A DNA stretch of 64,000 bases from an uncultured Sulfurovum sp. (lineage in GTDB: Bacteria > Campylobacterota > Campylobacteria > Campylobacterales > Sulfurovaceae), in the NCBI GenBank assembly GCA_902727935.1, contig CACVAX010000013.1:87072-151071 (forward strand), read 5' to 3'. The translations under genes were made by a program, and so were the position numbers. Below, piece after piece: positions 1 to 64,000 of the stretch (positions are counted from its first letter, which is position 1; every line of letters starts with the position of its first letter). The notes under the pieces were generated by a model, which saw only the letters and a list, made by a program, of their open reading frames with translations, had not been told where the DNA came from and searched no databases.

Positions 1-342
1 TGGAACACGTTTGAGAAGTCCTACATCTTTATCAGCCACAATCCGTGCAAATGTGGCTGGTACAAAAGTAGAACATGTTGCCATGGCTACTTTTGGACCT
101 ACCCCATTAATCTTAATCAATGTGTCAAACATTTTTTTTTCATTTACTTCCATAAACCCAAAAAGTAAATTCGCATCTTCACGTATTATTTGTGTAACTA
201 ATAACTTAAGCTTATTTTCGTTAATACTATTCGAAGTATTCACTGAAATATTTACTTCATAGATTAATCCGTTCACATTTAGATGCACAAAAGTTGGGTC
301 TTGCTTTTCTACAGTACCTTCTATACCTACTATCATTCTCAT
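1..342 (-). CDS. ruvA: Holliday junction branch migration protein RuvA, N-terminal part (runs off window start)
   Basis: Reverse translation from ATG at 342: [33 protein letters not shown]...[56 protein letters not shown]; classic RuvA N-terminus with a GVGPKVA helix-hairpin-helix. Not listed in the supplied ORF track because it is open at the edge. Confidence 0.9.
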
Positions 343-558
343 TTCCTCATCTTTTAATTGGAGAAAGTATAACCATTTCAGCCTAATAGCACAAACAATA
401 TCTAAAATTATCATTTTTATCATAAATAATATTTTTAAACATTTTTTACTTTTTTACATTTATATAGAAATAAAAATTATTTTTATATATTACTTAGTAT
501 TATCTATCTTTATTTTTTTGAAAAGTTTTAAAACATATCACAATTTTTCTGTCTAAAA

Positions 559-722
559 CTAGCTATCATGGTTATAGCGATATTCGTTATCGCGAAGAGG
601 GCTAGACAAAGCGTCAAAGGAAGAAGTTCGAAAATTTCAAAGAAGTTGACTCAACTTCTGCGACATAGATAGCAAAATGTTTTTTCAAGTTAAAGGAGGA
701 AATCTCATCTTTGCTATTTTTT
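559..722 (+). ncRNA. Candidate structured non-coding RNA / riboswitch-like leader with intrinsic-terminator hairpin
   Basis: Hand-folded helices: 562-570 with 664-673 (GCTATCATG/CATaGATAGC), 577-582 with 588-593 (GCGATA/TATCGC), 641-648 with 652-659 (AGAAGTTG/CAACTTCT), and 669-679 with 706-717 (ATAGCAAAATG/CATcTTTGCTAT) followed by a T run. No ORF explains the region. Confidence 0.5.
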
Positions 723-819
723 AACAAATTACCTCAAATATCCTCTTATTCTAAAATTGACATTTATCAAAAAATAATTTTACTTTATCCTCTATAATAA
801 AACAAAAAGGCTTACCCAT

Positions 820-1248
820 ATGGCATTAGTTTACATAGAACAACTTGAAGACTTAGATGTTGAAGAGATGCAACAAACTCATGAAGATGAAGTAATACTA
901 CTAAATGAGATAGATAAACTCGCAACACAGCATCAAATGGGTCAACCTACCTTAGAAGAATTAAATGAAAAGTTAGACACCTATCTTATTCATGTAAAAG
1001 AACACTTTAGCAATGAAGAACGTCTTATGAGAAAATATGATTTTCCTTCTTACGAAATGCATAAAATGGCACATGATATATTTTTAGAGGATTTAAAGTA
1101 TGCTGTAAACCAATGGAAAAGATCTGACAACCTCGATAAAATCATTAATTTTATCCGTAAATCACCAGAGTGGATTGTTTTACACATTAACAGTGTAGAC
1201 GCACCCACATCAGCTTTTATACACCAACAAATGGAACGTGAAGCATAG
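820..1248 (+). CDS. Bacteriohemerythrin / hemerythrin-like oxygen-binding protein
   Basis: 142 aa; H..E...L (QQTHEDEVILLNEIDKL), HVKEHFSNEERLM, Y..HKMAHDIFLEDL and LHINSVD motifs typical of the hemerythrin four-helix bundle. Confidence 0.88.
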   Translation: MALVYIEQLEDLDVEEMQQTHEDEVILLNEIDKLATQHQMGQPTLEELNEKLDTYLIHVKEHFSNEERLMRKYDFPSYEMHKMAHDIFLEDLKYAVNQWKRSDNLDKIINFIRKSPEWIVLHINSVDAPTSAFIHQQMEREA

Positions 1249-1724
1249 AGCATAAGAGTACCAACGAATCGGTACTTTTATTTTGTCGTACTACCCTTAA
1301 CATGAGGGTTAGCTCTTGCCTTCATAGTACTTAAATCATATTCTTCGTTCATCGTAGCATTTTCTATTGCTCTATGTAATTTTCGCTCTAATACTTCTTT
1401 AGGAGGTAACTCTAACCAATACTCTGAAACATGAATATTATCGCGTTCTAAATCCATTAATTCAACAACTTCACTATCTTTAGAAGCACAGAGAATAATT
1501 GCTATTGGTTCTTGTTCATCTTCTTGTTTTTCATACTTGGATAGCCATTTTAAATAAAGTTCAACCTGTCCTTTATATTGTGGAGCAAATTCGCCTATTT
1601 TCAACTCTATAAGTATCAATCTCTTTAACTTTCTATGATAAAAGAGTAAATCCATTACATAATCACTGTTTCCTATTTGTACTCTTTTTTGACGACTTAA
1701 GAAAGCGAAATCACTACCAAATTC

Positions 1725-3061
1725 TAGGTAAATCCGATGACTCCCAAGATAACACCTAAGATGTCACTATCTACCAAAAGAGACAGTACCTAAAAAAACA
1801 AAAAAGGTAGTTTTGAACAGAAAAAAAGAGACCTAAGCCTCAATTTCAAAGATTTCAGAGGTAAAATCATCTAAATGATGACAAGTTCTCTTAATTTCAG
1901 CCATGGTGACTTTAGATTTCATAATTTTTTCACCCTTATGAGCATTAAAGTAGAGTTGATAAAGGTTAATAGTAAAACTTCTCAAAATTGCCATAGAGAA
2001 GGGATTAACATAAGCAATATGATTATCTTCTTTGGTCAACATGTCTAAATGGTAATGATAAGTCTCAATACTCCAATGTTGTAAGATAGAGTTATGAAAA
2101 GATTTAGCATTACTTTTGAAGTTTGCAACCAAATAAGTGATGATTGTGTTTATCTCTCCTGTATCATTATCGGTAAGCTCTTTTGTTATTTTTATGATGG
2201 TTTGAATATTTTTAAAGTCAGGATGGAACATCACCAAGTTACAATCAGAATTTTCATAAATCTCAACGGTTCTTCTTGTTAATTTGTTTCCCTCTATGGT
2301 AGGTCTCTTATCTTTGTAACTATCGGTTGGCTTATCAAAGAGTTTGATGCTCTCTTTGGCTTTATCTCTTAACTTCTCTTGATTCCCTTTCACTTTTGCA
2401 ATATATCTTCGCCCTGTATCATTGATGGTATTTAACAAATCAACTTGCGTCATTAGGGCATCAAATGAGAATATTTGACCACCTTTACAAAAGCGTTCAT
2501 CCTCTAGTAACTCCCTAAATGCAGAGATTTCACTTAATTTTCCTTTCTCCATAAACTTATGGGCTACTACTAGCTTTTTCTCTTTGTCTAGTACGTTAAA
2601 AATAGATTTATGACTCTCGTTTGTGTACTGTCCACTTACATCACTTCCCCTTAACCATTTACCATCGACTGACATTGTATCTAGGGTTACATACGGAAAA
2701 AAATGGTCTCTAAAAACCTTTTCTAGCTCATTATTATCTGTATTCATGAGTAGATTATGTAGTGTTGAATGAGATGGAATATTCATTTTATCTTTTTCGA
2801 ATAGCTTTTTAAATAACTCATTATTCTCTTGGTGTTGCATCCATCCATGTAACTCTTTATATGTTACATATCCCTTCAACAGTCCAAACACTGTCATAAA
2901 AAGTATTTCGTACAGTGGGTACTCTATCTTGTCTTCATCTACTCTAAAGTCATTTACTTTTTTTAGCTCTTCTATTAACTTTTTTTTCTTTTTCATCTTC
3001 ATGGTTGACATTACAGCAAACTTCTCTTAATCTTTGCTTTTTTTCTCGTCGGATTTACCTA
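1725..3061 (-). mobile_element. ISAs1-family insertion sequence (about 1.34 kb)
   Basis: Terminal inverted repeats taggtaaatccgatga (1725-1740) and the reverse complement taggtaaatccgacga (ending 3061); target duplication accaaattc at 1716-1724 and 3062-3070; encodes an ISAs1-type transposase. Confidence 0.92.
1833..3011 (-). CDS. ISAs1-family transposase
   Basis: 392 aa; VDGKWLRGS, FDALMTQ...YIAKVKGNQEKL and LQHWSIETYHYHLDMLTKED motifs of the ISAs1/H-repeat-associated transposase family. Confidence 0.92.
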   Translation of the reverse strand: MSTMKMKKKKKLIEELKKVNDFRVDEDKIEYPLYEILFMTVFGLLKGYVTYKELHGWMQHQENNELFKKLFEKDKMNIPSHSTLHNLLMNTDNNELEKVFRDHFFPYVTLDTMSVDGKWLRGSDVSGQYTNESHKSIFNVLDKEKKLVVAHKFMEKGKLSEISAFRELLEDERFCKGGQIFSFDALMTQVDLLNTINDTGRRYIAKVKGNQEKLRDKAKESIKLFDKPTDSYKDKRPTIEGNKLTRRTVEIYENSDCNLVMFHPDFKNIQTIIKITKELTDNDTGEINTIITYLVANFKSNAKSFHNSILQHWSIETYHYHLDMLTKEDNHIAYVNPFSMAILRSFTINLYQLYFNAHKGEKIMKSKVTMAEIKRTCHHLDDFTSEIFEIEA

Positions 3062-3797
3062 ACCAAATTCTAAAATAAACTTTTCAAGCTCTTGTAAAAT
3101 AGCACTTTATAAATCTCTTTCACTGTATGAATCATTTAATTCTAAAAAATCAAACAAATATGGGTCTTTTAAAAAGAGTTCCGTACTCATTTTATTATCT
3201 TTGTTCAAGAGTTCTAAATCTTTTCGTATGCTTACTTCAGGCTTTTTAGAAATAGCTGTTCGTTCAAATAACATGGAGTTGATACGTTCTCTTAACGTTC
3301 GAACATTCCAACTTTCGGTAGAACACATAGCAACATAAAATTCTCTTTGTAGCTCATCTTTTATTTTAATAAACTCTATAAAGTGTGACCAGCTCAATTT
3401 GTGCGACAATGTCGCACAAATCTCTTTATCATTAAAAATCGTATATAACTTCATCATTCGTTCAAGATTAGAACGACTGTATCCACTCCCATATTCTAAT
3501 GTTACTCTTTAGATATTCTCTTAACTACTTCTTGACCATAAACAGCTCGTTTATCCTTTAAAACTTCTATTTTTAACCGTTCACCTATCTCCCAATAAGA
3601 AATTATCATCGTATTATTTATCTGAATAGCAGCGTGTTTTTTTGAGGTGTCTATAATGGTTTTTATGTTGCTGTATAAAGTGCTTATATCTTTTTTTGAT
3701 TCTATATTTGGTATTTTTTCCTCTCTTTTTACAATTTTAATATTTATTATTTTATTTGGAATGTGGGATGTTGTCATGGTTTCAAAGTATAAAAATA

Positions 3798-4538
3798 TTA
3801 AATCTTATTAAGCTCATAAATCATAACTTGTACATAGGGCTTAAATTTCCCATTTTTCATTTGACATTTTGCAAGTTCTTTTTGTTTAAATTCATCTTTA
3901 TTAAATTTATTTTTTAACCTATTCCTTTCTCTTTTTTTCTCGATTATAATACTTTTTTGCACTGCTTCTATTATTGATTTTCTTGCATCTTTTAATTTCT
4001 GAAAATTTAAATTTAAAGTTTTAATATCCTTCTTAACCTCAACTTTCTTCAAATCATCTAAGCAAACTATACTTCCATCACGCCCATAGCCCAATACTAT
4101 TTCAGCTGATACATCCAATGGATTTAGAAATTTTAAAAATTGATTACCTTTACTTTTGTCACAATATTTATTATCAGGATCTAACTTATCATTTCCGTGA
4201 CAAGTTGCTAACATATTTTGATACTTTGTACCTAGTTTATCATGATACAATTTCTTTTTCTTCTCAAGATTTTTATAATCTTCAGGATTTTGAGGAATAT
4301 AATGTTCAATTGTTGGCTTTATACTAGAATGACTATTTATATCAATAAATTGCATACAATAACAACATATACTGCCTTGTTCTTGAATTAATGAAGCTAA
4401 AGTATCTGTATAAATTGTTTTATTTTTAGTTTTATCATCGCTAACTGCACTATATGTATAGTGTTTGCCATTTGCATCTTTACCTTTATGTATAGCAATC
4501 AATTCAGGTGGTTGCTGTCCTTTAATTATATATTTCAC
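3798..4538 (-). CDS. HNH endonuclease-like protein, PtuB/TIGR02646-like (Septu-type effector)
   Basis: 246 aa; CCYCMQ...IEHYIPQ...NMLATCHGN...CDKSKGN zinc/HNH signature; directly downstream (3-nt gap) of a PtuA-like ATPase. Confidence 0.78.
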   Translation of the reverse strand: MKYIIKGQQPPELIAIHKGKDANGKHYTYSAVSDDKTKNKTIYTDTLASLIQEQGSICCYCMQFIDINSHSSIKPTIEHYIPQNPEDYKNLEKKKKLYHDKLGTKYQNMLATCHGNDKLDPDNKYCDKSKGNQFLKFLNPLDVSAEIVLGYGRDGSIVCLDDLKKVEVKKDIKTLNLNFQKLKDARKSIIEAVQKSIIIEKKRERNRLKNKFNKDEFKQKELAKCQMKNGKFKPYVQVMIYELNKI

Positions 4539-4541
4539 TAA

Positions 4542-5939
4542 TCAATCTTCTAAAATCGATAAAATAGTATTGGCTTCAATGATTATATTATCCTCTGCTC
4601 CAAAGTACTCTGTAAGTTCAGATAATAACTTTTTTGCTTCTGTTAAGTCATCCAATTCCAATGCAGAAAATAAAGCTGAAACTTTTTCTTCTAGCTCTTG
4701 TGGTCTTTTTGTAACTCCCATTAAATCAAGTAAGATAGAATTTATATCTCTTCCATAAGAGTAATGGATAGATTCATCAATTTTTCCATTTTTAATGATT
4801 TTTAAGTACTTCTTTTTTAAATGACCTAAAATTAATGGTGAATGAGTAGTTGTAATAAATTGATTATTATTTTCTAACTTTAATAGTTCATTTACAAAAT
4901 CTCTCTGCCATTTAGGATGTAAATATGTATCAGGTTCATCAAGTAAAAATAATGTATTTTCAGTAGCTAACAACTCTTTTAATCCTAAAATTGTAAGTAG
5001 TTGTTTTTCTCCCTCACTTAAATTATTATGAGATATGATTTTCTCATCTTTATTTATCATAACTTCAATATTTTCTATTAAATCATTTGCTTGTAAAGTT
5101 GTAAGATATTCAAAAATACTTTTTTCTTCACCATAAAATTCCCATATATTAATTAATTTTTCTTGTGAGGGAATAGTGAAAATTATATTATCATCTGTAA
5201 TTTTATAGTGTGATATATCACCTAAAATATTTATCATTCTTTCTATAAAAGTTAACAAATCCCCACTAGCACCCCAAGCATTTTCTATTGTATCTTTTGC
5301 CCAATACGGTTTTTTAAGTGTTATTATTATCTTGTCAAATCCATCAATAGCAAACTGTTCTTTTAATATTTCAGGCACTCGATATTGATAAGCAAGTAAA
5401 GCAGTAAGAATGGTAGAAAAGTTTTCAGGTAAAAAGTAAAAAAATGGCTGTTCTATTTTTTTACTATTCTTAACAGATGGTTTTATAAAATATTCTTCTT
5501 GAAATACTTTAAATTTATTTTCTAAAGTTTCAGATATACCAGAATAATACATAACAACATTTTGAGGAAGCATATCTTTATAGTCACTATAAAACTCTTG
5601 ATTTATTTGTGATTTTGAATATTTCTTAGATTTTTCATCATTTCGTTTTATATTTATCTCATAATATTCTTTTGTTTTTTTATTGGATGTAATATATATT
5701 TCATACTTATTTTCACTATATTCTATTTTATATCTAAGTTTAAAATCAAATTCTGGTTTACTACCTTTTCCAAGCACAAAATGCTCATATAAATCATAAA
5801 ATATATTAGCTACAAACTCTAATAGAGTAGATTTACCTGACCCATTTTGACCTATTAGTACAATAAGTTGTTCATCAAAAGTTGTATTAAAATCTTGTAG
5901 AAGTTTATAATCTTCTATCCATAATTCTTTTATTTTCAT
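4542..5939 (-). CDS. AAA_15/AAA_21-type ABC-like ATPase, PtuA-like
   Basis: 465 aa; Walker A GQNGSGKST at the N-terminus; signature LSEGEKQLLTILGL; Walker B TLFLLDEPDTYLHPKWQ; THSPLIL. Paired with a PtuB-like HNH protein. Confidence 0.8.
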   Translation of the reverse strand: MKIKELWIEDYKLLQDFNTTFDEQLIVLIGQNGSGKSTLLEFVANIFYDLYEHFVLGKGSKPEFDFKLRYKIEYSENKYEIYITSNKKTKEYYEINIKRNDEKSKKYSKSQINQEFYSDYKDMLPQNVVMYYSGISETLENKFKVFQEEYFIKPSVKNSKKIEQPFFYFLPENFSTILTALLAYQYRVPEILKEQFAIDGFDKIIITLKKPYWAKDTIENAWGASGDLLTFIERMINILGDISHYKITDDNIIFTIPSQEKLINIWEFYGEEKSIFEYLTTLQANDLIENIEVMINKDEKIISHNNLSEGEKQLLTILGLKELLATENTLFLLDEPDTYLHPKWQRDFVNELLKLENNNQFITTTHSPLILGHLKKKYLKIIKNGKIDESIHYSYGRDINSILLDLMGVTKRPQELEEKVSALFSALELDDLTEAKKLLSELTEYFGAEDNIIIEANTILSILED

Positions 5940-7291
5940 TTTGTAAAAATCTCCTCTTCAAATTCTTTTATTGCATCTTCTCTATTTTGTATAGCTTCTT
6001 TTTTTAATCTTTTAACTTTTGCTTTTCGTTTTGTGACTTCTGTTACTATTTTTTCTTGTATATCAAAAGATGGAATAACTACTTTATAATTTTTAACCAT
6101 CTCTGCATTTAAGTTTGGTTGATTGTTTCCACTTGCTAGTTCTCTTAACCTATGATACTCATTCATTAAGTAAAACCATAGATAATCAGTATCTATCAAT
6201 TCATTGTCAATATTTGATAAAACTGCACAAGCTTGATTTGTTGAAGCATCAACTCCTAATTTAGCAGTTCTACCTCTTGTTAGTCCTTGACCATACATAG
6301 CTATTATTAAACTATCTTTTGGATATACTTTTGCACTACTGTTTTTTATGGCTTCTACTGTTATTTTTTCTTTTGTATCTAAAATAATATCATTTACAAC
6401 TTCACCAGTTTTTATCCAAGGAATTTTCCCAGTGTAATATTCTTTATTACTTCTACTAGGGGTTCCTCCACTACTTACTGTAGCTATTGATTGAATATTT
6501 TTTTGAGTAAAGTTTTTTATGTAAGATATGTTTTGATTAGTATTAAGTTTATCTACTCCCCATTTTTCAACATTAGTATAAGTAATTGTTTTTAGTAGGT
6601 TTTTACTTTTAGATTTTAGTTCTTTTTTTACTAATCCAATTTCATTATTAAAAAAATCTTCAATATCATCTTCAATTTTTTTAGCTTCTTTCTCTTGTTC
6701 TTCTGCAAATAATATTTTAGTATTATATTTTTCTAACAATTCATTTTGTTCTTTTAAAGAAGGAAGTGGAATTTTAATGTTTAGAAATTCATCAACTTTA
6801 ACTCTAGATTTACCAATACCCGATGTTTTTGTATCAAGTAACCTTTTAAATGAAGCACTTCTTAAAACTAATTTCAGATAATAGCCATTGATTTCTTTAT
6901 CATTAAATACAAAAATAGGATATTCAGAACTTACGGTAAAAGGTGTTTTGTTATGTTCATGGTAATATATACAACCATGCCTTACATTGATTTTTGAATA
7001 TATAATACTATTAGAAGGTACTTTATATAAACTACCTTTATATGTATCTACTTCATCATAATCTCTTAAAAATAATTTACCAGAAAAATTAATTTTTGAA
7101 ATTATTTTCCATTTATTTTCTTTAATTGCATCTTTTAAAATATTTTCTTTTTCATATATTAAAATATCTTTTAATAATACAGCGTTATTAAAAGACAACA
7201 AATTATCATTCGAATACCTTTTAACATCCCAATAATCAAGTTCTTTTAAAGATATATATTTTAAAAATGTACTTATATTATTTTTACTCAT
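5936..7291 (-). CDS. Type I-style restriction-modification specificity subunit (HsdS)
   Basis: 451 aa; two target-recognition halves; IPWIKTGEVVND...KDSLIIAMYGQGLTRGRTAKLGVDASTNQACAVL motif; IPLPSLKEQNEL and IPSFDIQEKIV conserved ends of the two halves. Confidence 0.9.
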   Translation of the reverse strand: MSKNNISTFLKYISLKELDYWDVKRYSNDNLLSFNNAVLLKDILIYEKENILKDAIKENKWKIISKINFSGKLFLRDYDEVDTYKGSLYKVPSNSIIYSKINVRHGCIYYHEHNKTPFTVSSEYPIFVFNDKEINGYYLKLVLRSASFKRLLDTKTSGIGKSRVKVDEFLNIKIPLPSLKEQNELLEKYNTKILFAEEQEKEAKKIEDDIEDFFNNEIGLVKKELKSKSKNLLKTITYTNVEKWGVDKLNTNQNISYIKNFTQKNIQSIATVSSGGTPSRSNKEYYTGKIPWIKTGEVVNDIILDTKEKITVEAIKNSSAKVYPKDSLIIAMYGQGLTRGRTAKLGVDASTNQACAVLSNIDNELIDTDYLWFYLMNEYHRLRELASGNNQPNLNAEMVKNYKVVIPSFDIQEKIVTEVTKRKAKVKRLKKEAIQNREDAIKEFEEEIFTK

Positions 7292-9645
7292 ATACTCAGT
7301 TCTTCATCATTTAAAATTTTAACAATATTATTATCATTTACTTTATACTCTAAGTTAAATTTTTTACTCTCCCAAAGTCTATTTTTCTCTCTGTAAATTT
7401 TAAACTCTTTTTCTAATGGAATAAGTTCATTTTCTATTTTAGCACCTGTCGTACTTATACCTGCTTTTTCAATTTCTGCTATTGGGATCTCATAATTAAA
7501 CGTCTCTTTTACTTCTACTTTTATTTCTACTGTTCTTTTAGCTTCTAACTCTTTTTTATCTTTTCTAAGCTTTTTCTTTTCATCAGCCATTAAAGCCTCT
7601 TTACCCTTTTTAGATAATTGTTTTTCAATTTCTTCTAATTGCTCTTCAAATTTACTATTAATCGTTTTGGTAGCTTCATTCTTAATAGTTTCATACTCTT
7701 TAGCTTCCTCTTCTGTAAATTTTTTAAAGAATAGTAAACTAGGTTTTACAGTAGCACCTGATGCTATAAAAACATCTTGAGGTATAGAAGTAATTAAAAT
7801 TATTTTTGCTTTACTCTCTACATAATCTCTTACTTTTTGAAGATTAGAGTTATTTAAAACACCCTCAGGTAAAACTATTCCCATTCTTCCACCAGCTTTT
7901 AAAAGGTTTAAACATCTCTCTATAAAAAGTACTTCTGTTAAAGTACTTAATTTACCAGTATCATATAAACTTAATAAAGATTTATTGATGTTGTCATTAA
8001 TTTGACTTTGAGCATCATCATAAGTCTCTTTACCATATCTCTCTTGATATATTGCAATTCTATTATTATCAGTAAGCCTATCTTCTTCTGTAATTTTAAG
8101 AGATTTTTCTATACGAGAACCAAAAGGTGGATTTGTCAGAATAACATCAAAACGGTTTTCAAAGATACCATTTACATTTAGAAGCCCATCATTATGATGC
8201 ACTCCTCCATGACCATCTCCGTGCATTATCATATTCATTTTTGCAGTTCTCGACATTCTTGGATTTGCATCTGTTCCATATATACAGTTATAAGACAATT
8301 CTTTTAATCTGCTATTTTCTATATTTTTATCAAGTTCACCATTTAATTTTGCAAAAAAATTATTTACTTTTTTATCAATTTTAGCTTTTTCTTTATCATT
8401 TAATTTATCATACTCTTCATCATAAAATTTCTTTTTTATAGTCTCTTTTTCTTTTTGAATATCTTCTTCAATTTGACTTCTAACATATTCAAATGATTTT
8501 ATAAGAAAACCACCACTACCACAACAAGGGTCACAAATAATTTCGCCCTCTCTTGGGTCTAAAATATCATTCATAAAATCAACTACTGTACGAGGAGTGA
8601 AAAATTGTCCTAGTTCTCCTCTAAATGTTTTACCTAAAAATTGTTCAAAAGCTATACCCTTAACATCATCTGATGTTATTGAAAGATTGTACTTTTGTAG
8701 TTCTTCTACTATTGCTTCAAAACTTCCTTCTTTTATTCGCATTTTTTCATGTTCGTTAAAAAGGTCATCATTTTTAAATTCTTTTTTTGTCTCATCAAAA
8801 ATTTTATCTATATATGAAGGTATTTGTAACTGTTTTAATTCTAGAACTTTTTTATCTACACTTTTTGCTTTTTCAAAGTCACCTACTTTTATATACTCTT
8901 CTTTATGTTCTTCTTCCCACTCTATCTTATTTTGAATCTCTTTTTTGAAATTATCTATATATTTATTCTTTTCTTTTATAAATTCATTAAGTGAAAAAAG
9001 TTGAGTTTTATTATTACTTCGCTCATATCTTATTTTTATAAACAGTATTTTACTTATCTCATCAAATGCAGCCTCTGGAGAAAGTCTGTCATTATTTCGT
9101 ATAATATTATGGCACTTAGTAAGTAGTTTAGAAAACTCATCTCTTGTAAACGATTTAGTCTGTTTTAAAAGCTCTTCTATTTTTTTATCATTATTTACAA
9201 TATTAAAATTTGGAATATCTATAATTTCTTTAAGTCTTTTCGGAATTTTACCTTTTACAACTTGAAAAATTTTTGTCTCTTTAAGATTTGTAGTTACAAA
9301 AAAGTCTGCTCCTGCCCATGATGCATAGTTTGAGCCTTGAAAATAATCTTCTTCCCTAATAGTTAAGTACTCAGCTTTACACTCTACCACAATTAAGGGA
9401 CTATTCTCTTCATTTTTATCATCTTTAGATTTCCAAATAAGAATATCAGCCATAGCCCGACCTTGCCCTCGTGAAGAATTATTTACTTGAACTTCTTGTT
9501 GCATTTGATCCAAACTATAACCATAACTTTGAACTAGTCTACATATATATTTTTGTCTGACTTCTTCTTCAGGCTTCAATACCAACCATTTATTTTTTAA
9601 TGGTGCATAAATTTTTTTATCTTTGATTTTAACTTGACAAGGCAT
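7288..9645 (-). CDS. Fusion of type I R-like PD-(D/E)XK N-terminal nuclease domain and N6-adenine DNA methyltransferase (HsdM-like)
   Basis: 785 aa; N-terminal GQGRAMADILIWK...SPLIVVECKAEY (D...ExK nuclease motif); central GQFFTPRTVVDFMNDIL, DPCCGSGGFL and NPPFGSR methyltransferase motifs. Confidence 0.88.
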   Translation of the reverse strand: MPCQVKIKDKKIYAPLKNKWLVLKPEEEVRQKYICRLVQSYGYSLDQMQQEVQVNNSSRGQGRAMADILIWKSKDDKNEENSPLIVVECKAEYLTIREEDYFQGSNYASWAGADFFVTTNLKETKIFQVVKGKIPKRLKEIIDIPNFNIVNNDKKIEELLKQTKSFTRDEFSKLLTKCHNIIRNNDRLSPEAAFDEISKILFIKIRYERSNNKTQLFSLNEFIKEKNKYIDNFKKEIQNKIEWEEEHKEEYIKVGDFEKAKSVDKKVLELKQLQIPSYIDKIFDETKKEFKNDDLFNEHEKMRIKEGSFEAIVEELQKYNLSITSDDVKGIAFEQFLGKTFRGELGQFFTPRTVVDFMNDILDPREGEIICDPCCGSGGFLIKSFEYVRSQIEEDIQKEKETIKKKFYDEEYDKLNDKEKAKIDKKVNNFFAKLNGELDKNIENSRLKELSYNCIYGTDANPRMSRTAKMNMIMHGDGHGGVHHNDGLLNVNGIFENRFDVILTNPPFGSRIEKSLKITEEDRLTDNNRIAIYQERYGKETYDDAQSQINDNINKSLLSLYDTGKLSTLTEVLFIERCLNLLKAGGRMGIVLPEGVLNNSNLQKVRDYVESKAKIILITSIPQDVFIASGATVKPSLLFFKKFTEEEAKEYETIKNEATKTINSKFEEQLEEIEKQLSKKGKEALMADEKKKLRKDKKELEAKRTVEIKVEVKETFNYEIPIAEIEKAGISTTGAKIENELIPLEKEFKIYREKNRLWESKKFNLEYKVNDNNIVKILNDEELSI

Positions 9646-9679
9646 ATTTTCTCTTTTGAAATTTAAGTTTTGTATTTTA

Positions 9680-9895
9680 TCATCTTCTTGTTTGATTATT
9701 GATGCTATTAGATTTTATAAAAATATTCTCTTTGAGCTCATCAAGCGTAGAGAACTTTATGTTCTCTTCTTCAAAAGCTAAATCAGCGACAGAAACGGTT
9801 TTATAATCTCCATCAAGAAGTATCTCACAATAATCATCTGTCTGATTTATAACAATAGTATTTTGATTCGTTGGTTTGTAAGTGGCTTTTTTCAA
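9680..9895 (-). CDS. Small hypothetical protein, first ORF of the RM/Septu-like operon
   Basis: 71 aa ORF immediately upstream of and co-oriented with the methyltransferase fusion; no family recognised. Confidence 0.45.
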   Translation of the reverse strand: MKKATYKPTNQNTIVINQTDDYCEILLDGDYKTVSVADLAFEEENIKFSTLDELKENIFIKSNSINNQTRR

Positions 9896-9985
9896 ATGAT
9901 TTCCCTATTTCCAATTGAGTAAACCATTATAACTCAAAAAGAGCCACTTGACAAATATCAACCAAGAACCACCCGAATAGATTTT

Positions 9986-10053
9986 TTACACATCAACAGT
10001 ATGAATGCACCAACATCACGATATGTAACACATAAAATAAACCTTGAAGCATA
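9986..10053 (+). pseudogene. Remnant of a hemerythrin gene 3' end
   Basis: Ungapped 68-nt match to 1180-1247 (48/68 identical by hand count); decodes as ...LHINSMNAPTSRYVTHKINLEA* versus intact LHINSVDAPTSAFIHQQMEREA*. Confidence 0.7.
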
Positions 10054-10122
10054 AAGTTGAGAGGAGATAGAGGGTTATTACGCTAAGATTATGCCTAACA
10101 AACATTCCTCTCATGGAGACCC

Positions 10123-11544
10123 ATCATCAAATTAAAATCTATATTCTCAAATAGTTTCGGTATTCTTTTTTCACGTGTTACAGGTCTTGGACGTGATGTT
10201 GCTATGGCATCTGCTCTTGGTGCTTCTATCTGGACAGACATCTTCTTTGTAGCCTTTAAACTTCCCAACCTTTTTAGACGAATCTTTGCCGAGGGTGCTT
10301 TTACCCAAGCATTTATGCCTTCCTTCATAGCTTCTAAACAAAAAGGCGTTTTTGCCACGGCTATTTTCTTACGTTTTATGCTCATACTCATAGCTTTCTC
10401 TCTCTTGGTGACCATCTTTCCTGAAATACTTACTAAAATTATTACTCCCGATTGGTCAAGTGAACAAATAGCCCAAACAGCCCCATTAACTGCCATTAAC
10501 TTTTGGTATTTGGATTTAGTCTTTATTGTTACCTTTTTAGCAACACTGCTACAATACAAAGAACACTTTGCAACCTCTGCTATGTCGACAGCACTGCTTA
10601 ATATTTCTATGATATCTGCTCTACTTTTTTACATGAAAGACGAGCCTCAAACCATTGTTATCGCTCTTTCTTTTGCTGTAATCATTGGGGGTATTCTTCA
10701 AGTTATTGCCCACCTCATCGCCATTAAACAATTTAACTTACAACGCATACTTATTGGTGGTTGGAAATACCGAAACAAAAAGAGTAAACAAAAAGATTTA
10801 AACAAAGAAAAAAAAGAATTTAATAATCTATTTTTCCCTTCTGTTTGGGGAAACTCCATGCCTCAAATCTCTTCGTTTATAGATACTATTTTGGCTTCCT
10901 TTCTTATCTCTGGTTCTATCTCTTATCTTTTCTATGCCAACCGAATTTTTCAACTTCCTCTAGCCATTATTGCCATTGCAGCCTCTATTGCACTTTTTCC
11001 TGCCATTTCAAAGGCTATTAAACATGATAATGAAGCCTTAGCCTATCAACACCTAAACCGTGTTTTTTGGATTCTTTTAGCGTTACTTGGTTTGGCAACA
11101 CTCACAGGAATTATATTAGCAGAGCCTATTGTTTGGTTACTCTTTGAAAGAGGTGCTTACACAGCCGAGATGACAGCAAGTACAGCCTCTGTTTTAGCCA
11201 TGTACATGCTAGGGCTTATTCCTTACGGTTTAGCCAAACTCTTTGCACTCTTTCTTTACGCTAAAAAAGAGCATAAAAAAGCTGCAAAAATAGCCACTAT
11301 TACCCTGCTTATCAATATCATGGTATCTTTTACCCTTATGAAACTCATGGGTGCACCTGGTTTGGCATTGGCTGGAAGTATTGGAGGATTGATCTTTTTT
11401 ATATTGACACTTAGAGGGATAGGGTTTCATATTTTTACAAATATCATGAATTTAAAGAAACTTATCTACTTAGGCATAGGCTTAAGTATTTCTGCACTGA
11501 TGTTAATATTTATAAATGAATTAATTATGAATTGGATTCGATAA
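10123..11544 (+). CDS. murJ: Lipid II flippase MurJ (MviN); start codon unclear
   Basis: The ORF track starts at internal ATG 10204, but conserved MurJ N-terminus KSIFSNSFGILFSRVTGLGRDVAMASALGASIWTDIFFVAFKLPNLFRRIFAEGAFTQAF reads in frame from about 10123-10135. The next in-frame stop is at 10096-10098, with no ATG/GTG/TTG between. Confidence 0.88.
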   Translation: MIKLKSIFSNSFGILFSRVTGLGRDVAMASALGASIWTDIFFVAFKLPNLFRRIFAEGAFTQAFMPSFIASKQKGVFATAIFLRFMLILIAFSLLVTIFPEILTKIITPDWSSEQIAQTAPLTAINFWYLDLVFIVTFLATLLQYKEHFATSAMSTALLNISMISALLFYMKDEPQTIVIALSFAVIIGGILQVIAHLIAIKQFNLQRILIGGWKYRNKKSKQKDLNKEKKEFNNLFFPSVWGNSMPQISSFIDTILASFLISGSISYLFYANRIFQLPLAIIAIAASIALFPAISKAIKHDNEALAYQHLNRVFWILLALLGLATLTGIILAEPIVWLLFERGAYTAEMTASTASVLAMYMLGLIPYGLAKLFALFLYAKKEHKKAAKIATITLLINIMVSFTLMKLMGAPGLALAGSIGGLIFFILTLRGIGFHIFTNIMNLKKLIYLGIGLSISALMLIFINELIMNWIR

Positions 11545-11594
11545 ATTAGAAGCGATGCCTATTGAGCATCGTCTTCTAATATCAAGATATACGA

Positions 11595-12044
11595 TTACTT
11601 AGTTTGTAATGCTTGAACAAACTGAACTCTCTGCTCAGGTGTTAAGATGGCTAAAACTTTTTCCATCATGTCAGCTTTCATATTTGCTTTAAAAGTTGCT
11701 CTTTCTACTGATTTTGCAATCATTCCTTCTCTATCTACACCATCCATAGTGATAAATTTAGGTCTAGTCCCTGAAGCTTTCATCTCTTCACGTTTTGCTC
11801 TCATCGTAGCTTTCATTGCCTTACGAGCCTCTTTAATACTTGCTTTTTGTTCTGATGTGATGTTTGCTGCTTTAAGTGCTGATTTTATTTTAAACATTTT
11901 ATGTGCTTTACCACCTTTATAATGCTTTCCACTTCTTTCACACTTACTTGTTTTACAGTCTGGCTTAACACTCTCTGCACTTACTGCTGTTGTTGCCATA
12001 ATTCCTGAAATTGTTACGATTGCTAATGTTTTTAAAACTTTCAT
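11595..12044 (-). CDS. Spy/CpxP-like periplasmic LTXXQ-motif protein
   Basis: 149 aa, signal peptide, basic helical protein with LTPEQR motif and AALKAANITSEQKASIKEARKAMK helix. Confidence 0.65.
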   Translation of the reverse strand: MKVLKTLAIVTISGIMATTAVSAESVKPDCKTSKCERSGKHYKGGKAHKMFKIKSALKAANITSEQKASIKEARKAMKATMRAKREEMKASGTRPKFITMDGVDREGMIAKSVERATFKANMKADMMEKVLAILTPEQRVQFVQALQTK

Positions 12045-12146
12045 TTTAAGTCCTTTAAGTTTTGATAACCGTATTATGAATCATGAACATTAACAGAGTT
12101 GTCATCTTTTATTAACGAAGATTAACAAGGGTAAAAAAGTTTTATT

Positions 12147-12965
12147 TTATTTTTTCTTCTTCATTACTTCTTCTAAATTTTCAACTTTTTCAATCAAAAG
12201 ACGGTTCTGTATAATCAACTCTTTTAGCATCTCTTTTTCATTCTTTTTTTCTTCTACTTTCTCTTTACTATGCTCTTCATTTAAAGTCTCAATAATAATC
12301 CCTATAATCATATTAAGAAAGGTATAGGCTGTTAAGACAATAAATGAAATATAAAATACCCAACTGTAAGGATGCATCTCCATACTCTCTTGCATAATGT
12401 CTGTCCAGCCTTCAAAAGTCATAATCTGAAACAGTGTCAACAACGCAGCACCCAAGTCCGACCAAGCTCCTGATTTAGCATTTTCAAAAAAGATGGTTCC
12501 CATCACAGCATAAATATAAAAGATGATAAACATAAGCAATAATACATATCCAATAGACTTCGCCGACCTAAAGAGTGCATTCAGTATCTCTTTAAGTTCA
12601 GGCAAGATAGTAATAAGCCGTAAGATTCTAAAGATACGTAGTAAACGTGCCACAGCCGATTCGTTTCCATCTATTGGAATTAAACTCGCAGCCACTATCA
12701 CAAAGTCAAAAATATTCCAACCATCTTTAAAAAAATCCAATGGCTTTTCATAAGAAGAGATACGCATAATAATTTCCATCACAAAAATAATGGTAATCAT
12801 TTGATCAAGCGTAAAAATAACTTCTTGGTAAACAGGGTCTAGTTCAAAAGTATCTATCCCTACTAACAGGGCAGAAAAGATAATAATACTCATCATGAAG
12901 AATTCAAAGTATTTATTGTAAATTATAAGGGCTAGGGTTTCTCTTAGTTCGGCTATAGATATCAT
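12147..12965 (-). CDS. Voltage-gated ion channel (bacterial NaV/CaV-type, 6TM)
   Basis: 272 aa; S4 segment ARLLRIFRILRLITILPEL; pore/filter LFQIMTFEGWTDIMQES; C-terminal coiled coil. Confidence 0.88.
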   Translation of the reverse strand: MISIAELRETLALIIYNKYFEFFMMSIIIFSALLVGIDTFELDPVYQEVIFTLDQMITIIFVMEIIMRISSYEKPLDFFKDGWNIFDFVIVAASLIPIDGNESAVARLLRIFRILRLITILPELKEILNALFRSAKSIGYVLLLMFIIFYIYAVMGTIFFENAKSGAWSDLGAALLTLFQIMTFEGWTDIMQESMEMHPYSWVFYISFIVLTAYTFLNMIIGIIIETLNEEHSKEKVEEKKNEKEMLKELIIQNRLLIEKVENLEEVMKKKK

Positions 12966-13099
12966 GTTGGCATAATATAAAAAAAATGGAGAGAAAAGCT
13001 TTAGTTTATAAGAAGAGTTTTTAAATTATTAGTTAACTCTTTCTAAAGGGAACAGTCTCAATACTCCCACCCAATATCAAAGCCATTTTTATACTGCTC

Positions 13100-13336
13100 T
13101 CATGGTAAGTACATTGTATTGTTATTTTTAGTATAGCCAAAAAATTTGAAAACTTGATGATGATAAAATTTATTTCCTCTTAATCCTAAACCTTGATTTA
13201 ATACCTTGAAAAACCTATCTATACTAACAATGATTCTTAGAATTAGAACTATAGAGACAAAAAAGTCTTTACCTAGCTCATAAACCGATTTCTTATTATT
13301 TTTAAGTCTTTTCTCTAACATGGTAAGTCCCTTCAA
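13100..13336 (-). CDS. Hypothetical short ORF
   Basis: 78 aa ORF between well-supported genes; no family recognised and coding status uncertain. Confidence 0.2.
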   Translation of the reverse strand: MKGLTMLEKRLKNNKKSVYELGKDFFVSIVLILRIIVSIDRFFKVLNQGLGLRGNKFYHHQVFKFFGYTKNNNTMYLP

Positions 13337-13386
13337 TCTTATATGTCATACTTTAATATATGAGAACTTACACATCGCTTTTGACC

Positions 13387-14835
13387 CTAAAACAAATAAT
13401 TCACCTCAAACCGAATATCCGTATAAGAAGGATTCAACTTCTTTGTTCCATCCAATGCAATAGTATTTTCATCACCCAAAACCCGAACCATCCGTAACTT
13501 AGTATAGAGATTCTTATAATCCTCAAACTTCTTAATTAAATCTAGTTGTAAAACATTTGAGTCGGCTTGTACTCCTGATTTATCATCATCAAAGTCTTGG
13601 ATACCAAAACGCATTTGAGCATGAAGGTTTTGCTCTTTAAAGTCATAGTCACCTTGAAGTACATAAGAAGTGGTATTGGCATACCAGTTGTACTGTAAAA
13701 GGGTATAGCCATAGCCATTAGTTGGAAAAGAACGCCAAGGAGATATAATGTCTGCTTTGTCTGCTATTTTAGAAATACCTGAACGAATTCGCCACCTATT
13801 TTTTCCTACATCTAAACGTACACCATATAAATCTGTCTCAACAGAATTTTTGTTATTATAAGCCACATTATTAATCTTTAAGTTCGCACCACCCATTACT
13901 CCTGCTCCATGATCGAACTGATGCATGTATCTGATAGAGGGTGAAAGTAGGTAGCCATTTTTGGTTTTGTATTTATAGGTTAAGTCCGTTCCAAAAGTTG
14001 AAAAGAGTTCAGGAACCAATGTATAACTCGCTATATAATTAAAGTCATTGTTTTTAGCATTAGAAAACTCCATAAACATGAGTCGGTCTTCAATTCCTTT
14101 TTCATTTAATTTTGACAAGGTAATCCCCCTATGCATCGCTGTATCATCATTTTCTCGCCATTTGTCGTACTCACCTGCTCCATCGTCATACGCAAAAAGA
14201 TGGTGAAAATTGTTATGGTCACGTAGTTTTTGTTTTACCAAATAACCTGTCCAGAGTTTATGACCATTTATGGCTTTTGAAGCCCATGTAATGCCTTCAA
14301 AAGTATTGGGAATCATCTTAATATCATTGCTCTTTGTTAAATAGCTCTCTACAATTTGTCGCCCTATTTTTACAGCGTTTTTTTCGTTTTTTATTTCAAG
14401 GTAAGCTACAGCTAGATTCGTCATACCATATCTGTTTTTAGTGGCTACATCATGACGATTTAAAACGCCTTTTCCTACTTTGTAATAACTTAGGTTCGTT
14501 TTGTCCATGTGCCAAGGGTTTTGAGAAGTGTACAGACGAGCTGTAAACCCTACGCCATTGAGGTAAGCACTTTTATAATGCACACTGCCACCTACTCCTA
14601 GAGTTTGATGGTTACCTGTTTTTCCTTCTATCTCTTCATCCCAGTCAAATGAAAAGGAGTTAAAACGCAAACGTCCGTAAAATTCACCTTTGCTTATTGC
14701 TTCACTTAAGCTCTCTACCTCTTTAGGAACTTCTAAAACGGTCAGCGTTGAATTGGCATTGAGTATGCGTTTTGTTTGTTCTCTTGCCCAACTCATAGAC
14801 ATGAGTATGGTCATCATAAAAAATAGTCGCATCAT
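13387..14835 (-). CDS. Outer membrane porin (OprD-like / epsilonproteobacterial major outer membrane type)
   Basis: 482 aa; signal peptide; beta-barrel-like sequence ending in aromatic F (RFEVNYLF); GEFYGRLRFNSFSFDW N-terminal strand; 4-nt spacing from the modE stop. Confidence 0.75.
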   Translation of the reverse strand: MMRLFFMMTILMSMSWAREQTKRILNANSTLTVLEVPKEVESLSEAISKGEFYGRLRFNSFSFDWDEEIEGKTGNHQTLGVGGSVHYKSAYLNGVGFTARLYTSQNPWHMDKTNLSYYKVGKGVLNRHDVATKNRYGMTNLAVAYLEIKNEKNAVKIGRQIVESYLTKSNDIKMIPNTFEGITWASKAINGHKLWTGYLVKQKLRDHNNFHHLFAYDDGAGEYDKWRENDDTAMHRGITLSKLNEKGIEDRLMFMEFSNAKNNDFNYIASYTLVPELFSTFGTDLTYKYKTKNGYLLSPSIRYMHQFDHGAGVMGGANLKINNVAYNNKNSVETDLYGVRLDVGKNRWRIRSGISKIADKADIISPWRSFPTNGYGYTLLQYNWYANTTSYVLQGDYDFKEQNLHAQMRFGIQDFDDDKSGVQADSNVLQLDLIKKFEDYKNLYTKLRMVRVLGDENTIALDGTKKLNPSYTDIRFEVNYLF

Positions 14836-14839
14836 GCTC

Positions 14840-15604
14840 TTAGCGTCCTATCATAATGTCTTTAGCCGAAATAACAGCATGGGCTTTGACAGTAACACTT
14901 AACAACTCTTTACTAATGGGCATAACAGCAACAAGCGTTTCACCCTCACCTATGTCAAGAATAATCTCTGCATTATCTTTACCTTTTTCAATATGTGTAA
15001 CCAGCCCATTAAATACATTTTTCTCTTCTACTTCACCCTCAACTATCTTTACTGAAGTTGATTTAAAAATTGCCATTACCTCATCTGAAACTTTTAAATT
15101 CAAAGATTCTACGGCTGTATTGGTAATGATGGAAGTCAGTTCATACCCACTCTTTAATGCTAAGATGATTTCAGAATTAACCTCTTTTTGTTTGATGGAT
15201 TTAATACGCCCTTGAATCTGATTTCTAGCACTTATTTGTAATCCTAAACGCCCTATGTCATTTAATACTCCTTTATCTATGTCCGTTAATTCTTGTAATC
15301 TTTTTAAAAAACGTTGATGCTCACTCTGAAGTTGACGGTAACTTAACAGTAGATTTTCACCATAAGGAGTTAGCTTTGTTCCCCCTCCTCCCATTCCTCC
15401 TGTAGCTTTAACCACCACTGGTGTATGTGCAAGGTTATTCATCTTATCCACAGCCTCCCATGCTGTTTTATAACTCATGGGTACTTCTTTGGCTGCTTTA
15501 GTTATAGAACCTGTACGTCCTATCGCAAATAATAATTCTATACGTTTTTCAAGTAAAAAAGGTTGATTAAAAAGTTCAAGTGTTAAATTAGAAGAGATAT
15601 TCAT
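14840..15604 (-). CDS. modE: ModE-type molybdate-responsive transcriptional regulator with tandem TOBE (molybdate-binding) domains
   Basis: 254 aa; LysR-like wHTH (IELLFAIGRTGSITKAAKEVPMSYKTAWEAVDKMNN...TGGMGGGGTKLTPYG) then SARNQIQGRIKSI and VEEKNVFNGLVTHIEKG TOBE repeats. Confidence 0.92.
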   Translation of the reverse strand: MNISSNLTLELFNQPFLLEKRIELLFAIGRTGSITKAAKEVPMSYKTAWEAVDKMNNLAHTPVVVKATGGMGGGGTKLTPYGENLLLSYRQLQSEHQRFLKRLQELTDIDKGVLNDIGRLGLQISARNQIQGRIKSIKQKEVNSEIILALKSGYELTSIITNTAVESLNLKVSDEVMAIFKSTSVKIVEGEVEEKNVFNGLVTHIEKGKDNAEIILDIGEGETLVAVMPISKELLSVTVKAHAVISAKDIMIGR

Positions 15605-15678
15605 GGCTCACCTTAATAAAATTTTAGAGGGTTATATAGATTAGTACATAACCAAAAATGAGCAGAATTATAGCGTTG

Positions 15679-15692
15679 TATACTTAAGTATA
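15679..15692. promoter_or_regulatory. Perfect 14-bp palindrome upstream of modE (candidate operator)
   Basis: tatacttaagtata is self-complementary; lies about 75-90 bp upstream of the modE start in the proB-modE intergenic region. Confidence 0.35.
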
Positions 15693-15802
15693 TATAGGCT
15701 TAATCAATTTTGTCTATTTTTTAAAAAGTAACTCGTATTCAAGAAGATTATGTATGAAAAAATGTATCGAAAGTGTCAGTAAGAAGCGACACTCTCTGAA
15801 GA

Positions 15803-16570
15803 TTAAGTTCTAAAGAGTGTGCCACCCTTATGAACTCCATCGAGTAAAAAACTTTTAGCATCACTCAATCCAAAACCTGTAGCAAGAAACATTTGTTTGT
15901 GATGCTTTAGTAAAAAATGTGCTGCTTTTAGCTTCGTGACAATGCCACCTGTTGCAAACTCATTATTCGCTGTTGTTTCTGCTAATAATTCCTCTTTAGA
16001 AATACTCGAAACCTCTTTTAAAACTTTTGCATCGTCAAAATCTCGTGGATTTTTATCATAATACGCATCTATGTCAGAGAGTATGACTAAAAGTTCAGCA
16101 TCAAAATTATGTGCTACCGAAGCTGAAAGCTGATCATTGTCTCCAAAAACAAGCTCTTCTGTGGCTATGACATCATTTTCATTAATAATTGGAATCACCC
16201 CATTAGCCAGTAAAATATTAATAACTGACTTTGCTAAAGAAGTGCGTCTTTTTGAATCTAAATCGGCTGCACTTAGTAAGACTTGCGAACAAAGCATTTC
16301 ATGCACAGCAAACTTTTCTTGGTACATTTTAAGTAAAAGAGGTTGTCCAATGGCTGCTAATGCTTGTTTGTTTTTAACCACCATACGGTCAAGAGCTAAC
16401 ACCGTATAACCAGCTGCAACAGCACCTGAACTCACCAAAATAACCTCTTTACCTTGTTTAGAAAGTTCGGCGATTAAATCAACAAGGTTACGCATACGTG
16501 GTGTACACACAGCACCATTTTCAGTTAAGACATGAGAACCAACTTTAATAACAATACGATTGCTAGACAT
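15803..16570 (-). CDS. proB: Glutamate 5-kinase (without PUA domain)
   Basis: 255 aa; [57 protein letters not shown]. Confidence 0.95.
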
Positions 16571-17685
16571 TAACCCTCTTTTTCTTCCGTGTTAACAGCC
16601 ACAACAAAGTTTTTTAACGAATAACGTAAGGCTTCGGTATTTAAATGTGAAACAGAAGAGATAGGCAATACAAATAATGGTTCATCTTTAGGTAACTTTA
16701 GCCCAAAGTCTTCTTCAAAACCATAAGAAGTGTATTCTTTTTTAGCTTTAAATTTTTGTAAAATTTTATTTGGTTTTAAATTGATGTCTGCTAAAAATTC
16801 TTCGGTCAGTTCATTTACTTTTTCAACAGGGAACGAATCACATTTTGTAATAGCAACAGCAAAGTTACGACCTGCCAATGCTTCTGAATAACGCTCTAAC
16901 TCAACCAATAAAGTTTCATACTGATACTTCATTTCACGGTAGTTCGCTGCATCTACTAAAAGAAGCAATGTTTTTGTCCGTTCAATATGTTTTAAAAACT
17001 CATGTCCTAAACCACGACCGTCTGATGCACCTTCGATGATTCCTGGAATATCTGCCATCATAAACGAGTCATAATCCCCCACATTTACCACCCCAAGATT
17101 TGGGGTCAGTGTTGTAAACTCATACGCAGCTACTTTTGGTTTAGCATTTGAAATAGCAGAAATAAGTGTAGACTTCCCTACAGAGGGATAACCCACTAAC
17201 CCTACATCGGCAATCATTTTCATTTCAAGTCTAAGCTCTTTGGTTACCCCTGGAAGCCCAGGTTGTGCATAGGTTGGACGCTGATTTGAAGGACTCTTAA
17301 AATGGCTGTTCCCCAGTCCACCTTTTCCACCTTCTAAAAAAAGAACCCGTTCTCCTTCTTCTACCAAGTCATACAAGACTTCATCGGTCAAAGCATCCAC
17401 AACTTGTGTCCCTGGAGGTACAATAATATCCACACTTTGACCTTTACGACCATAACATTTACGACCCTCACCAGGCTGACCATTTTCAGCCTTAATATGA
17501 TTACGCCCACGCAATGCTGAAAGGGTATCTGTGTTGTTATCTACTACAAAATAAACATTCCCTCCTTTTCCACCATCACCACCATCAGGACCACCATAGG
17601 CTACAAACTTTTCCGTCCAAAATGAAACACAACCTGTCCCACCTTTACCAGAACTCAATAAAATATCTACGCTATCTACGAACAT
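16570..17685 (-). CDS. obgE: GTPase ObgE/CgtA
   Basis: 371 aa; Gly-rich Obg fold ([32 protein letters not shown]), [20 protein letters not shown]. Confidence 0.97.
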
Positions 17686-17773
17686 GTACTTCCTTTGCTG
17701 TTATTTTCAGCAGTTATATTGTTGAAATTATAGCTGAAAAAATTATGAGAGCGTTTTGAGTAAAAACTTTAAT

Positions 17774-19072
17774 TTAAAACTTTACATGCTTCTCATGTAA
17801 AGTTTTAATTCTCTTATCTAACGCATCTAAAATATTTACTATCTGATTTTGTAAAGTATAAAAGTCTGCCATATGATTCGCAGCAATATCATCTGTACCT
17901 CGTATCTCTGCTAAAATTTTCTTTAGTTTTTCACGTCGCTCTTTTGCATTCTTTAAATTCACCGTCATAATTGTATTGTCTATTTGATTAACCATATCAT
18001 ACCAACGGTTTATTTTTCGTTGTCCATAAAGATTAAAGGCTGGTATCATCACTTCTATAAAAAAGGCAAACAGTGCCACTAAGGGAAAAATAAAACGTAA
18101 AGTATAATCATGTAATTTATTAAGACTTTGAGCTATCCAAAAAGAAAAATTATTTTCATAGTAGTGTGTTGGTTCTCTAAAATACTCTTTTGATGCTTGA
18201 TGCTGTTTCACTTTCAACAAAGAAGCATTTGGAAAATCATTTTCTTCATGAAACACCCCTACTTTACGATGAACGCTATGTAGAATTTTAAGCATTAGTC
18301 GCACCATTTCATCAGAAGCATTATAGGTGGCAAGAAGGGTATTTTTGGCTAAGAGTTTATAGCGTTTACGAGGTATATATTTTTTCATATCAAAAGCATT
18401 TTCATGTAAAGTGACCACTTCAAAATGTTTGTTACGTTTTACAAAGAATTGTTTATACGATTGGGAAGCAGTAAAATTCATCAAATGCACATTGGGCATG
18501 GTCATAAGTCTTTTCAAAAAAGGAGCATCAGCCGACGCAATATAAAACATCGCATCTATCTCATTCTTTTTAAGACTCTCATACGCTGCATTACTAGAAA
18601 CATGAAAGAGTTTTGAGTTAAATCCATTAATCCCCACCAAATCCAAAAGGTCAAGCGTAACAGGTAAAATCCCTGAGCCTTTTTCACAAATGGCAATGCG
18701 TTTACCTTTTAAACTCTTAAGATCAGATATTGAGCGACCTTTATAAAAAATCCAAATGGGTTCTAACATAATATTTGCCAAAGCTAAAATCTCTTTCTCT
18801 TCAGTCCCTCCTTGTACAAAAGCAAAATCAACTTCACCTTTTAAGAGCTTTTCTTGTGCTTCGACTGAACCTTTTGTCTCAACAAGATTAAGTTTAATAC
18901 CCTCTTCTTTAAACTCTTTGGCGTACGCCATGGCGTAAGCAGTATAAGCATCCACTTTTGAACCAATGGCAATGCTTATGCTTTTCTTATGGTCATTACT
19001 ATCTATGGCGACATACAACAAAGGTAATAGCAATAAAATAATAAAAATAAGAAGAAGTTTTAATGTTTTCAT
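17774..19072 (-). CDS. TAXI family TRAP transporter solute-binding protein with C-terminal TM extension
   Basis: 432 aa; ETKGSVEAQEKLLKGEVDFAFVQGG...LKGKRIAICEKGSGILPVTLDLLDLVGI is TAXI-type; extra C-terminal TM and helical region. Confidence 0.85.
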   Translation of the reverse strand: MKTLKLLLIFIILLLLPLLYVAIDSNDHKKSISIAIGSKVDAYTAYAMAYAKEFKEEGIKLNLVETKGSVEAQEKLLKGEVDFAFVQGGTEEKEILALANIMLEPIWIFYKGRSISDLKSLKGKRIAICEKGSGILPVTLDLLDLVGINGFNSKLFHVSSNAAYESLKKNEIDAMFYIASADAPFLKRLMTMPNVHLMNFTASQSYKQFFVKRNKHFEVVTLHENAFDMKKYIPRKRYKLLAKNTLLATYNASDEMVRLMLKILHSVHRKVGVFHEENDFPNASLLKVKQHQASKEYFREPTHYYENNFSFWIAQSLNKLHDYTLRFIFPLVALFAFFIEVMIPAFNLYGQRKINRWYDMVNQIDNTIMTVNLKNAKERREKLKKILAEIRGTDDIAANHMADFYTLQNQIVNILDALDKRIKTLHEKHVKF

Positions 19073-19119
19073 GAAAAATATTATATCAAAAAAAAAGCCT
19101 TAGTTGGCTATACTTCCAC

Positions 19120-19457
19120 AGGTGTGATAGGTAGTTGCTGGTGACATTCGTCACGAGAGGAAAGTCCGTGCTACACATGAGATAGGACTCCATCTAACGG
19201 ATGGCCAGAGTAATCTGAGGGCAAGTGCAACAGAGAGTAGACAGCCACATTGTGGTGAAGGTGAAAGGGTGAGGTAAAAGCTCACCAGTACTTATGGTAA
19301 CATAGGTAGCTAGGTAAACCCTGTCCGTAGCAAGAAGTAATGGTATTAAATCTCATTAAGTCATTGGATTGACAAAACTGCTTCGCTTGAACATAGTGGC
19401 AACACTATGTCTAGATAAATAACTGCCCACGACAGAACACGGCTTATCGTCACACCT
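19120..19457 (+). ncRNA. rnpB: RNase P RNA component (type A)
   Basis: Signature blocks GAGGAAAGTCCGTGCT, CAGGTAAACCC-like (gctaggtaaaccctgtcc), ACAGAACACGGCTTATCG; P1 helix AGGTGTGA (19120) with TCACACCT (19450-19457). Confidence 0.95.
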
Positions 19458-19524
19458 AACTCTACAAATATATTAATCTTAACGCGTTATAATCCCCTAA
19501 ATATATCAAAAGGACTTATAATAC

Positions 19525-20313
19525 ATGAAATATTTACTTTTACTACTCTCCCCCCTCTTTCTTTTTGCCAAAGTGCATTACGCCAAAGTAGAACCTTATG
19601 AGAACATTACCCTTAAAGCTGCTGTGGCTGCACAAGTAACCAAAGTAGCCATAAAACTAGAAGGCTCTTCTGCTAAAGAGACGATTATAAAGCTTGATGA
19701 TAAACTTGATCGAACCAAACTAACATCAAGTAATGCCTCATTAAAACTTGTTCAAAGTATGATTCAAATTAATCAAAATATTTTAACTGCCCTAAAACAA
19801 TCGCTTAATCGGCAAAAAGCTTATCATCTCCGTATTACTGATATTAGTTCAGCCTCTAAGACACAAAAAGACAATGCTTTTTATGCCTATACCAATGCAA
19901 AGACCCAATACTTTTCAACTCAAGAAAAAATTGACTCCTTAAAACAACAGAAATTAGATTTACAATATGAAATTGCACGTCTTCGCGATAGTCTCTCTAA
20001 AAAAAATATTAAACTTAACAATATGTTTCTCTATAAACTTCTAGTAAGTGAAGGAGACTTTGTTAACATGGGAACATCTCTTGCAGAAGTCAAAGACTTA
20101 AGTAAAGGAAAGTTGGTTCTTTTTTTAGAAGCAAATGAACTCGAAAAAATAAAATCCAAAACCATTTATGTAGATGGAAAAGCTTCGAACTTTAAAATAT
20201 CTAAAATTTGGGAGGTTGCTGATGAAAAGTTTATCTCCTCTTATCGAACTGAAATCTTGGTCAATAACCCTAAAAATATGTTTTCTAAACTCTTAAAAAT
20301 TGAGTTTAAGTAA
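19525..20313 (+). CDS. HlyD-like periplasmic membrane-fusion/adaptor protein
   Basis: 262 aa; signal peptide, barrel-lipoyl-coiled coil-like arrangement (VAAQVTKVAIKLEGSSAKE ... long coiled coil ... LLVSEGDFVNMGTSLAEV). Confidence 0.6.
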   Translation: MKYLLLLLSPLFLFAKVHYAKVEPYENITLKAAVAAQVTKVAIKLEGSSAKETIIKLDDKLDRTKLTSSNASLKLVQSMIQINQNILTALKQSLNRQKAYHLRITDISSASKTQKDNAFYAYTNAKTQYFSTQEKIDSLKQQKLDLQYEIARLRDSLSKKNIKLNNMFLYKLLVSEGDFVNMGTSLAEVKDLSKGKLVLFLEANELEKIKSKTIYVDGKASNFKISKIWEVADEKFISSYRTEILVNNPKNMFSKLLKIEFK

Positions 20314-20324
20314 ACCCTAGCCTT

Positions 20325-22058
20325 CTATTTTCTTTTGACCCTAACTGTTTTAGGGTCAAACAACTCCAAAGCTTTAGCAATCATGGGTTCATCTAAAATA
20401 TTTTGTTCATCTTTCTCTTTTGCTGCTTCTACACCTCCATGCCCTGGAGAAATACATGAGCTTTTCATCTCTTCTTCACTTTGTATGACTTTGGACATCG
20501 GTTCATTATAGATAGGCTGATTTAACACCTCATCTTCAATCATAGACGTAGGTTCTTGCATGTCAATATCATCCATGTCGTTATGAATAGGTAATTCATG
20601 AATGGGTGCGTTTTCTACTGGGGAGGGTAACTCCTTGGCATTATTTTTAATTTTTGTTTCATAACCAAATAGCTCTTGTACAAAAGTACGAATGGTCATC
20701 CAGTTGTTTTTAAGGAGGGTTTTTTGTTCGGTATTGGCTGTTGACTCCCATGTTAATAGATTGTCAGAAAAAGAACTATAGACAATCGCGTGTTTAAAAC
20801 ATTCCCCCAGTTCATAATTTCTGTCGTACATCTTAACAATCAATTCTTTAAAAAGTTTTTGACCTTTGTCCAGTGGCTTAACAACAGCTAGCTCTTCTAT
20901 AATCGGTGTAGATTTGACTTCTACAGGTTTAGGTTCTATCGCTACCTCTATAGGTACTTCTACTTTCTTAGGAATTTCAGCTCTAATTTCAATCCCAGAT
21001 AACTCTTTTTCAAGTGTCCGTATCATGCCATCAATCTCTTTAATCTGTAACGCTTCCATCATTTTAAAAAGTGTCAAAGAAAGCACAAAGTCTCCATCTC
21101 CTCCAATACTCAACAAGCCTTTTGATTCAGCTAAAATCCTAAAAAACCGTTCAATTATCATGGGTTTTATTTTTTGTGAACCACTTAGCAGTAGCTCTTT
21201 TAAATAAAGCATTAACTCATCAATCACCATTTCTGCTTCAAATTCAGAAGCAGCGTTAATAAAGAGTAAAATTTTTGCTTCATTTTTTTCTAACACATCA
21301 GTTAAAAGTGCTTCCAACATAGAAGGCTCAATAATCCCTAACATCTTTGTCACAGTTTCAATATTAATAAAGTTCTTAGAGTAAACAATGGCTTGGTCAA
21401 GGAGCGTCAAAGAGTCACGAACTGATCCTGCACCCGAACGAGCAATAATATCTAAAGCATTTTGTTCATACTCAACTTTTTCTAAATTTAAAATATGGGC
21501 TAAATGTTGACTCACTACTGATTGAGGAATATTTCTAAACCTAAAATGCTGTGTTCGACTTAAAATCGTTGCTGGAAGTTTTAAAGGGTCAGTCGTTGCT
21601 AAAATAAACTTGACAAAAGAAGGAGGCTCTTCTAAAGTTTTTAACAGTGCGTTAAATGCTTCTTTAGTCAACATATGAACTTCATCGATGATAAAAATTT
21701 TATACCGTGCTGTGGCAGGCTTGTATTTAGTATGTTCTATAAGTTCACGTATATCATCAATCTTACGGTTCGAGGCTGCATCCATCTCAATAATATCTAT
21801 ATGCCGTGATTCCGTCGCCATAATACAGTGGTTACAAATACCACAAGGATGAGAAGTTGTTCCTTTTTCACAAAGTAAAGCTTTGGCAAAAATACGTGCT
21901 GTAGAAGTTTTACCAGAACCACGTAAGCCAGAAAACAGATAAGCATGAGACAATCTATCTCCATCTAATGCTAAAGAAAGTGTCTGTGAAACTGCCTCTT
22001 GACCAATCAAATCATCAAAGGTTATGGGGCGATACTTTCTTGCTAATGCGAGGGACAT
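20325..22058 (-). CDS. dnaX: DNA polymerase III subunit gamma/tau
   Basis: 577 aa; MSLALARKYRPITFDDLIGQEAVSQTLSLAL, FSGLRGSGKTSTARIFAKAL, Cys4 zinc motif, IDEVHMLTKEAFNALLKTLEEPP. Confidence 0.97.
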   Translation of the reverse strand: MSLALARKYRPITFDDLIGQEAVSQTLSLALDGDRLSHAYLFSGLRGSGKTSTARIFAKALLCEKGTTSHPCGICNHCIMATESRHIDIIEMDAASNRKIDDIRELIEHTKYKPATARYKIFIIDEVHMLTKEAFNALLKTLEEPPSFVKFILATTDPLKLPATILSRTQHFRFRNIPQSVVSQHLAHILNLEKVEYEQNALDIIARSGAGSVRDSLTLLDQAIVYSKNFINIETVTKMLGIIEPSMLEALLTDVLEKNEAKILLFINAASEFEAEMVIDELMLYLKELLLSGSQKIKPMIIERFFRILAESKGLLSIGGDGDFVLSLTLFKMMEALQIKEIDGMIRTLEKELSGIEIRAEIPKKVEVPIEVAIEPKPVEVKSTPIIEELAVVKPLDKGQKLFKELIVKMYDRNYELGECFKHAIVYSSFSDNLLTWESTANTEQKTLLKNNWMTIRTFVQELFGYETKIKNNAKELPSPVENAPIHELPIHNDMDDIDMQEPTSMIEDEVLNQPIYNEPMSKVIQSEEEMKSSCISPGHGGVEAAKEKDEQNILDEPMIAKALELFDPKTVRVKRK

Positions 22059-22149
22059 AGAAAACTCCTAAAGTGTTAATGAATGTTAATATTGTAGTCA
22101 AATTTTACTTGTGATATAATTGACAAATTTTATTAATAAGGATGTATAG

Positions 22150-23040
22150 ATGAGATGGGAAGATCGAGAAGAAAGCTCCAATGTTGACGACCGACGAGGG
22201 TCTAAAGGTTCTTCAAGTGGAGGTATGCGTGGTATGCCTTCTATGGGAACACTTATGTTCCTTTGGCCAGTGGTACAAAGACTCTTAAAAACAAAATTTG
22301 GTTGGGCTATTATTGGTATTGGTGCTGTGGCATATTTTTCTGGATTTAATCCACTCTCTATGATGACAGGAGAAAATACTTCTTCTACTGTTAACCAAGA
22401 AGCTGATGATCGACAAAAGCGTTTTATCTCTACGGTATTAGCTGACACAGAAAATGTATGGGGACCAATTTTTAAACAACATGGTGCCAAATACCAAGAA
22501 CCTAAAATGGTGCTTTACCGTGGCTCAACCACCAGTGGTTGTGGTCATGCTTCTGCACAAATGGGTCCTTTTTACTGTCCTGCTGACCAAAAAATTTACA
22601 TCGACTTAGGTTTTTTTGATGAATTGGCTTCAAAACACAATGCCTCAGGTGACTTTGCACAAGCCTACGTTTTAGCGCATGAGGTTGGTCATCATATCCA
22701 AAATATGGAGGGAACGCTTTCTAAGGTACAACAAATGAAACAACAAGCCAGAGGCTCAAAAGATGTAAACCAACTGCAAGTACGTGTGGAACTTCAAGCT
22801 GACTGTTATGCAGGTGTATGGGCGCATCATGCACATAAGCGTTTTAATATTTTAGAGCAAGGGGATGTGGAAGAAGCCTTAAGAGCAGCTTCAGCGATTG
22901 GGGATGATACCTTACAGAAACAAGCCCAAGGTTATGTAGTACCCGATGCCTTTACCCATGGTTCAGCCGAACAAAGGGTAACTTGGTTTAGAAAAGGTAT
23001 TAAAAGTGGAGACATTGCCACTTGTAATACGGGTTTATAA
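22150..23040 (+). CDS. YpfJ-family neutral zinc metallopeptidase
   Basis: 296 aa; VLAHEVGHHIQ active site, CGHASAQMGPFYCPADQKIYIDLGFFDEL, LQADCYAGVWAHHA. Confidence 0.93.
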   Translation: MRWEDREESSNVDDRRGSKGSSSGGMRGMPSMGTLMFLWPVVQRLLKTKFGWAIIGIGAVAYFSGFNPLSMMTGENTSSTVNQEADDRQKRFISTVLADTENVWGPIFKQHGAKYQEPKMVLYRGSTTSGCGHASAQMGPFYCPADQKIYIDLGFFDELASKHNASGDFAQAYVLAHEVGHHIQNMEGTLSKVQQMKQQARGSKDVNQLQVRVELQADCYAGVWAHHAHKRFNILEQGDVEEALRAASAIGDDTLQKQAQGYVVPDAFTHGSAEQRVTWFRKGIKSGDIATCNTGL

Positions 23041-23051
23041 AAGGCAGGTTT

Positions 23052-23807
23052 TTAAATCTGTCCTTTTGCATAATTTACCCAAGCCATAAAATCTTTTGGA
23101 TTAAAATAGCCTTTCGCTGTTGCTAAAGATTTACCATTAGCTCTTCTAAAATAGACGGTGGGTGCTAACTTAGGACTTAAACCATAAGTCGTCGCTTCGG
23201 CACTGTTTTTTTCTAACTTTACCCAAACGAAGTCTTCTAGCGCTTCTTTTATTGTTTTATCGTTTAACGTCTCTTTACGCATCTTTTTTGACCATGATGA
23301 ACGCCTATTTTCAACATAAACCATAACATTTTTTCCTGTTTGTTTAGCATAATCTTCAGCTGATGCCATATCATAAAACCAATTTTCACTTTTTGTACTA
23401 TGTGATTGAAGTGTTTTAACTGAACCAACATTCATACCTAGCTTATTTTTTGAATCATTAATCCACAAGTTAAAGTCATCTTTTCCCAAATAACCTTTAA
23501 CTGTATTAATCACTTTAAACTTTGGTGAAATAAAATAAACCGTTGGGGTATAGCGTGTTGCAGGTAAATACTGTTTTGCTTCACGTTCATTTTTGTCTGC
23601 TGTAACAAGAATAAAACCTTTTAGATTGTCTTTAACAGCTAAATCACCTAAGGTTTTGTCTTTCATTTTATCACAATAAGTACATGAATCTGACTTCACA
23701 TAAACCATCACAGGTTTGTGGTCTTGTCTTGCTTCAAGTAAGGCATTCTTTAAATCTCCCGATAAAAGTAATACTGGTACGTAAATTAATAGTACAATTT
23801 TTTTCAT
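23052..23807 (-). CDS. Secreted protein with two thioredoxin-like domains
   Basis: 251 aa; domain 1 VYVKSDSCTYCDKMKDKTL...PTVYFISPKFKVINTVKGYLGKDDFNLWI; domain 2 VYVENRRSSWSKKMRKETL...PTVYFRRANGKSLATAKGYFNPKDFMAWV. Confidence 0.82.
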   Translation of the reverse strand: MKKIVLLIYVPVLLLSGDLKNALLEARQDHKPVMVYVKSDSCTYCDKMKDKTLGDLAVKDNLKGFILVTADKNEREAKQYLPATRYTPTVYFISPKFKVINTVKGYLGKDDFNLWINDSKNKLGMNVGSVKTLQSHSTKSENWFYDMASAEDYAKQTGKNVMVYVENRRSSWSKKMRKETLNDKTIKEALEDFVWVKLEKNSAEATTYGLSPKLAPTVYFRRANGKSLATAKGYFNPKDFMAWVNYAKGQI

Positions 23808-23979
23808 TATTATTCTCTCCTATATTTAATTATTAATAGTGTAATATGATTATGTTAAAAATATTATGTACTTTGTCGTTTTTTAATTAATTTTATATTC
23901 TTTTTTGGATTAAAGGTTGTTTTTTAAGCAATACTGTTATATAATGTTTAATTATAACATTAAAGTAAAAGGAGATACA

Positions 23980-24375
23980 ATGAAGTCAATCGCGACAAAA
24001 AACATTCTGCTTAGCCTATTCCTACTCGTAGGTCTCACAAGTCATTCATTTTCTGAATCGAGTCTGCCCGTAAGTAAGCAACTAAAAGCTACTAGTAAGG
24101 GAGCAATAGCCCCAGAGGAAAAAATTGAAATAGTACCAGAAATCAAGATTCAGGGTCAAACTTCAGTTCCTTCCAAAAATCCTAACTTAAAAGAAGGAGA
24201 TGCTTGTAGTGACGAAAATTTAGAAGAAGTTGAAGGAGAAATATTTACAGAGATTCCTATGGCAGAAACAATCCCTTGTGATAAAGTCAACTGTGAAGAT
24301 TTAGCAGCTGCTAAACTAGAAAAAGATGACTACAAAAAACTTAATAACGCTAAAACAATTGCTTGTGATAAATAA
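23980..24375 (+). CDS. Hypothetical secreted protein
   Basis: Signal peptide MKSIATKNILLSLFLLVGLTSHSFS preceded by aaaggaga; upstream ORF extension to 23917 unlikely. Confidence 0.6.
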   Translation: MKSIATKNILLSLFLLVGLTSHSFSESSLPVSKQLKATSKGAIAPEEKIEIVPEIKIQGQTSVPSKNPNLKEGDACSDENLEEVEGEIFTEIPMAETIPCDKVNCEDLAAAKLEKDDYKKLNNAKTIACDK

Positions 24376-24387
24376 ATTTTCAAAACA

Positions 24388-24417
24388 AGTTAAATAAGTG
24401 TGGGAGCTTATTTAACT
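24388..24417 (+). terminator. Perfect hairpin downstream of the secreted protein gene
   Basis: AGTTAAATAAG / CTTATTTAACT, 11-bp stem with 8-nt loop; no strong T tract. Confidence 0.5.
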
Positions 24418-24496
24418 ACCTTCTCTTCTAAATATTTTGCCAATCCAAATTTTCTTTTAGCTATAATCTCTTCCAAAATTAACTAGGTAAACAATC

Positions 24497-25630
24497 GTGA
24501 AATTTGAAACTTACCCCTTTGAAAAACTCAATACCCTTTTAGAAAACATCACTCCTAATCAAAAATATGCTCCTTTAAGTCTAACCATTGGTGAACCTCA
24601 ATTTGAAACGCCTAAATTTATCTTAGATGCCTTAAACAGCTCGGCACACTTACTCAATAAATATCCAAAAACTTCTGGCGAACCCCTGTTAAGAGAAGCC
24701 ATGCTTCGTTATTTACAAAAACGTTTTGATCTAAAGCTTTCTAATGAACAAATTATCCCTACTTTTGGGACACGAGAAGTACTTTTTAATTTTCCACAGT
24801 TTTTACTGCATGATATTGAAAACTCTAAAATGGCTTATCCTAATCCTTTTTATCAAATCTATGAGGGGGCTGCCAAAGCCACTAATTCAAAAGTAGTTTA
24901 TATTAATCTAAAAGAAGAAAACAACTTTGAACATATAGTTGATGAAACAGAATTAGCTGAATGTGATTTTGTAATTATCAATACCCCCAACAATCCTACT
25001 TCAGCCACGATGATTATGGATGAATTAAGAACATGGGTTAGACTGGCACAAAAACACAATTTTGTACTGCTTAATGATGAATGTTATATTGACCTCTATT
25101 TAGATGAGCCTGTCCCCTCTTTACTCAATGCCAGTATTGAAGAAGGAAACCATGATTTTAAAAATATTTTAGTCATAAACTCCATTTCCAAACGTTCCTC
25201 TGCTCCTGGCTTACGTTCTGGATTTATTGCTGGAGATGCAAAAATACTCAAAGCTTATATGACCTATAGAACGTATGTCGGTTGTGCCTCCCCCTTGCCC
25301 CTTCAACATGCTGCTTCTGTCGCTTGGGCTGACCAAGACCATGTCAATCACTTCAGAGCAAAATACCTCAAAAATTTTGAAATAGCCAAAGAAATTTTAA
25401 AGATTAACCCTCCTTTAGCAACTTTTTACATTTGGCTAAAAGTCCAAGATGAAATCGCCTTTACCATTGCTCTTTACAAAAACTACAATTTAAAAGTTAT
25501 TCCTGGTTCATTCTTAGGAAGAGAAAAGCAAGGTCAAGGATTTGTAAGACTGGCCTTGGTCTATGAGGAAGAAAAAACAAGAGAGTGTTTAGAAAGAATT
25601 AAAAAAATTAAAAAAGACTTAGGAGAATAA
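24497..25630 (+). CDS. PLP-dependent class I/II aminotransferase (succinyldiaminopimelate transaminase-like); GTG start
   Basis: 377 aa; LTIGEPQFETPKFI, NTPNNPTSATM, SISKRSSAPGLRSGFIAGD PLP lysine motif; sits upstream of murC, as in related genomes (recalled, not searched). Confidence 0.88.
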   Translation: MKFETYPFEKLNTLLENITPNQKYAPLSLTIGEPQFETPKFILDALNSSAHLLNKYPKTSGEPLLREAMLRYLQKRFDLKLSNEQIIPTFGTREVLFNFPQFLLHDIENSKMAYPNPFYQIYEGAAKATNSKVVYINLKEENNFEHIVDETELAECDFVIINTPNNPTSATMIMDELRTWVRLAQKHNFVLLNDECYIDLYLDEPVPSLLNASIEEGNHDFKNILVINSISKRSSAPGLRSGFIAGDAKILKAYMTYRTYVGCASPLPLQHAASVAWADQDHVNHFRAKYLKNFEIAKEILKINPPLATFYIWLKVQDEIAFTIALYKNYNLKVIPGSFLGREKQGQGFVRLALVYEEEKTRECLERIKKIKKDLGE

Positions 25631-25631
25631 A

Positions 25632-26225
25632 ATGCAAGAAGAAGAATTAGACATAGAAGCACTGAAAAAAAATGAAGAGTTTTTAGGAAATTTAAAAGAC
25701 ATTGAAAAAGAGATGCGAGAAGAAAATAGTATTGCGAAAGGCTACCAACTTTTAGATGCAAAACTACTTTTAGAAGTGCCTGAAGAAGAGATAAATGAAA
25801 TTTTCACTTTCATCGTTAATACAGCCTTTGATATCTTAGCTGAAAAACTAAGCTCTGGTGGACAATTTAACATGGATGAATATGAAGACTTGGCCACAGC
25901 GAGAGCCATTTATGAAAATGGCATTCAACGCTACAGTGAAAATGAAAAAAAAGCTGCCAAAGAACTTTTTTTAATTCTTTACTTCACCATTAAAGACGGA
26001 ACACTGGCTGAATCTATGCTTATCCATGCAGCTGTGGCTATGGCTGGACACTCTTTTGATGATTTTATAGACAATATTGTGGATGTTACAGGTGTGGATG
26101 AGTCTGAACCCACAGCCTTTTTTATCCAAACATATAAAGAACCCATACATGTTTTGCTTACAAAATATGCTAAAGAGATTAAAGCAGCTAAAGCTGAAAT
26201 TAAAGCTTTAGAAGAGAGTATGTAA
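25632..26225 (+). CDS. Conserved hypothetical protein in the aminotransferase-murC operon
   Basis: 197 aa ORF tightly packed between two operon genes; helical, no recognised domain. Confidence 0.75.
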   Translation: MQEEELDIEALKKNEEFLGNLKDIEKEMREENSIAKGYQLLDAKLLLEVPEEEINEIFTFIVNTAFDILAEKLSSGGQFNMDEYEDLATARAIYENGIQRYSENEKKAAKELFLILYFTIKDGTLAESMLIHAAVAMAGHSFDDFIDNIVDVTGVDESEPTAFFIQTYKEPIHVLLTKYAKEIKAAKAEIKALEESM

Positions 26226-27553
26226 TGGCTGTTGAAGCACAAAAAATACACTTCATAGGCATCGGAGGTATTGGACTCTCTGCTCTTGCAAAACTCCTCT
26301 CAAACGCTGGTCATAAAATCTCTGGTTCAGACATAAAACAGACAGAAATCACCAATGACCTAGCACTTAATTTTGGTGCTAAAATCACCATTCCTCACCA
26401 TGCTGATGCTGTAGAAGGGATAGACAAAATTATCTATTCTGCTGCTGTTCGCCCCAATAATCCAGAATACCAAAAAGCTCAAGAACTGGGTATTGAACTG
26501 CTTTCAAGAAAAGAGTCACTCATAGACATTTTAGGAGATAAAGAAGTCTATGCTGTGGGTGGAGCACATGGTAAGAGTACAACGTCTGCCATGCTTTCAT
26601 CTATTATTCCTAATTCAAATGCACTCATTGGAGCGATAAGCAAAGAGTTTGGATCAAACGTACGTTATGCCCAAAATAACAAAGTGGTTTTTGAAGCTGA
26701 TGAGAGTGATGAAAGTTTTTTAAATTCTAATCCCCATTTAGCCATCGTCACCAATGTTGAGCCTGAACATATGGAATACTATGAATATGATGAAGAGCGT
26801 TTCTACAATGCCTACAAAAACTTTTTGAACCTTGCAAAAGTACGTATTATCAATGCAGAAGATGATTTTTTAGCTTCACTTGATATTCCAAGTATTAAAC
26901 TTTACCCTTCTAAAGACATTAAAAATATTGAATTTATATTGGTACAAGGTGAACCTCACACACGCTTTACCCTAAAAGATTTAGGAAATTTTGAAGTATT
27001 TGGTTTTGGAAATCACATTGCACTTGATGCTGCTCTAGCTATTTTAGGAGCATTAGAAATGGGGGAAGAAATTGAAAAAATCAGAACAAACCTTTTAAAC
27101 TACAAAGGCATCAAAAAACGTTTTGATATTGTTCAAAACCATGAAAATTGTGTGGTTATCGATGACTACGGTCACCACCCAACAGAAATTAAAGTCACCA
27201 TGGAGTCTCTAAAGTCTTACCAAAAGCTAAGAGGTTTCAATAAATTATATGTCATTTGGCAACCCCATAAATATAGTAGAACCCTGGATAACCTACAAGG
27301 TTTTGTAGAGTGTTTTGAAGGGGTGGATGAATTGGTTATTTTACCAATATGGGCTGCAGGAGAACTGAAAGTAGACATTGATTTAAAAGGTGCATTTTCG
27401 CGTTATAAGCTTCATATGGCTGATAGCATTACTCGTAAAGACGGTGTGGTTCAAGTTATTCAAGACAATAATATCATCAAAGAATACCGTGAAGACCTCA
27501 TCACAGCTTTTGGTGCTGGAGACATTACCTACCAAATTCGTGGGGAAAACTAG
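26225..27553 (+). CDS. murC: UDP-N-acetylmuramate--L-alanine ligase
   Basis: 442 aa; HFIGIGGIGLSALAKLL, GAHGKSTTSAML, FEADESDESFL, DDYGHHPTEIKVT. Confidence 0.96.
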   Translation: MAVEAQKIHFIGIGGIGLSALAKLLSNAGHKISGSDIKQTEITNDLALNFGAKITIPHHADAVEGIDKIIYSAAVRPNNPEYQKAQELGIELLSRKESLIDILGDKEVYAVGGAHGKSTTSAMLSSIIPNSNALIGAISKEFGSNVRYAQNNKVVFEADESDESFLNSNPHLAIVTNVEPEHMEYYEYDEERFYNAYKNFLNLAKVRIINAEDDFLASLDIPSIKLYPSKDIKNIEFILVQGEPHTRFTLKDLGNFEVFGFGNHIALDAALAILGALEMGEEIEKIRTNLLNYKGIKKRFDIVQNHENCVVIDDYGHHPTEIKVTMESLKSYQKLRGFNKLYVIWQPHKYSRTLDNLQGFVECFEGVDELVILPIWAAGELKVDIDLKGAFSRYKLHMADSITRKDGVVQVIQDNNIIKEYREDLITAFGAGDITYQIRGEN

Positions 27554-27764
27554 TACTTAGTTCTCTTTTTTGTATAAAAAGGTCATGCTTAAAAATTAAG
27601 CCACTATATTTATAATTTACTATGATAATATGATTTTTTTTGCTAGAATGTTCTTAGAAGTGATGATAGAGATGCATATTTTTTTGCATTCTCTTTCAAT
27701 TTCATTGTCTACTTTAATGGGCAATGAGGCATTCTATTATAAACGTACAAAAGGAAATAACATC

Positions 27765-28067
27765 ATGGAACAAGCACGTAAAGAAAAACTAGAACAAATT
27801 GTAGCACTCGTTGACGATTTAATGGTAGACCCTGATCTTGATATTGAATACTGTGTACCTGAAGTAAGCACAACAGCAGAAAGCTGTGATGTGTCTGGAG
27901 AGCCTTACATCTTAATTAAATATGTTATCAGTGTAAACAATGTACATACGCGTAAAATTCGTTTAACTGAAACTTATTTACGCAATACACCTGAAGAAAT
28001 ACGTAACCTCATTACCTTCTCTGCTGAAGAATTTAAAGGTGAAATTGATTCAGTTGAAATTGGCTAA
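27765..28067 (+). CDS. Small acidic hypothetical protein, copy 1 of a tandem paralogous pair
   Basis: MEQARKEKLEQIVALVDDLMVDPDLDIEYCVPEV...GEPYILIKYVISVNN; aaaggaaataacatc ribosome-binding region; similar to the next ORF. The ORF-track start at 27630 is probably too early. Confidence 0.75.
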   Translation: MEQARKEKLEQIVALVDDLMVDPDLDIEYCVPEVSTTAESCDVSGEPYILIKYVISVNNVHTRKIRLTETYLRNTPEEIRNLITFSAEEFKGEIDSVEIG

Positions 28068-28136
28068 AACGTACTGTTAACAATAAATTTTAAGTAATGG
28101 TTAACTTAAAAAACAACTTTAAAAAGGAAAGATAAA

Positions 28137-28445
28137 ATGGAAGCAGCACTCAAAGCGAAATTGACAAAAGTCGTAGAACTTGTAGACAAAAATTTAGCAG
28201 ATCCAGATATCGAACTCGATTACTTTATTCCTGGGGTAACCATGGATGAAGAAACAGCATTAGATGCAAGTGAACCTTATATTTTACTCACTTACATTAT
28301 TAATGAAGACCATACTCAAAAGCAACGTATTCCTATTAAAGATAACTATCTTAGTAAAACACCTGAAGACATTGCTAATCTTGTTACTTTTTTTATTGAA
28401 CAGTTTACAGAACAGATTGATTCTGTAGAAAATGGTGCACAATAA
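28137..28445 (+). CDS. Small acidic hypothetical protein, copy 2 of a tandem paralogous pair
   Basis: MEAALKAKLTKVVELVDKNLADPDIELDYFIPGVTMDEE...SEPYILLTYIINEDH; aligns along its length to the previous ORF. Confidence 0.78.
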   Translation: MEAALKAKLTKVVELVDKNLADPDIELDYFIPGVTMDEETALDASEPYILLTYIINEDHTQKQRIPIKDNYLSKTPEDIANLVTFFIEQFTEQIDSVENGAQ

Positions 28446-28473
28446 GCCTAAAAATTAGACTACTTTTTGTAGT

Positions 28474-31011
28474 CTAAAATCCTTCTAAATCTTCTTCATA
28501 CATAATCTCTTTTTCTAGCAGTATTTTTGATAATTTTTCAATTTTATCCCAATTTTCATCCACTAGTTTTATGGTCATACCCTCACTCTCTCTCATCCAA
28601 CGTTCTATGACATCATTAAGTTTTGGGTCATTACATTGAGAAGCATTTGTTTCTACTTTTTCAATATTATTTTTTGTAGGGTCTTTAATATTAAAATAAC
28701 GTACTTCATCATCCATTCCATAATGAGCAACAGCAATGTAAGCATCGTTAATCGCATGTTTTAAATCTGATGAGGCTTCCATATCTAAACCATCAATCGC
28801 TCCATACTTTTTCATTTGAGCAATTCTTCCAGAAAGAGAGATACAAATTCTACTTTTCATACCTTCTATGGTAATATTTTTTTGTAATTTATCATAATTA
28901 TTTTCTATAAACCCATTGGTATTATTTTTAGGAATAACCGATACCTGCTTCAACGGTACATGAGGCATAAGAACTTTAGACATAATCACATGAGCAGCTT
29001 CACGAATGGCTGTTTTTTCATACATTTTTTCATCTAATATTGCTGCGTGTCCCTCCCCATACTTTACAAAATGAATCTGTTCTATTAAAATTGCTTGGGT
29101 AATGGCTGGAATGCCATGACGTATACAATAAAATGATGCTTCTTTTGAAATAAGTTCTAATTGGGCACCTGTAAGACCAGCTGTAGAGATAAGAAGTTTA
29201 TGCATATCAAATTTACCAGAAGTTGGTTTGTTTTTAATAATCTTATTAATAAAATATTTTCGAGCATCTTTGTCTAAATCATCAACAGGAATATGAATTT
29301 CAATTCTTCCTGGTCGTATAATTGCAGGATCAATGTTCTCTTTGTAGTTTGTAGCTGCGATGATAAACACATGTTCATCTTCTTTATTGCCAAAACCATC
29401 CATTTCTGCTAAAAATTTATTAATCTGAACTTCACGACTGTTTTCTTTTTCTCGTTTACCAATGGTATCTATCTCATCAATAAATATAATCGAAGGGGCA
29501 TAATCTTTAGCTTTTTCAAAAACCTTTTTGATTTTGTCCAGTTGTAGTAACTCAACTCCTGTAATAGAAATAAATGGCAGTTCAGCTTCAGCCGAAAATG
29601 CTTTGGCTAAAAGTGTTTTACCTGTTCCAGGAGGACCGTAAAGTAGCATCCCTTTTGGAGGTTGGACATTGAAGTCCTTAAGTAGTTTTGGTTCTTTTAA
29701 AAACTTAATCACTTCAAGCAATCTACTTTTTGCTTTATGGTGACCAGCAATGTCATGAAAAGAGACATTTGGAATATCAAAAACTAAGCCATCTTCAGAA
29801 AAGTCTTTAATTCGTTTAACTTGTTTAAATCGACAATTTTTTATTTTATAAGTTATCACTTCATCTTTAACAGAAAATTCATGCTCAACTTCTAACTTTA
29901 TGTTTTTTCTAAAAAGCTCTTTAACAAGTTTTTCTTCTTTTATTAGAGGATGAATATTTTCATTCAAAAAGTCAACAGCTTTTTTAGCAATGCTCACTTT
30001 AATTTCTGAAAACTGTGTAATGTCTTTGCCAATACTATAAATATAATCGGTCACTTTTGAGAAAAAGATTTCACCCACTTTGTTTTTAATACGTCTAGCA
30101 TCAAATTCAGGAGCAAAAACCAGTATTTGCGCTTTTAAAAAATTGTCAAAATTTTTGTCTACTTTGAAGTCTATTTCCATCGTATTTTCAAATACTTTTT
30201 GGTACTCCAAAAATGTTTTTCGCCCTATCTGTTCATACGCCACATAGTTCAACTTGTTAAACAATACAATGGTTGCTTGAGAAAATCTTGAAATAAGCTC
30301 TGGAATAATTGCTTTTTGCCATCCACCTGTTTTAATGTTCCGTTTTTCTTCTCTTTTCAAAGCATCAAGAATCATTGTTTCAGCTTGAATGTAGTCATCA
30401 TCAACCAGTTTAATAAACTTATTGTCTCCATAAAGCTCTTTACCTAAACTCGATGTAATAATAAAAATGGTTTCTCTAAAGTTTACAGTAAAATGTGCAT
30501 TACCTTCATTATATACTTTAGCATCATCATCACTACAGGGCTGGTCTGTCATTTTATCCCAACCACAAGCATCTCTCATCTCTCCACCTTCAAAAATAGA
30601 GAGTAAGTTGTTCTGTATAACATTGTCAGCTTTTTCAAAAGCATCCAATACGATGATAGACTTAGGGTTATCATAAACAAACCCCGTTAACTGCCCTACT
30701 CCATAACCAGACCAACCTTTAGGGTAACCATAAAGTTCTCCACCATTTTGCTCATGATATTGGGTCATGTCAAATTTTCGTATTTTGTATTCAGATATCT
30801 GTTTTGTCATAAGCTCAGATAAATATGTCTTACCCGTTGCAGGAGGACCTAAAAATAAATACGTTGATTTAGGTGCATTTCTATCAATAACCATGTTACT
30901 CTTAATGCTATTCGCAATAACATCTATTGCTCTATCCTGACCGAATAACTCTTTTTTAAGAGCATCCTTCATGTTATTAGCATCTTTTATAAAATGTAGA
31001 CCTTCGTTCAT
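28474..31011 (-). CDS. Dual AAA+ protein: Clp-like AAA_2 domain fused to FtsH-like AAA plus degenerate M41 peptidase domain
   Basis: 845 aa; N-terminal LFGQDRAIDVIANSIKSN...YLFLGPPATGKTYL...SIIVLDAFEKAD; second module FHDIAGHHKAKSRLLEVIKFLKEP...GMLLYGPPGTGKTLLAKAFSAEAELPF...SIIFIDEIDTIGK...DPAIIRPGRIEIHIPVDDLD; peptidase-like region with REAAH in place of HEAGH. Confidence 0.85.
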   Translation of the reverse strand: MNEGLHFIKDANNMKDALKKELFGQDRAIDVIANSIKSNMVIDRNAPKSTYLFLGPPATGKTYLSELMTKQISEYKIRKFDMTQYHEQNGGELYGYPKGWSGYGVGQLTGFVYDNPKSIIVLDAFEKADNVIQNNLLSIFEGGEMRDACGWDKMTDQPCSDDDAKVYNEGNAHFTVNFRETIFIITSSLGKELYGDNKFIKLVDDDYIQAETMILDALKREEKRNIKTGGWQKAIIPELISRFSQATIVLFNKLNYVAYEQIGRKTFLEYQKVFENTMEIDFKVDKNFDNFLKAQILVFAPEFDARRIKNKVGEIFFSKVTDYIYSIGKDITQFSEIKVSIAKKAVDFLNENIHPLIKEEKLVKELFRKNIKLEVEHEFSVKDEVITYKIKNCRFKQVKRIKDFSEDGLVFDIPNVSFHDIAGHHKAKSRLLEVIKFLKEPKLLKDFNVQPPKGMLLYGPPGTGKTLLAKAFSAEAELPFISITGVELLQLDKIKKVFEKAKDYAPSIIFIDEIDTIGKREKENSREVQINKFLAEMDGFGNKEDEHVFIIAATNYKENIDPAIIRPGRIEIHIPVDDLDKDARKYFINKIIKNKPTSGKFDMHKLLISTAGLTGAQLELISKEASFYCIRHGIPAITQAILIEQIHFVKYGEGHAAILDEKMYEKTAIREAAHVIMSKVLMPHVPLKQVSVIPKNNTNGFIENNYDKLQKNITIEGMKSRICISLSGRIAQMKKYGAIDGLDMEASSDLKHAINDAYIAVAHYGMDDEVRYFNIKDPTKNNIEKVETNASQCNDPKLNDVIERWMRESEGMTIKLVDENWDKIEKLSKILLEKEIMYEEDLEGF

Positions 31012-31248
31012 TGTGTTTTTCTTTATGTCAATTTTTTCAGAGTTTAGCGATATTTATTTTAAGGTTAAGGTTAAAAATGTTTACATCCATCTACTCTTAG
31101 CCAATAAGCCCTTATGGTAACCCAAAACCTCTTAGGATTGAAAACTTTTTTACCTAAAAAACATACTTATAAGCTAAAGTTTAAATAAAACGCTGTATTA
31201 ATAATGATATAAAATCTATTTATCAAATAGTAAACAAGGATTAGCCTT

Positions 31249-32511
31249 ATGACCCTAACCAAATTAAGAAGCAAAAAAGAGTTACGAAGTAAAATTTCAA
31301 AAATAAAAGAAGAACAACATATTAATAAAATATTAGATGGTACGGACAATATTATCTTTCTCAAAAGACTAGATGGTGGGATTATTCATATTAACCGTCA
31401 ATTTTTTAATCTATTTCCTGAATACGGAAGCATCAAAGAGTTTACGCAGCAACATAACTCTATTTTTGAACTCTTTGATAATGATGACCCTAACTATATT
31501 GATGGCAACTATTTTGAAGATAATATTTATGAACTTCTTAACCAACAAATATCACATAAAGTAAAAATTACACGACAAGAGAGAACGCTCTTTTTTAGAG
31601 CCACCATGAAAGCTGTCAGTCTTGAAAAAAATAAAGAAGAGTTTGTCATAACACTTTCAGACATTACGCAACTTGAACATGAGATGCAAAAAAATATTCA
31701 ACAAGAAAGAATCCTTCAACAACAAGCCAAAATGGCATCGATGGGAGAGATGATTGGAAATATCGCCCATCAATGGCGACAACCTCTTAATACCCTCTCC
31801 ACACTCAATACTCTGTTGTTTCTTAATTATGAAGAGAACGATTCACTTAGCCCTAAACAGATGGAAGATTTTAAAAAACGTTCTAACTTTTTAATTCAAA
31901 AAATGAGCACAACCATTGATGACTTTAGAAATTTTTTTCTACCTAAAGCCAAAAATAAAAGTAGTTTCAAACTGAAAAGTGCCATTGAACAGACCATTGG
32001 TTTTATGCAAGATACCTATATAGAACATCATATTCAACTTGTACAAGACATTAACAGCGAAATACATATTACCAGCTATCAAAATGAACTTGAACAGGTA
32101 CTGCTAAATCTTTTTAACAATGCAAAAGATGCTCATATTAGTAATAAAACCATCAATCCTAAGGTTATTGTTCGTCTTATAAAAGAAGGAAGTCATAGCA
32201 GTATCACCATAGAAGACAATGCAGGAGGAATAGACCCTAAAATTATCGACAAGGTTTTTGAACCCTATTTTAGTACAAAATTTGAAAATCAAGGTACAGG
32301 GATTGGTCTGTATATGTCAAAAATGATTATCGAAGAGTCAATCGAAGGTCAACTCACAATTGAAAACCATAATGAAGGTGTTTTAGCAACCATTAATTTC
32401 ACTAAAAAGCCTTCTTTCAGACAAGATAAAGCACCTCTCTCCAGAGCTTCAATGAAAGAAGTTTGCTCAGGATGTCACTATAGAGAGAGCTACAAAAAAA
32501 ATCAAAAATAA
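31249..32511 (+). CDS. PAS-containing sensor histidine kinase
   Basis: 420 aa; MASMGEMIGNIAHQWRQPLNTLS H-box, NELEQVLLNLFNNAKDAH N-box, IEDNAGGIDPKIIDKVFEPYFSTK, GTGIGLYMSKMII. Confidence 0.93.
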   Translation: MTLTKLRSKKELRSKISKIKEEQHINKILDGTDNIIFLKRLDGGIIHINRQFFNLFPEYGSIKEFTQQHNSIFELFDNDDPNYIDGNYFEDNIYELLNQQISHKVKITRQERTLFFRATMKAVSLEKNKEEFVITLSDITQLEHEMQKNIQQERILQQQAKMASMGEMIGNIAHQWRQPLNTLSTLNTLLFLNYEENDSLSPKQMEDFKKRSNFLIQKMSTTIDDFRNFFLPKAKNKSSFKLKSAIEQTIGFMQDTYIEHHIQLVQDINSEIHITSYQNELEQVLLNLFNNAKDAHISNKTINPKVIVRLIKEGSHSSITIEDNAGGIDPKIIDKVFEPYFSTKFENQGTGIGLYMSKMIIEESIEGQLTIENHNEGVLATINFTKKPSFRQDKAPLSRASMKEVCSGCHYRESYKKNQK

Positions 32512-32540
32512 GTTTTTTCAATGAAGCGTTTAAATAAAGT

Positions 32541-32933
32541 CTATTTAAACTCTTCTATCAATTTATCACGAACCAATTCAAATCTACGATAATCTTCTTG
32601 ACTACATCCATGTGCCATAACAAACTGGTTCAAAATCTTTAAAAATTGCATTAATTCATACTTGTGTTCTCCCCCAATTTGCTCTTTAATACAGGCTATC
32701 TCTTCATCAAGAATACTAAAATCTTTATCGAGTAAAATCTCCCATAACTCATGACTGTCTAAATTAAATTTTATCTTAAAAAGCTCCCTATATTTAGCTT
32801 TTTCAACCTCTTCAATGTTTCCAATAACTTCACAAATAATAAAAGCAGCAGCACGTTTAAATTTCCTCTCATCTGCCAAACTCTCTTGATTGTTCACTAG
32901 GTCACAAATTTTATTAAAATGTTTAACTGGCAT
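32541..32933 (-). CDS. Hypothetical protein co-oriented with a response regulator
   Basis: 130 aa helical ORF about 12 nt downstream of the receiver-domain gene; no recognised family. Confidence 0.65.
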   Translation of the reverse strand: MPVKHFNKICDLVNNQESLADERKFKRAAAFIICEVIGNIEEVEKAKYRELFKIKFNLDSHELWEILLDKDFSILDEEIACIKEQIGGEHKYELMQFLKILNQFVMAHGCSQEDYRRFELVRDKLIEEFK

Positions 32934-32945
32934 ATTCTCTCCCTT

Positions 32946-33326
32946 TTATACCGAAACTAACATATTGAGATAATGCAAAGCATTAAAAAATCTATCGTGA
33001 TCAAAAGGTTTTAAAATATAGGCATGTATCTCTAACTCTGTTGACTTTTCTTGATATTGAGGTTCATTAAATGCTGTAAAAAGTGCAATAACTTGATTGG
33101 GATTCAATGCTTTAATTTCTGCAGACATCTCCAATCCATTCATGTTGGGCATAGATATATCACTCAATACAATGTCTGGGTTAGACGCTTTATACGCAGC
33201 TAACCCGACCTGACCATCTTCTGCTACAATCACTTCTTTATAGTACTTTTTCAAAATACTACTGACAATACTACGCGTCTCTTCTTCATCTTCAACATAT
33301 AAAATTGTTAAATCTTCTTTTTTCAT
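32946..33326 (-). CDS. Single-domain response regulator (CheY-like receiver)
   Basis: 126 aa; ILYVEDEEETR, PDIVLSDISMPNMNGLEM, ILKPFDHDRF. Confidence 0.94.
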   Translation of the reverse strand: MKKEDLTILYVEDEEETRSIVSSILKKYYKEVIVAEDGQVGLAAYKASNPDIVLSDISMPNMNGLEMSAEIKALNPNQVIALFTAFNEPQYQEKSTELEIHAYILKPFDHDRFFNALHYLNMLVSV

Positions 33327-33541
33327 TTTTAATATCCCCTTTTTTAATTTGATATCAGAAATTTATAGCTGAAATATTCTTTTAAAGAAGTAAAATAAAA
33401 CCATTAAGATACTTAAAGCTACGGCTACATCTACTCACCTAAGCATAATAGAGCTTTATACCAAGCTCTAATCAGCAACATAAATCAATTTTTTGCTAGA
33501 ATCACGCAACTATATAGATGAAAAATGAAAAAAGGATTGTA

Positions 33542-34867
33542 ATGAATGTTACAGTAGAAAAACTGGATGATATTAATGTAATCATCTCTGGTGAAGTTAA
33601 AAACTCAACGATTCAAGCAAATGTTGAGAAACTGAAAAAAGAAGCAGAAGCACGTAAAGAAGAAACAAAAAAAGAACTGGCAAATGAAATGAAAGATGAT
33701 GAACCAGTTGACAACAACCTTGTAGACGATGTTCTAAAGGGTATGGAACCCGAAAATTATCAAAGAGATGCAGAAGGACAAATACTTCAAGAGTTTATTG
33801 AAACAGGACTAAAAGAAGCGAATATTCCTGTAGAAGACATTTTAGGACAACCAGGTTTTCGAAAATATGAAAATAGAGATGATGCCATCTATCTTGAAGT
33901 GGAAATTTCTACTGCCCCAGAAATCAATACCGAGGTAGAATACATGGACATTATTCCAAGCTATACGAAACCCAAAGCACCAGAAGATGCTGTGAATAAT
34001 CAACTTAGAGAAATGGCAATTCAACAAGCACCATTTACAAGTATTCCAACAGCAAAATCTGTAGAAAATGGCGATGTGGCTGTTATTGACTTTGAAGGTT
34101 TTATAGACGGTGTTGCTTTTGAAGGGGGTAAAGCTGAAAAGTTCAATTTAAAAGTTGGGTCTAACTCATTTATCCCTGGTTTTGAAGAGCAAGTTATTGG
34201 TATGGCTTATGATGAAGAAAAAACCATCACTGTTACCTTTCCAGCTGATTACTCTTCAACAGATTTAGCAGGAAAAGAATCTAAATTCAATGTCAAACTT
34301 CATGAAATTCAAGAACAACAGTATGTAGCACCCGATGATGCTTTTGCTCAAAAAATACTGAATGATGACCAAGCAACACTTGATACACTTAAAGAAAAAC
34401 TGGCTGATAAAATCAATTCACAAGCCCTTTCAAATCTCTATCAAGAAGAACTAAAACCAAAACTTATTAAAGGTCTACTCACTAAATTTGACTTTACTTT
34501 ACCCAATAATGTGGTAGAACAAGAGATAGATGCTAAAGTGAATGAACGAGCTCAACGTATGAGTAAAGAAGAACATGAACTTTACAAAGAAAATAAAGAT
34601 ATGTTTCATCAACTTAGAAACCAAGTAAGACAAGAGGCTAAAGATTCTATCAAAGCTGCACTGATTGTTGAAGCTTTGGCAAAAAAAGAGAATATTAACG
34701 TAGATGAACAAGAGGTGCAAGCTGCTCTTTATTACCAAGCCATGATGACAGGGCAAGATGCTGAAGAATTACTTAAATACTATAAAGAAAACAACCTAAT
34801 GACTTCGGCAAAAATGGGTCTCACTGAAGACAAACTTTTTGGCATAATGCTAGGCTTTGACAAATAA
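33542..34867 (+). CDS. tig: Trigger factor (peptidyl-prolyl isomerase chaperone)
   Basis: MNVTVEKLDDINVIISGEVKN...; FKBP domain VENGDVAVIDFEGFIDGVAFEGGKAEKFNLKVGSNSFIPGFEEQVIGM. The ORF-track start at 33518 is probably 8 codons too early. Confidence 0.95.
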   Translation: MNVTVEKLDDINVIISGEVKNSTIQANVEKLKKEAEARKEETKKELANEMKDDEPVDNNLVDDVLKGMEPENYQRDAEGQILQEFIETGLKEANIPVEDILGQPGFRKYENRDDAIYLEVEISTAPEINTEVEYMDIIPSYTKPKAPEDAVNNQLREMAIQQAPFTSIPTAKSVENGDVAVIDFEGFIDGVAFEGGKAEKFNLKVGSNSFIPGFEEQVIGMAYDEEKTITVTFPADYSSTDLAGKESKFNVKLHEIQEQQYVAPDDAFAQKILNDDQATLDTLKEKLADKINSQALSNLYQEELKPKLIKGLLTKFDFTLPNNVVEQEIDAKVNERAQRMSKEEHELYKENKDMFHQLRNQVRQEAKDSIKAALIVEALAKKENINVDEQEVQAALYYQAMMTGQDAEELLKYYKENNLMTSAKMGLTEDKLFGIMLGFDK

Positions 34868-34902
34868 TTATCGATTAAAAAAATTAAAGAAAAAGGATTA
34901 AA

Positions 34903-35634
34903 ATGGACTATACTGTAAGTTATCACCCCATTTCAACAGAACAAATGAAAGCATGGTACTTTGATGTATTTGATGATTTAGGTGCTGCTGAAACTTTGAC
35001 GGTAAGAATACCAAAAGAACAACTCAAACATGATGACCGTCAAGAGCTTGAAGTTTACTATAAAGATAAATATTTAGAAATGGTTAAACGTTCAAGAAAT
35101 CTTGACTATGGTAACTTTAACAAATGGCATGGATATTTCATTGCCATTATTCAAGGTTTCTTTGAAAAATTCTACTTTGTTCATGGTGCTGCTATTTCAG
35201 GTATTCATGATTTAGGATTTAAAAAAACATACATTACCCCATGGAATGAAATCATAGAAGAGGATTTCATTGATGGCTTAGATTCAGACTCTAAACTCAA
35301 TGGTCCTTTTTCTTCAGGGGCATACATCTCAGCAGCACAAGTAAAACAACTTTTAGTTGATTATGAAAATGATGAGGAAATAAAAGAAATTTTAGATGAA
35401 CAATTTGAAGGAAAAAAAATCGATGTTTTCTTAGCAGCACTTAAATATGCGAGTGAAAATAATCAAGGTCTCTTAGAAGCATCTAAAGTTATTGACCCAG
35501 GTGAAGAGTTATTTGAAGAGCCTTCATGCTATTCTAACCTTTTTAATTGTGATGTTATCTCGGCTGCTGTTTATACCACTGAACTGGCTGCTGTTTATGA
35601 TGCTATCTACAAAGGAACAGGGGATGATGGTTAA
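34903..35634 (+). CDS. Conserved hypothetical protein between tig and truncated hemoglobin
   Basis: 243 aa, 1-nt overlap with the downstream globin gene; no recognised domain. Confidence 0.7.
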   Translation: MDYTVSYHPISTEQMKAWYFDVFDDLGAAETLTVRIPKEQLKHDDRQELEVYYKDKYLEMVKRSRNLDYGNFNKWHGYFIAIIQGFFEKFYFVHGAAISGIHDLGFKKTYITPWNEIIEEDFIDGLDSDSKLNGPFSSGAYISAAQVKQLLVDYENDEEIKEILDEQFEGKKIDVFLAALKYASENNQGLLEASKVIDPGEELFEEPSCYSNLFNCDVISAAVYTTELAAVYDAIYKGTGDDG

Positions 35635-36020
35635 TGTCTAAAGAACTCTACAAAAGCATGAATGCTGAAAATATGGAAGAACTGGTACATGCTTTTTATC
35701 CTAAAGTACTCAAAGACCCAATTCTTGCTCCTTTTTTCATAGCAAAACTTGGAGATAATATTGAAAGTTCTGGCTGGAAAGCACATCTTAAACTCATTGT
35801 TGAGTTTTGGAAGTTTGCTGCTTTGGGTTATGATGAATATACAAATAATCCGTTAACCCCTCACTTAGCCATGGAAGGCTTAAGCCGTGAAGCTTTTGGA
35901 CAATGGTTAAGACTATTTCATGAAACCGTTTATGAAATCTATGAGCCCTTTGCTGGGGATTACCTTAAAGACAAAAGTCTTGATATCGCCGAAAACTTTA
36001 TGAGAAAATTGGAAATTTAA
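35634..36020 (+). CDS. Group III truncated hemoglobin
   Basis: 128 aa; LVHAFYPKVLKDPILAPFF...HLKLIVEFWKFAALG...HLAMEGLSREAFGQWLRLFHETV (distal/proximal globin features). Confidence 0.88.
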   Translation: MSKELYKSMNAENMEELVHAFYPKVLKDPILAPFFIAKLGDNIESSGWKAHLKLIVEFWKFAALGYDEYTNNPLTPHLAMEGLSREAFGQWLRLFHETVYEIYEPFAGDYLKDKSLDIAENFMRKLEI

Positions 36021-36128
36021 CAATAGTCTTAAACCTCTCTTAAACACAGAATATTTTCTGTGTTTCATTTCATCTCATTCAAACAACAAATAAATAATCC
36101 ATAGAGTATCTTTAATTCCTATTTATAA

Positions 36129-36199
36129 ATTTCGTTATCATGCTTAGGATATAGGGCTTTATTCTCATTTTAAAGTCTAATTTTTGTGCATAACGAAAT
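36129..36199. repeat. Inverted repeat in the intergenic region upstream of dabB
   Basis: ATTTCGTTAT (36129-36138) and ATAACGAAAT (36190-36199), 10 bp perfect, flanked inside by GC/GC. Confidence 0.5.
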
Positions 36200-36301
36200 G
36201 ATACATCTATCTTACTATCTACTTTTATACTTTATTTTAATTGTAGATTAAGATTTTATTTCTTATAAGTACATATAACTAAAAAAATAGTGGAGTTTTT
36301 A

Positions 36302-37912
36302 ATGGAAAAACTAGTTTTACTCATACCATTCATACCAATTGTGATTGCTTTACTCATAGGATTTTTAAACCAAAAAATTCTTATGCCTAAGGTAAGTCTT
36401 TTCTTCTCTTCAGGTGTTGCCTTATTAGGTCTTTATGGTACTTATTATGTCATGACTACTGACGAAGTTATTCATGGCTTTGGAGGATTACTTGTTTTTA
36501 ATGAGCTTTCTTCAATTCTTGTGCCTTATGTTGCAATTTTAGGGCTTGTTATTCGTAAATACTCTACCAAATACATGTGGGATGAACCAGGATATAAAAG
36601 ATTTTTCATACTGTTAAACTTTATATTTGCTGCTATCTATCTTCTTGTTATGAGCAACAACTTAATTGTTCTTGCCATTGCATGGCAACTGATGAGTATC
36701 AGCCTTTATCTTCTGATTACCTTTAATGTTGAATCAAAGTCTGCCATTAAAAATGGTGGTTGGACAATGCTTATCCATAAACTCGCAGATCTCTTCTTTA
36801 TTATTGCTGTTATCTTAACTTATAAAGTATTTGAGAGCTTTGACTTGGAAGAGTTAAGTCAGATATGGTTGAAAATGTCTGAAGCTGGAGGCATTGAAAA
36901 CCCTCTCATTTATGTTATTGGTTTCTTATTCTTATTTGCAGCCATGATGAAATCAGCTATTATTCCTTTTCATCTTTGGTTACCTTATACTTCCGAAGCA
37001 CCCACACCTGTTTCAGCATTAATGCATGCTGGTGTTGTCAATGTAGGGGGTATTTTATTAAATAAAATGGCTTTCCTACTTCTTTTGACCCCTGCTGTAC
37101 TCAATGTGGCATTTGTCATGGGACTTATCACAGCCATTGGTGCATCTATTCTGATGTTGGCAGTTTCTGATATTAAGCGTTCTTTAGGCTACTCTACCGT
37201 TGGACAAATGGGTTATATGATTATGGAAGTAGGACTAGGGGCATTTAGTTTGGCAATTTATCACCTTATGGTACATGGTATCTTTAAAGCATCTCTCTTT
37301 TTAGAATCTGGAAGTCTTATCAACTCGGCACGACAAGAACCAAATATTCCAAGAAGACTTTCTCATGAACTTTTTTGGAAAGAGAAACCCCAATATAATA
37401 GCATTAACATGTTCCGTATGATTGCTTTTTTCACCGTATTACCAGTTGTGGCTTTCATTGGTATAAAGTTGCTATTGGGCGAAGACCTCTTCCACTTTAA
37501 TGCATCCATTCTTATACTTGCATTTGCTTGGCTTACAGGTACACAGCTCTTTTTATCTTTCTTTGAAGTTTCTAAAGCAAATTCACCTAAAGTGATTCTT
37601 GGTGTTATTAGTTCCTTTATTATTGTCTTATTTACCTATGAATTTATAGGCTTATCACTGGAGCATTACCTCTATGGTCAATACGGTATTCTTTTTTATG
37701 AAGTTGCCACCTTACATGTATCAGGAACAATGACACTTTTCATGTTGGTAGCCGTTATGGTTATTGGTTGGTACTTTACCTATAAGCAACACTATGTTGG
37801 CATACCCATCGGTGAACATAAGCCCAATAAATCTAAATGGCGAATCTATAAGATACTAGCAAAAGAAGGCTATATCTCAGATATGTATATTAAATACTTC
37901 AAAATATTTTAA
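36302..37912 (+). CDS. dabB: DabB/NuoL-like proton-conducting membrane subunit of the DAB inorganic carbon transporter
   Basis: ~537 aa polytopic; PFHLWLPYTSEAPTPVSALMHAGVVNVGGILLNKMA motif of Mrp/NuoL-type antiporters; operon with dabA. The ATG at 36302 has a better position than the track start at 36290. Confidence 0.88.
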   Translation: MEKLVLLIPFIPIVIALLIGFLNQKILMPKVSLFFSSGVALLGLYGTYYVMTTDEVIHGFGGLLVFNELSSILVPYVAILGLVIRKYSTKYMWDEPGYKRFFILLNFIFAAIYLLVMSNNLIVLAIAWQLMSISLYLLITFNVESKSAIKNGGWTMLIHKLADLFFIIAVILTYKVFESFDLEELSQIWLKMSEAGGIENPLIYVIGFLFLFAAMMKSAIIPFHLWLPYTSEAPTPVSALMHAGVVNVGGILLNKMAFLLLLTPAVLNVAFVMGLITAIGASILMLAVSDIKRSLGYSTVGQMGYMIMEVGLGAFSLAIYHLMVHGIFKASLFLESGSLINSARQEPNIPRRLSHELFWKEKPQYNSINMFRMIAFFTVLPVVAFIGIKLLLGEDLFHFNASILILAFAWLTGTQLFLSFFEVSKANSPKVILGVISSFIIVLFTYEFIGLSLEHYLYGQYGILFYEVATLHVSGTMTLFMLVAVMVIGWYFTYKQHYVGIPIGEHKPNKSKWRIYKILAKEGYISDMYIKYFKIF

Positions 37913-37918
37913 GGGAGA

Positions 37919-38659
37919 ATGTCAATGTTAATAGATTTTATTTTACTGTTTTTGTTTGCTGGAGTGCCATATTTTGTTTTTTTTGAAAAGACAAAAGTAT
38001 TAGGGAAAGAGAAAATATTTTTTCTCTCTGCATTGTTAGTAATTGTTGGGGTATTGATTTCAAATATCTTTCCACAAACCATATCAATGCCGTTTGTAGT
38101 CATTGCACTTTTAAGTTCTTTATTCACGCTTTATAAAGCTGATAAGACAAATAACTTGTACAAATTGGCTTATTACATACTCTTTTTTAATGCCCCAATG
38201 CTTGTGATGTTTGGGGTAAAAGAGAGTACTTTATATGCCATATCCCTACTCGTAACCCTTTTAGGTATCTTCCTTATAGGAAAGTATTATGAGCGTAACT
38301 ATGGAAGTGCTAACTATCAATCGGTTACTGGAATTACCCTTGTTACCCCTTATGCTGGACTAATGTTAACCATTTATTTAACAGCATTAGCACTCTATCC
38401 CCCCTTTCCAAATTCGCTTATGTTTCTAAATGGAATACTCAATTCTGATATTAGTACCGTTTGGTATTTGAGTGTGATTATTGTCTTTTTTGGAAACTTT
38501 TTAATCGCTGCTAGAATCATGGCAAAAACAGTTTTTGGAAAGCCAAACACCAATGTACACTATATTGACCTAGCTCCTAAAGAGCGATGGTTACATTTTG
38601 CTATTTTTATTATATTACTAGTCCTAAGTGTTATAGGACTTAAGGAGTTACTTGCATGA
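37919..38659 (+). CDS. Polytopic membrane protein in the dab operon
   Basis: 246 aa, multiple predicted TM helices; overlaps the dabA start by 4 nt. Confidence 0.75.
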   Translation: MSMLIDFILLFLFAGVPYFVFFEKTKVLGKEKIFFLSALLVIVGVLISNIFPQTISMPFVVIALLSSLFTLYKADKTNNLYKLAYYILFFNAPMLVMFGVKESTLYAISLLVTLLGIFLIGKYYERNYGSANYQSVTGITLVTPYAGLMLTIYLTALALYPPFPNSLMFLNGILNSDISTVWYLSVIIVFFGNFLIAARIMAKTVFGKPNTNVHYIDLAPKERWLHFAIFIILLVLSVIGLKELLA

Positions 38660-41526
38660 GTATATTAGAAAAATTAAATGCAGTTAAAGATACTGTACCT
38701 CACTATTGGCCTATTGGTGCATTTATTCACCATAACCCTTTAAAGGGTTTTGAACACCTAAACTTTAAAGAAGGCTTGAATAAAGCACAAAGTATCTTTG
38801 GTGGTAAGGTATATATGAATCCTGACTATTACGTCGGACTTTACAATGAAGGTAAAGTTAAATCTGAATTCTTAAAAAAGAATCTACTAAAACCCTTAAG
38901 CCAAGCAGGACTTGAAAAACACATCAATGAAGCACAAACCTTCATGCTAGAACTAAGTCCACAATGGGAAAGCCTAAGAAATTATGAAAAGCTAAAAGTT
39001 AATGACATAGATGAAGTCTTACACAGCTATCTTGAAGACAACTCTGTTTACAAGAACTATGAAGCATGGATAGAGTCTTTAACAAAAAACCTAACACTTT
39101 ATGAAATTCATGATGCCTTGTTTGGAACGAGTGAAAAAGAACTCATAGAAAAAGATGTAATTGAGTACATAGCACGTTTTCTTGACCAAGAACAAACCAC
39201 CCTTAGTATGACAGATAGAGACCTTGGTATGTTTCATACTTTTAAACTCTATGAAGACATTGACTATATTATTGATGCTGAAGCTTATGTTCAAGAAGCC
39301 TTAGAAACGCTAAAAGTTAAAGATGTCGAAGCCTATTTTTTAACACACATACTCAAATTACATGGTTGGGCTGGATTTATTAAATACCGTTCAGAAGATA
39401 AAGCGTACTTTTCGCAACAAAAACGTCCTTCATCCCTTATGGATTATATGGCTGTTAGACTACACTTCGAAGTAAAATATACCCAAGATTCAGAAGTGAA
39501 TGATTTTGATAAACTCGAAGCTTATATCAAGAATAACACTCCTTATGCTATCTTAAAACTGTTACAAGCTAAAGGTAAACTAACAGGTACTTATAATGAT
39601 GCGATGGAAGAGCATAAAGATTATCAAGAAATTTTAGATGCCTATGTTAAAGATGAAGTCAATTTAAACTCTCTACAAGTACAACTGGCAAAAAAAACAT
39701 TACCTTCATTGGATATGTCACTTGTAGAGTTTTCAGATTTTGCAAACTTAATCAAAAAAGAAGAAGGTTTTCTCTGGTTAAAATCTTTAGAAGACACCTA
39801 CATCGCTAATTGTGTCGATGAATTTACAACACCCCATACTTATGAAGAAAAACCTCTCTCTGCTACTATTTTTTGTTTAGATGTAAGGTCAGAGGTAATC
39901 CGTAGAAAAGTTGAAAATACAGGAGCACATGATACTTATGGTGCAGGTGGTTTTCTTGGTATTCCTATCTCATTTGTAGAGTTCGATAAAGCACATAAAC
40001 TCGCCTTAGCTCCTGCCATCGTTAAACCTAAAAATATTGTTTTTGAAATACCCATAGAATCTCATGATGATTACAATACAAAAAAAGGTATTAACAAAAC
40101 AACCAAAAAAGTACTAAGTGACCTTAAGAACAACCCTTATACACCCTATATTATGGTAGAAGCTATTGGATGGCTTTTTGGTGTAAAACTTTTTGGAAAA
40201 ACATTCTTCCCAGAAAAAACTAAAAAACTTTTTGATGGAATGAAAGCTAAAAAGCCTAAAACTACCTATACCCTCGATAAATTAACTGAAGATGAAGTAG
40301 AGTTATATGTTAAAAGACTTCATACCAATATTATCAATGAAGTTTTAACCACACAATCTGATACAGACCTTTCAAGTTCAGAAATAGATGCACTTTGGGA
40401 ACATCTTGTTTTAGATCAAAAACTTAGCATTAGAATATCTGAAGATGTGATTGATAAACTCAAACAAGCTTATCATATCACCCCTAAAGATTATGAAATT
40501 CAAAAAAAGAAACTCACTTTAGTAGGATTTACCATTGATGAACAAGTTACCTACTTAGAAAACTTATTAAAAATGATAGGTCTAGCCGATAACTTCCCTA
40601 AGTTTGTAATTATATCAGGTCATGGTAGTGTATCAGATAACAACCCATTTGAATCAGCATTAGACTGTGGTGCATGTGGAGGGAGTATTAGTTTACCAAA
40701 TGCAAGAGCATTGTCCATGATTGGAAATAAAGCAGAAATACGTCAAAAACTCAAAGAAAAAGGTATTAATATTCCAAATAATGTACGCTTTATCCCTGCA
40801 CTACATATTACCAGTACTGATGAAATGACTTTTTATGATACAAATATACTTAATCCTTCTGAACTAGAACTTTTTTCTCAATTAAAAAATGACTTTAAAA
40901 AAGCATCAAAAGAGTCAAGAATAGAAAGAGCATCAGCCCTTCCAAATACGAAAGAAGAAGATATTCTTGTCAAGTCTATGGATTGGTCAGAACCTAGACC
41001 TGAATGGGGTCTTGCAGGAAACATGGGAGTATTTGCTGGTCCAAGAGAAAGTACAAAACACATAAGCTTCAATAACAGACTCTTTTTGCACTCTTATGAC
41101 TGGCGAATAGACAATGAGAATGCTGACATACTTACCCGTATTTTTGATGGTCCTTTGGTGGTTGGAGAATGGATTAACTTAGAGCATTATTTCTCAACCG
41201 TTGACAATGCCATTTATGGTGCTGGTTCAAAAGTTTACCACAACGTTGTCTCAAAAATTGGTGTGTACAATGGAAATTACAGTGACCTAAAAATTGGGTT
41301 GCCTACCCAATCAGTTCTTTTAGAAGGTAAAGCCTACCATGAGCCTGTACGACTGCTCACATTTATGGAAGCCCCTCTTGAAAAAGTAGCAAAGGCTGTT
41401 GAAAACTCTTTAGCACAACCGTTCATATTAAATGAATGGATTCGACCTGTTATTATTGATAAAGAAGCAAAAAAAGTTTACTCTTATGAGTATGGTGAAT
41501 TTATAGTTATTAAAGAGCTAGATTAG
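38656..41526 (+). CDS. dabA: DabA/DUF2309 carbonic-anhydrase-like subunit of the inorganic carbon transporter
   Basis: 956 aa; VPHYWPIGAFIHHNPLKGFEHLNF, IFCLDVRSEVIRRKVE (Cys/Asp) and ISGHGSVSDNNPFESALDCGACGG (His/Cys) putative zinc-site motifs. Confidence 0.94.
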   Translation: MSILEKLNAVKDTVPHYWPIGAFIHHNPLKGFEHLNFKEGLNKAQSIFGGKVYMNPDYYVGLYNEGKVKSEFLKKNLLKPLSQAGLEKHINEAQTFMLELSPQWESLRNYEKLKVNDIDEVLHSYLEDNSVYKNYEAWIESLTKNLTLYEIHDALFGTSEKELIEKDVIEYIARFLDQEQTTLSMTDRDLGMFHTFKLYEDIDYIIDAEAYVQEALETLKVKDVEAYFLTHILKLHGWAGFIKYRSEDKAYFSQQKRPSSLMDYMAVRLHFEVKYTQDSEVNDFDKLEAYIKNNTPYAILKLLQAKGKLTGTYNDAMEEHKDYQEILDAYVKDEVNLNSLQVQLAKKTLPSLDMSLVEFSDFANLIKKEEGFLWLKSLEDTYIANCVDEFTTPHTYEEKPLSATIFCLDVRSEVIRRKVENTGAHDTYGAGGFLGIPISFVEFDKAHKLALAPAIVKPKNIVFEIPIESHDDYNTKKGINKTTKKVLSDLKNNPYTPYIMVEAIGWLFGVKLFGKTFFPEKTKKLFDGMKAKKPKTTYTLDKLTEDEVELYVKRLHTNIINEVLTTQSDTDLSSSEIDALWEHLVLDQKLSIRISEDVIDKLKQAYHITPKDYEIQKKKLTLVGFTIDEQVTYLENLLKMIGLADNFPKFVIISGHGSVSDNNPFESALDCGACGGSISLPNARALSMIGNKAEIRQKLKEKGINIPNNVRFIPALHITSTDEMTFYDTNILNPSELELFSQLKNDFKKASKESRIERASALPNTKEEDILVKSMDWSEPRPEWGLAGNMGVFAGPRESTKHISFNNRLFLHSYDWRIDNENADILTRIFDGPLVVGEWINLEHYFSTVDNAIYGAGSKVYHNVVSKIGVYNGNYSDLKIGLPTQSVLLEGKAYHEPVRLLTFMEAPLEKVAKAVENSLAQPFILNEWIRPVIIDKEAKKVYSYEYGEFIVIKELD

Positions 41527-41561
41527 CTCTTTAGTAATACGTCAAGCACAAAAGGAAAAAT

Positions 41562-41798
41562 ATGTATACCGTTCGCATTGAAAATGAATGTTCTTGTTTT
41601 AAAAAATCTGGATTTGAAAACAACTTAAGCTATGAAAATAAAGCTGATGCCATTATGAAGGCTAAAGTCTTAGAGTGCCGTATGAGCCAAGAATTTTGTC
41701 GTACACATTATTTTGAAGCCGAAGACAGAGGCAATGAAATTGTTATACATACTATCTTAACTCCTGCAGATGATGAAGATGACTGGGACAATGATTAA
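41562..41798 (+). CDS. Small Cys-containing protein, paralog A
   Basis: 78 aa MYTVRIENECSCFKKSGFENNLSYENKADAIMKAKVLECRMSQEFCRTHYFEA...; directly downstream of dabA. Confidence 0.75.
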   Translation: MYTVRIENECSCFKKSGFENNLSYENKADAIMKAKVLECRMSQEFCRTHYFEAEDRGNEIVIHTILTPADDEDDWDND

Positions 41799-41861
41799 TA
41801 ACTAGTTTTTAAGTTTTAATCGCTATTATCGACCATAAAATTATTTCAAAGGATTATATAA

Positions 41862-42110
41862 ATGTTTAATGTACAAGTAGCAAAAGAGTGTGGATGTTTT
41901 CGTAAAAGTGAATACGAAAGAGAAAAAGAATTTGAAAAAAGAGATGATGCAATACTCTACTCTAAAGCCTTAGCTGAACTCATGAATGAAGAGTTCTGTA
42001 AAGCACATATCTTCACAGCCAGAGAAGTAGACAGAGGTCAATTTGTAGTGGCTGTCAATGAGAGACCTGGTGGTGGAGGTGGATGCTGTGGTGGTGGACA
42101 TTGTGATTAA
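41862..42110 (+). CDS. Small Cys-containing protein, paralog B, with Gly/Cys/His C-terminal tail
   Basis: 82 aa MFNVQVAKECGCFRKSEYEREKEFEKRDDAILYSKALAELMNEEFCKAHIFTA...GGGGGCCGGGHCD; aligns to paralog A. Confidence 0.78.
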   Translation: MFNVQVAKECGCFRKSEYEREKEFEKRDDAILYSKALAELMNEEFCKAHIFTAREVDRGQFVVAVNERPGGGGGCCGGGHCD

Positions 42111-42126
42111 GCCTTAAAGGCTTTTC
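42108..42126 (+). terminator. Terminator-like hairpin after the dab operon
   Basis: AAGCCT-TAA-AGGCTTTT. Confidence 0.6.
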
Positions 42127-42147
42127 ACAAAAAGATATTCAAAAGCT

Positions 42148-42172
42148 GTAGGTTCGATAGAATCGAACTTAC
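42148..42172. terminator. Hairpin between convergent genes (candidate bidirectional terminator)
   Basis: GTAGGTTCGAT-AGA-ATCGAACTTAC, 11-bp stem with one G-U, at the 3' end of the COG0523 gene. Confidence 0.45.
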
Positions 42173-43143
42173 ACTTTATTTATAGAAAATTTTGGAACAT
42201 TTAAAATGCTATACTTATTACTTAGATCAGTCACATGACTTTCAACATTTTCCCCTATGAATATTAATAATGATTTATCTTCATAGTCTTGTAACTCTTC
42301 AAATGAAGCATCGCCAAATGAATAGTTAACAAAAATGGCATTAGGTACATCTTTAACTTTAACCACACCCTTAACCCTATAGATAGGCTTAGGAATGTTT
42401 TTCAAAACTTCATCTATATCAGAAAAATTAATGTCTTTTTTTAGATAAGCAACTTTTTGTGTAATAGAGTCTTTTAAGGCATGGTCTAAATGTTTAGCAT
42501 CTTGTGCAAACTCAACAACCTCTTCTTGCTTATAAATACCCTCAAAAAGCTCTTTACCCACTAAGCCTTGCTCTGCTCTATGAGTAACATAGCTTTTAAA
42601 TATAGGCTCACCTGTCATCGTATTTTTAATATTATATTCACTTTTAATTTCAGCCAATTCAATTTCAAGTGCTTTTATCTCATCTTCTGTGACTAAGTCT
42701 ATCTTATTAAGCACGATAATATTTGATCCACCCAGTTGATATTTGGCTGTAGAATTCTCTTTATATGAACCAAAGTTTTTAGAATCTACCACACAAATAA
42801 CACCATCAACCGAAATACCCAAGTTTTGTAATGAAAGAAAAATAGGAAAAGGTTCTGATGCTCCAGAGGTTTCTACAAAAATAATTTCGGGGTTATACTT
42901 TTCAATAATCTCTCGCACCCCACTCTCAAACTCTTCAGCAAGTTGACAACAAATACAACCTTCAGAAATTTCAAGTACTTCAGAGTGAACATTCTTAAGT
43001 ATTTTACTGTCTACCCCTACATCTCCAAACTCATTAACGATGATGGCTATTTTTTTGTCGCCAAAATTTTCTTTAACGCTGTTAGTCAACATTGTAGTTT
43101 TACCTACACCTAAAAAACCTGTAATGACAAATGAAGAAATCAT
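42169..43143 (-). CDS. COG0523/CobW-family G3E GTPase (putative metallochaperone)
   Basis: 324 aa; TGFLGVGKTTML Walker A, EGCICCQL (CxCC) metal motif, NKIDLV. Confidence 0.93.
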   Translation of the reverse strand: MISSFVITGFLGVGKTTMLTNSVKENFGDKKIAIIVNEFGDVGVDSKILKNVHSEVLEISEGCICCQLAEEFESGVREIIEKYNPEIIFVETSGASEPFPIFLSLQNLGISVDGVICVVDSKNFGSYKENSTAKYQLGGSNIIVLNKIDLVTEDEIKALEIELAEIKSEYNIKNTMTGEPIFKSYVTHRAEQGLVGKELFEGIYKQEEVVEFAQDAKHLDHALKDSITQKVAYLKKDINFSDIDEVLKNIPKPIYRVKGVVKVKDVPNAIFVNYSFGDASFEELQDYEDKSLLIFIGENVESHVTDLSNKYSILNVPKFSINKV

Positions 43144-43278
43144 ATTAATACCTTGGAAATGAATTTAATTTTGAGTGAATAAATGAAGAAAATATTATAA
43201 AAATACAAAAAATTATATTTATGTAATATTTTTAAGAATTAAAGAATAACAACTGTATAAATACAGTTGTTATGAAGG

Positions 43279-43995
43279 CTACACTTCTGCTACTACGTGA
43301 GAAGGGTCAAATAGCATTTGCTCAAAACCTACTTCTTTACACCATTCAGCAGTTAAATCATAAGCTGCTGATGCAGTCTCAAGATTTTTTTCAATTAAGT
43401 CCATTTTTTTCTTGAACTTTTTTTCAATAACTGAATCCAGTGATGCAGTACCACCAGAAGCTGTATATTTTTTAAGGAATCTATCTTTAATTCCTTCTTC
43501 AATAGCTGGCTTACCAATTGTACCAAGAGCTCCAAATAATGCACCTAGCATTGCCATGTTCGTTGCCAATTCAGTACCAGCAATTTCAATAGCAAATTTA
43601 GTAAAGTCTCTTGTAAGTACTTTTACATTTTTGTCAGCTAAAATCTTTTTATCATGCTCAGTTAATAGCTCAATGTCAGAGTTAATAATAACTAAACCAT
43701 TGTCTTTAATACCAGCATAAAAAGGCATGGTATATGATTTACCCATAGTCACAACTTGTGGGTGATAAATCATAACGATATCTGGGTAAATTACTTCTCC
43801 TCTATCGTAAATAGGTACTGTACCGATTCTTGTATAACTTTCAGAAGGTGCCATTCTTTTTTCAGCACCAAAGAAAGGGTTAGAAACTGCATAGTAACCT
43901 TCAGTATCTGCAGCAGTAGCAGCAATGTGTGCTGCTGTAACTGCTCCTTGCCCACCAAGAGCAGGCATTCTAATTTTAATCGAATCTTTTGCCAT
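43279..43995 (-). CDS. 2-oxoacid:acceptor oxidoreductase gamma subunit (cluster 2)
   Basis: 238 aa; RMPALGGQGAVTAAHIAATAADTEGYYAVSNPFFGAEKRMAPSESYTRI; paralog of 47076-47780. Confidence 0.92.
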   Translation of the reverse strand: MAKDSIKIRMPALGGQGAVTAAHIAATAADTEGYYAVSNPFFGAEKRMAPSESYTRIGTVPIYDRGEVIYPDIVMIYHPQVVTMGKSYTMPFYAGIKDNGLVIINSDIELLTEHDKKILADKNVKVLTRDFTKFAIEIAGTELATNMAMLGALFGALGTIGKPAIEEGIKDRFLKKYTASGGTASLDSVIEKKFKKKMDLIEKNLETASAAYDLTAEWCKEVGFEQMLFDPSHVVAEV

Positions 43996-44864
43996 TATAA
44001 AAGTCCTTTTTCTTTACATTCTTTTAAATACTCTTCAGCTTCTGGAGAAACATATCTGAATGAGTCAAATCTGTCTTTATCTTGCTCTTTCATTTCCCAT
44101 AAACCTTCATTGGCAGCAAGACCAATTTCAAGAATACAAGGTGTGTAAAGGTGAATGTATGTTGGTCCAAGTTCTCTGGCAATTAATACTGCTTCTCTAA
44201 GCACTTTAGCAACTTTTTTAGGTGCTGAAGCCGTTAATTTAACAGAATACTGACAACCTGAAGTTACAGCAAGTTCCCACATAGGTACTTTATCAAAAAC
44301 TTTTCCTTTAGGTGCCATTTTAAATACTTGACCTTTAGGGGTAGAACCAGACTCTTGTCCACCTGTATTTGCATAAACTTCATTATCAAAACAGATAGTT
44401 GTAATCTTTTCTTGTCTAAAGAATGATTGTAACGTGTAATCTAAGCCGATATCAATAGTTGCACCATCACCAGCAAGAACAATAACATCTTTAACTTTGT
44501 CTGGAAATCTCCAGTCTAAAACTCTTTTAATACCAGATGCAACAGCATTTTGGTTACCAAACAGTGAGTGTACTGTATGTAAAGCAATGTGTGGGAACAT
44601 TAAAGAAGTACAACCAGTTGAGTTAACGATAATTGTGTCTTCTGGAATTGGAAGTGCTGTTAAGATATATCTTAACGCTGCAGCTTCTGGACAACCAGCA
44701 CAAAGTGAATGCTCTTCTAAAATTTCCTTTTTATCTGTAAGGTCTGAAATACCACGGTTTTTTTCAGCCGTAGCATGCCATGTTGCATTATCTTCAAGAT
44801 CAATAATCTCTTTAGGCATAATGTCTCTAAACTCGGGATTAATTTTGTAAATATCTACTGACAT
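43995..44864 (-). CDS. 2-oxoacid:acceptor oxidoreductase beta subunit, TPP-binding (cluster 2)
   Basis: 289 aa; CAGCPEAAALR, GDGATIDIGLDYTLQSFFRQEKITTICFDNEVYANTGGQESGSTPKGQ. Confidence 0.93.
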   Translation of the reverse strand: MSVDIYKINPEFRDIMPKEIIDLEDNATWHATAEKNRGISDLTDKKEILEEHSLCAGCPEAAALRYILTALPIPEDTIIVNSTGCTSLMFPHIALHTVHSLFGNQNAVASGIKRVLDWRFPDKVKDVIVLAGDGATIDIGLDYTLQSFFRQEKITTICFDNEVYANTGGQESGSTPKGQVFKMAPKGKVFDKVPMWELAVTSGCQYSVKLTASAPKKVAKVLREAVLIARELGPTYIHLYTPCILEIGLAANEGLWEMKEQDKDRFDSFRYVSPEAEEYLKECKEKGLL

Positions 44865-44865
44865 G

Positions 44866-46068
44866 TTACGCTCCTTTCTCTACTTTTACGTAGTCAAAAA
44901 CTTCTTTAAGAATTGCTTCAACTGGCATAGACATACCACCTGCAACTCTAGGTCTACCAACAACTTGGGCTTCAGATCTTCCATAAAGTGCTTTAAGTAC
45001 TTCGTTATTAAGCCAACCAGTAACGTTAAACTCAGGAACAAAAATATGTTTAGCGCCTTTTGTAGCTTCTAATAATTCTTCTGTTGGGAATGGTCTAATC
45101 GTTCTTAACTTAACAACTTTTGATTTAATTCCTAATTTAGTAAGTTCTCTGTTAGCTTCTTTAGCTTGATGAGAAGCAGTACCACAAGCAACAAATGCAA
45201 TCTCTGCATCTTCATCACCCAGAGTATGTACTAAACCATTTAAGTAATGTTTTGCATATGGTCTTGATCTATCTACAGCTGATCTTACTTCCCACTGCCA
45301 TGAAGCATGAGTTGCATAAGAAATGTAGTTAGACTTCATTACAAATGGATCTCTTAGGAATCTTCCTGGAGGCATCTCAGAGTCAATTGGAGGCAATGGT
45401 GCTTTGTACGGATCATAAGGTCTAAGTGCAATATCATCAGCTGGTAACATTACAGATTCTCTTGTATGTGATACAAAGAAACCATCAACAGCCGTAATAA
45501 TTGGCACATGCACATCTGGTTTTTCAGCAACAGTAAACGCAGCAATTGACATGTCGAAAAGTTCTTGAACATTCTCTGCATACCAAATCATACAACCAGT
45601 TTCAAGTAAAAAAGATACTTCTAAGTTATCTGGTTGAATAGTAAGTGGTGAGTTAATACCTCTTGCCATTAAAATAAGTTGACATGGAATTCTAGTACCT
45701 GACCACATTGGAAAGTTTTCCATTGCTCTAAGTGTACCAGGTCCTGAAGTTGTTGTAACTGTTCTAGCACCAGCCATTGCACAACCTGCAACTTCTGACA
45801 TTACACCAAATTCATTTTCACCTCTAAAGTAAGTACCAACGTAACCTTCAGCCCATAGTTCACCAATAAGGTGAGCTGCTTCTGATTGTGGTGTAATTGG
45901 GTAAGATACTGACGCATCTACCGTACATCTTTTCATCGCTTCTTTAAGTACTTCTGAACCTGTCATAAAGTGCTTTTCTCTAGGAGCTTCAAAAAGTAAA
46001 TAATCAGTCGAAACTAATTTCTGACCTGACCAGTTTTTCTCTTCTGTCATTTGATTTCTCATTGTCAT
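44866..46068 (-). CDS. 2-oxoacid:acceptor oxidoreductase alpha subunit (cluster 2)
   Basis: MTMRNQMTEEKNW...KHFMTGSEVLKEAMKRCTVDASVSYPITPQSEAAHLIGELWAEGYVGTYFRGENEFGVMSEVAGCAMAGARTVTTTSGPG; start at 46068 preceded by gaggag. The track start at 46125 would overlap the upstream gene. Confidence 0.92.
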   Translation of the reverse strand: MTMRNQMTEEKNWSGQKLVSTDYLLFEAPREKHFMTGSEVLKEAMKRCTVDASVSYPITPQSEAAHLIGELWAEGYVGTYFRGENEFGVMSEVAGCAMAGARTVTTTSGPGTLRAMENFPMWSGTRIPCQLILMARGINSPLTIQPDNLEVSFLLETGCMIWYAENVQELFDMSIAAFTVAEKPDVHVPIITAVDGFFVSHTRESVMLPADDIALRPYDPYKAPLPPIDSEMPPGRFLRDPFVMKSNYISYATHASWQWEVRSAVDRSRPYAKHYLNGLVHTLGDEDAEIAFVACGTASHQAKEANRELTKLGIKSKVVKLRTIRPFPTEELLEATKGAKHIFVPEFNVTGWLNNEVLKALYGRSEAQVVGRPRVAGGMSMPVEAILKEVFDYVKVEKGA

Positions 46069-46084
46069 AGTAATCTCCTCAGCT

Positions 46085-46654
46085 CTATTTTGAAAGTTCT
46101 TGTTTAACTTCTTTAGCAATCTCAATAAATTTTGCTAAATCTTCAGAATGTTGATCTCTAATGGTAGCCATAGCATCTTCGTGACCAGAAAGTGCACACA
46201 TAGCTGCTGTATAACAATCTGTTTCAGCTCTAACAATTTTTAAGGCAACGTTAGCATAGTGACAGTGAACACCAATAAAAATTGCTGCTTTAATGTTGTT
46301 ATGCCAAATTGTTAAGTTCGGGTGATTGGGGTTAATCTCCACTTCTGCATCAATTTTAGGATATTTTGGTCTATAATCATACATTGGTATCATTTTAGCA
46401 CCTAAAACTTCTGCCATCTCTTTGATAAGTGTTGCTTTTTTCTTCGCCTCATCACTCCAAGCGTATAATACTTGTGGTCCGGGGAAGATAGTAGCGTTGT
46501 CACTTGTTAACATTACTCTCGCAATTTCTCTCATTGCTACTTCTTCATCAACCATCTCGGTTAAAAGCATTGCTTTTCCCTCTGGTGGTGTATATAAACC
46601 ATCGTAGGTTGCTACTGGATACGGTGAATAGTCAGCTGGGCCTAAATTAGCCAT
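46085..46654 (-). CDS. Accessory (E-type) subunit of 2-oxoacid oxidoreductase, cluster 2
   Basis: 189 aa; DYRPKYPKIDAEVEINPNHPNLTIWHNNIKAAIFIGVHCHYANVALKIVRAETDCYTAAMCALSGHEDAMATIRDQHSEDLAKF; paralog of 49852-50565. Confidence 0.8.
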   Translation of the reverse strand: MANLGPADYSPYPVATYDGLYTPPEGKAMLLTEMVDEEVAMREIARVMLTSDNATIFPGPQVLYAWSDEAKKKATLIKEMAEVLGAKMIPMYDYRPKYPKIDAEVEINPNHPNLTIWHNNIKAAIFIGVHCHYANVALKIVRAETDCYTAAMCALSGHEDAMATIRDQHSEDLAKFIEIAKEVKQELSK

Positions 46655-46697
46655 ATTTTCTCCTATGTACTTTTATATTACTCTACATGCTATGTAT

Positions 46698-46744
46698 GTA
46701 AAGTTTATCTTTCTTTCCCATTAAAGAATAAAGATAAAACTTAC
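46698..46744. repeat. Imperfect inverted repeat between ferredoxin subunit and cluster 2
   Basis: GTAAAGTTTATCTTT (46698-46712) versus AAAGATAAAACTTAC (46730-46744); 13/15 complementary by hand. Confidence 0.5.
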
Positions 46745-46838
46745 ACACATGGATGAACAGTGCTTTGTCCTATCAAATAAGACAGATTAAACCGTTTATG
46801 CAAAGAGATTTAAAACTCTTTACATAAGTGTCATAACG

Positions 46839-47063
46839 CTACTCTTCAGTAGTTACCATTGCCATTTCAATACAGTTTCTGTCAAGAAGGTCAGAACAAA
46901 CATATACACAAATTGCACATCCCTTACATCTATCTTCATCAACCCATGAAGTTTTATTTTTTTCATCATACATTAATGTATTTGCCTCTGGACAGTAAAG
47001 TGTACACATGTTACACTTATACTCTGAACATTTATCCGAATCAACTTTTGCTACGTAGTACAT
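46839..47063 (-). CDS. 2-oxoacid:acceptor oxidoreductase delta subunit (2x[4Fe-4S]-type ferredoxin)
   Basis: 74 aa; CSEYKCNMCTLYCPEANTL...DEDRCKGCAICVYVCSDLLDRNCIEM. Confidence 0.9.
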   Translation of the reverse strand: MYYVAKVDSDKCSEYKCNMCTLYCPEANTLMYDEKNKTSWVDEDRCKGCAICVYVCSDLLDRNCIEMAMVTTEE

Positions 47064-47075
47064 TATTTTCCTTTG

Positions 47076-47780
47076 TTATATTTCAATTTTAGTTATAAGA
47101 GGAGCATTGCTTAAATCAATAGAAGCAGCCATCTCGAAAGTTTTGTTGATTACTTCCATGTTTTTAGCAAGTAATTCTTCTTTTTTCTTAAATTTTTTCT
47201 CAATAGCTGAATCCAGTGATGCAGTACCACCAGAAGCAACAAATGAGTTACCTAGGAATCTTTCTCTAACAGCTTTTTCAATATTGTCCTCATTAACAAG
47301 ACCTGTTATCCCAAGAACCATACCCATCATTGCCATGTTTGTAGCAAGTTCTGTACCAGCAATTTTAAGTGCCAATTCAGTTGCTTCAAACATTACAACC
47401 TTTGCATTCAATCTTTCCAATACTTCTTTATCTTCTGGCTCAAGAACATCAATGTCTGAGTTAATGATAATTAAAGCATCTTTTTTAAGACCTGTATAAA
47501 AAGGCATTGTATATGACTTACCATGCGTTACAACCTGTGGGTGGTAAATCATAATAATATCTGGGTAAACAACTTCACCTACTTCGTAAATAGGTTCTGA
47601 AGATGCTCTTACATAAGCTTCAACTGGTGCCATTCTTTTCTCTGAACCAAAAAATGGTACCAAAGAAGCAAATTTACCAGCATTATCCATTGCTGTTCCT
47701 AGGATGTGAGCAGAGGTAACAACCCCCTGTCCACCAAGCCCAGAAATTCTCATGTTATATCGTTTTTTATCTACTGCCAT
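47076..47780 (-). CDS. 2-oxoacid:acceptor oxidoreductase gamma subunit (cluster 1)
   Basis: 234 aa; MRISGLGGQGVVTSAHILGTAMDNAGKFASLVPFFGSEKRMAPVEAYVR. Confidence 0.92.
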   Translation of the reverse strand: MAVDKKRYNMRISGLGGQGVVTSAHILGTAMDNAGKFASLVPFFGSEKRMAPVEAYVRASSEPIYEVGEVVYPDIIMIYHPQVVTHGKSYTMPFYTGLKKDALIIINSDIDVLEPEDKEVLERLNAKVVMFEATELALKIAGTELATNMAMMGMVLGITGLVNEDNIEKAVRERFLGNSFVASGGTASLDSAIEKKFKKKEELLAKNMEVINKTFEMAASIDLSNAPLITKIEI

Positions 47781-48656
47781 CTAGCTTACCTTTTTTTTCT
47801 TTTTAGCTTCAACTACTGTAAACAGTTCTTTTGCTTCATCTGTCATAAACTCTTCAAATGCAAAACGACCTTTTTCCATCTCTCTAGCATCTTTAAATAC
47901 ATCTGGAGTTGGAATAGAGTACTCAATGTTACAAGAAGTATATGCATGGATAAATGTTGGTCCAAGTTCTCTTGCTGCAAAGATTGCTCTTCTAATTGCT
48001 TTTGCTGCTTTATTGATGTTTGTTGGAGACATTTTAACAACATACACACATCCAGCAGTAATTGCTAGTTGCATAGCAGGCATTTTTCCAAAGTTTTTAC
48101 CTTTTGGAGACATTTTAAGAACAGCACCTTTAATAGACATACCAGACTCTTGTCCACCTGTATTTCCGTAAACTTCATTATCAAGCATGATAGTAGTGAA
48201 TTTCTCACCTCTAAACCATGCATGCATTGTCATTGAGAAACCAATGTCCATCATACCACCATCACCAGCAATAGTAACAACATCTTTTTGCTGATCAGGG
48301 AATCTTAATCTGAATGCTCTAGTAATACCAGAAGCCATTGCATTTTGATCTCCGTAGTTACCATAAATAAATGGAACAGCAGCTTGAGAAATAGCAAGTC
48401 TACCACATCCAGCTGTACCAATAGTTACGGTATGCTCTGGGTTAGGAAGTGATGCAAAGATGATTTTAATGTAATACGCCATCCAACAACCAGAACACAT
48501 TGGGTGTTCTTCAACTAACTCTTTGTATTTACCCATATTTTTAGTACCAACTTCAGAGAAGTCTTTACCAAATGGACCATAATCTACCAATTCAACGTAA
48601 TCTTTCGGTAAATATCTTTTAAACTTTGACGCTGGAACCATATAATTTAAACTCAT
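47781..48656 (-). CDS. 2-oxoacid:acceptor oxidoreductase beta subunit, TPP-binding (cluster 1)
   Basis: 291 aa; CSGCWMAYYIK, GDGGMMDIGFSMTMHAWFRGEKFTTIMLDNEVYGNTGGQESGMSIKG. Confidence 0.93.
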   Translation of the reverse strand: MSLNYMVPASKFKRYLPKDYVELVDYGPFGKDFSEVGTKNMGKYKELVEEHPMCSGCWMAYYIKIIFASLPNPEHTVTIGTAGCGRLAISQAAVPFIYGNYGDQNAMASGITRAFRLRFPDQQKDVVTIAGDGGMMDIGFSMTMHAWFRGEKFTTIMLDNEVYGNTGGQESGMSIKGAVLKMSPKGKNFGKMPAMQLAITAGCVYVVKMSPTNINKAAKAIRRAIFAARELGPTFIHAYTSCNIEYSIPTPDVFKDAREMEKGRFAFEEFMTDEAKELFTVVEAKKKKKVS

Positions 48657-48666
48657 AATTTATCCT

Positions 48667-49836
48667 TTATGCTTGTAGTACCAGAGATTCCATGCCTAAT
48701 GCATCATAAATCTCTGTCATGATTAATTCTACTGGTAGTGTCATACCACCGTATACTCTTGGACCTTCTACAACAATTCCACCATTTGGAATAGCTGCTT
48801 TAATCTCTTTAGATAACCATCCAATAATGTTATGCTCTGGAACAATTACACATTCTGAACCTGCTAATGCTTCGTTAATTTCATTTGTTGGGAATGGTCT
48901 AATGGCTTTTACTTTTACAAAACCAACATCTAATCCCTCTTCTTCAGCATATCTATTTGCTTCTCTAGCTTGTGCAGCAGCACAACCTGAAGCAACAATC
49001 ATTACTTTAGCATTTGGGTTAATTACTTCAATTGGTCCACCAAGGTATTCATAGATATACTTCATTGAACGTGCATTTGAATCCCAAATCTCTTGCTGCC
49101 ATACTGAGTGAATTAAGTAAGACATAAAGTTTGACTTTTGAACAGGAGCATCTCTTTGAATTCTTGCTGGTGGTACTTCATTGTCCATTGCTGGTACTGG
49201 TGCCTTGTAAGGATCTGGTTCAGAAAATGCCATATCTTCAGGCGTCATTTCGACGTAACCCTTAGCGTGTGTTACAAAGAAACCTTCCGTTGATACTGAT
49301 ACAGGAATGTATACATCAACTTTTTCAGTAATTGCAAAAGCAGCTAATGTCATGTCAAATGTATCTTGCTGATTTTCAGCATGTAACATAATAACACCTG
49401 AGTGCATTAAGTATGCCATTTCAATATTATCTGGCTGAATTGAAAGTGGAGCATTTACAACTCTTGTAAGTACACCAAGTACACAGGGTACTCTATGTCC
49501 AGGCCATGAAACAATTGCTTCAAGTCCTCTTAAAAGTCCTGGTCCTGAAGTTGCTGTAAATAATCTTACACCACCTCTAGCAGCACCTGCAATTGCAGAC
49601 ATCGTACCAAGTTCTTCTTCAGCTCTGTAGTACTCTTTAATGTGACCTTGAGCGTAAATGTCACCAACAAGGTGCATTACTTCAGATTGTGGTGTAATAG
49701 GATAAGCAATTGCCATATCAACACTTGCTCTCTTAACAGCTTCAGCCATCGCCTGAGCACCTGTGATAAAGTGCTTTTCTCTCGGTGCCTCTTTTAAGAG
49801 GTAATTCATATCTACTAGTGTTTTATTTAAACTCAT
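48667..49836 (-). CDS. 2-oxoacid:acceptor oxidoreductase alpha subunit (cluster 1)
   Basis: 389 aa; KHFITGAQAMAEAVKRASVDMAIAYPITPQSEVMHLVGDIYAQGHIKEYYRAEEELGTMSAIAGAARGGVRLFTATSGPG. Confidence 0.93.
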   Translation of the reverse strand: MSLNKTLVDMNYLLKEAPREKHFITGAQAMAEAVKRASVDMAIAYPITPQSEVMHLVGDIYAQGHIKEYYRAEEELGTMSAIAGAARGGVRLFTATSGPGLLRGLEAIVSWPGHRVPCVLGVLTRVVNAPLSIQPDNIEMAYLMHSGVIMLHAENQQDTFDMTLAAFAITEKVDVYIPVSVSTEGFFVTHAKGYVEMTPEDMAFSEPDPYKAPVPAMDNEVPPARIQRDAPVQKSNFMSYLIHSVWQQEIWDSNARSMKYIYEYLGGPIEVINPNAKVMIVASGCAAAQAREANRYAEEEGLDVGFVKVKAIRPFPTNEINEALAGSECVIVPEHNIIGWLSKEIKAAIPNGGIVVEGPRVYGGMTLPVELIMTEIYDALGMESLVLQA

Positions 49837-49851
49837 TTATATCTCCTATTC

Positions 49852-50565
49852 TTATTCAACAGCTGTAACGTGCTCGCCTTTTTTCGTCATAATGAGAGAT
49901 CTATACTCACCATAATCCGAAGGCGTAAGTGATCCCCAGTCCTCTTTTGGTAAAGAAGGATTTTCTGGAGGCATTGTTGCTGTATGCTCGATACCAAGTT
50001 CATTTCTAACTTCAATAACAATGTCTTTAAATCTAGCAATATCTTCAGCATGAAGATCTCTAATCGAAGCCATTGCTTCCTCGTGACCCATTTCTGCACA
50101 CAATGCCACAGTATAACAGCTAGTACCAGCTCTAATCATTCTTAACGTTAGGTTTGCATAGTGACAGTGTACACCAACAAAAACAGCTGCTTTAATTTTG
50201 TTATCCAAAATTGTTAAGTTAGGGTGATTTGGATTAATCTCTGCTTTAACATCAATTTTTGGATATTTAGGTCGGTAATCTGGCATTGGGATAATTTTAC
50301 AACCAGGAATCTCAGCTGCCAAATCTAAAATTGCTGCTGACTTATCAGCAACATCATCTTTCCAGTCCCATAAAACCATTGGTCCAGGGAAGATAGTTGG
50401 ATTATCCATAGTGAGTAATGCTTTGGCAGCATCTCTCATCGCCTCTTCTTCTTCTACAATATTACCATATAGTAACGCTTTACCTTCAGGTGAAAGTTCA
50501 ACACCCATAGATGGTGCCGATTGAGGCATATAACCTACCGGACCAATTGTTATTTTCTTTGACAT
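49852..50565 (-). CDS. Accessory (E-type) subunit of 2-oxoacid oxidoreductase, cluster 1
   Basis: 237 aa; PDYRPKYPKIDVKAEINPNHPNLTILDNKIKAAVFVGVHCHYANLTLRMIRAGTSCYTVALCAEMGHEEAMASIRDLHAEDIARF; first gene of the cluster. Confidence 0.8.
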   Translation of the reverse strand: MSKKITIGPVGYMPQSAPSMGVELSPEGKALLYGNIVEEEEAMRDAAKALLTMDNPTIFPGPMVLWDWKDDVADKSAAILDLAAEIPGCKIIPMPDYRPKYPKIDVKAEINPNHPNLTILDNKIKAAVFVGVHCHYANLTLRMIRAGTSCYTVALCAEMGHEEAMASIRDLHAEDIARFKDIVIEVRNELGIEHTATMPPENPSLPKEDWGSLTPSDYGEYRSLIMTKKGEHVTAVE

Positions 50566-50952
50566 ATTTGGTTCTCCTTAGTGAATGTGTTCAAAAATGA
50601 ATTGACTTCAGCTTTTAAGCTAAGACATCGTATCTAAAATATAGATACATCTTATCAAAAAGATAATATTTATATTTTGAAACCTAATAAGTGTGTAATA
50701 TAGTAATTGCTATTTACCATCAATACAACTGATACTAAATGAAATGAAGTTGCTTCCACTTTATTTAGAAAACTTATAATACTAATTTAGTAAGATTATA
50801 TTACAATGAGTTGAAATGCTATTTCCCTCAAAATAGAATATGACTCTATGTGTATTATCTTCACACCCTTTAAACCAATAATGAGGCTTAAAAATATTGT
50901 ATTTTATTATGATAATTAACATCAAAATATAAAAGAAATTAAAGCTCTCAAA

Positions 50953-51231
50953 TTACCTAATATCATTGATTTCTTTCTTTTCCCATGACTTATTCATCAC
51001 AAAAAGTTCATAACTTATTCCTGCTTTGGAAAGTTTTGCTAAAAAGACTTCTAACATGGCTATATCTTCGCTTCTGTCTTCATCATCTTCTAAAACGAGT
51101 TCAATAACTTCATTGCTTTTAATATGTTCAATAAAGTCTTCATATTCCAAATTATATTCTAACCAATACTGTAGAGGTTCAAAAAAATCATACTCTAAAA
51201 CTTCAAAAAATTTCACGCCTATTTTATCCAT
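50953..51231 (-). CDS. Small acidic hypothetical protein
   Basis: 92 aa ORF with plausible amino-acid composition; divergent from glmU. Confidence 0.55.
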   Translation of the reverse strand: MDKIGVKFFEVLEYDFFEPLQYWLEYNLEYEDFIEHIKSNEVIELVLEDDEDRSEDIAMLEVFLAKLSKAGISYELFVMNKSWEKKEINDIR

Positions 51232-51344
51232 GCTTTTTCCTAATTTATTTTTTAATTTTTATTTTTAAAGTATAGCATATTTATTAATGAGTGATTAGCT
51301 ATAATAACAAAAAATAATATCTTAATACTTCAAAGGTCAACTTT

Positions 51345-52634
51345 ATGTCAATTTCAATCGTTATTCTAGCAGCAGGTAAAGGAAGTAGAATGAAATCTAC
51401 TACCCCAAAAGTTCTTCATGAAATCTCTGGTAAAGCCATGCTCTTTCATGCCATAGATGCTGGTCAAAAAATCTCTGATGATATCACTGTTGTTCTCCAT
51501 CACCAAGCCCAACGTGTACAAGAAGCAATTGAATTAGAATATCAAGATATTAACTTTCATATGCAAGATGCCAAACAATACCCTGGAACAGGTGGTGCAA
51601 TGAAAGGGGTGACAAGCAAATATGAAAAAACACTCATCTTGAATGGTGATATGCCCCTCATTACCCAAGACGCTCTTTTAGCCTTAACAGGTGGTACAGC
51701 AGACATTAATATGTCTGTCATAAAACTAAACAATCCTAATGGTTATGGACGCGTATTAATTGACAATGAAAAAGTTCAAGAGATAGTCGAACAAAAAGAT
51801 TGTAATGCAACACAACTGGAAACCACAACTGTAAATGCTGGTATCTACTGTGTCAATACAGAACTTCTGAACCGTTACCTTCCTCTACTTTCAAATGAGA
51901 ATGCCCAAAAAGAGTATTACTTAACAGACATTATTAAAATGGCTGTAGACGAAAATAAAATAGTAAGCCCCATCTATGTAGGAGAAGAAGAATTTAAAGG
52001 TGTTAACTCTAAATTTGATTTGGCACAAGCAGAAATTATCATGCAAAACCGAATTAAAAAAGAGTTAATGGCTTCTGGTGTAACGATGCGTTTCCCTGAC
52101 ACGATTTATATTGACTGCCGTGCAACATTCGAAGGTGAAAGCATTTTAGAGAATGGCGTAACTATTTTAGGTGCTTCAAAACTCATTAACGCTCATATTA
52201 AAACCAACTCAGTTATTGAAGACGCTATCATCGAAAACTCTGATGTTGGTCCAATGGGAAGAATTCGTCCTCTAACTCATTTAAAAGACACACACATTGG
52301 TAACTTTGTAGAGGTAAAAAAATCCACTCTAACAGGCGTAAAAGCTGGTCACTTAGCCTATATAGGTGATGCAAGCATTGATGAAGGCTCAAATATTGGT
52401 GCAGGTGTCATTACGTGTAACTATGATGGGAAAGCCAAATATAAAACAATCATTGGCAAAAATGTATTTGTAGGGTCAGATTGCCAACTCGTAGCTCCTG
52501 TCAATATTGAAGATGACGTTATAGTCGCAGCTGGAACAACGCTTAACAAAGATGTCAAAAAAGGCTCATTGGCAATTACCCGTTCAGCCCTCAAAATATT
52601 ACCTGACTTTTTTTATAAGTTTTTTGGGAAATAA
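51345..52634 (+). CDS. glmU: Bifunctional N-acetylglucosamine-1-phosphate uridyltransferase / glucosamine-1-phosphate acetyltransferase
   Basis: 429 aa; IVILAAGKGSRMKSTTPKVLHEISGKAM, left-handed beta-helix repeats, GAGVITCNYDGKAKYKTIIGKNVFVGSDCQLVAPV. Confidence 0.97.
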   Translation: MSISIVILAAGKGSRMKSTTPKVLHEISGKAMLFHAIDAGQKISDDITVVLHHQAQRVQEAIELEYQDINFHMQDAKQYPGTGGAMKGVTSKYEKTLILNGDMPLITQDALLALTGGTADINMSVIKLNNPNGYGRVLIDNEKVQEIVEQKDCNATQLETTTVNAGIYCVNTELLNRYLPLLSNENAQKEYYLTDIIKMAVDENKIVSPIYVGEEEFKGVNSKFDLAQAEIIMQNRIKKELMASGVTMRFPDTIYIDCRATFEGESILENGVTILGASKLINAHIKTNSVIEDAIIENSDVGPMGRIRPLTHLKDTHIGNFVEVKKSTLTGVKAGHLAYIGDASIDEGSNIGAGVITCNYDGKAKYKTIIGKNVFVGSDCQLVAPVNIEDDVIVAAGTTLNKDVKKGSLAITRSALKILPDFFYKFFGK

Positions 52635-52644
52635 GGTGTTTTAA

Positions 52645-53874
52645 ATGCAAGTAAACTTAAGCAATAAAACCATTTTACTAGGAGTCACAGGAAGCATCTC
52701 TGCTTATAAAGCTTGTGATTTAGCACGTCTTTTTATTAAAGCAGGAGCTTCAGTTCATGTCATCATGTCAGCCTCGGCAGAACGTTTTATTTCAGCACTT
52801 ACGTTTGAAGCCCTAACACGTAACACTGTTTTAACAGAAAACTCTGAATCCTGGGCTTCTACACTCAATCATATTGATATTGGTAAAACCTGTGATGTCT
52901 TTGTTCTTGCTCCTGCCACAGCCAATAGCATCAACAAAATTAACCATGGTATTGCTGATAATATTTTACTACAAACCCTCCTTGCCTACACTAAACCCCT
53001 ACTCATTGCTCCTGCTGCCAATACCAATATGATAGAAGACAGTACTACCTTAGATTCTCTACGAGCATTAAAAGCAAAAGGCATAAGCATTGTCAACTCC
53101 CAATCAAAACTTTTAGCTTGTGGAGACATAGGAAACGGTGCATTAGCAACAGTAGAAGAAGTTTTTTATGCAACAGCTAAAGTATTACTCAGTGAAGAAT
53201 ATTGGAACAATAGAGAAGTCATTGTAACAGGTGGAGGAACACGAGAAAAAATCGATGAAGTACGTTATGTCTCCAACTTCTCTTCTGGAAAAATGGCAAA
53301 TGCTTTGGCTACAGCTCTTTATCTCAAAGGAGCAAAGGTTCATCTTATCTCAACAAAAGCACATGATGACATTCCTTTAACTATTAATACTACCGATGTA
53401 AACTCGGCTGAAGAATTAAAAGAAGCGACTATAACAGCACTTCAAACATCTCTTGAACTCCAAAAAGAAAGAAAAGTCTTTCTCTTTATGGCTGCTGCTG
53501 TGGCTGACTTCACGCCAAAATCTCCAAAGCGTGGAAAAACAAAAAAAGTAAATATCGGTACAAAATGGAACATAGAAATGCAACAAACCGATGATATTTT
53601 AAAAGCCGTCAATCAGCTCGGACAAATAACCATTGGGTTCAAAGCAGAGATGGATAAAAAAAATGGTTTTTCGAATGCTAAAAGCTTAATCGAAAATAAA
53701 AATATAGATGGAGTATGTTATAATCTTCTCGCAAATAGTTCTAGCTTTGGAACAACAAATAATAGTATCACTTTCATCACTAAAGATAAAAGTATAGATT
53801 TAGGAACAGCCTCAAAACTAGACCTTTCATTTAAAATACTAACAGAGAGCCAAAAGTTGGCAATAAATAACTAA
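52645..53874 (+). CDS. coaBC: Bifunctional phosphopantothenoylcysteine decarboxylase/phosphopantothenate-cysteine ligase
   Basis: 409 aa; LLGVTGSISAYKACDLARLF, APATANSINKINHGIADNIL, VTGGGTREKIDEVRYVSNFSSGKMANALA. Confidence 0.96.
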   Translation: MQVNLSNKTILLGVTGSISAYKACDLARLFIKAGASVHVIMSASAERFISALTFEALTRNTVLTENSESWASTLNHIDIGKTCDVFVLAPATANSINKINHGIADNILLQTLLAYTKPLLIAPAANTNMIEDSTTLDSLRALKAKGISIVNSQSKLLACGDIGNGALATVEEVFYATAKVLLSEEYWNNREVIVTGGGTREKIDEVRYVSNFSSGKMANALATALYLKGAKVHLISTKAHDDIPLTINTTDVNSAEELKEATITALQTSLELQKERKVFLFMAAAVADFTPKSPKRGKTKKVNIGTKWNIEMQQTDDILKAVNQLGQITIGFKAEMDKKNGFSNAKSLIENKNIDGVCYNLLANSSSFGTTNNSITFITKDKSIDLGTASKLDLSFKILTESQKLAINN

Positions 53875-53893
53875 TAAATTTTAAAGATTTTAC

Positions 53894-54583
53894 ATGTCAA
53901 AAGAAAAAAATATTTTAAAAAATCTCGCCATCATTATGGATGGTAATGGACGCTGGGCAAAAGAACGAGGTCTTGTACGTACCAAAGGTCATGAACAAGG
54001 TGCCAATATTACCCGTGATATTACCCAGTATTGTGCCGAACATGAAACCATTGAAACGGTCACATTTTATGCCTTTAGTACAGAAAATTGGAAACGTCCA
54101 AAATATGAAGTCACCTTTCTAATGAAACTACTGGATTCATGGCTTAAAAATGAACTCCAAACCTATCATAAGTTTGGTGCAAAGTTTGAAACCGTTGGTA
54201 ATATTGAAGGCTTTTCCCCTAAACTACAAGAAACCATTGCTTACATTAAAAAAGAAACAGCCCATCATAGCAACGTGACCCAAATTTTAGCGTTAAACTA
54301 TGGTTCACGTGAAGAAATAGCAAAAGCAGCCAACCGTTTAGCCAAACGAGGTGAAGAGATTAATGAAGAGAGTTTGGGTACTGAACTGCAAACTCCTTAT
54401 ATCGATTTAGATTTAATGATACGCACTAGTGGGGAACAACGCCTTTCAAACTACCTTTTATGGCAAAACTCTTACTCTGAATTTTTCTTTACCCCCACTC
54501 TTTGGCCTGATTTTACTCCTCGTGAATTAGAAGATATTATTGACCAATATGTCAATAGAAACCGTCGATTTGGAGGACTTTAA
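53894..54583 (+). CDS. uppS: Di-trans,poly-cis-decaprenylcistransferase (undecaprenyl diphosphate synthase)
   Basis: 229 aa; LAIIMDGNGRWAKERGL, FSTENWKRP, LMIRTSGEQRLSNYLLWQNSYSEFFF. Confidence 0.97.
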   Translation: MSKEKNILKNLAIIMDGNGRWAKERGLVRTKGHEQGANITRDITQYCAEHETIETVTFYAFSTENWKRPKYEVTFLMKLLDSWLKNELQTYHKFGAKFETVGNIEGFSPKLQETIAYIKKETAHHSNVTQILALNYGSREEIAKAANRLAKRGEEINEESLGTELQTPYIDLDLMIRTSGEQRLSNYLLWQNSYSEFFFTPTLWPDFTPRELEDIIDQYVNRNRRFGGL

Positions 54584-55323
54584 TGTCTCCTGAATTTATC
54601 ATTGCACTCTTCATCTTTATTTTCGGGATTTTAATTGGTTCATTTTTAAATGTGGTTATTTACCGAATCCCAAAAGGTGAAAGCATTGTTTTTCCTGCGT
54701 CTAAATGTCAATCGTGTCAAACCCCTTTAAAGTGGTATCATAATATACCCATCTTCTCATGGTTATTTTTAAAAGGAAAATGTGGTTTTTGTGCTGAAAA
54801 AATATCAGTTCAATACCCATTGATAGAACTAGCAACAGGTATCATCGCTGTATCACTTTTTTACAAACTTGGTTTGGTTTGGTATTTACCCATTGTCTTT
54901 GTTGTCTTTACCCTACTCTTGGCTTTGGTGATGATAGACTTCAAATACATGGAAATACCTGATAACTTAAATCTTTTAGCTTTAACTCTGGCTGTTATAA
55001 CCCCAACTTTTTTAGACTCAATTCAAGATGCTCTATTGGCTGTGGGAGGAATGACACTTTTACGCTACTACCTCTCTTTCTTTTTAAATAAAGAAGCCAT
55101 GGGTGAAGGAGATATTATTGTGGCAGGTACAATGGGTGCGTTACTTGGCTTTCCTGGTTTTCTTTATGCTTTATTTATTGCTGCCATTGTAGCACTTATT
55201 CCTTCTTTACTTGCCAAAGAGACCCAAATTCCTTTTGTTCCATTTTTGATTATTGGAACATTCATTGCCTATATGTTTGATATGCAAGTTCAAAGCCTCG
55301 TCAGCTTAATTGTTTATGGCTAA
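54583..55323 (+). CDS. Prepilin peptidase (type IV leader peptidase, A24 family)
   Basis: 246 aa; GSFLNVVIYRIPKGESIVFPASKCQSCQTPLKWYHNIPIFSWLFLKGKCGFC; EAMGEGDIIVAGTMGALLG catalytic region. Confidence 0.95.
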   Translation: MSPEFIIALFIFIFGILIGSFLNVVIYRIPKGESIVFPASKCQSCQTPLKWYHNIPIFSWLFLKGKCGFCAEKISVQYPLIELATGIIAVSLFYKLGLVWYLPIVFVVFTLLLALVMIDFKYMEIPDNLNLLALTLAVITPTFLDSIQDALLAVGGMTLLRYYLSFFLNKEAMGEGDIIVAGTMGALLGFPGFLYALFIAAIVALIPSLLAKETQIPFVPFLIIGTFIAYMFDMQVQSLVSLIVYG

Positions 55324-56344
55324 AAAAACTTCAATTTCAAGCTACCTCTCAAAGAACTTTCAAAGTTCTTTTTTTACCATATTTTTACCCCTTTTCTTTA
55401 TTGGTTCGCTTGTTTTTATTATTAAAATTTCTTCTTTAACAGCATCCATTCAAATCTCATTTATAGAGATGATGCAACTTTTTGGATACAACCTACCTTC
55501 AATATTGTTTTATACTTTACCTGTTTCCTTTTTGGTCGCTATGGTGATGACCCTTTTACGTCTTTCCAACGACAATGAACTCATGGCACTGTTTGCACTT
55601 GGCTCTAATGCTAAAGTGCTGCTTTATCGTTTCTTTTTTATAGGCTTACTTTTTAGTATTATTTTACTGATATTATCATTAGCACTTATGCCTAAAACAA
55701 AACAACAATTTAAAGCTTTTAAACATGAAAAAACTTCACAAGCACAGGTGAATATTAATCCTTCTAAATTAGGACAAAAGTTTGGTGACCTTTTTGTCTA
55801 TGTTAAAAGTAAAGAGACTGACACCATGAAAGACATTGTGATTTATAAAAAAGATAAAATACACTCAGACCAACTTTTTATTGCTCAAAAAGCTAATTTT
55901 GACAATAATAACTCCTTGGTAACCCTCACCCTCACCAATGGTTCTGGTTATACTTTTAGCCCCAATGGTCTCAAAAAAATCAATTATGAAAGTATGAAAG
56001 TTTTCCAAAATTTAAATTCAGATGCCTTTACTTATAATAACATTGTTCAATATTGGATTAAGCTCTCTTTAAATCCCAAGAAGAAATCAAAAATATTTTT
56101 CTTTATTTTTGCCAGTTTAATTCCTCTACTTTCTTTAGCAATTATTGCCTCATTTTCAATTATTAATCCACGTTATCAAAAAAACCATGCCTATCAAGCT
56201 TTAGCTGTTACGACCATTGGACTTTATAGTTCAGCCATTATCTTGGAGAGTAAGGGAACGCTTCTGATGCTCTTTGGTTTTTCTTTTGTGGCTCTTTTTC
56301 TTGGGTTTTATCTTTATAAACGTCTTGTATTGAGGTTTTTTTAA
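55316..56344 (+). CDS. LptF/LptG (YjgP/YjgQ) family LPS export permease
   Basis: N-terminal and C-terminal TM clusters with periplasmic domain (IVIYKKDKIHSDQLFIAQKANF). Confidence 0.88.
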   Translation: MAKKTSISSYLSKNFQSSFFTIFLPLFFIGSLVFIIKISSLTASIQISFIEMMQLFGYNLPSILFYTLPVSFLVAMVMTLLRLSNDNELMALFALGSNAKVLLYRFFFIGLLFSIILLILSLALMPKTKQQFKAFKHEKTSQAQVNINPSKLGQKFGDLFVYVKSKETDTMKDIVIYKKDKIHSDQLFIAQKANFDNNNSLVTLTLTNGSGYTFSPNGLKKINYESMKVFQNLNSDAFTYNNIVQYWIKLSLNPKKKSKIFFFIFASLIPLLSLAIIASFSIINPRYQKNHAYQALAVTTIGLYSSAIILESKGTLLMLFGFSFVALFLGFYLYKRLVLRFF

Positions 56345-57066
56345 TGCGTATAAAGGCGATTATTATTTATGATGGAGGAAAGTTTCAAGGCTTTCAAAAA
56401 CAAAAAAGTACCAAAAATACAGTGACTACCCATATAGAAATTGCTTTAAAATCTTTGGGTATCAATGCTAACATTCGAGGTTCAGGACGTACAGATGCAG
56501 GGGTACATGCCACAGGGCAAGTGATAGATTTTAAAGTTCCAGCATACTGGAACGACTTACAAAAACTTAAACTGGCTCTCAATCAAAAACTACACTACAT
56601 TGCCATAAAACGTTTAACCTGGATAGATGATGATTTTCATTCAAGGTTTTCAGCCAAAAAACGTCTCTATCGCTATTTATTTAAGACCTCCATCCCTTCT
56701 GTTTTCGAACAAGATTATGTCTCTTATTATGCTCACTTTAATGCAGATATGCTACAAAAAGCACTTAAAATTTTTGAAGGAGAACATGACTTCTCTAATT
56801 TTATTAAAACAGGATCTATCACACATACAAATGTACGTACCATCTATAAAGCAAAATATAAAAAATTTCAGCACTATCATCTTATTTATTTTGAAGCCAA
56901 TGGATTTTTACGTTCACAAGTTAGAATGATGGTCGAAGCTGCCATGCAAGTTAGTCAAAATAAATGGTCAATTGAAGCACTCAAAAAACAGCTTGACTTA
57001 GAAGAAAAGCATAAAACTAAACTGGCAGCAGCAGAAGGCTTGTATCTCGCCAAAATTATTTATTAA
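56344..57066 (+). CDS. truA: tRNA pseudouridine(38-40) synthase
   Basis: 240 aa; YDGGKFQGFQKQ, GSGRTDAGVHATGQV, KRLYRYLF, FLRSQVRMMVEA. Confidence 0.96.
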   Translation: MRIKAIIIYDGGKFQGFQKQKSTKNTVTTHIEIALKSLGINANIRGSGRTDAGVHATGQVIDFKVPAYWNDLQKLKLALNQKLHYIAIKRLTWIDDDFHSRFSAKKRLYRYLFKTSIPSVFEQDYVSYYAHFNADMLQKALKIFEGEHDFSNFIKTGSITHTNVRTIYKAKYKKFQHYHLIYFEANGFLRSQVRMMVEAAMQVSQNKWSIEALKKQLDLEEKHKTKLAAAEGLYLAKIIY

Positions 57067-57127
57067 AAGTTCCCAAATCCATAAGAATTTTATGCTAAAA
57101 TAAAACAAAAATTATCAAGGAAAACCT

Positions 57128-57214
57128 TTGCAAAAAATATTCGGTTTTTTATTTATTTTACTTTCAGCTGGATTTGCTGTTTGGTATCCACTCGGTAAAT
57201 TGGTTATGGGGTAA
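57128..57214 (+). CDS. Candidate 28-aa single-TM microprotein (TTG start)
   Basis: (M)QKIFGFLFILLSAGFAVWYPLGKLVMG; preceded by caaggaaa; ends 2 nt before the next gene's ATG. Confidence 0.5.
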   Translation: MQKIFGFLFILLSAGFAVWYPLGKLVMG

Positions 57215-57216
57215 AC

Positions 57217-58050
57217 ATGACAAAAGCAAAACGATACAACCCAGAAGCCAACTTTGGTACATCGAAACCTAAAAAAGGTCTTCTTCTTTATTTCTTTTTA
57301 ACCCCTCTTTTTTTAGCTGTAGTCTTGGCTTTACTGGCACGAGATATCCCAGCATTTGGCTTAAACTTAACAGCCTTTGGACTCTTTTATGCTGTGGTCA
57401 AACTCAATACCTGGGGTTTAGCCAATGAGTTTAAATACCACAAAGAAAAGCTCACCAAAGCACCTACCAAACCTTATAAAACCATGTCAGCTATTCTTTT
57501 AGGCGTTGCCACACTTTTTTCAGCTTCTGTTGCTGGTGATAAATCGATATTTATAGGTATTTTTTTAGCTGTAATTGCCATGATTGGATATGTTTTATAT
57601 TATGGCTTAGACCCAAGAACAGACAAACTCGAAAACATTGGGGATGTTTCAGCTGAATTGGTATTAAAAACACTCTCTGATGCTAAACTTAAATTGTCTG
57701 GTATTGAATCACATATTGGTGGCGACTTCAAAGACTTAGTACTTAAAGACAAACTCTCTTTAGCTACCAAAAAAGCTGAGCATATTATTCAAACCATTCA
57801 AGAAGACCCTAAAGACATTCGTGTGGCACGTAGGTTTTTACTCGTCTATTTAGATGGTTTGGAAAAAGTAACCAACTCTTATACCTCTATGGACGATGCT
57901 GATATTAAAGGGGAAACAAAAGAAAAACTTCATCAACTTTTGAATGATGTTGAAATAAAATTTGACAAAGAGTTAGCACGACTCAAAAAAAATAATCAAT
58001 TTGACTTAGATGTCAACATTGACGTACTCCAACAACAAATTAAAAATTAA
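57217..58050 (+). CDS. XpaC-like membrane protein (5-bromo-4-chloroindolyl phosphate hydrolysis family)
   Basis: 277 aa; N-terminal TM hairpin then soluble helical domain; directly upstream of telA-like gene, the usual partner. Confidence 0.8.
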   Translation: MTKAKRYNPEANFGTSKPKKGLLLYFFLTPLFLAVVLALLARDIPAFGLNLTAFGLFYAVVKLNTWGLANEFKYHKEKLTKAPTKPYKTMSAILLGVATLFSASVAGDKSIFIGIFLAVIAMIGYVLYYGLDPRTDKLENIGDVSAELVLKTLSDAKLKLSGIESHIGGDFKDLVLKDKLSLATKKAEHIIQTIQEDPKDIRVARRFLLVYLDGLEKVTNSYTSMDDADIKGETKEKLHQLLNDVEIKFDKELARLKKNNQFDLDVNIDVLQQQIKN

Positions 58051-58067
58051 AGAATAAGGAAAACAAT

Positions 58068-59207
58068 ATGGAAACAAAAACTAAAGAAATTATAGAAACA
58101 ACAATAGACGAACAAAATGAAAACTTACCAGCTGTTCAAGAAGAAGAAAAATCACAGCTAGAAATTGCCCTTAGTGAACTTGATTTCAATAACAGAAACT
58201 CAATCATTTATTTTGGAGCATCAGCACAAGAAGAACTTGATGATATCTCTAACCGAATGATTGATGGGGTAAAAAATAAAGATACAGGAGCAGCAGGTGC
58301 TGTTCTAAATGAAATGGTAGCTGCCATTAAAGGTTTTGACATTGAAGAGTTGAATCCTAACAAAAAATTACCATGGTACTCTAAGCTCTTTGGAGGCACA
58401 AAACCCTTGGTTAAATTTATGCAAGGCTACGAAGATGTTCGTGACCAAATAGATGAAATTTCTAATAACCTTGAAACCCATAAAAGTACGCTCATGAAAG
58501 ATGTGGTCTCTTTAGACAAACTTTATGAAGCCAATTTAGATTATTTTAGGAGACTAGAACTCTATATTCAAGCTGGAGAAATCAAGAAAAAAGAGTTAGA
58601 AGAACAAGTGTTGCCAGAATACATTAGTAAAGCTGAATCATCAGAGATGATGGCAATTCAAGAGCTTAAAGAAGTACGAGGCTTTGCTGATGATTTAGAA
58701 CGCCGTGTACATGACTTAAGACTTTCACGACAGGTTACCATGCAATCGCTTCCAAGTATTCGATTGATTCAAGAAAATGATAAATCACTGATTACTAAAA
58801 TCTCTTCTACACTGGTAAACACCGTTCCACTTTGGAGAAACCAATTGGCACAAACAGTCACCATTTTTAGATCACATGAATCAGCCAAAGCACTTAAAGA
58901 TGCTGCTGACTTGACCAATGAACTTTTAGAAAAAAATGCTGAAGGATTAAGAGATGCTAACAGAGAAGTTAGAACCCAAATGGAGCGTGGTATTTTTGAT
59001 ATTGAAAGTATTAAAGTAGCAAACAATACCCTTATTGCCACCCTCAATGATTCATTAGAAATTGCTGAAGAAGGAAAACAAGCCAGAGAAAAAGCACTCG
59101 TTGAGCTTGAAAATACTGAACATGAACTCAAAGAAGCACTTTTATCAACCAAAGCTAAACTTGAAGCACTTCCTGAAGAGAGTGTTGCTGACGTAACTAA
59201 AGGATAA
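58068..59207 (+). CDS. TelA-family toxic anion resistance protein
   Basis: 379 aa; SLPSIRLIQENDKSLITKISSTLVNTVPLWRNQLAQTVTIFR is the TelA signature region. Confidence 0.93.
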   Translation: METKTKEIIETTIDEQNENLPAVQEEEKSQLEIALSELDFNNRNSIIYFGASAQEELDDISNRMIDGVKNKDTGAAGAVLNEMVAAIKGFDIEELNPNKKLPWYSKLFGGTKPLVKFMQGYEDVRDQIDEISNNLETHKSTLMKDVVSLDKLYEANLDYFRRLELYIQAGEIKKKELEEQVLPEYISKAESSEMMAIQELKEVRGFADDLERRVHDLRLSRQVTMQSLPSIRLIQENDKSLITKISSTLVNTVPLWRNQLAQTVTIFRSHESAKALKDAADLTNELLEKNAEGLRDANREVRTQMERGIFDIESIKVANNTLIATLNDSLEIAEEGKQAREKALVELENTEHELKEALLSTKAKLEALPEESVADVTKG

Positions 59208-59210
59208 AGA

Positions 59211-60329
59211 ATGGGATTTTTTGACTGGGTATTTGGACAATTTATTGATGTAATTGAATGGACGGATGATTCTCACGACACAATGGTCTATAGGTTTCCA
59301 AGACAGAACAATGAGATTAAGTATGGTGCGAAACTCACCGTACGTGAATCACAAATGGCAATCTTTGTCAATGAAGGGGTCATCGCTGATGTTTTAGGTC
59401 CAGGGATTTATGAATTAGAAACCAAAAACTTACCTATTATGACTTCGATTGAACATTGGGATCATGCTTTTAATTCACCTTTTAAAGCTGAAGTTTATTT
59501 TGTAAATACCAAGCGTTTCACCGACTTAAAATGGGGAACTAAAAACCCCATAATGGTACGTGACCCTGAATTTAGTATGGTTCGGCTAAGAGCATTTGGT
59601 ACCTATGAGATTCGTATTACTAATCCTAAACAATTTATGAATGAAATCGTAGGAACAGACAATCACTTCACTACAGATGAGATTGATGAGCAGTTAACCA
59701 ACCTTATTATTTCAAAATTTACTACCATTGTCGGTGACAGTAAAGTTCCTGTGCTTGATATGGCATCAAACTATGAAAAATTCTCTGAATACATTTCAGA
59801 AAAAATTGCTCCTTATTTTGAAGAGTATGGTCTAAACCTTACTAAAATTTTAGTTGAGAACATCTCTTTACCTGCCAATGTTGAAAAAGCCTTAGATGAA
59901 AGATCAAGTCGTGAAATCACAGGCAATCTTGATGATAACATCAAATACCAAACAGGTCAAGCCTTAGGTTCGCAAACAGGTGGTACAATGGGTGATATGA
60001 TTGGTATGGGTGCAGGTATTGCACTGGGTCAAAATATGGCTGAAAGCTTGGCAAAAAAAAGCCTTGACACAAAAAGCCTTAATAAGAATAGTATAGACAA
60101 AAATACACCACCCCCCTTACCTCAAAGAAATAGTACCATGTACTATGTCGCCTTAAATGATGAAAAAGAAGGTCCTTATGATATTCGAACCATTCAACTT
60201 TTTATTAATGACAAAAAAATTGAAAAAGAGACATTGGTCTGGACAGAAGGACAAAAAGATTGGGTAGAGGCGTATAGCCTGTTGGAAAAATATTTTTTAG
60301 CTACGCCTCCACCTTTACCAAAAAACTAA
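59211..60329 (+). CDS. SPFH/Band-7 (YdjI-like) protein with C-terminal GYF_2 domain
   Basis: 372 aa; DDSHDTMVYRFPRQNNEIKYGAKLTVRESQMAIFVNEGVIADVLGPGIYELET SPFH start; C-terminal YYVALNDEKEGPYDIRTIQLFINDKKIEKETLVWTEGQKDWVEA GYF_2. Confidence 0.9.
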   Translation: MGFFDWVFGQFIDVIEWTDDSHDTMVYRFPRQNNEIKYGAKLTVRESQMAIFVNEGVIADVLGPGIYELETKNLPIMTSIEHWDHAFNSPFKAEVYFVNTKRFTDLKWGTKNPIMVRDPEFSMVRLRAFGTYEIRITNPKQFMNEIVGTDNHFTTDEIDEQLTNLIISKFTTIVGDSKVPVLDMASNYEKFSEYISEKIAPYFEEYGLNLTKILVENISLPANVEKALDERSSREITGNLDDNIKYQTGQALGSQTGGTMGDMIGMGAGIALGQNMAESLAKKSLDTKSLNKNSIDKNTPPPLPQRNSTMYYVALNDEKEGPYDIRTIQLFINDKKIEKETLVWTEGQKDWVEAYSLLEKYFLATPPPLPKN

Positions 60330-60341
60330 AAAGTCAAAACA

Positions 60342-61469
60342 TTGAAATTTAAATCGATTAATTTCACCTGTAAGCATTGTGGTGCACCCTTACGCTTTAG
60401 CCCCATTCACAACTCCTTAGATTGTGAATTTTGTGGCACACAAGAGTCCATTGAAGAATCTGTAGAACGCATCAAAGAGTATGACTTACAAGAAGCACTG
60501 GCACATTTAAAGCATCATCATGAACAAGAAATTTCTAAAGAGGTAAGTTGTAGTAAGTGTGCTGCTACTTTTAATATGACCCCTTATTCAGTCTCTTCTA
60601 ATTGTCCCTATTGTGGTACTCCTGCCATTACGAATTTTGTCAAAGAGATTACCCCAAAATCTTTACTTCCTTTTCATATTTCAGAAAAAAAAGCACATGA
60701 CCTTTTTAAAAAGTGGATTGGTTCACTTTGGTTAGCACCTTCGAAACTAAAAAAATTCTTTGAAAGTAATCAGAAACTAAAAGGTTACTATCTGCCTTAT
60801 TGGACTTATGATGCTGATACTTACACCAACTACCATGGTCAACGAGGGGATATCTATTATGTTCAAGTTCAAAAAACTGTTATGGTAGATGGACGACAAG
60901 AACGACGAACGGTACAAGAATCAAGAATACGCTGGACACCTGTTTCAGGACATGTTTCTAATAGTTTTGATGACATTACCATTGGTGCATCTAAAACCAT
61001 TTCAAATACCATTTTAGATAACCTAAGCCCTTGGCACACTGAAGTACTTGTTCCTTTTAACCCAAAATATCTCTCTGGATTTGATTCAGAAGAGTATACC
61101 ATTGGTTTAGATAATGGTTTTGAACTTGCCAAGGTAAAAATGACTCATATTATTCGTCAAGATATTAGGGATGACATTGGGGGAGACCAGCAACAGATAT
61201 CGCACTTAAGTACGCAATATAATAATACTTCTTATAAAAATGTTCTTTTTCCCATTTGGACAGCAGAATTTAAATGGAAAAATAAAATGTATAATTATGC
61301 CATAAATGGACAAACAGGGAAAGTAACAGGAGAGCGTCCCTACTCATGGCTAAAAATTGCAGCCATTGTAGGAACACTTTCAGGAGGAGCTGGGGGTGCT
61401 GTTTATGTTGACCAACATCCTGAAGTTATTCAAGAGATAAAAAGTATTAGCCTTGAATACCTTGGCTAA
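60342..61469 (+). CDS. TFIIB-type zinc-ribbon protein (YdjG-like)
   Basis: 375 aa; CKHCGAPLRFSPIHNSLDCEFCGTQE and CSKCAATFNMTPYSVSSNCPYCGTPAI paired zinc ribbons; KGYYLPYWTYDADTYTNYHGQRG domain; C-terminal TM. Confidence 0.87.
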   Translation: MKFKSINFTCKHCGAPLRFSPIHNSLDCEFCGTQESIEESVERIKEYDLQEALAHLKHHHEQEISKEVSCSKCAATFNMTPYSVSSNCPYCGTPAITNFVKEITPKSLLPFHISEKKAHDLFKKWIGSLWLAPSKLKKFFESNQKLKGYYLPYWTYDADTYTNYHGQRGDIYYVQVQKTVMVDGRQERRTVQESRIRWTPVSGHVSNSFDDITIGASKTISNTILDNLSPWHTEVLVPFNPKYLSGFDSEEYTIGLDNGFELAKVKMTHIIRQDIRDDIGGDQQQISHLSTQYNNTSYKNVLFPIWTAEFKWKNKMYNYAINGQTGKVTGERPYSWLKIAAIVGTLSGGAGGAVYVDQHPEVIQEIKSISLEYLG

Positions 61470-61484
61470 AACCAAAGCACTATA

Positions 61485-61988
61485 TCAAACTTTCTTTGTC
61501 AAAATTTTATAAATAATAAACCCAAAAAAGAGTGTGATACCTATGGAAAAATAGATAGGTACGCCTTTGGTAATAACAAAAACAACGATTAAAATGGCAA
61601 AAAGTGTGGGTACTTCATTGTAGGCTCTAAAGAATTGACCATCTTTTATACATTCATCACGTTCAAGTACTTTTCTAAAATATTCTAAAGAAAAAGAGTA
61701 CGCAACCATCAAGACCAACATAAAAAGTTTGGCAATCATCCAAGCTTGATCTAAAAGAGCTGGGTTCAAATAGATAAGTGTTCCACCAGAAGCAATCGTT
61801 GCCCACATCGCTGGCATACCAATCACTTTATAAATTTTTCGCTCTTGTATCTTTACCACATCCGTAAAAGCTTTGGTTTCTTTGTTCTCTTGATGATAAA
61901 CAAAAAGTCTTGGCATATAAAATAGCATGGTCATCCATGATAAAACAGCAATCATATGAAACGCTAATATTTCTGAATAGTAAGTCAT
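61485..61988 (-). CDS. hemJ: Protoporphyrinogen IX oxidase HemJ (UPF0093)
   Basis: 167 aa; AFHMIAVLSWMTMLFYMPRLFVYHQEN, KLFMLVLMVAYSFSLEYF. Confidence 0.9.
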   Translation of the reverse strand: MTYYSEILAFHMIAVLSWMTMLFYMPRLFVYHQENKETKAFTDVVKIQERKIYKVIGMPAMWATIASGGTLIYLNPALLDQAWMIAKLFMLVLMVAYSFSLEYFRKVLERDECIKDGQFFRAYNEVPTLFAILIVVFVITKGVPIYFSIGITLFFGFIIYKILTKKV

Positions 61989-61990
61989 AT

Positions 61991-63277
61991 CTATTCCTTT
62001 TTTAAATTTAGCGTATCATATCTTTTTTCTATCTCAAAATCAATTACTTCATATTCCCCCTTATACTCTTTACAAGCATAAACCATAATGTCATAGGTTT
62101 TTCCTAGTTTTAAACTTTTTTCAACGCCAAAAATATCAATAACTTTTTTAACGTTGCTTTGGGAGATGCTCACTTTATTTTTTTCTATGCCAATAACTTT
62201 AACCTGTTTTAATAATAAAGGATAATGAGGTGTTTTTAGATAAAGATCATCAATCAAACCCTCTTTACTAGATTGAGGCTTTTTAATAAAAGGAACTGCT
62301 GTTGAAAACTTTGCAACTATGGGTAAATGATCCGAATAGCCTTGACCTTTATGGCGATTTTTTTTATAAACCCAACGAAAGATGTATCCCTTTTTATGAA
62401 AAAGATAACGCTTTTTAAAGACAAAAAAAGAATCATTAACATAATCAAGACCTTTTCCATCAAAAAGTGTTTTGGGAATAACCATGGCATCGAGTGCTTG
62501 TTTATTGCCATAAAAGTTATGACTCCAACGTTTATAATTTGCTAACTCTAACCATAAATTATAATGCGATAAAATATTGGTTGCTAAGTCATTAATTCTA
62601 AAAAACTTGTTATTTTTTCCTGTGGTCTTTAAAACATGATTAATCGCTGTTTTTTTGGTACTTAAGAACTCATCATAGTCATTATTAAAATCTCCAAGCA
62701 CAATATATTCACTATTTTTAGGCAATGCTTTTAACCTTTGAACCAATGCATTTGCTGAAGTAATACGTTTGTGTTCTCCTGAACGTTTTGATGACCAATG
62801 ATTCACAAAAATATAAAAACTAGTATTATTCACTTTAAATTTCGTTTCTAAAATATTACGATAAACCAAACTCTTAGAAACGTCAATCTCTTTATAATGC
62901 TCAATCGGAATTTTTGAAAGCAGTGCTACCTGTATGGCTAATTTTTTCTTCTTGGTTATCACAGCGTATTGATAGTGACAGCCTACTCTTTTTAGAGTGT
63001 ATTGCAAAAGTTTTAAAGTATTTTCATTTTCAATCTCTTGAAGCCCTATAATATCAGCATTAATATCACAAATAACTTCCGAAATATTTAAAAGTTTTTT
63101 CTTTAAATTTTCTCTCGTCCAATTATGCTGGTTGGGTTGATATTGTGTGTATTCCGTATGATTATTTTGCATGTCAAAAAGATTCTCAACATTATAAGAA
63201 GCTATTTTAAGAGTAGTTGCATTTAGAAAGAGTGTGAAGGAAAAGATAAATAATACAATTTTAGACATAAAAGTCAC
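61991..63277 (-). CDS. Endonuclease/exonuclease/phosphatase family protein (secreted)
   Basis: 428 aa; IASYNVENLFDMQNNHTEY, DIIGLQEIENENTL, YIVLGDFNNDYDEF, YSDHLPIVAKF. Confidence 0.93.
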   Translation of the reverse strand: MTFMSKIVLFIFSFTLFLNATTLKIASYNVENLFDMQNNHTEYTQYQPNQHNWTRENLKKKLLNISEVICDINADIIGLQEIENENTLKLLQYTLKRVGCHYQYAVITKKKKLAIQVALLSKIPIEHYKEIDVSKSLVYRNILETKFKVNNTSFYIFVNHWSSKRSGEHKRITSANALVQRLKALPKNSEYIVLGDFNNDYDEFLSTKKTAINHVLKTTGKNNKFFRINDLATNILSHYNLWLELANYKRWSHNFYGNKQALDAMVIPKTLFDGKGLDYVNDSFFVFKKRYLFHKKGYIFRWVYKKNRHKGQGYSDHLPIVAKFSTAVPFIKKPQSSKEGLIDDLYLKTPHYPLLLKQVKVIGIEKNKVSISQSNVKKVIDIFGVEKSLKLGKTYDIMVYACKEYKGEYEVIDFEIEKRYDTLNLKKE

Positions 63278-63320
63278 TTCAGTTTAGCTCATTACGAAGC
63301 CAAAGCTTCGTAAAAACAGG

Positions 63321-63770
63321 TTATTTAAACATCTTACTTAACATGTTCATCGCACCATCTACCCCACCAACTTGATTTAACATGGTATCAATGATAGAAC
63401 CTTCACCCGATGTCGCATTGTCTATTACATTGGGTAACATATCAGCCAATGCACCTGTCGCCGACTCTTCAGAAAGCCCTAAAGATGATGCAAACTCAGA
63501 AACCTTATCAGCTCCGAGTAAATCCATAACAGAATCAGCAGAAATAGCTTCATTTTCACCATTACCTAACCACGAACCAACAACTGAACCTAAACCATTT
63601 TCTGAAAGTCCAGACATAATATTACTTAAGTCAATACCACCATCAGAACCACCCCCAAGTAAAGAACCTAATGCTCCTGTAAGTGCATCACTGTCCAGTC
63701 CTGTTGTTGCCTCATCACTGTTATTTTGAATGACATTTGCACCCATTTGTAATAAGCTTGTTAAATCCAT
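63321..63770 (-). CDS. YidB/DUF937-type low-complexity Gly/Ser-rich protein
   Basis: 149 aa; ALTGALGSLLGGGSDGG...LGADKVSEFASSLGLSEESATGALADMLPNVIDNAT. Confidence 0.82.
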   Translation of the reverse strand: MDLTSLLQMGANVIQNNSDEATTGLDSDALTGALGSLLGGGSDGGIDLSNIMSGLSENGLGSVVGSWLGNGENEAISADSVMDLLGADKVSEFASSLGLSEESATGALADMLPNVIDNATSGEGSIIDTMLNQVGGVDGAMNMLSKMFK

Positions 63771-64000
63771 CTTATTTATCCTTGTTTAATTTAATGGATA
63801 AAGTATAGCGAAAAGCATGTTATGCTTTTCTGATATGAAATATACATATAAATCATGCTACTATACTAGACGAAAAAAAACCATCCTATAAAGAATAGCT
63901 GAAGTCTAAGCTATTTTTTAAAGACAGAGCTATTTTGTTTAATTATTTGAGTATTTGAAAAGAGTATTCAAATGACTAAATAAAATAAAGTAACAATATT

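Follow-up and report, generated by a model that had tools for sequence, protein, structure and literature searches.

Gene content of the ruvA-murJ interval

The window is the whole stretch of 64,000 nucleotides analysed here, taken from contig CACVAX010000013.1 of an uncultured Sulfurovum sp. Near its start, the order is ruvA, a conserved unit at about 424-719, and a hemerythrin-domain gene. The unit shares 81-82% identity with its counterparts in two relatives, G018 and G025. It begins on the forward strand with an AT-rich upstream region (424-550), which travels with the RNA and is a probable promoter region. It continues on the same strand into a proposed non-coding RNA of about 165 nt (551-719), whose structure is conserved in six genomes and whose start is placed putatively. 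A candidate -10 element, CACAAT (539-544, forward strand; TATAAA-like in G022), aligns and is kept in five of the six homologues and lacks a clear -35. The consensus promoter scan recognised no promoter for the RNA, and CACAAT was not detected by it. The sigma70 promoters of Campylobacter jejuni have no -35 box (PMC3847290).

The hemerythrin-domain gene (820-1248, forward strand; Pfam PF01814, E = 5.5e-7) is an independent neighbour. A conserved FNR/CRP-type box, TTGACATTTATCAA (757-770, forward strand), is located upstream of this gene, in the hemerythrin promoter and outside the RNA, and TTGAYATTTATCAA is invariant 5' of hemerythrin in five species (G018, G022, G025, G013 and G000, the window's own genome). 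The preliminary description had proposed that hemerythrin carries its own -10. This is borne out by TATAAT at 793-798 (forward strand), which is conserved in four species and reads TATACT in G013. TATAAT lies about 32 bp downstream of the box, which places the box at about -41.5 from the putative transcription start. Such box-to-TATAAT spacing is that of a class II FNR-activated promoter. The promoter is kept in G018, which has the RNA on the downstream side of hemerythrin, and in G013, which has hemerythrin but no RNA. Judged from these sequences, hemerythrin has its own conserved, predicted FNR-box promoter downstream of the RNA.

In many relatives, ruvA and murJ stand next to each other in divergent orientation, and the interval between them is often short and gene-free. 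The window's group has an accessory-gene hotspot in this interval (window 424-10120; L025-L029). The hotspot contains hemerythrin, the RNA unit, PAP2, a restriction-modification cluster, Gabija-like OLD and UvrD genes, a transposase, and the gene of a small LKKATYKPTNQ protein. A second hemerythrin 3' end was observed just before murJ (window 9970-10054), with about 75-80% DNA identity to the hemerythrin ends of relatives; it may be what is left of a tandem copy, or a duplicate produced by integration at the far end of the island. The gene of a YhcG-type PDDEXK nuclease is apparently split into C- and N-terminal pieces (window 1278-1655 and 3502-3777), and a DDE transposase gene (1833-3011) is located between them. 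The murJ start is apparently non-AUG in several genomes: the window, G022 and G025 have AUC behind a GGAG site and G031 has AUA, where G018 and others have AUG (window about 10115-10140; L026 about 9040; L028 about 4030; L068). Bacterial class A RNase P RNA (RF00010) was found at 19119-19462 of the window.

Distribution and mobility of the unit

Homologues of the RNA were found by DNA search and a covariance model in five other Sulfurovum-type MAGs and in the window's own genome, with one copy per genome. The six RNA-bearing genomes are G000, G018, G022, G025, G003 and G032. The covariance model matched the window at 559-719 with 176 bits and found no RNA in the other 169 genomes of the 175-genome family; within the genus, 28 of the 34 genomes lack it. 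A model built from the 3' hairpin alone returned the same six single copies, and several copies per genome, as for a MITE/REP-like mobile hairpin element, were not seen. The order-wide covariance search gave a single extra match (25 bits, E = 0.09), which coincides in part with the end of what looks like a coding region and was rejected as chance. Similarly, two DNA matches were rejected as chance, one in coding-like sequence (L007) and one in a terminator-like stretch behind a gene (L008). Similar DNA was not found in plasmids or phages, and a search of IMG/VR viral contigs with exact patterns only gave no match to the RNA. No Rfam family matched the RNA in the window or the relatives.

The neighbouring genes change from genome to genome while the unit retains about 130 bp of its upstream sequence. 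The names of the OLD, helicase, PAP2, ABC-F and metallo-beta-lactamase genes were read off the protein sequences. In G025, the unit lies between a helicase-like gene and hemerythrin. In G022, it follows an OLD-type ATPase and a 97-aa gene and is followed by PAP2, hemerythrin and murJ. The order in G018 is hemerythrin, unit and murJ, and the hemerythrin block ends a few bp before the unit. The G003 copy stands between an orphan 175-aa gene and a convergent ABC-F gene, and no same-strand gene follows. In G032, a metallo-beta-lactamase-like gene precedes the unit and the contig ends after it. The segment 424-719 is thus conserved independently of its neighbouring genes across the six genomes. On the ABC-F tree of 23 congeners, the RNA must have been gained or lost several times. 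Because of this tree, and because the outlying copies of G003 and G032 occupy other loci, the RNA unit is read as having moved or been transferred.

Several repeats and transposase-like sequences were also observed. REP-like palindromes (GGTCGATAAATCGACC) are located near the two outlying RNA copies, and L015 has a gene that reads as a REP-associated-type transposase (L019 101-212 and 824-842; L015 5425-5545 and 1240-1704). Inverted repeats of 113 bp (L029 94-206) and about 126 bp (L019 4329-4454) resemble palindromic mobile elements. One ORF in L003 was considered as an IS200-like TnpA fragment and was dropped, as no Pfam match was present.

Helices, predicted folding and coding potential

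The four helices of the preliminary description were all recovered in place on the forward strand. The closing helix pairs its 5' arm (562-570) with its 3' arm (664-673) through GCUAUC/GAUAGC and AUG/CAU, with one bulged A, and 669-673 (AUAGC) of the 3' arm is common to the 3' hairpin. The hairpin GCGAUA-UUCGU-UAUCGC at 577-593 (577-582/588-593) can pair in every one of the six homologues, and two of its pairs change from G-C to G-U. The helix check and the homologue alignment place the hairpin AGAAGUUG/CAACUUCU at 641-659 (641-648/652-659); it is good in the four ruvA-murJ species and eroded in G003 and G032. The terminator-like 3' hairpin (667-719) is the best-conserved part, with a mean column identity of 93%. 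Previously given as 669-679/706-717, it extends to 667-679/706-719 with C709 bulged, and its inner helix is 680-686/695-701. The T run at 717-722 is real and window-specific. After the 3' hairpin, the sequence is ...CTATTTA in four relatives, and in the fifth the contig stops at CTATT. Of the terminator that had been suggested for the RNA itself, the hairpin is conserved and the T run is confined to the window. Termination at the 3' hairpin in the relatives is doubtful because a strong U tract follows the hairpin in the window alone.

The window RNA folds at -41.0 kcal/mol, compared with -30.8 +/- 3.2 for dinucleotide shuffles (z = -3.2, 0/200); the opposite strand gives z = -1.5. In the full RNA, the probability of the 3' hairpin is 1.00 and that of the closing helix is 0.00. 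When the RNA is stopped at AUAGC, the closing helix has a probability of 0.91 in the window, 0.81 in G018, 0.94 in G022 and 0.96 in G025; the corresponding values are 0.38 in G003, where the helix is ambiguous, and 0.00 in G032, where it is lost. The mutually exclusive folds proposed earlier were therefore reproduced thermodynamically in four of the six species (G000, G018, G022 and G025). In the prediction, the nascent RNA of these four is dominated by the closing helix, which is gone once the 3' hairpin is made. In the full-length minimum-energy fold, the 5' part uses another, window-specific outer helix (CUAGC/GCUAG).

Conservation of the structure was evaluated on the six sequences, using column shuffles that preserve the gap pattern and the conservation class. 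The consensus fold beats 300 such shuffles (z = -5.1, 0/300), and the structure conservation index gives z = 3.8. By part, consensus folding yields z = -5.0 for the 3' hairpin and z = -2.6 for the 5' domain. The closing helix shows one double change at 567/668 (C-G to U-A), but with C.A mismatches in two species, and the 3' hairpin shows one at 681/700 (U-A to C-G). The covariation of the closing fold does not reach significance, being equalled by 75/500 shuffles, and that of the 3' fold is modest (11/500). In the covariation check suggested beforehand, the signal is thin because only six sequences are available, and the compensatory changes are too few to prove either fold.

Codon periodicity is absent, and substitutions by codon position are 113/111/83. 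One suggestive frame encodes a hydrophobic LAIIFIAIxVIV stretch; it has no common start codon, its stops fall at differing places, and indels in G025 and G003 break it. These results agree with the earlier statement that the region has no ORF. Since conserved folding is significant, codon periodicity is absent and indels break the sole suggestive frame, the comparison of homologues identifies the region as a structured non-coding RNA.

The small RNA reading and its alternatives

The computation shows an RNA that is conserved in sequence and predicted fold, single-copy, non-coding, and moving independently of hemerythrin. The segment 551-719 probably gives rise to a non-coding small RNA that is free-standing, about 165 nt long, and restricted to a few Sulfurovum-type species, where it occupies an accessory, rearranging locus. 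Because its shape is kept in five related species but the neighbours differ, it is probably a stand-alone sRNA and not a hemerythrin switch. The preliminary description had left both options open. The independent movement of the unit supports the free-standing sRNA, and the hemerythrin riboswitch is not supported. Several findings count against the sRNA reading: a consensus promoter was not recognised, the U tract behind the hairpin is strong in the window alone, covariation is non-significant in the closing fold and modest in the 3' hairpin, the distribution of the RNA among genomes is patchy, and the whole RNA of G032 folds no better than shuffles (z = -0.6).

The most serious rival, itself unlikely, is a mobile DNA element acting through hairpins, such as a non-autonomous IS200/IS605-, REP- or cassette-like unit, and not a regulatory RNA. 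The unit has moved between loci, an inverted repeat, AAATAGCAAA/TTTGCTATTT, forms its 3' end and marks where the homology stops, and REP-like repeats lie near the unit in G003 and G032, with a RAYT-like gene on the same contig of G032. However, each genome holds exactly one copy even by the hairpin-only model, a clean target site or duplication was not found, the promoter-like upstream region and the 5' hairpin are conserved too, and the junctions read for ruvA-murJ copies showed no REP-like repeats. The swapped order of the hemerythrin and RNA blocks in G018 prompted a look for integron attC sites, and inspection by eye recognised no attC-type core sequences. Next comes an improbable transcription-terminating riboswitch or attenuator, in which a ligand would stabilise 562-570/664-673 and block the 3' terminator hairpin, with read-through into the next gene. 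Its logic draws on the mutual exclusion of the two folds and the dominance of the closing helix in the nascent RNA of four species, and in four species the next downstream gene is on the same strand. However, this gene varies (hemerythrin twice, PAP2, murJ) and is convergent in G003, so nothing is left to regulate there; the RNA does not occupy the 5' leader of one regulated gene across the species. Hemerythrin is served by its own predicted FNR-box promoter, also where the RNA is not upstream. Exclusion of anti-terminator and terminator is predicted in four of the six species, the closing helix being lost in G032 and ambiguous in G003, and the U tract is strong only in the window. The preliminary description had seen no match to the TPP, SAM, cobalamin or c-di-GMP-I cores, and Rfam gave neither a riboswitch match nor a ligand-binding core of a known class in the window and relatives. 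Riboswitches are also rare in the related C. jejuni (PMC3847290).

An mRNA of an AapA-kind type I toxin is less probable again. The frame LAIxxIAIxVIVxRAxQRxKGR would encode a small membrane peptide whose translation would be blocked by metastable helices. A hydrophobic stretch and a basic tail are readable in most copies, and Helicobacter pylori is known to have type I toxin-antitoxin systems as well as metastable structures that form co-transcriptionally (PMC8322730). However, the copies do not share a short open frame that begins with a start codon, given the differing stops, the frame-breaking indels in G025 and G003 and the lack of codon-position bias, and the invariant hairpin 577-593 explains the apparent peptide. 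A diverged 6S RNA is highly improbable. The lengths are similar (about 165 versus 185 nt), a transient closing stem is predicted, and none of the 34 genus genomes, the window's own included, has a 6S RNA match to the Rfam model (RF00013), although this model was positive in only 5 of 14 control genomes and may miss diverged 6S RNAs. Against it, the RNA is missing from most of the genus, the 6S RNA of C. jejuni sits upstream of purD (PMC3847290), and the full-length RNA is predicted to finish with a 3' hairpin, not to form a long rod whose two ends close it.

For the free-standing sRNA, the following course may be proposed. The RNA would be transcribed from its own sigma70-type promoter at about 539-544. 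The nascent RNA would first close the multibranch fold via GCUAUC/GAUAGC; the 3' hairpin would then capture AUAGC and displace the closing helix, and would both end and protect the RNA. This refolding would release the 5' arm, together with the purine-rich middle and the apical loop CAAGUUAAAGGAGG. The exposed conserved single-stranded stretches, namely ACAAAG, AAAGGAAGA and this loop, could pair with targets, and the RNA probably acts in trans by base pairing through them. There is also a slim chance of a new RNA family whose 300-bp unit moves autonomously from one accessory hotspot to another and whose function depends on programmed co-transcriptional refolding; such an RNA might, for instance, have a partner and serve in regulation or defence on an island.

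Among known systems, the free-standing intergenic sRNAs of Hfq-less Epsilonproteobacteria such as H. pylori and C. jejuni are alike in being short and non-coding with a stem-loop 3' end, and they come from the same bacterial class. In contrast to them, the Sulfurovum RNA has no Rfam match, is limited to six Sulfurovum-type genomes, and has a purine-rich hairpin loop carrying AAAGGAGG. In transcription-terminating riboswitches, as in the folds predicted for the Sulfurovum RNA, a closing helix and a terminator-like hairpin share one strand and exclude each other, whereas the Sulfurovum RNA has no constant downstream gene and no known aptamer class, and one copy has no same-strand downstream gene. 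In H. pylori, the mRNAs of the AapA/IsoA type I toxin-antitoxin systems likewise form metastable structures during transcription, as predicted for the Sulfurovum RNA, but the latter has no conserved reading frame. Helices that share a terminator upstream of a gene are alone no evidence for a riboswitch.

The element is probably an unclassified, lineage-restricted sRNA, a new example of an ordinary kind. The literature search returned no described sRNA of this kind in Sulfurovum-type sulfur oxidisers. If it is transcribed, it would represent a new sRNA family in these sulfur oxidisers and a further example of accessory genes among which an sRNA gene has been shuffled.
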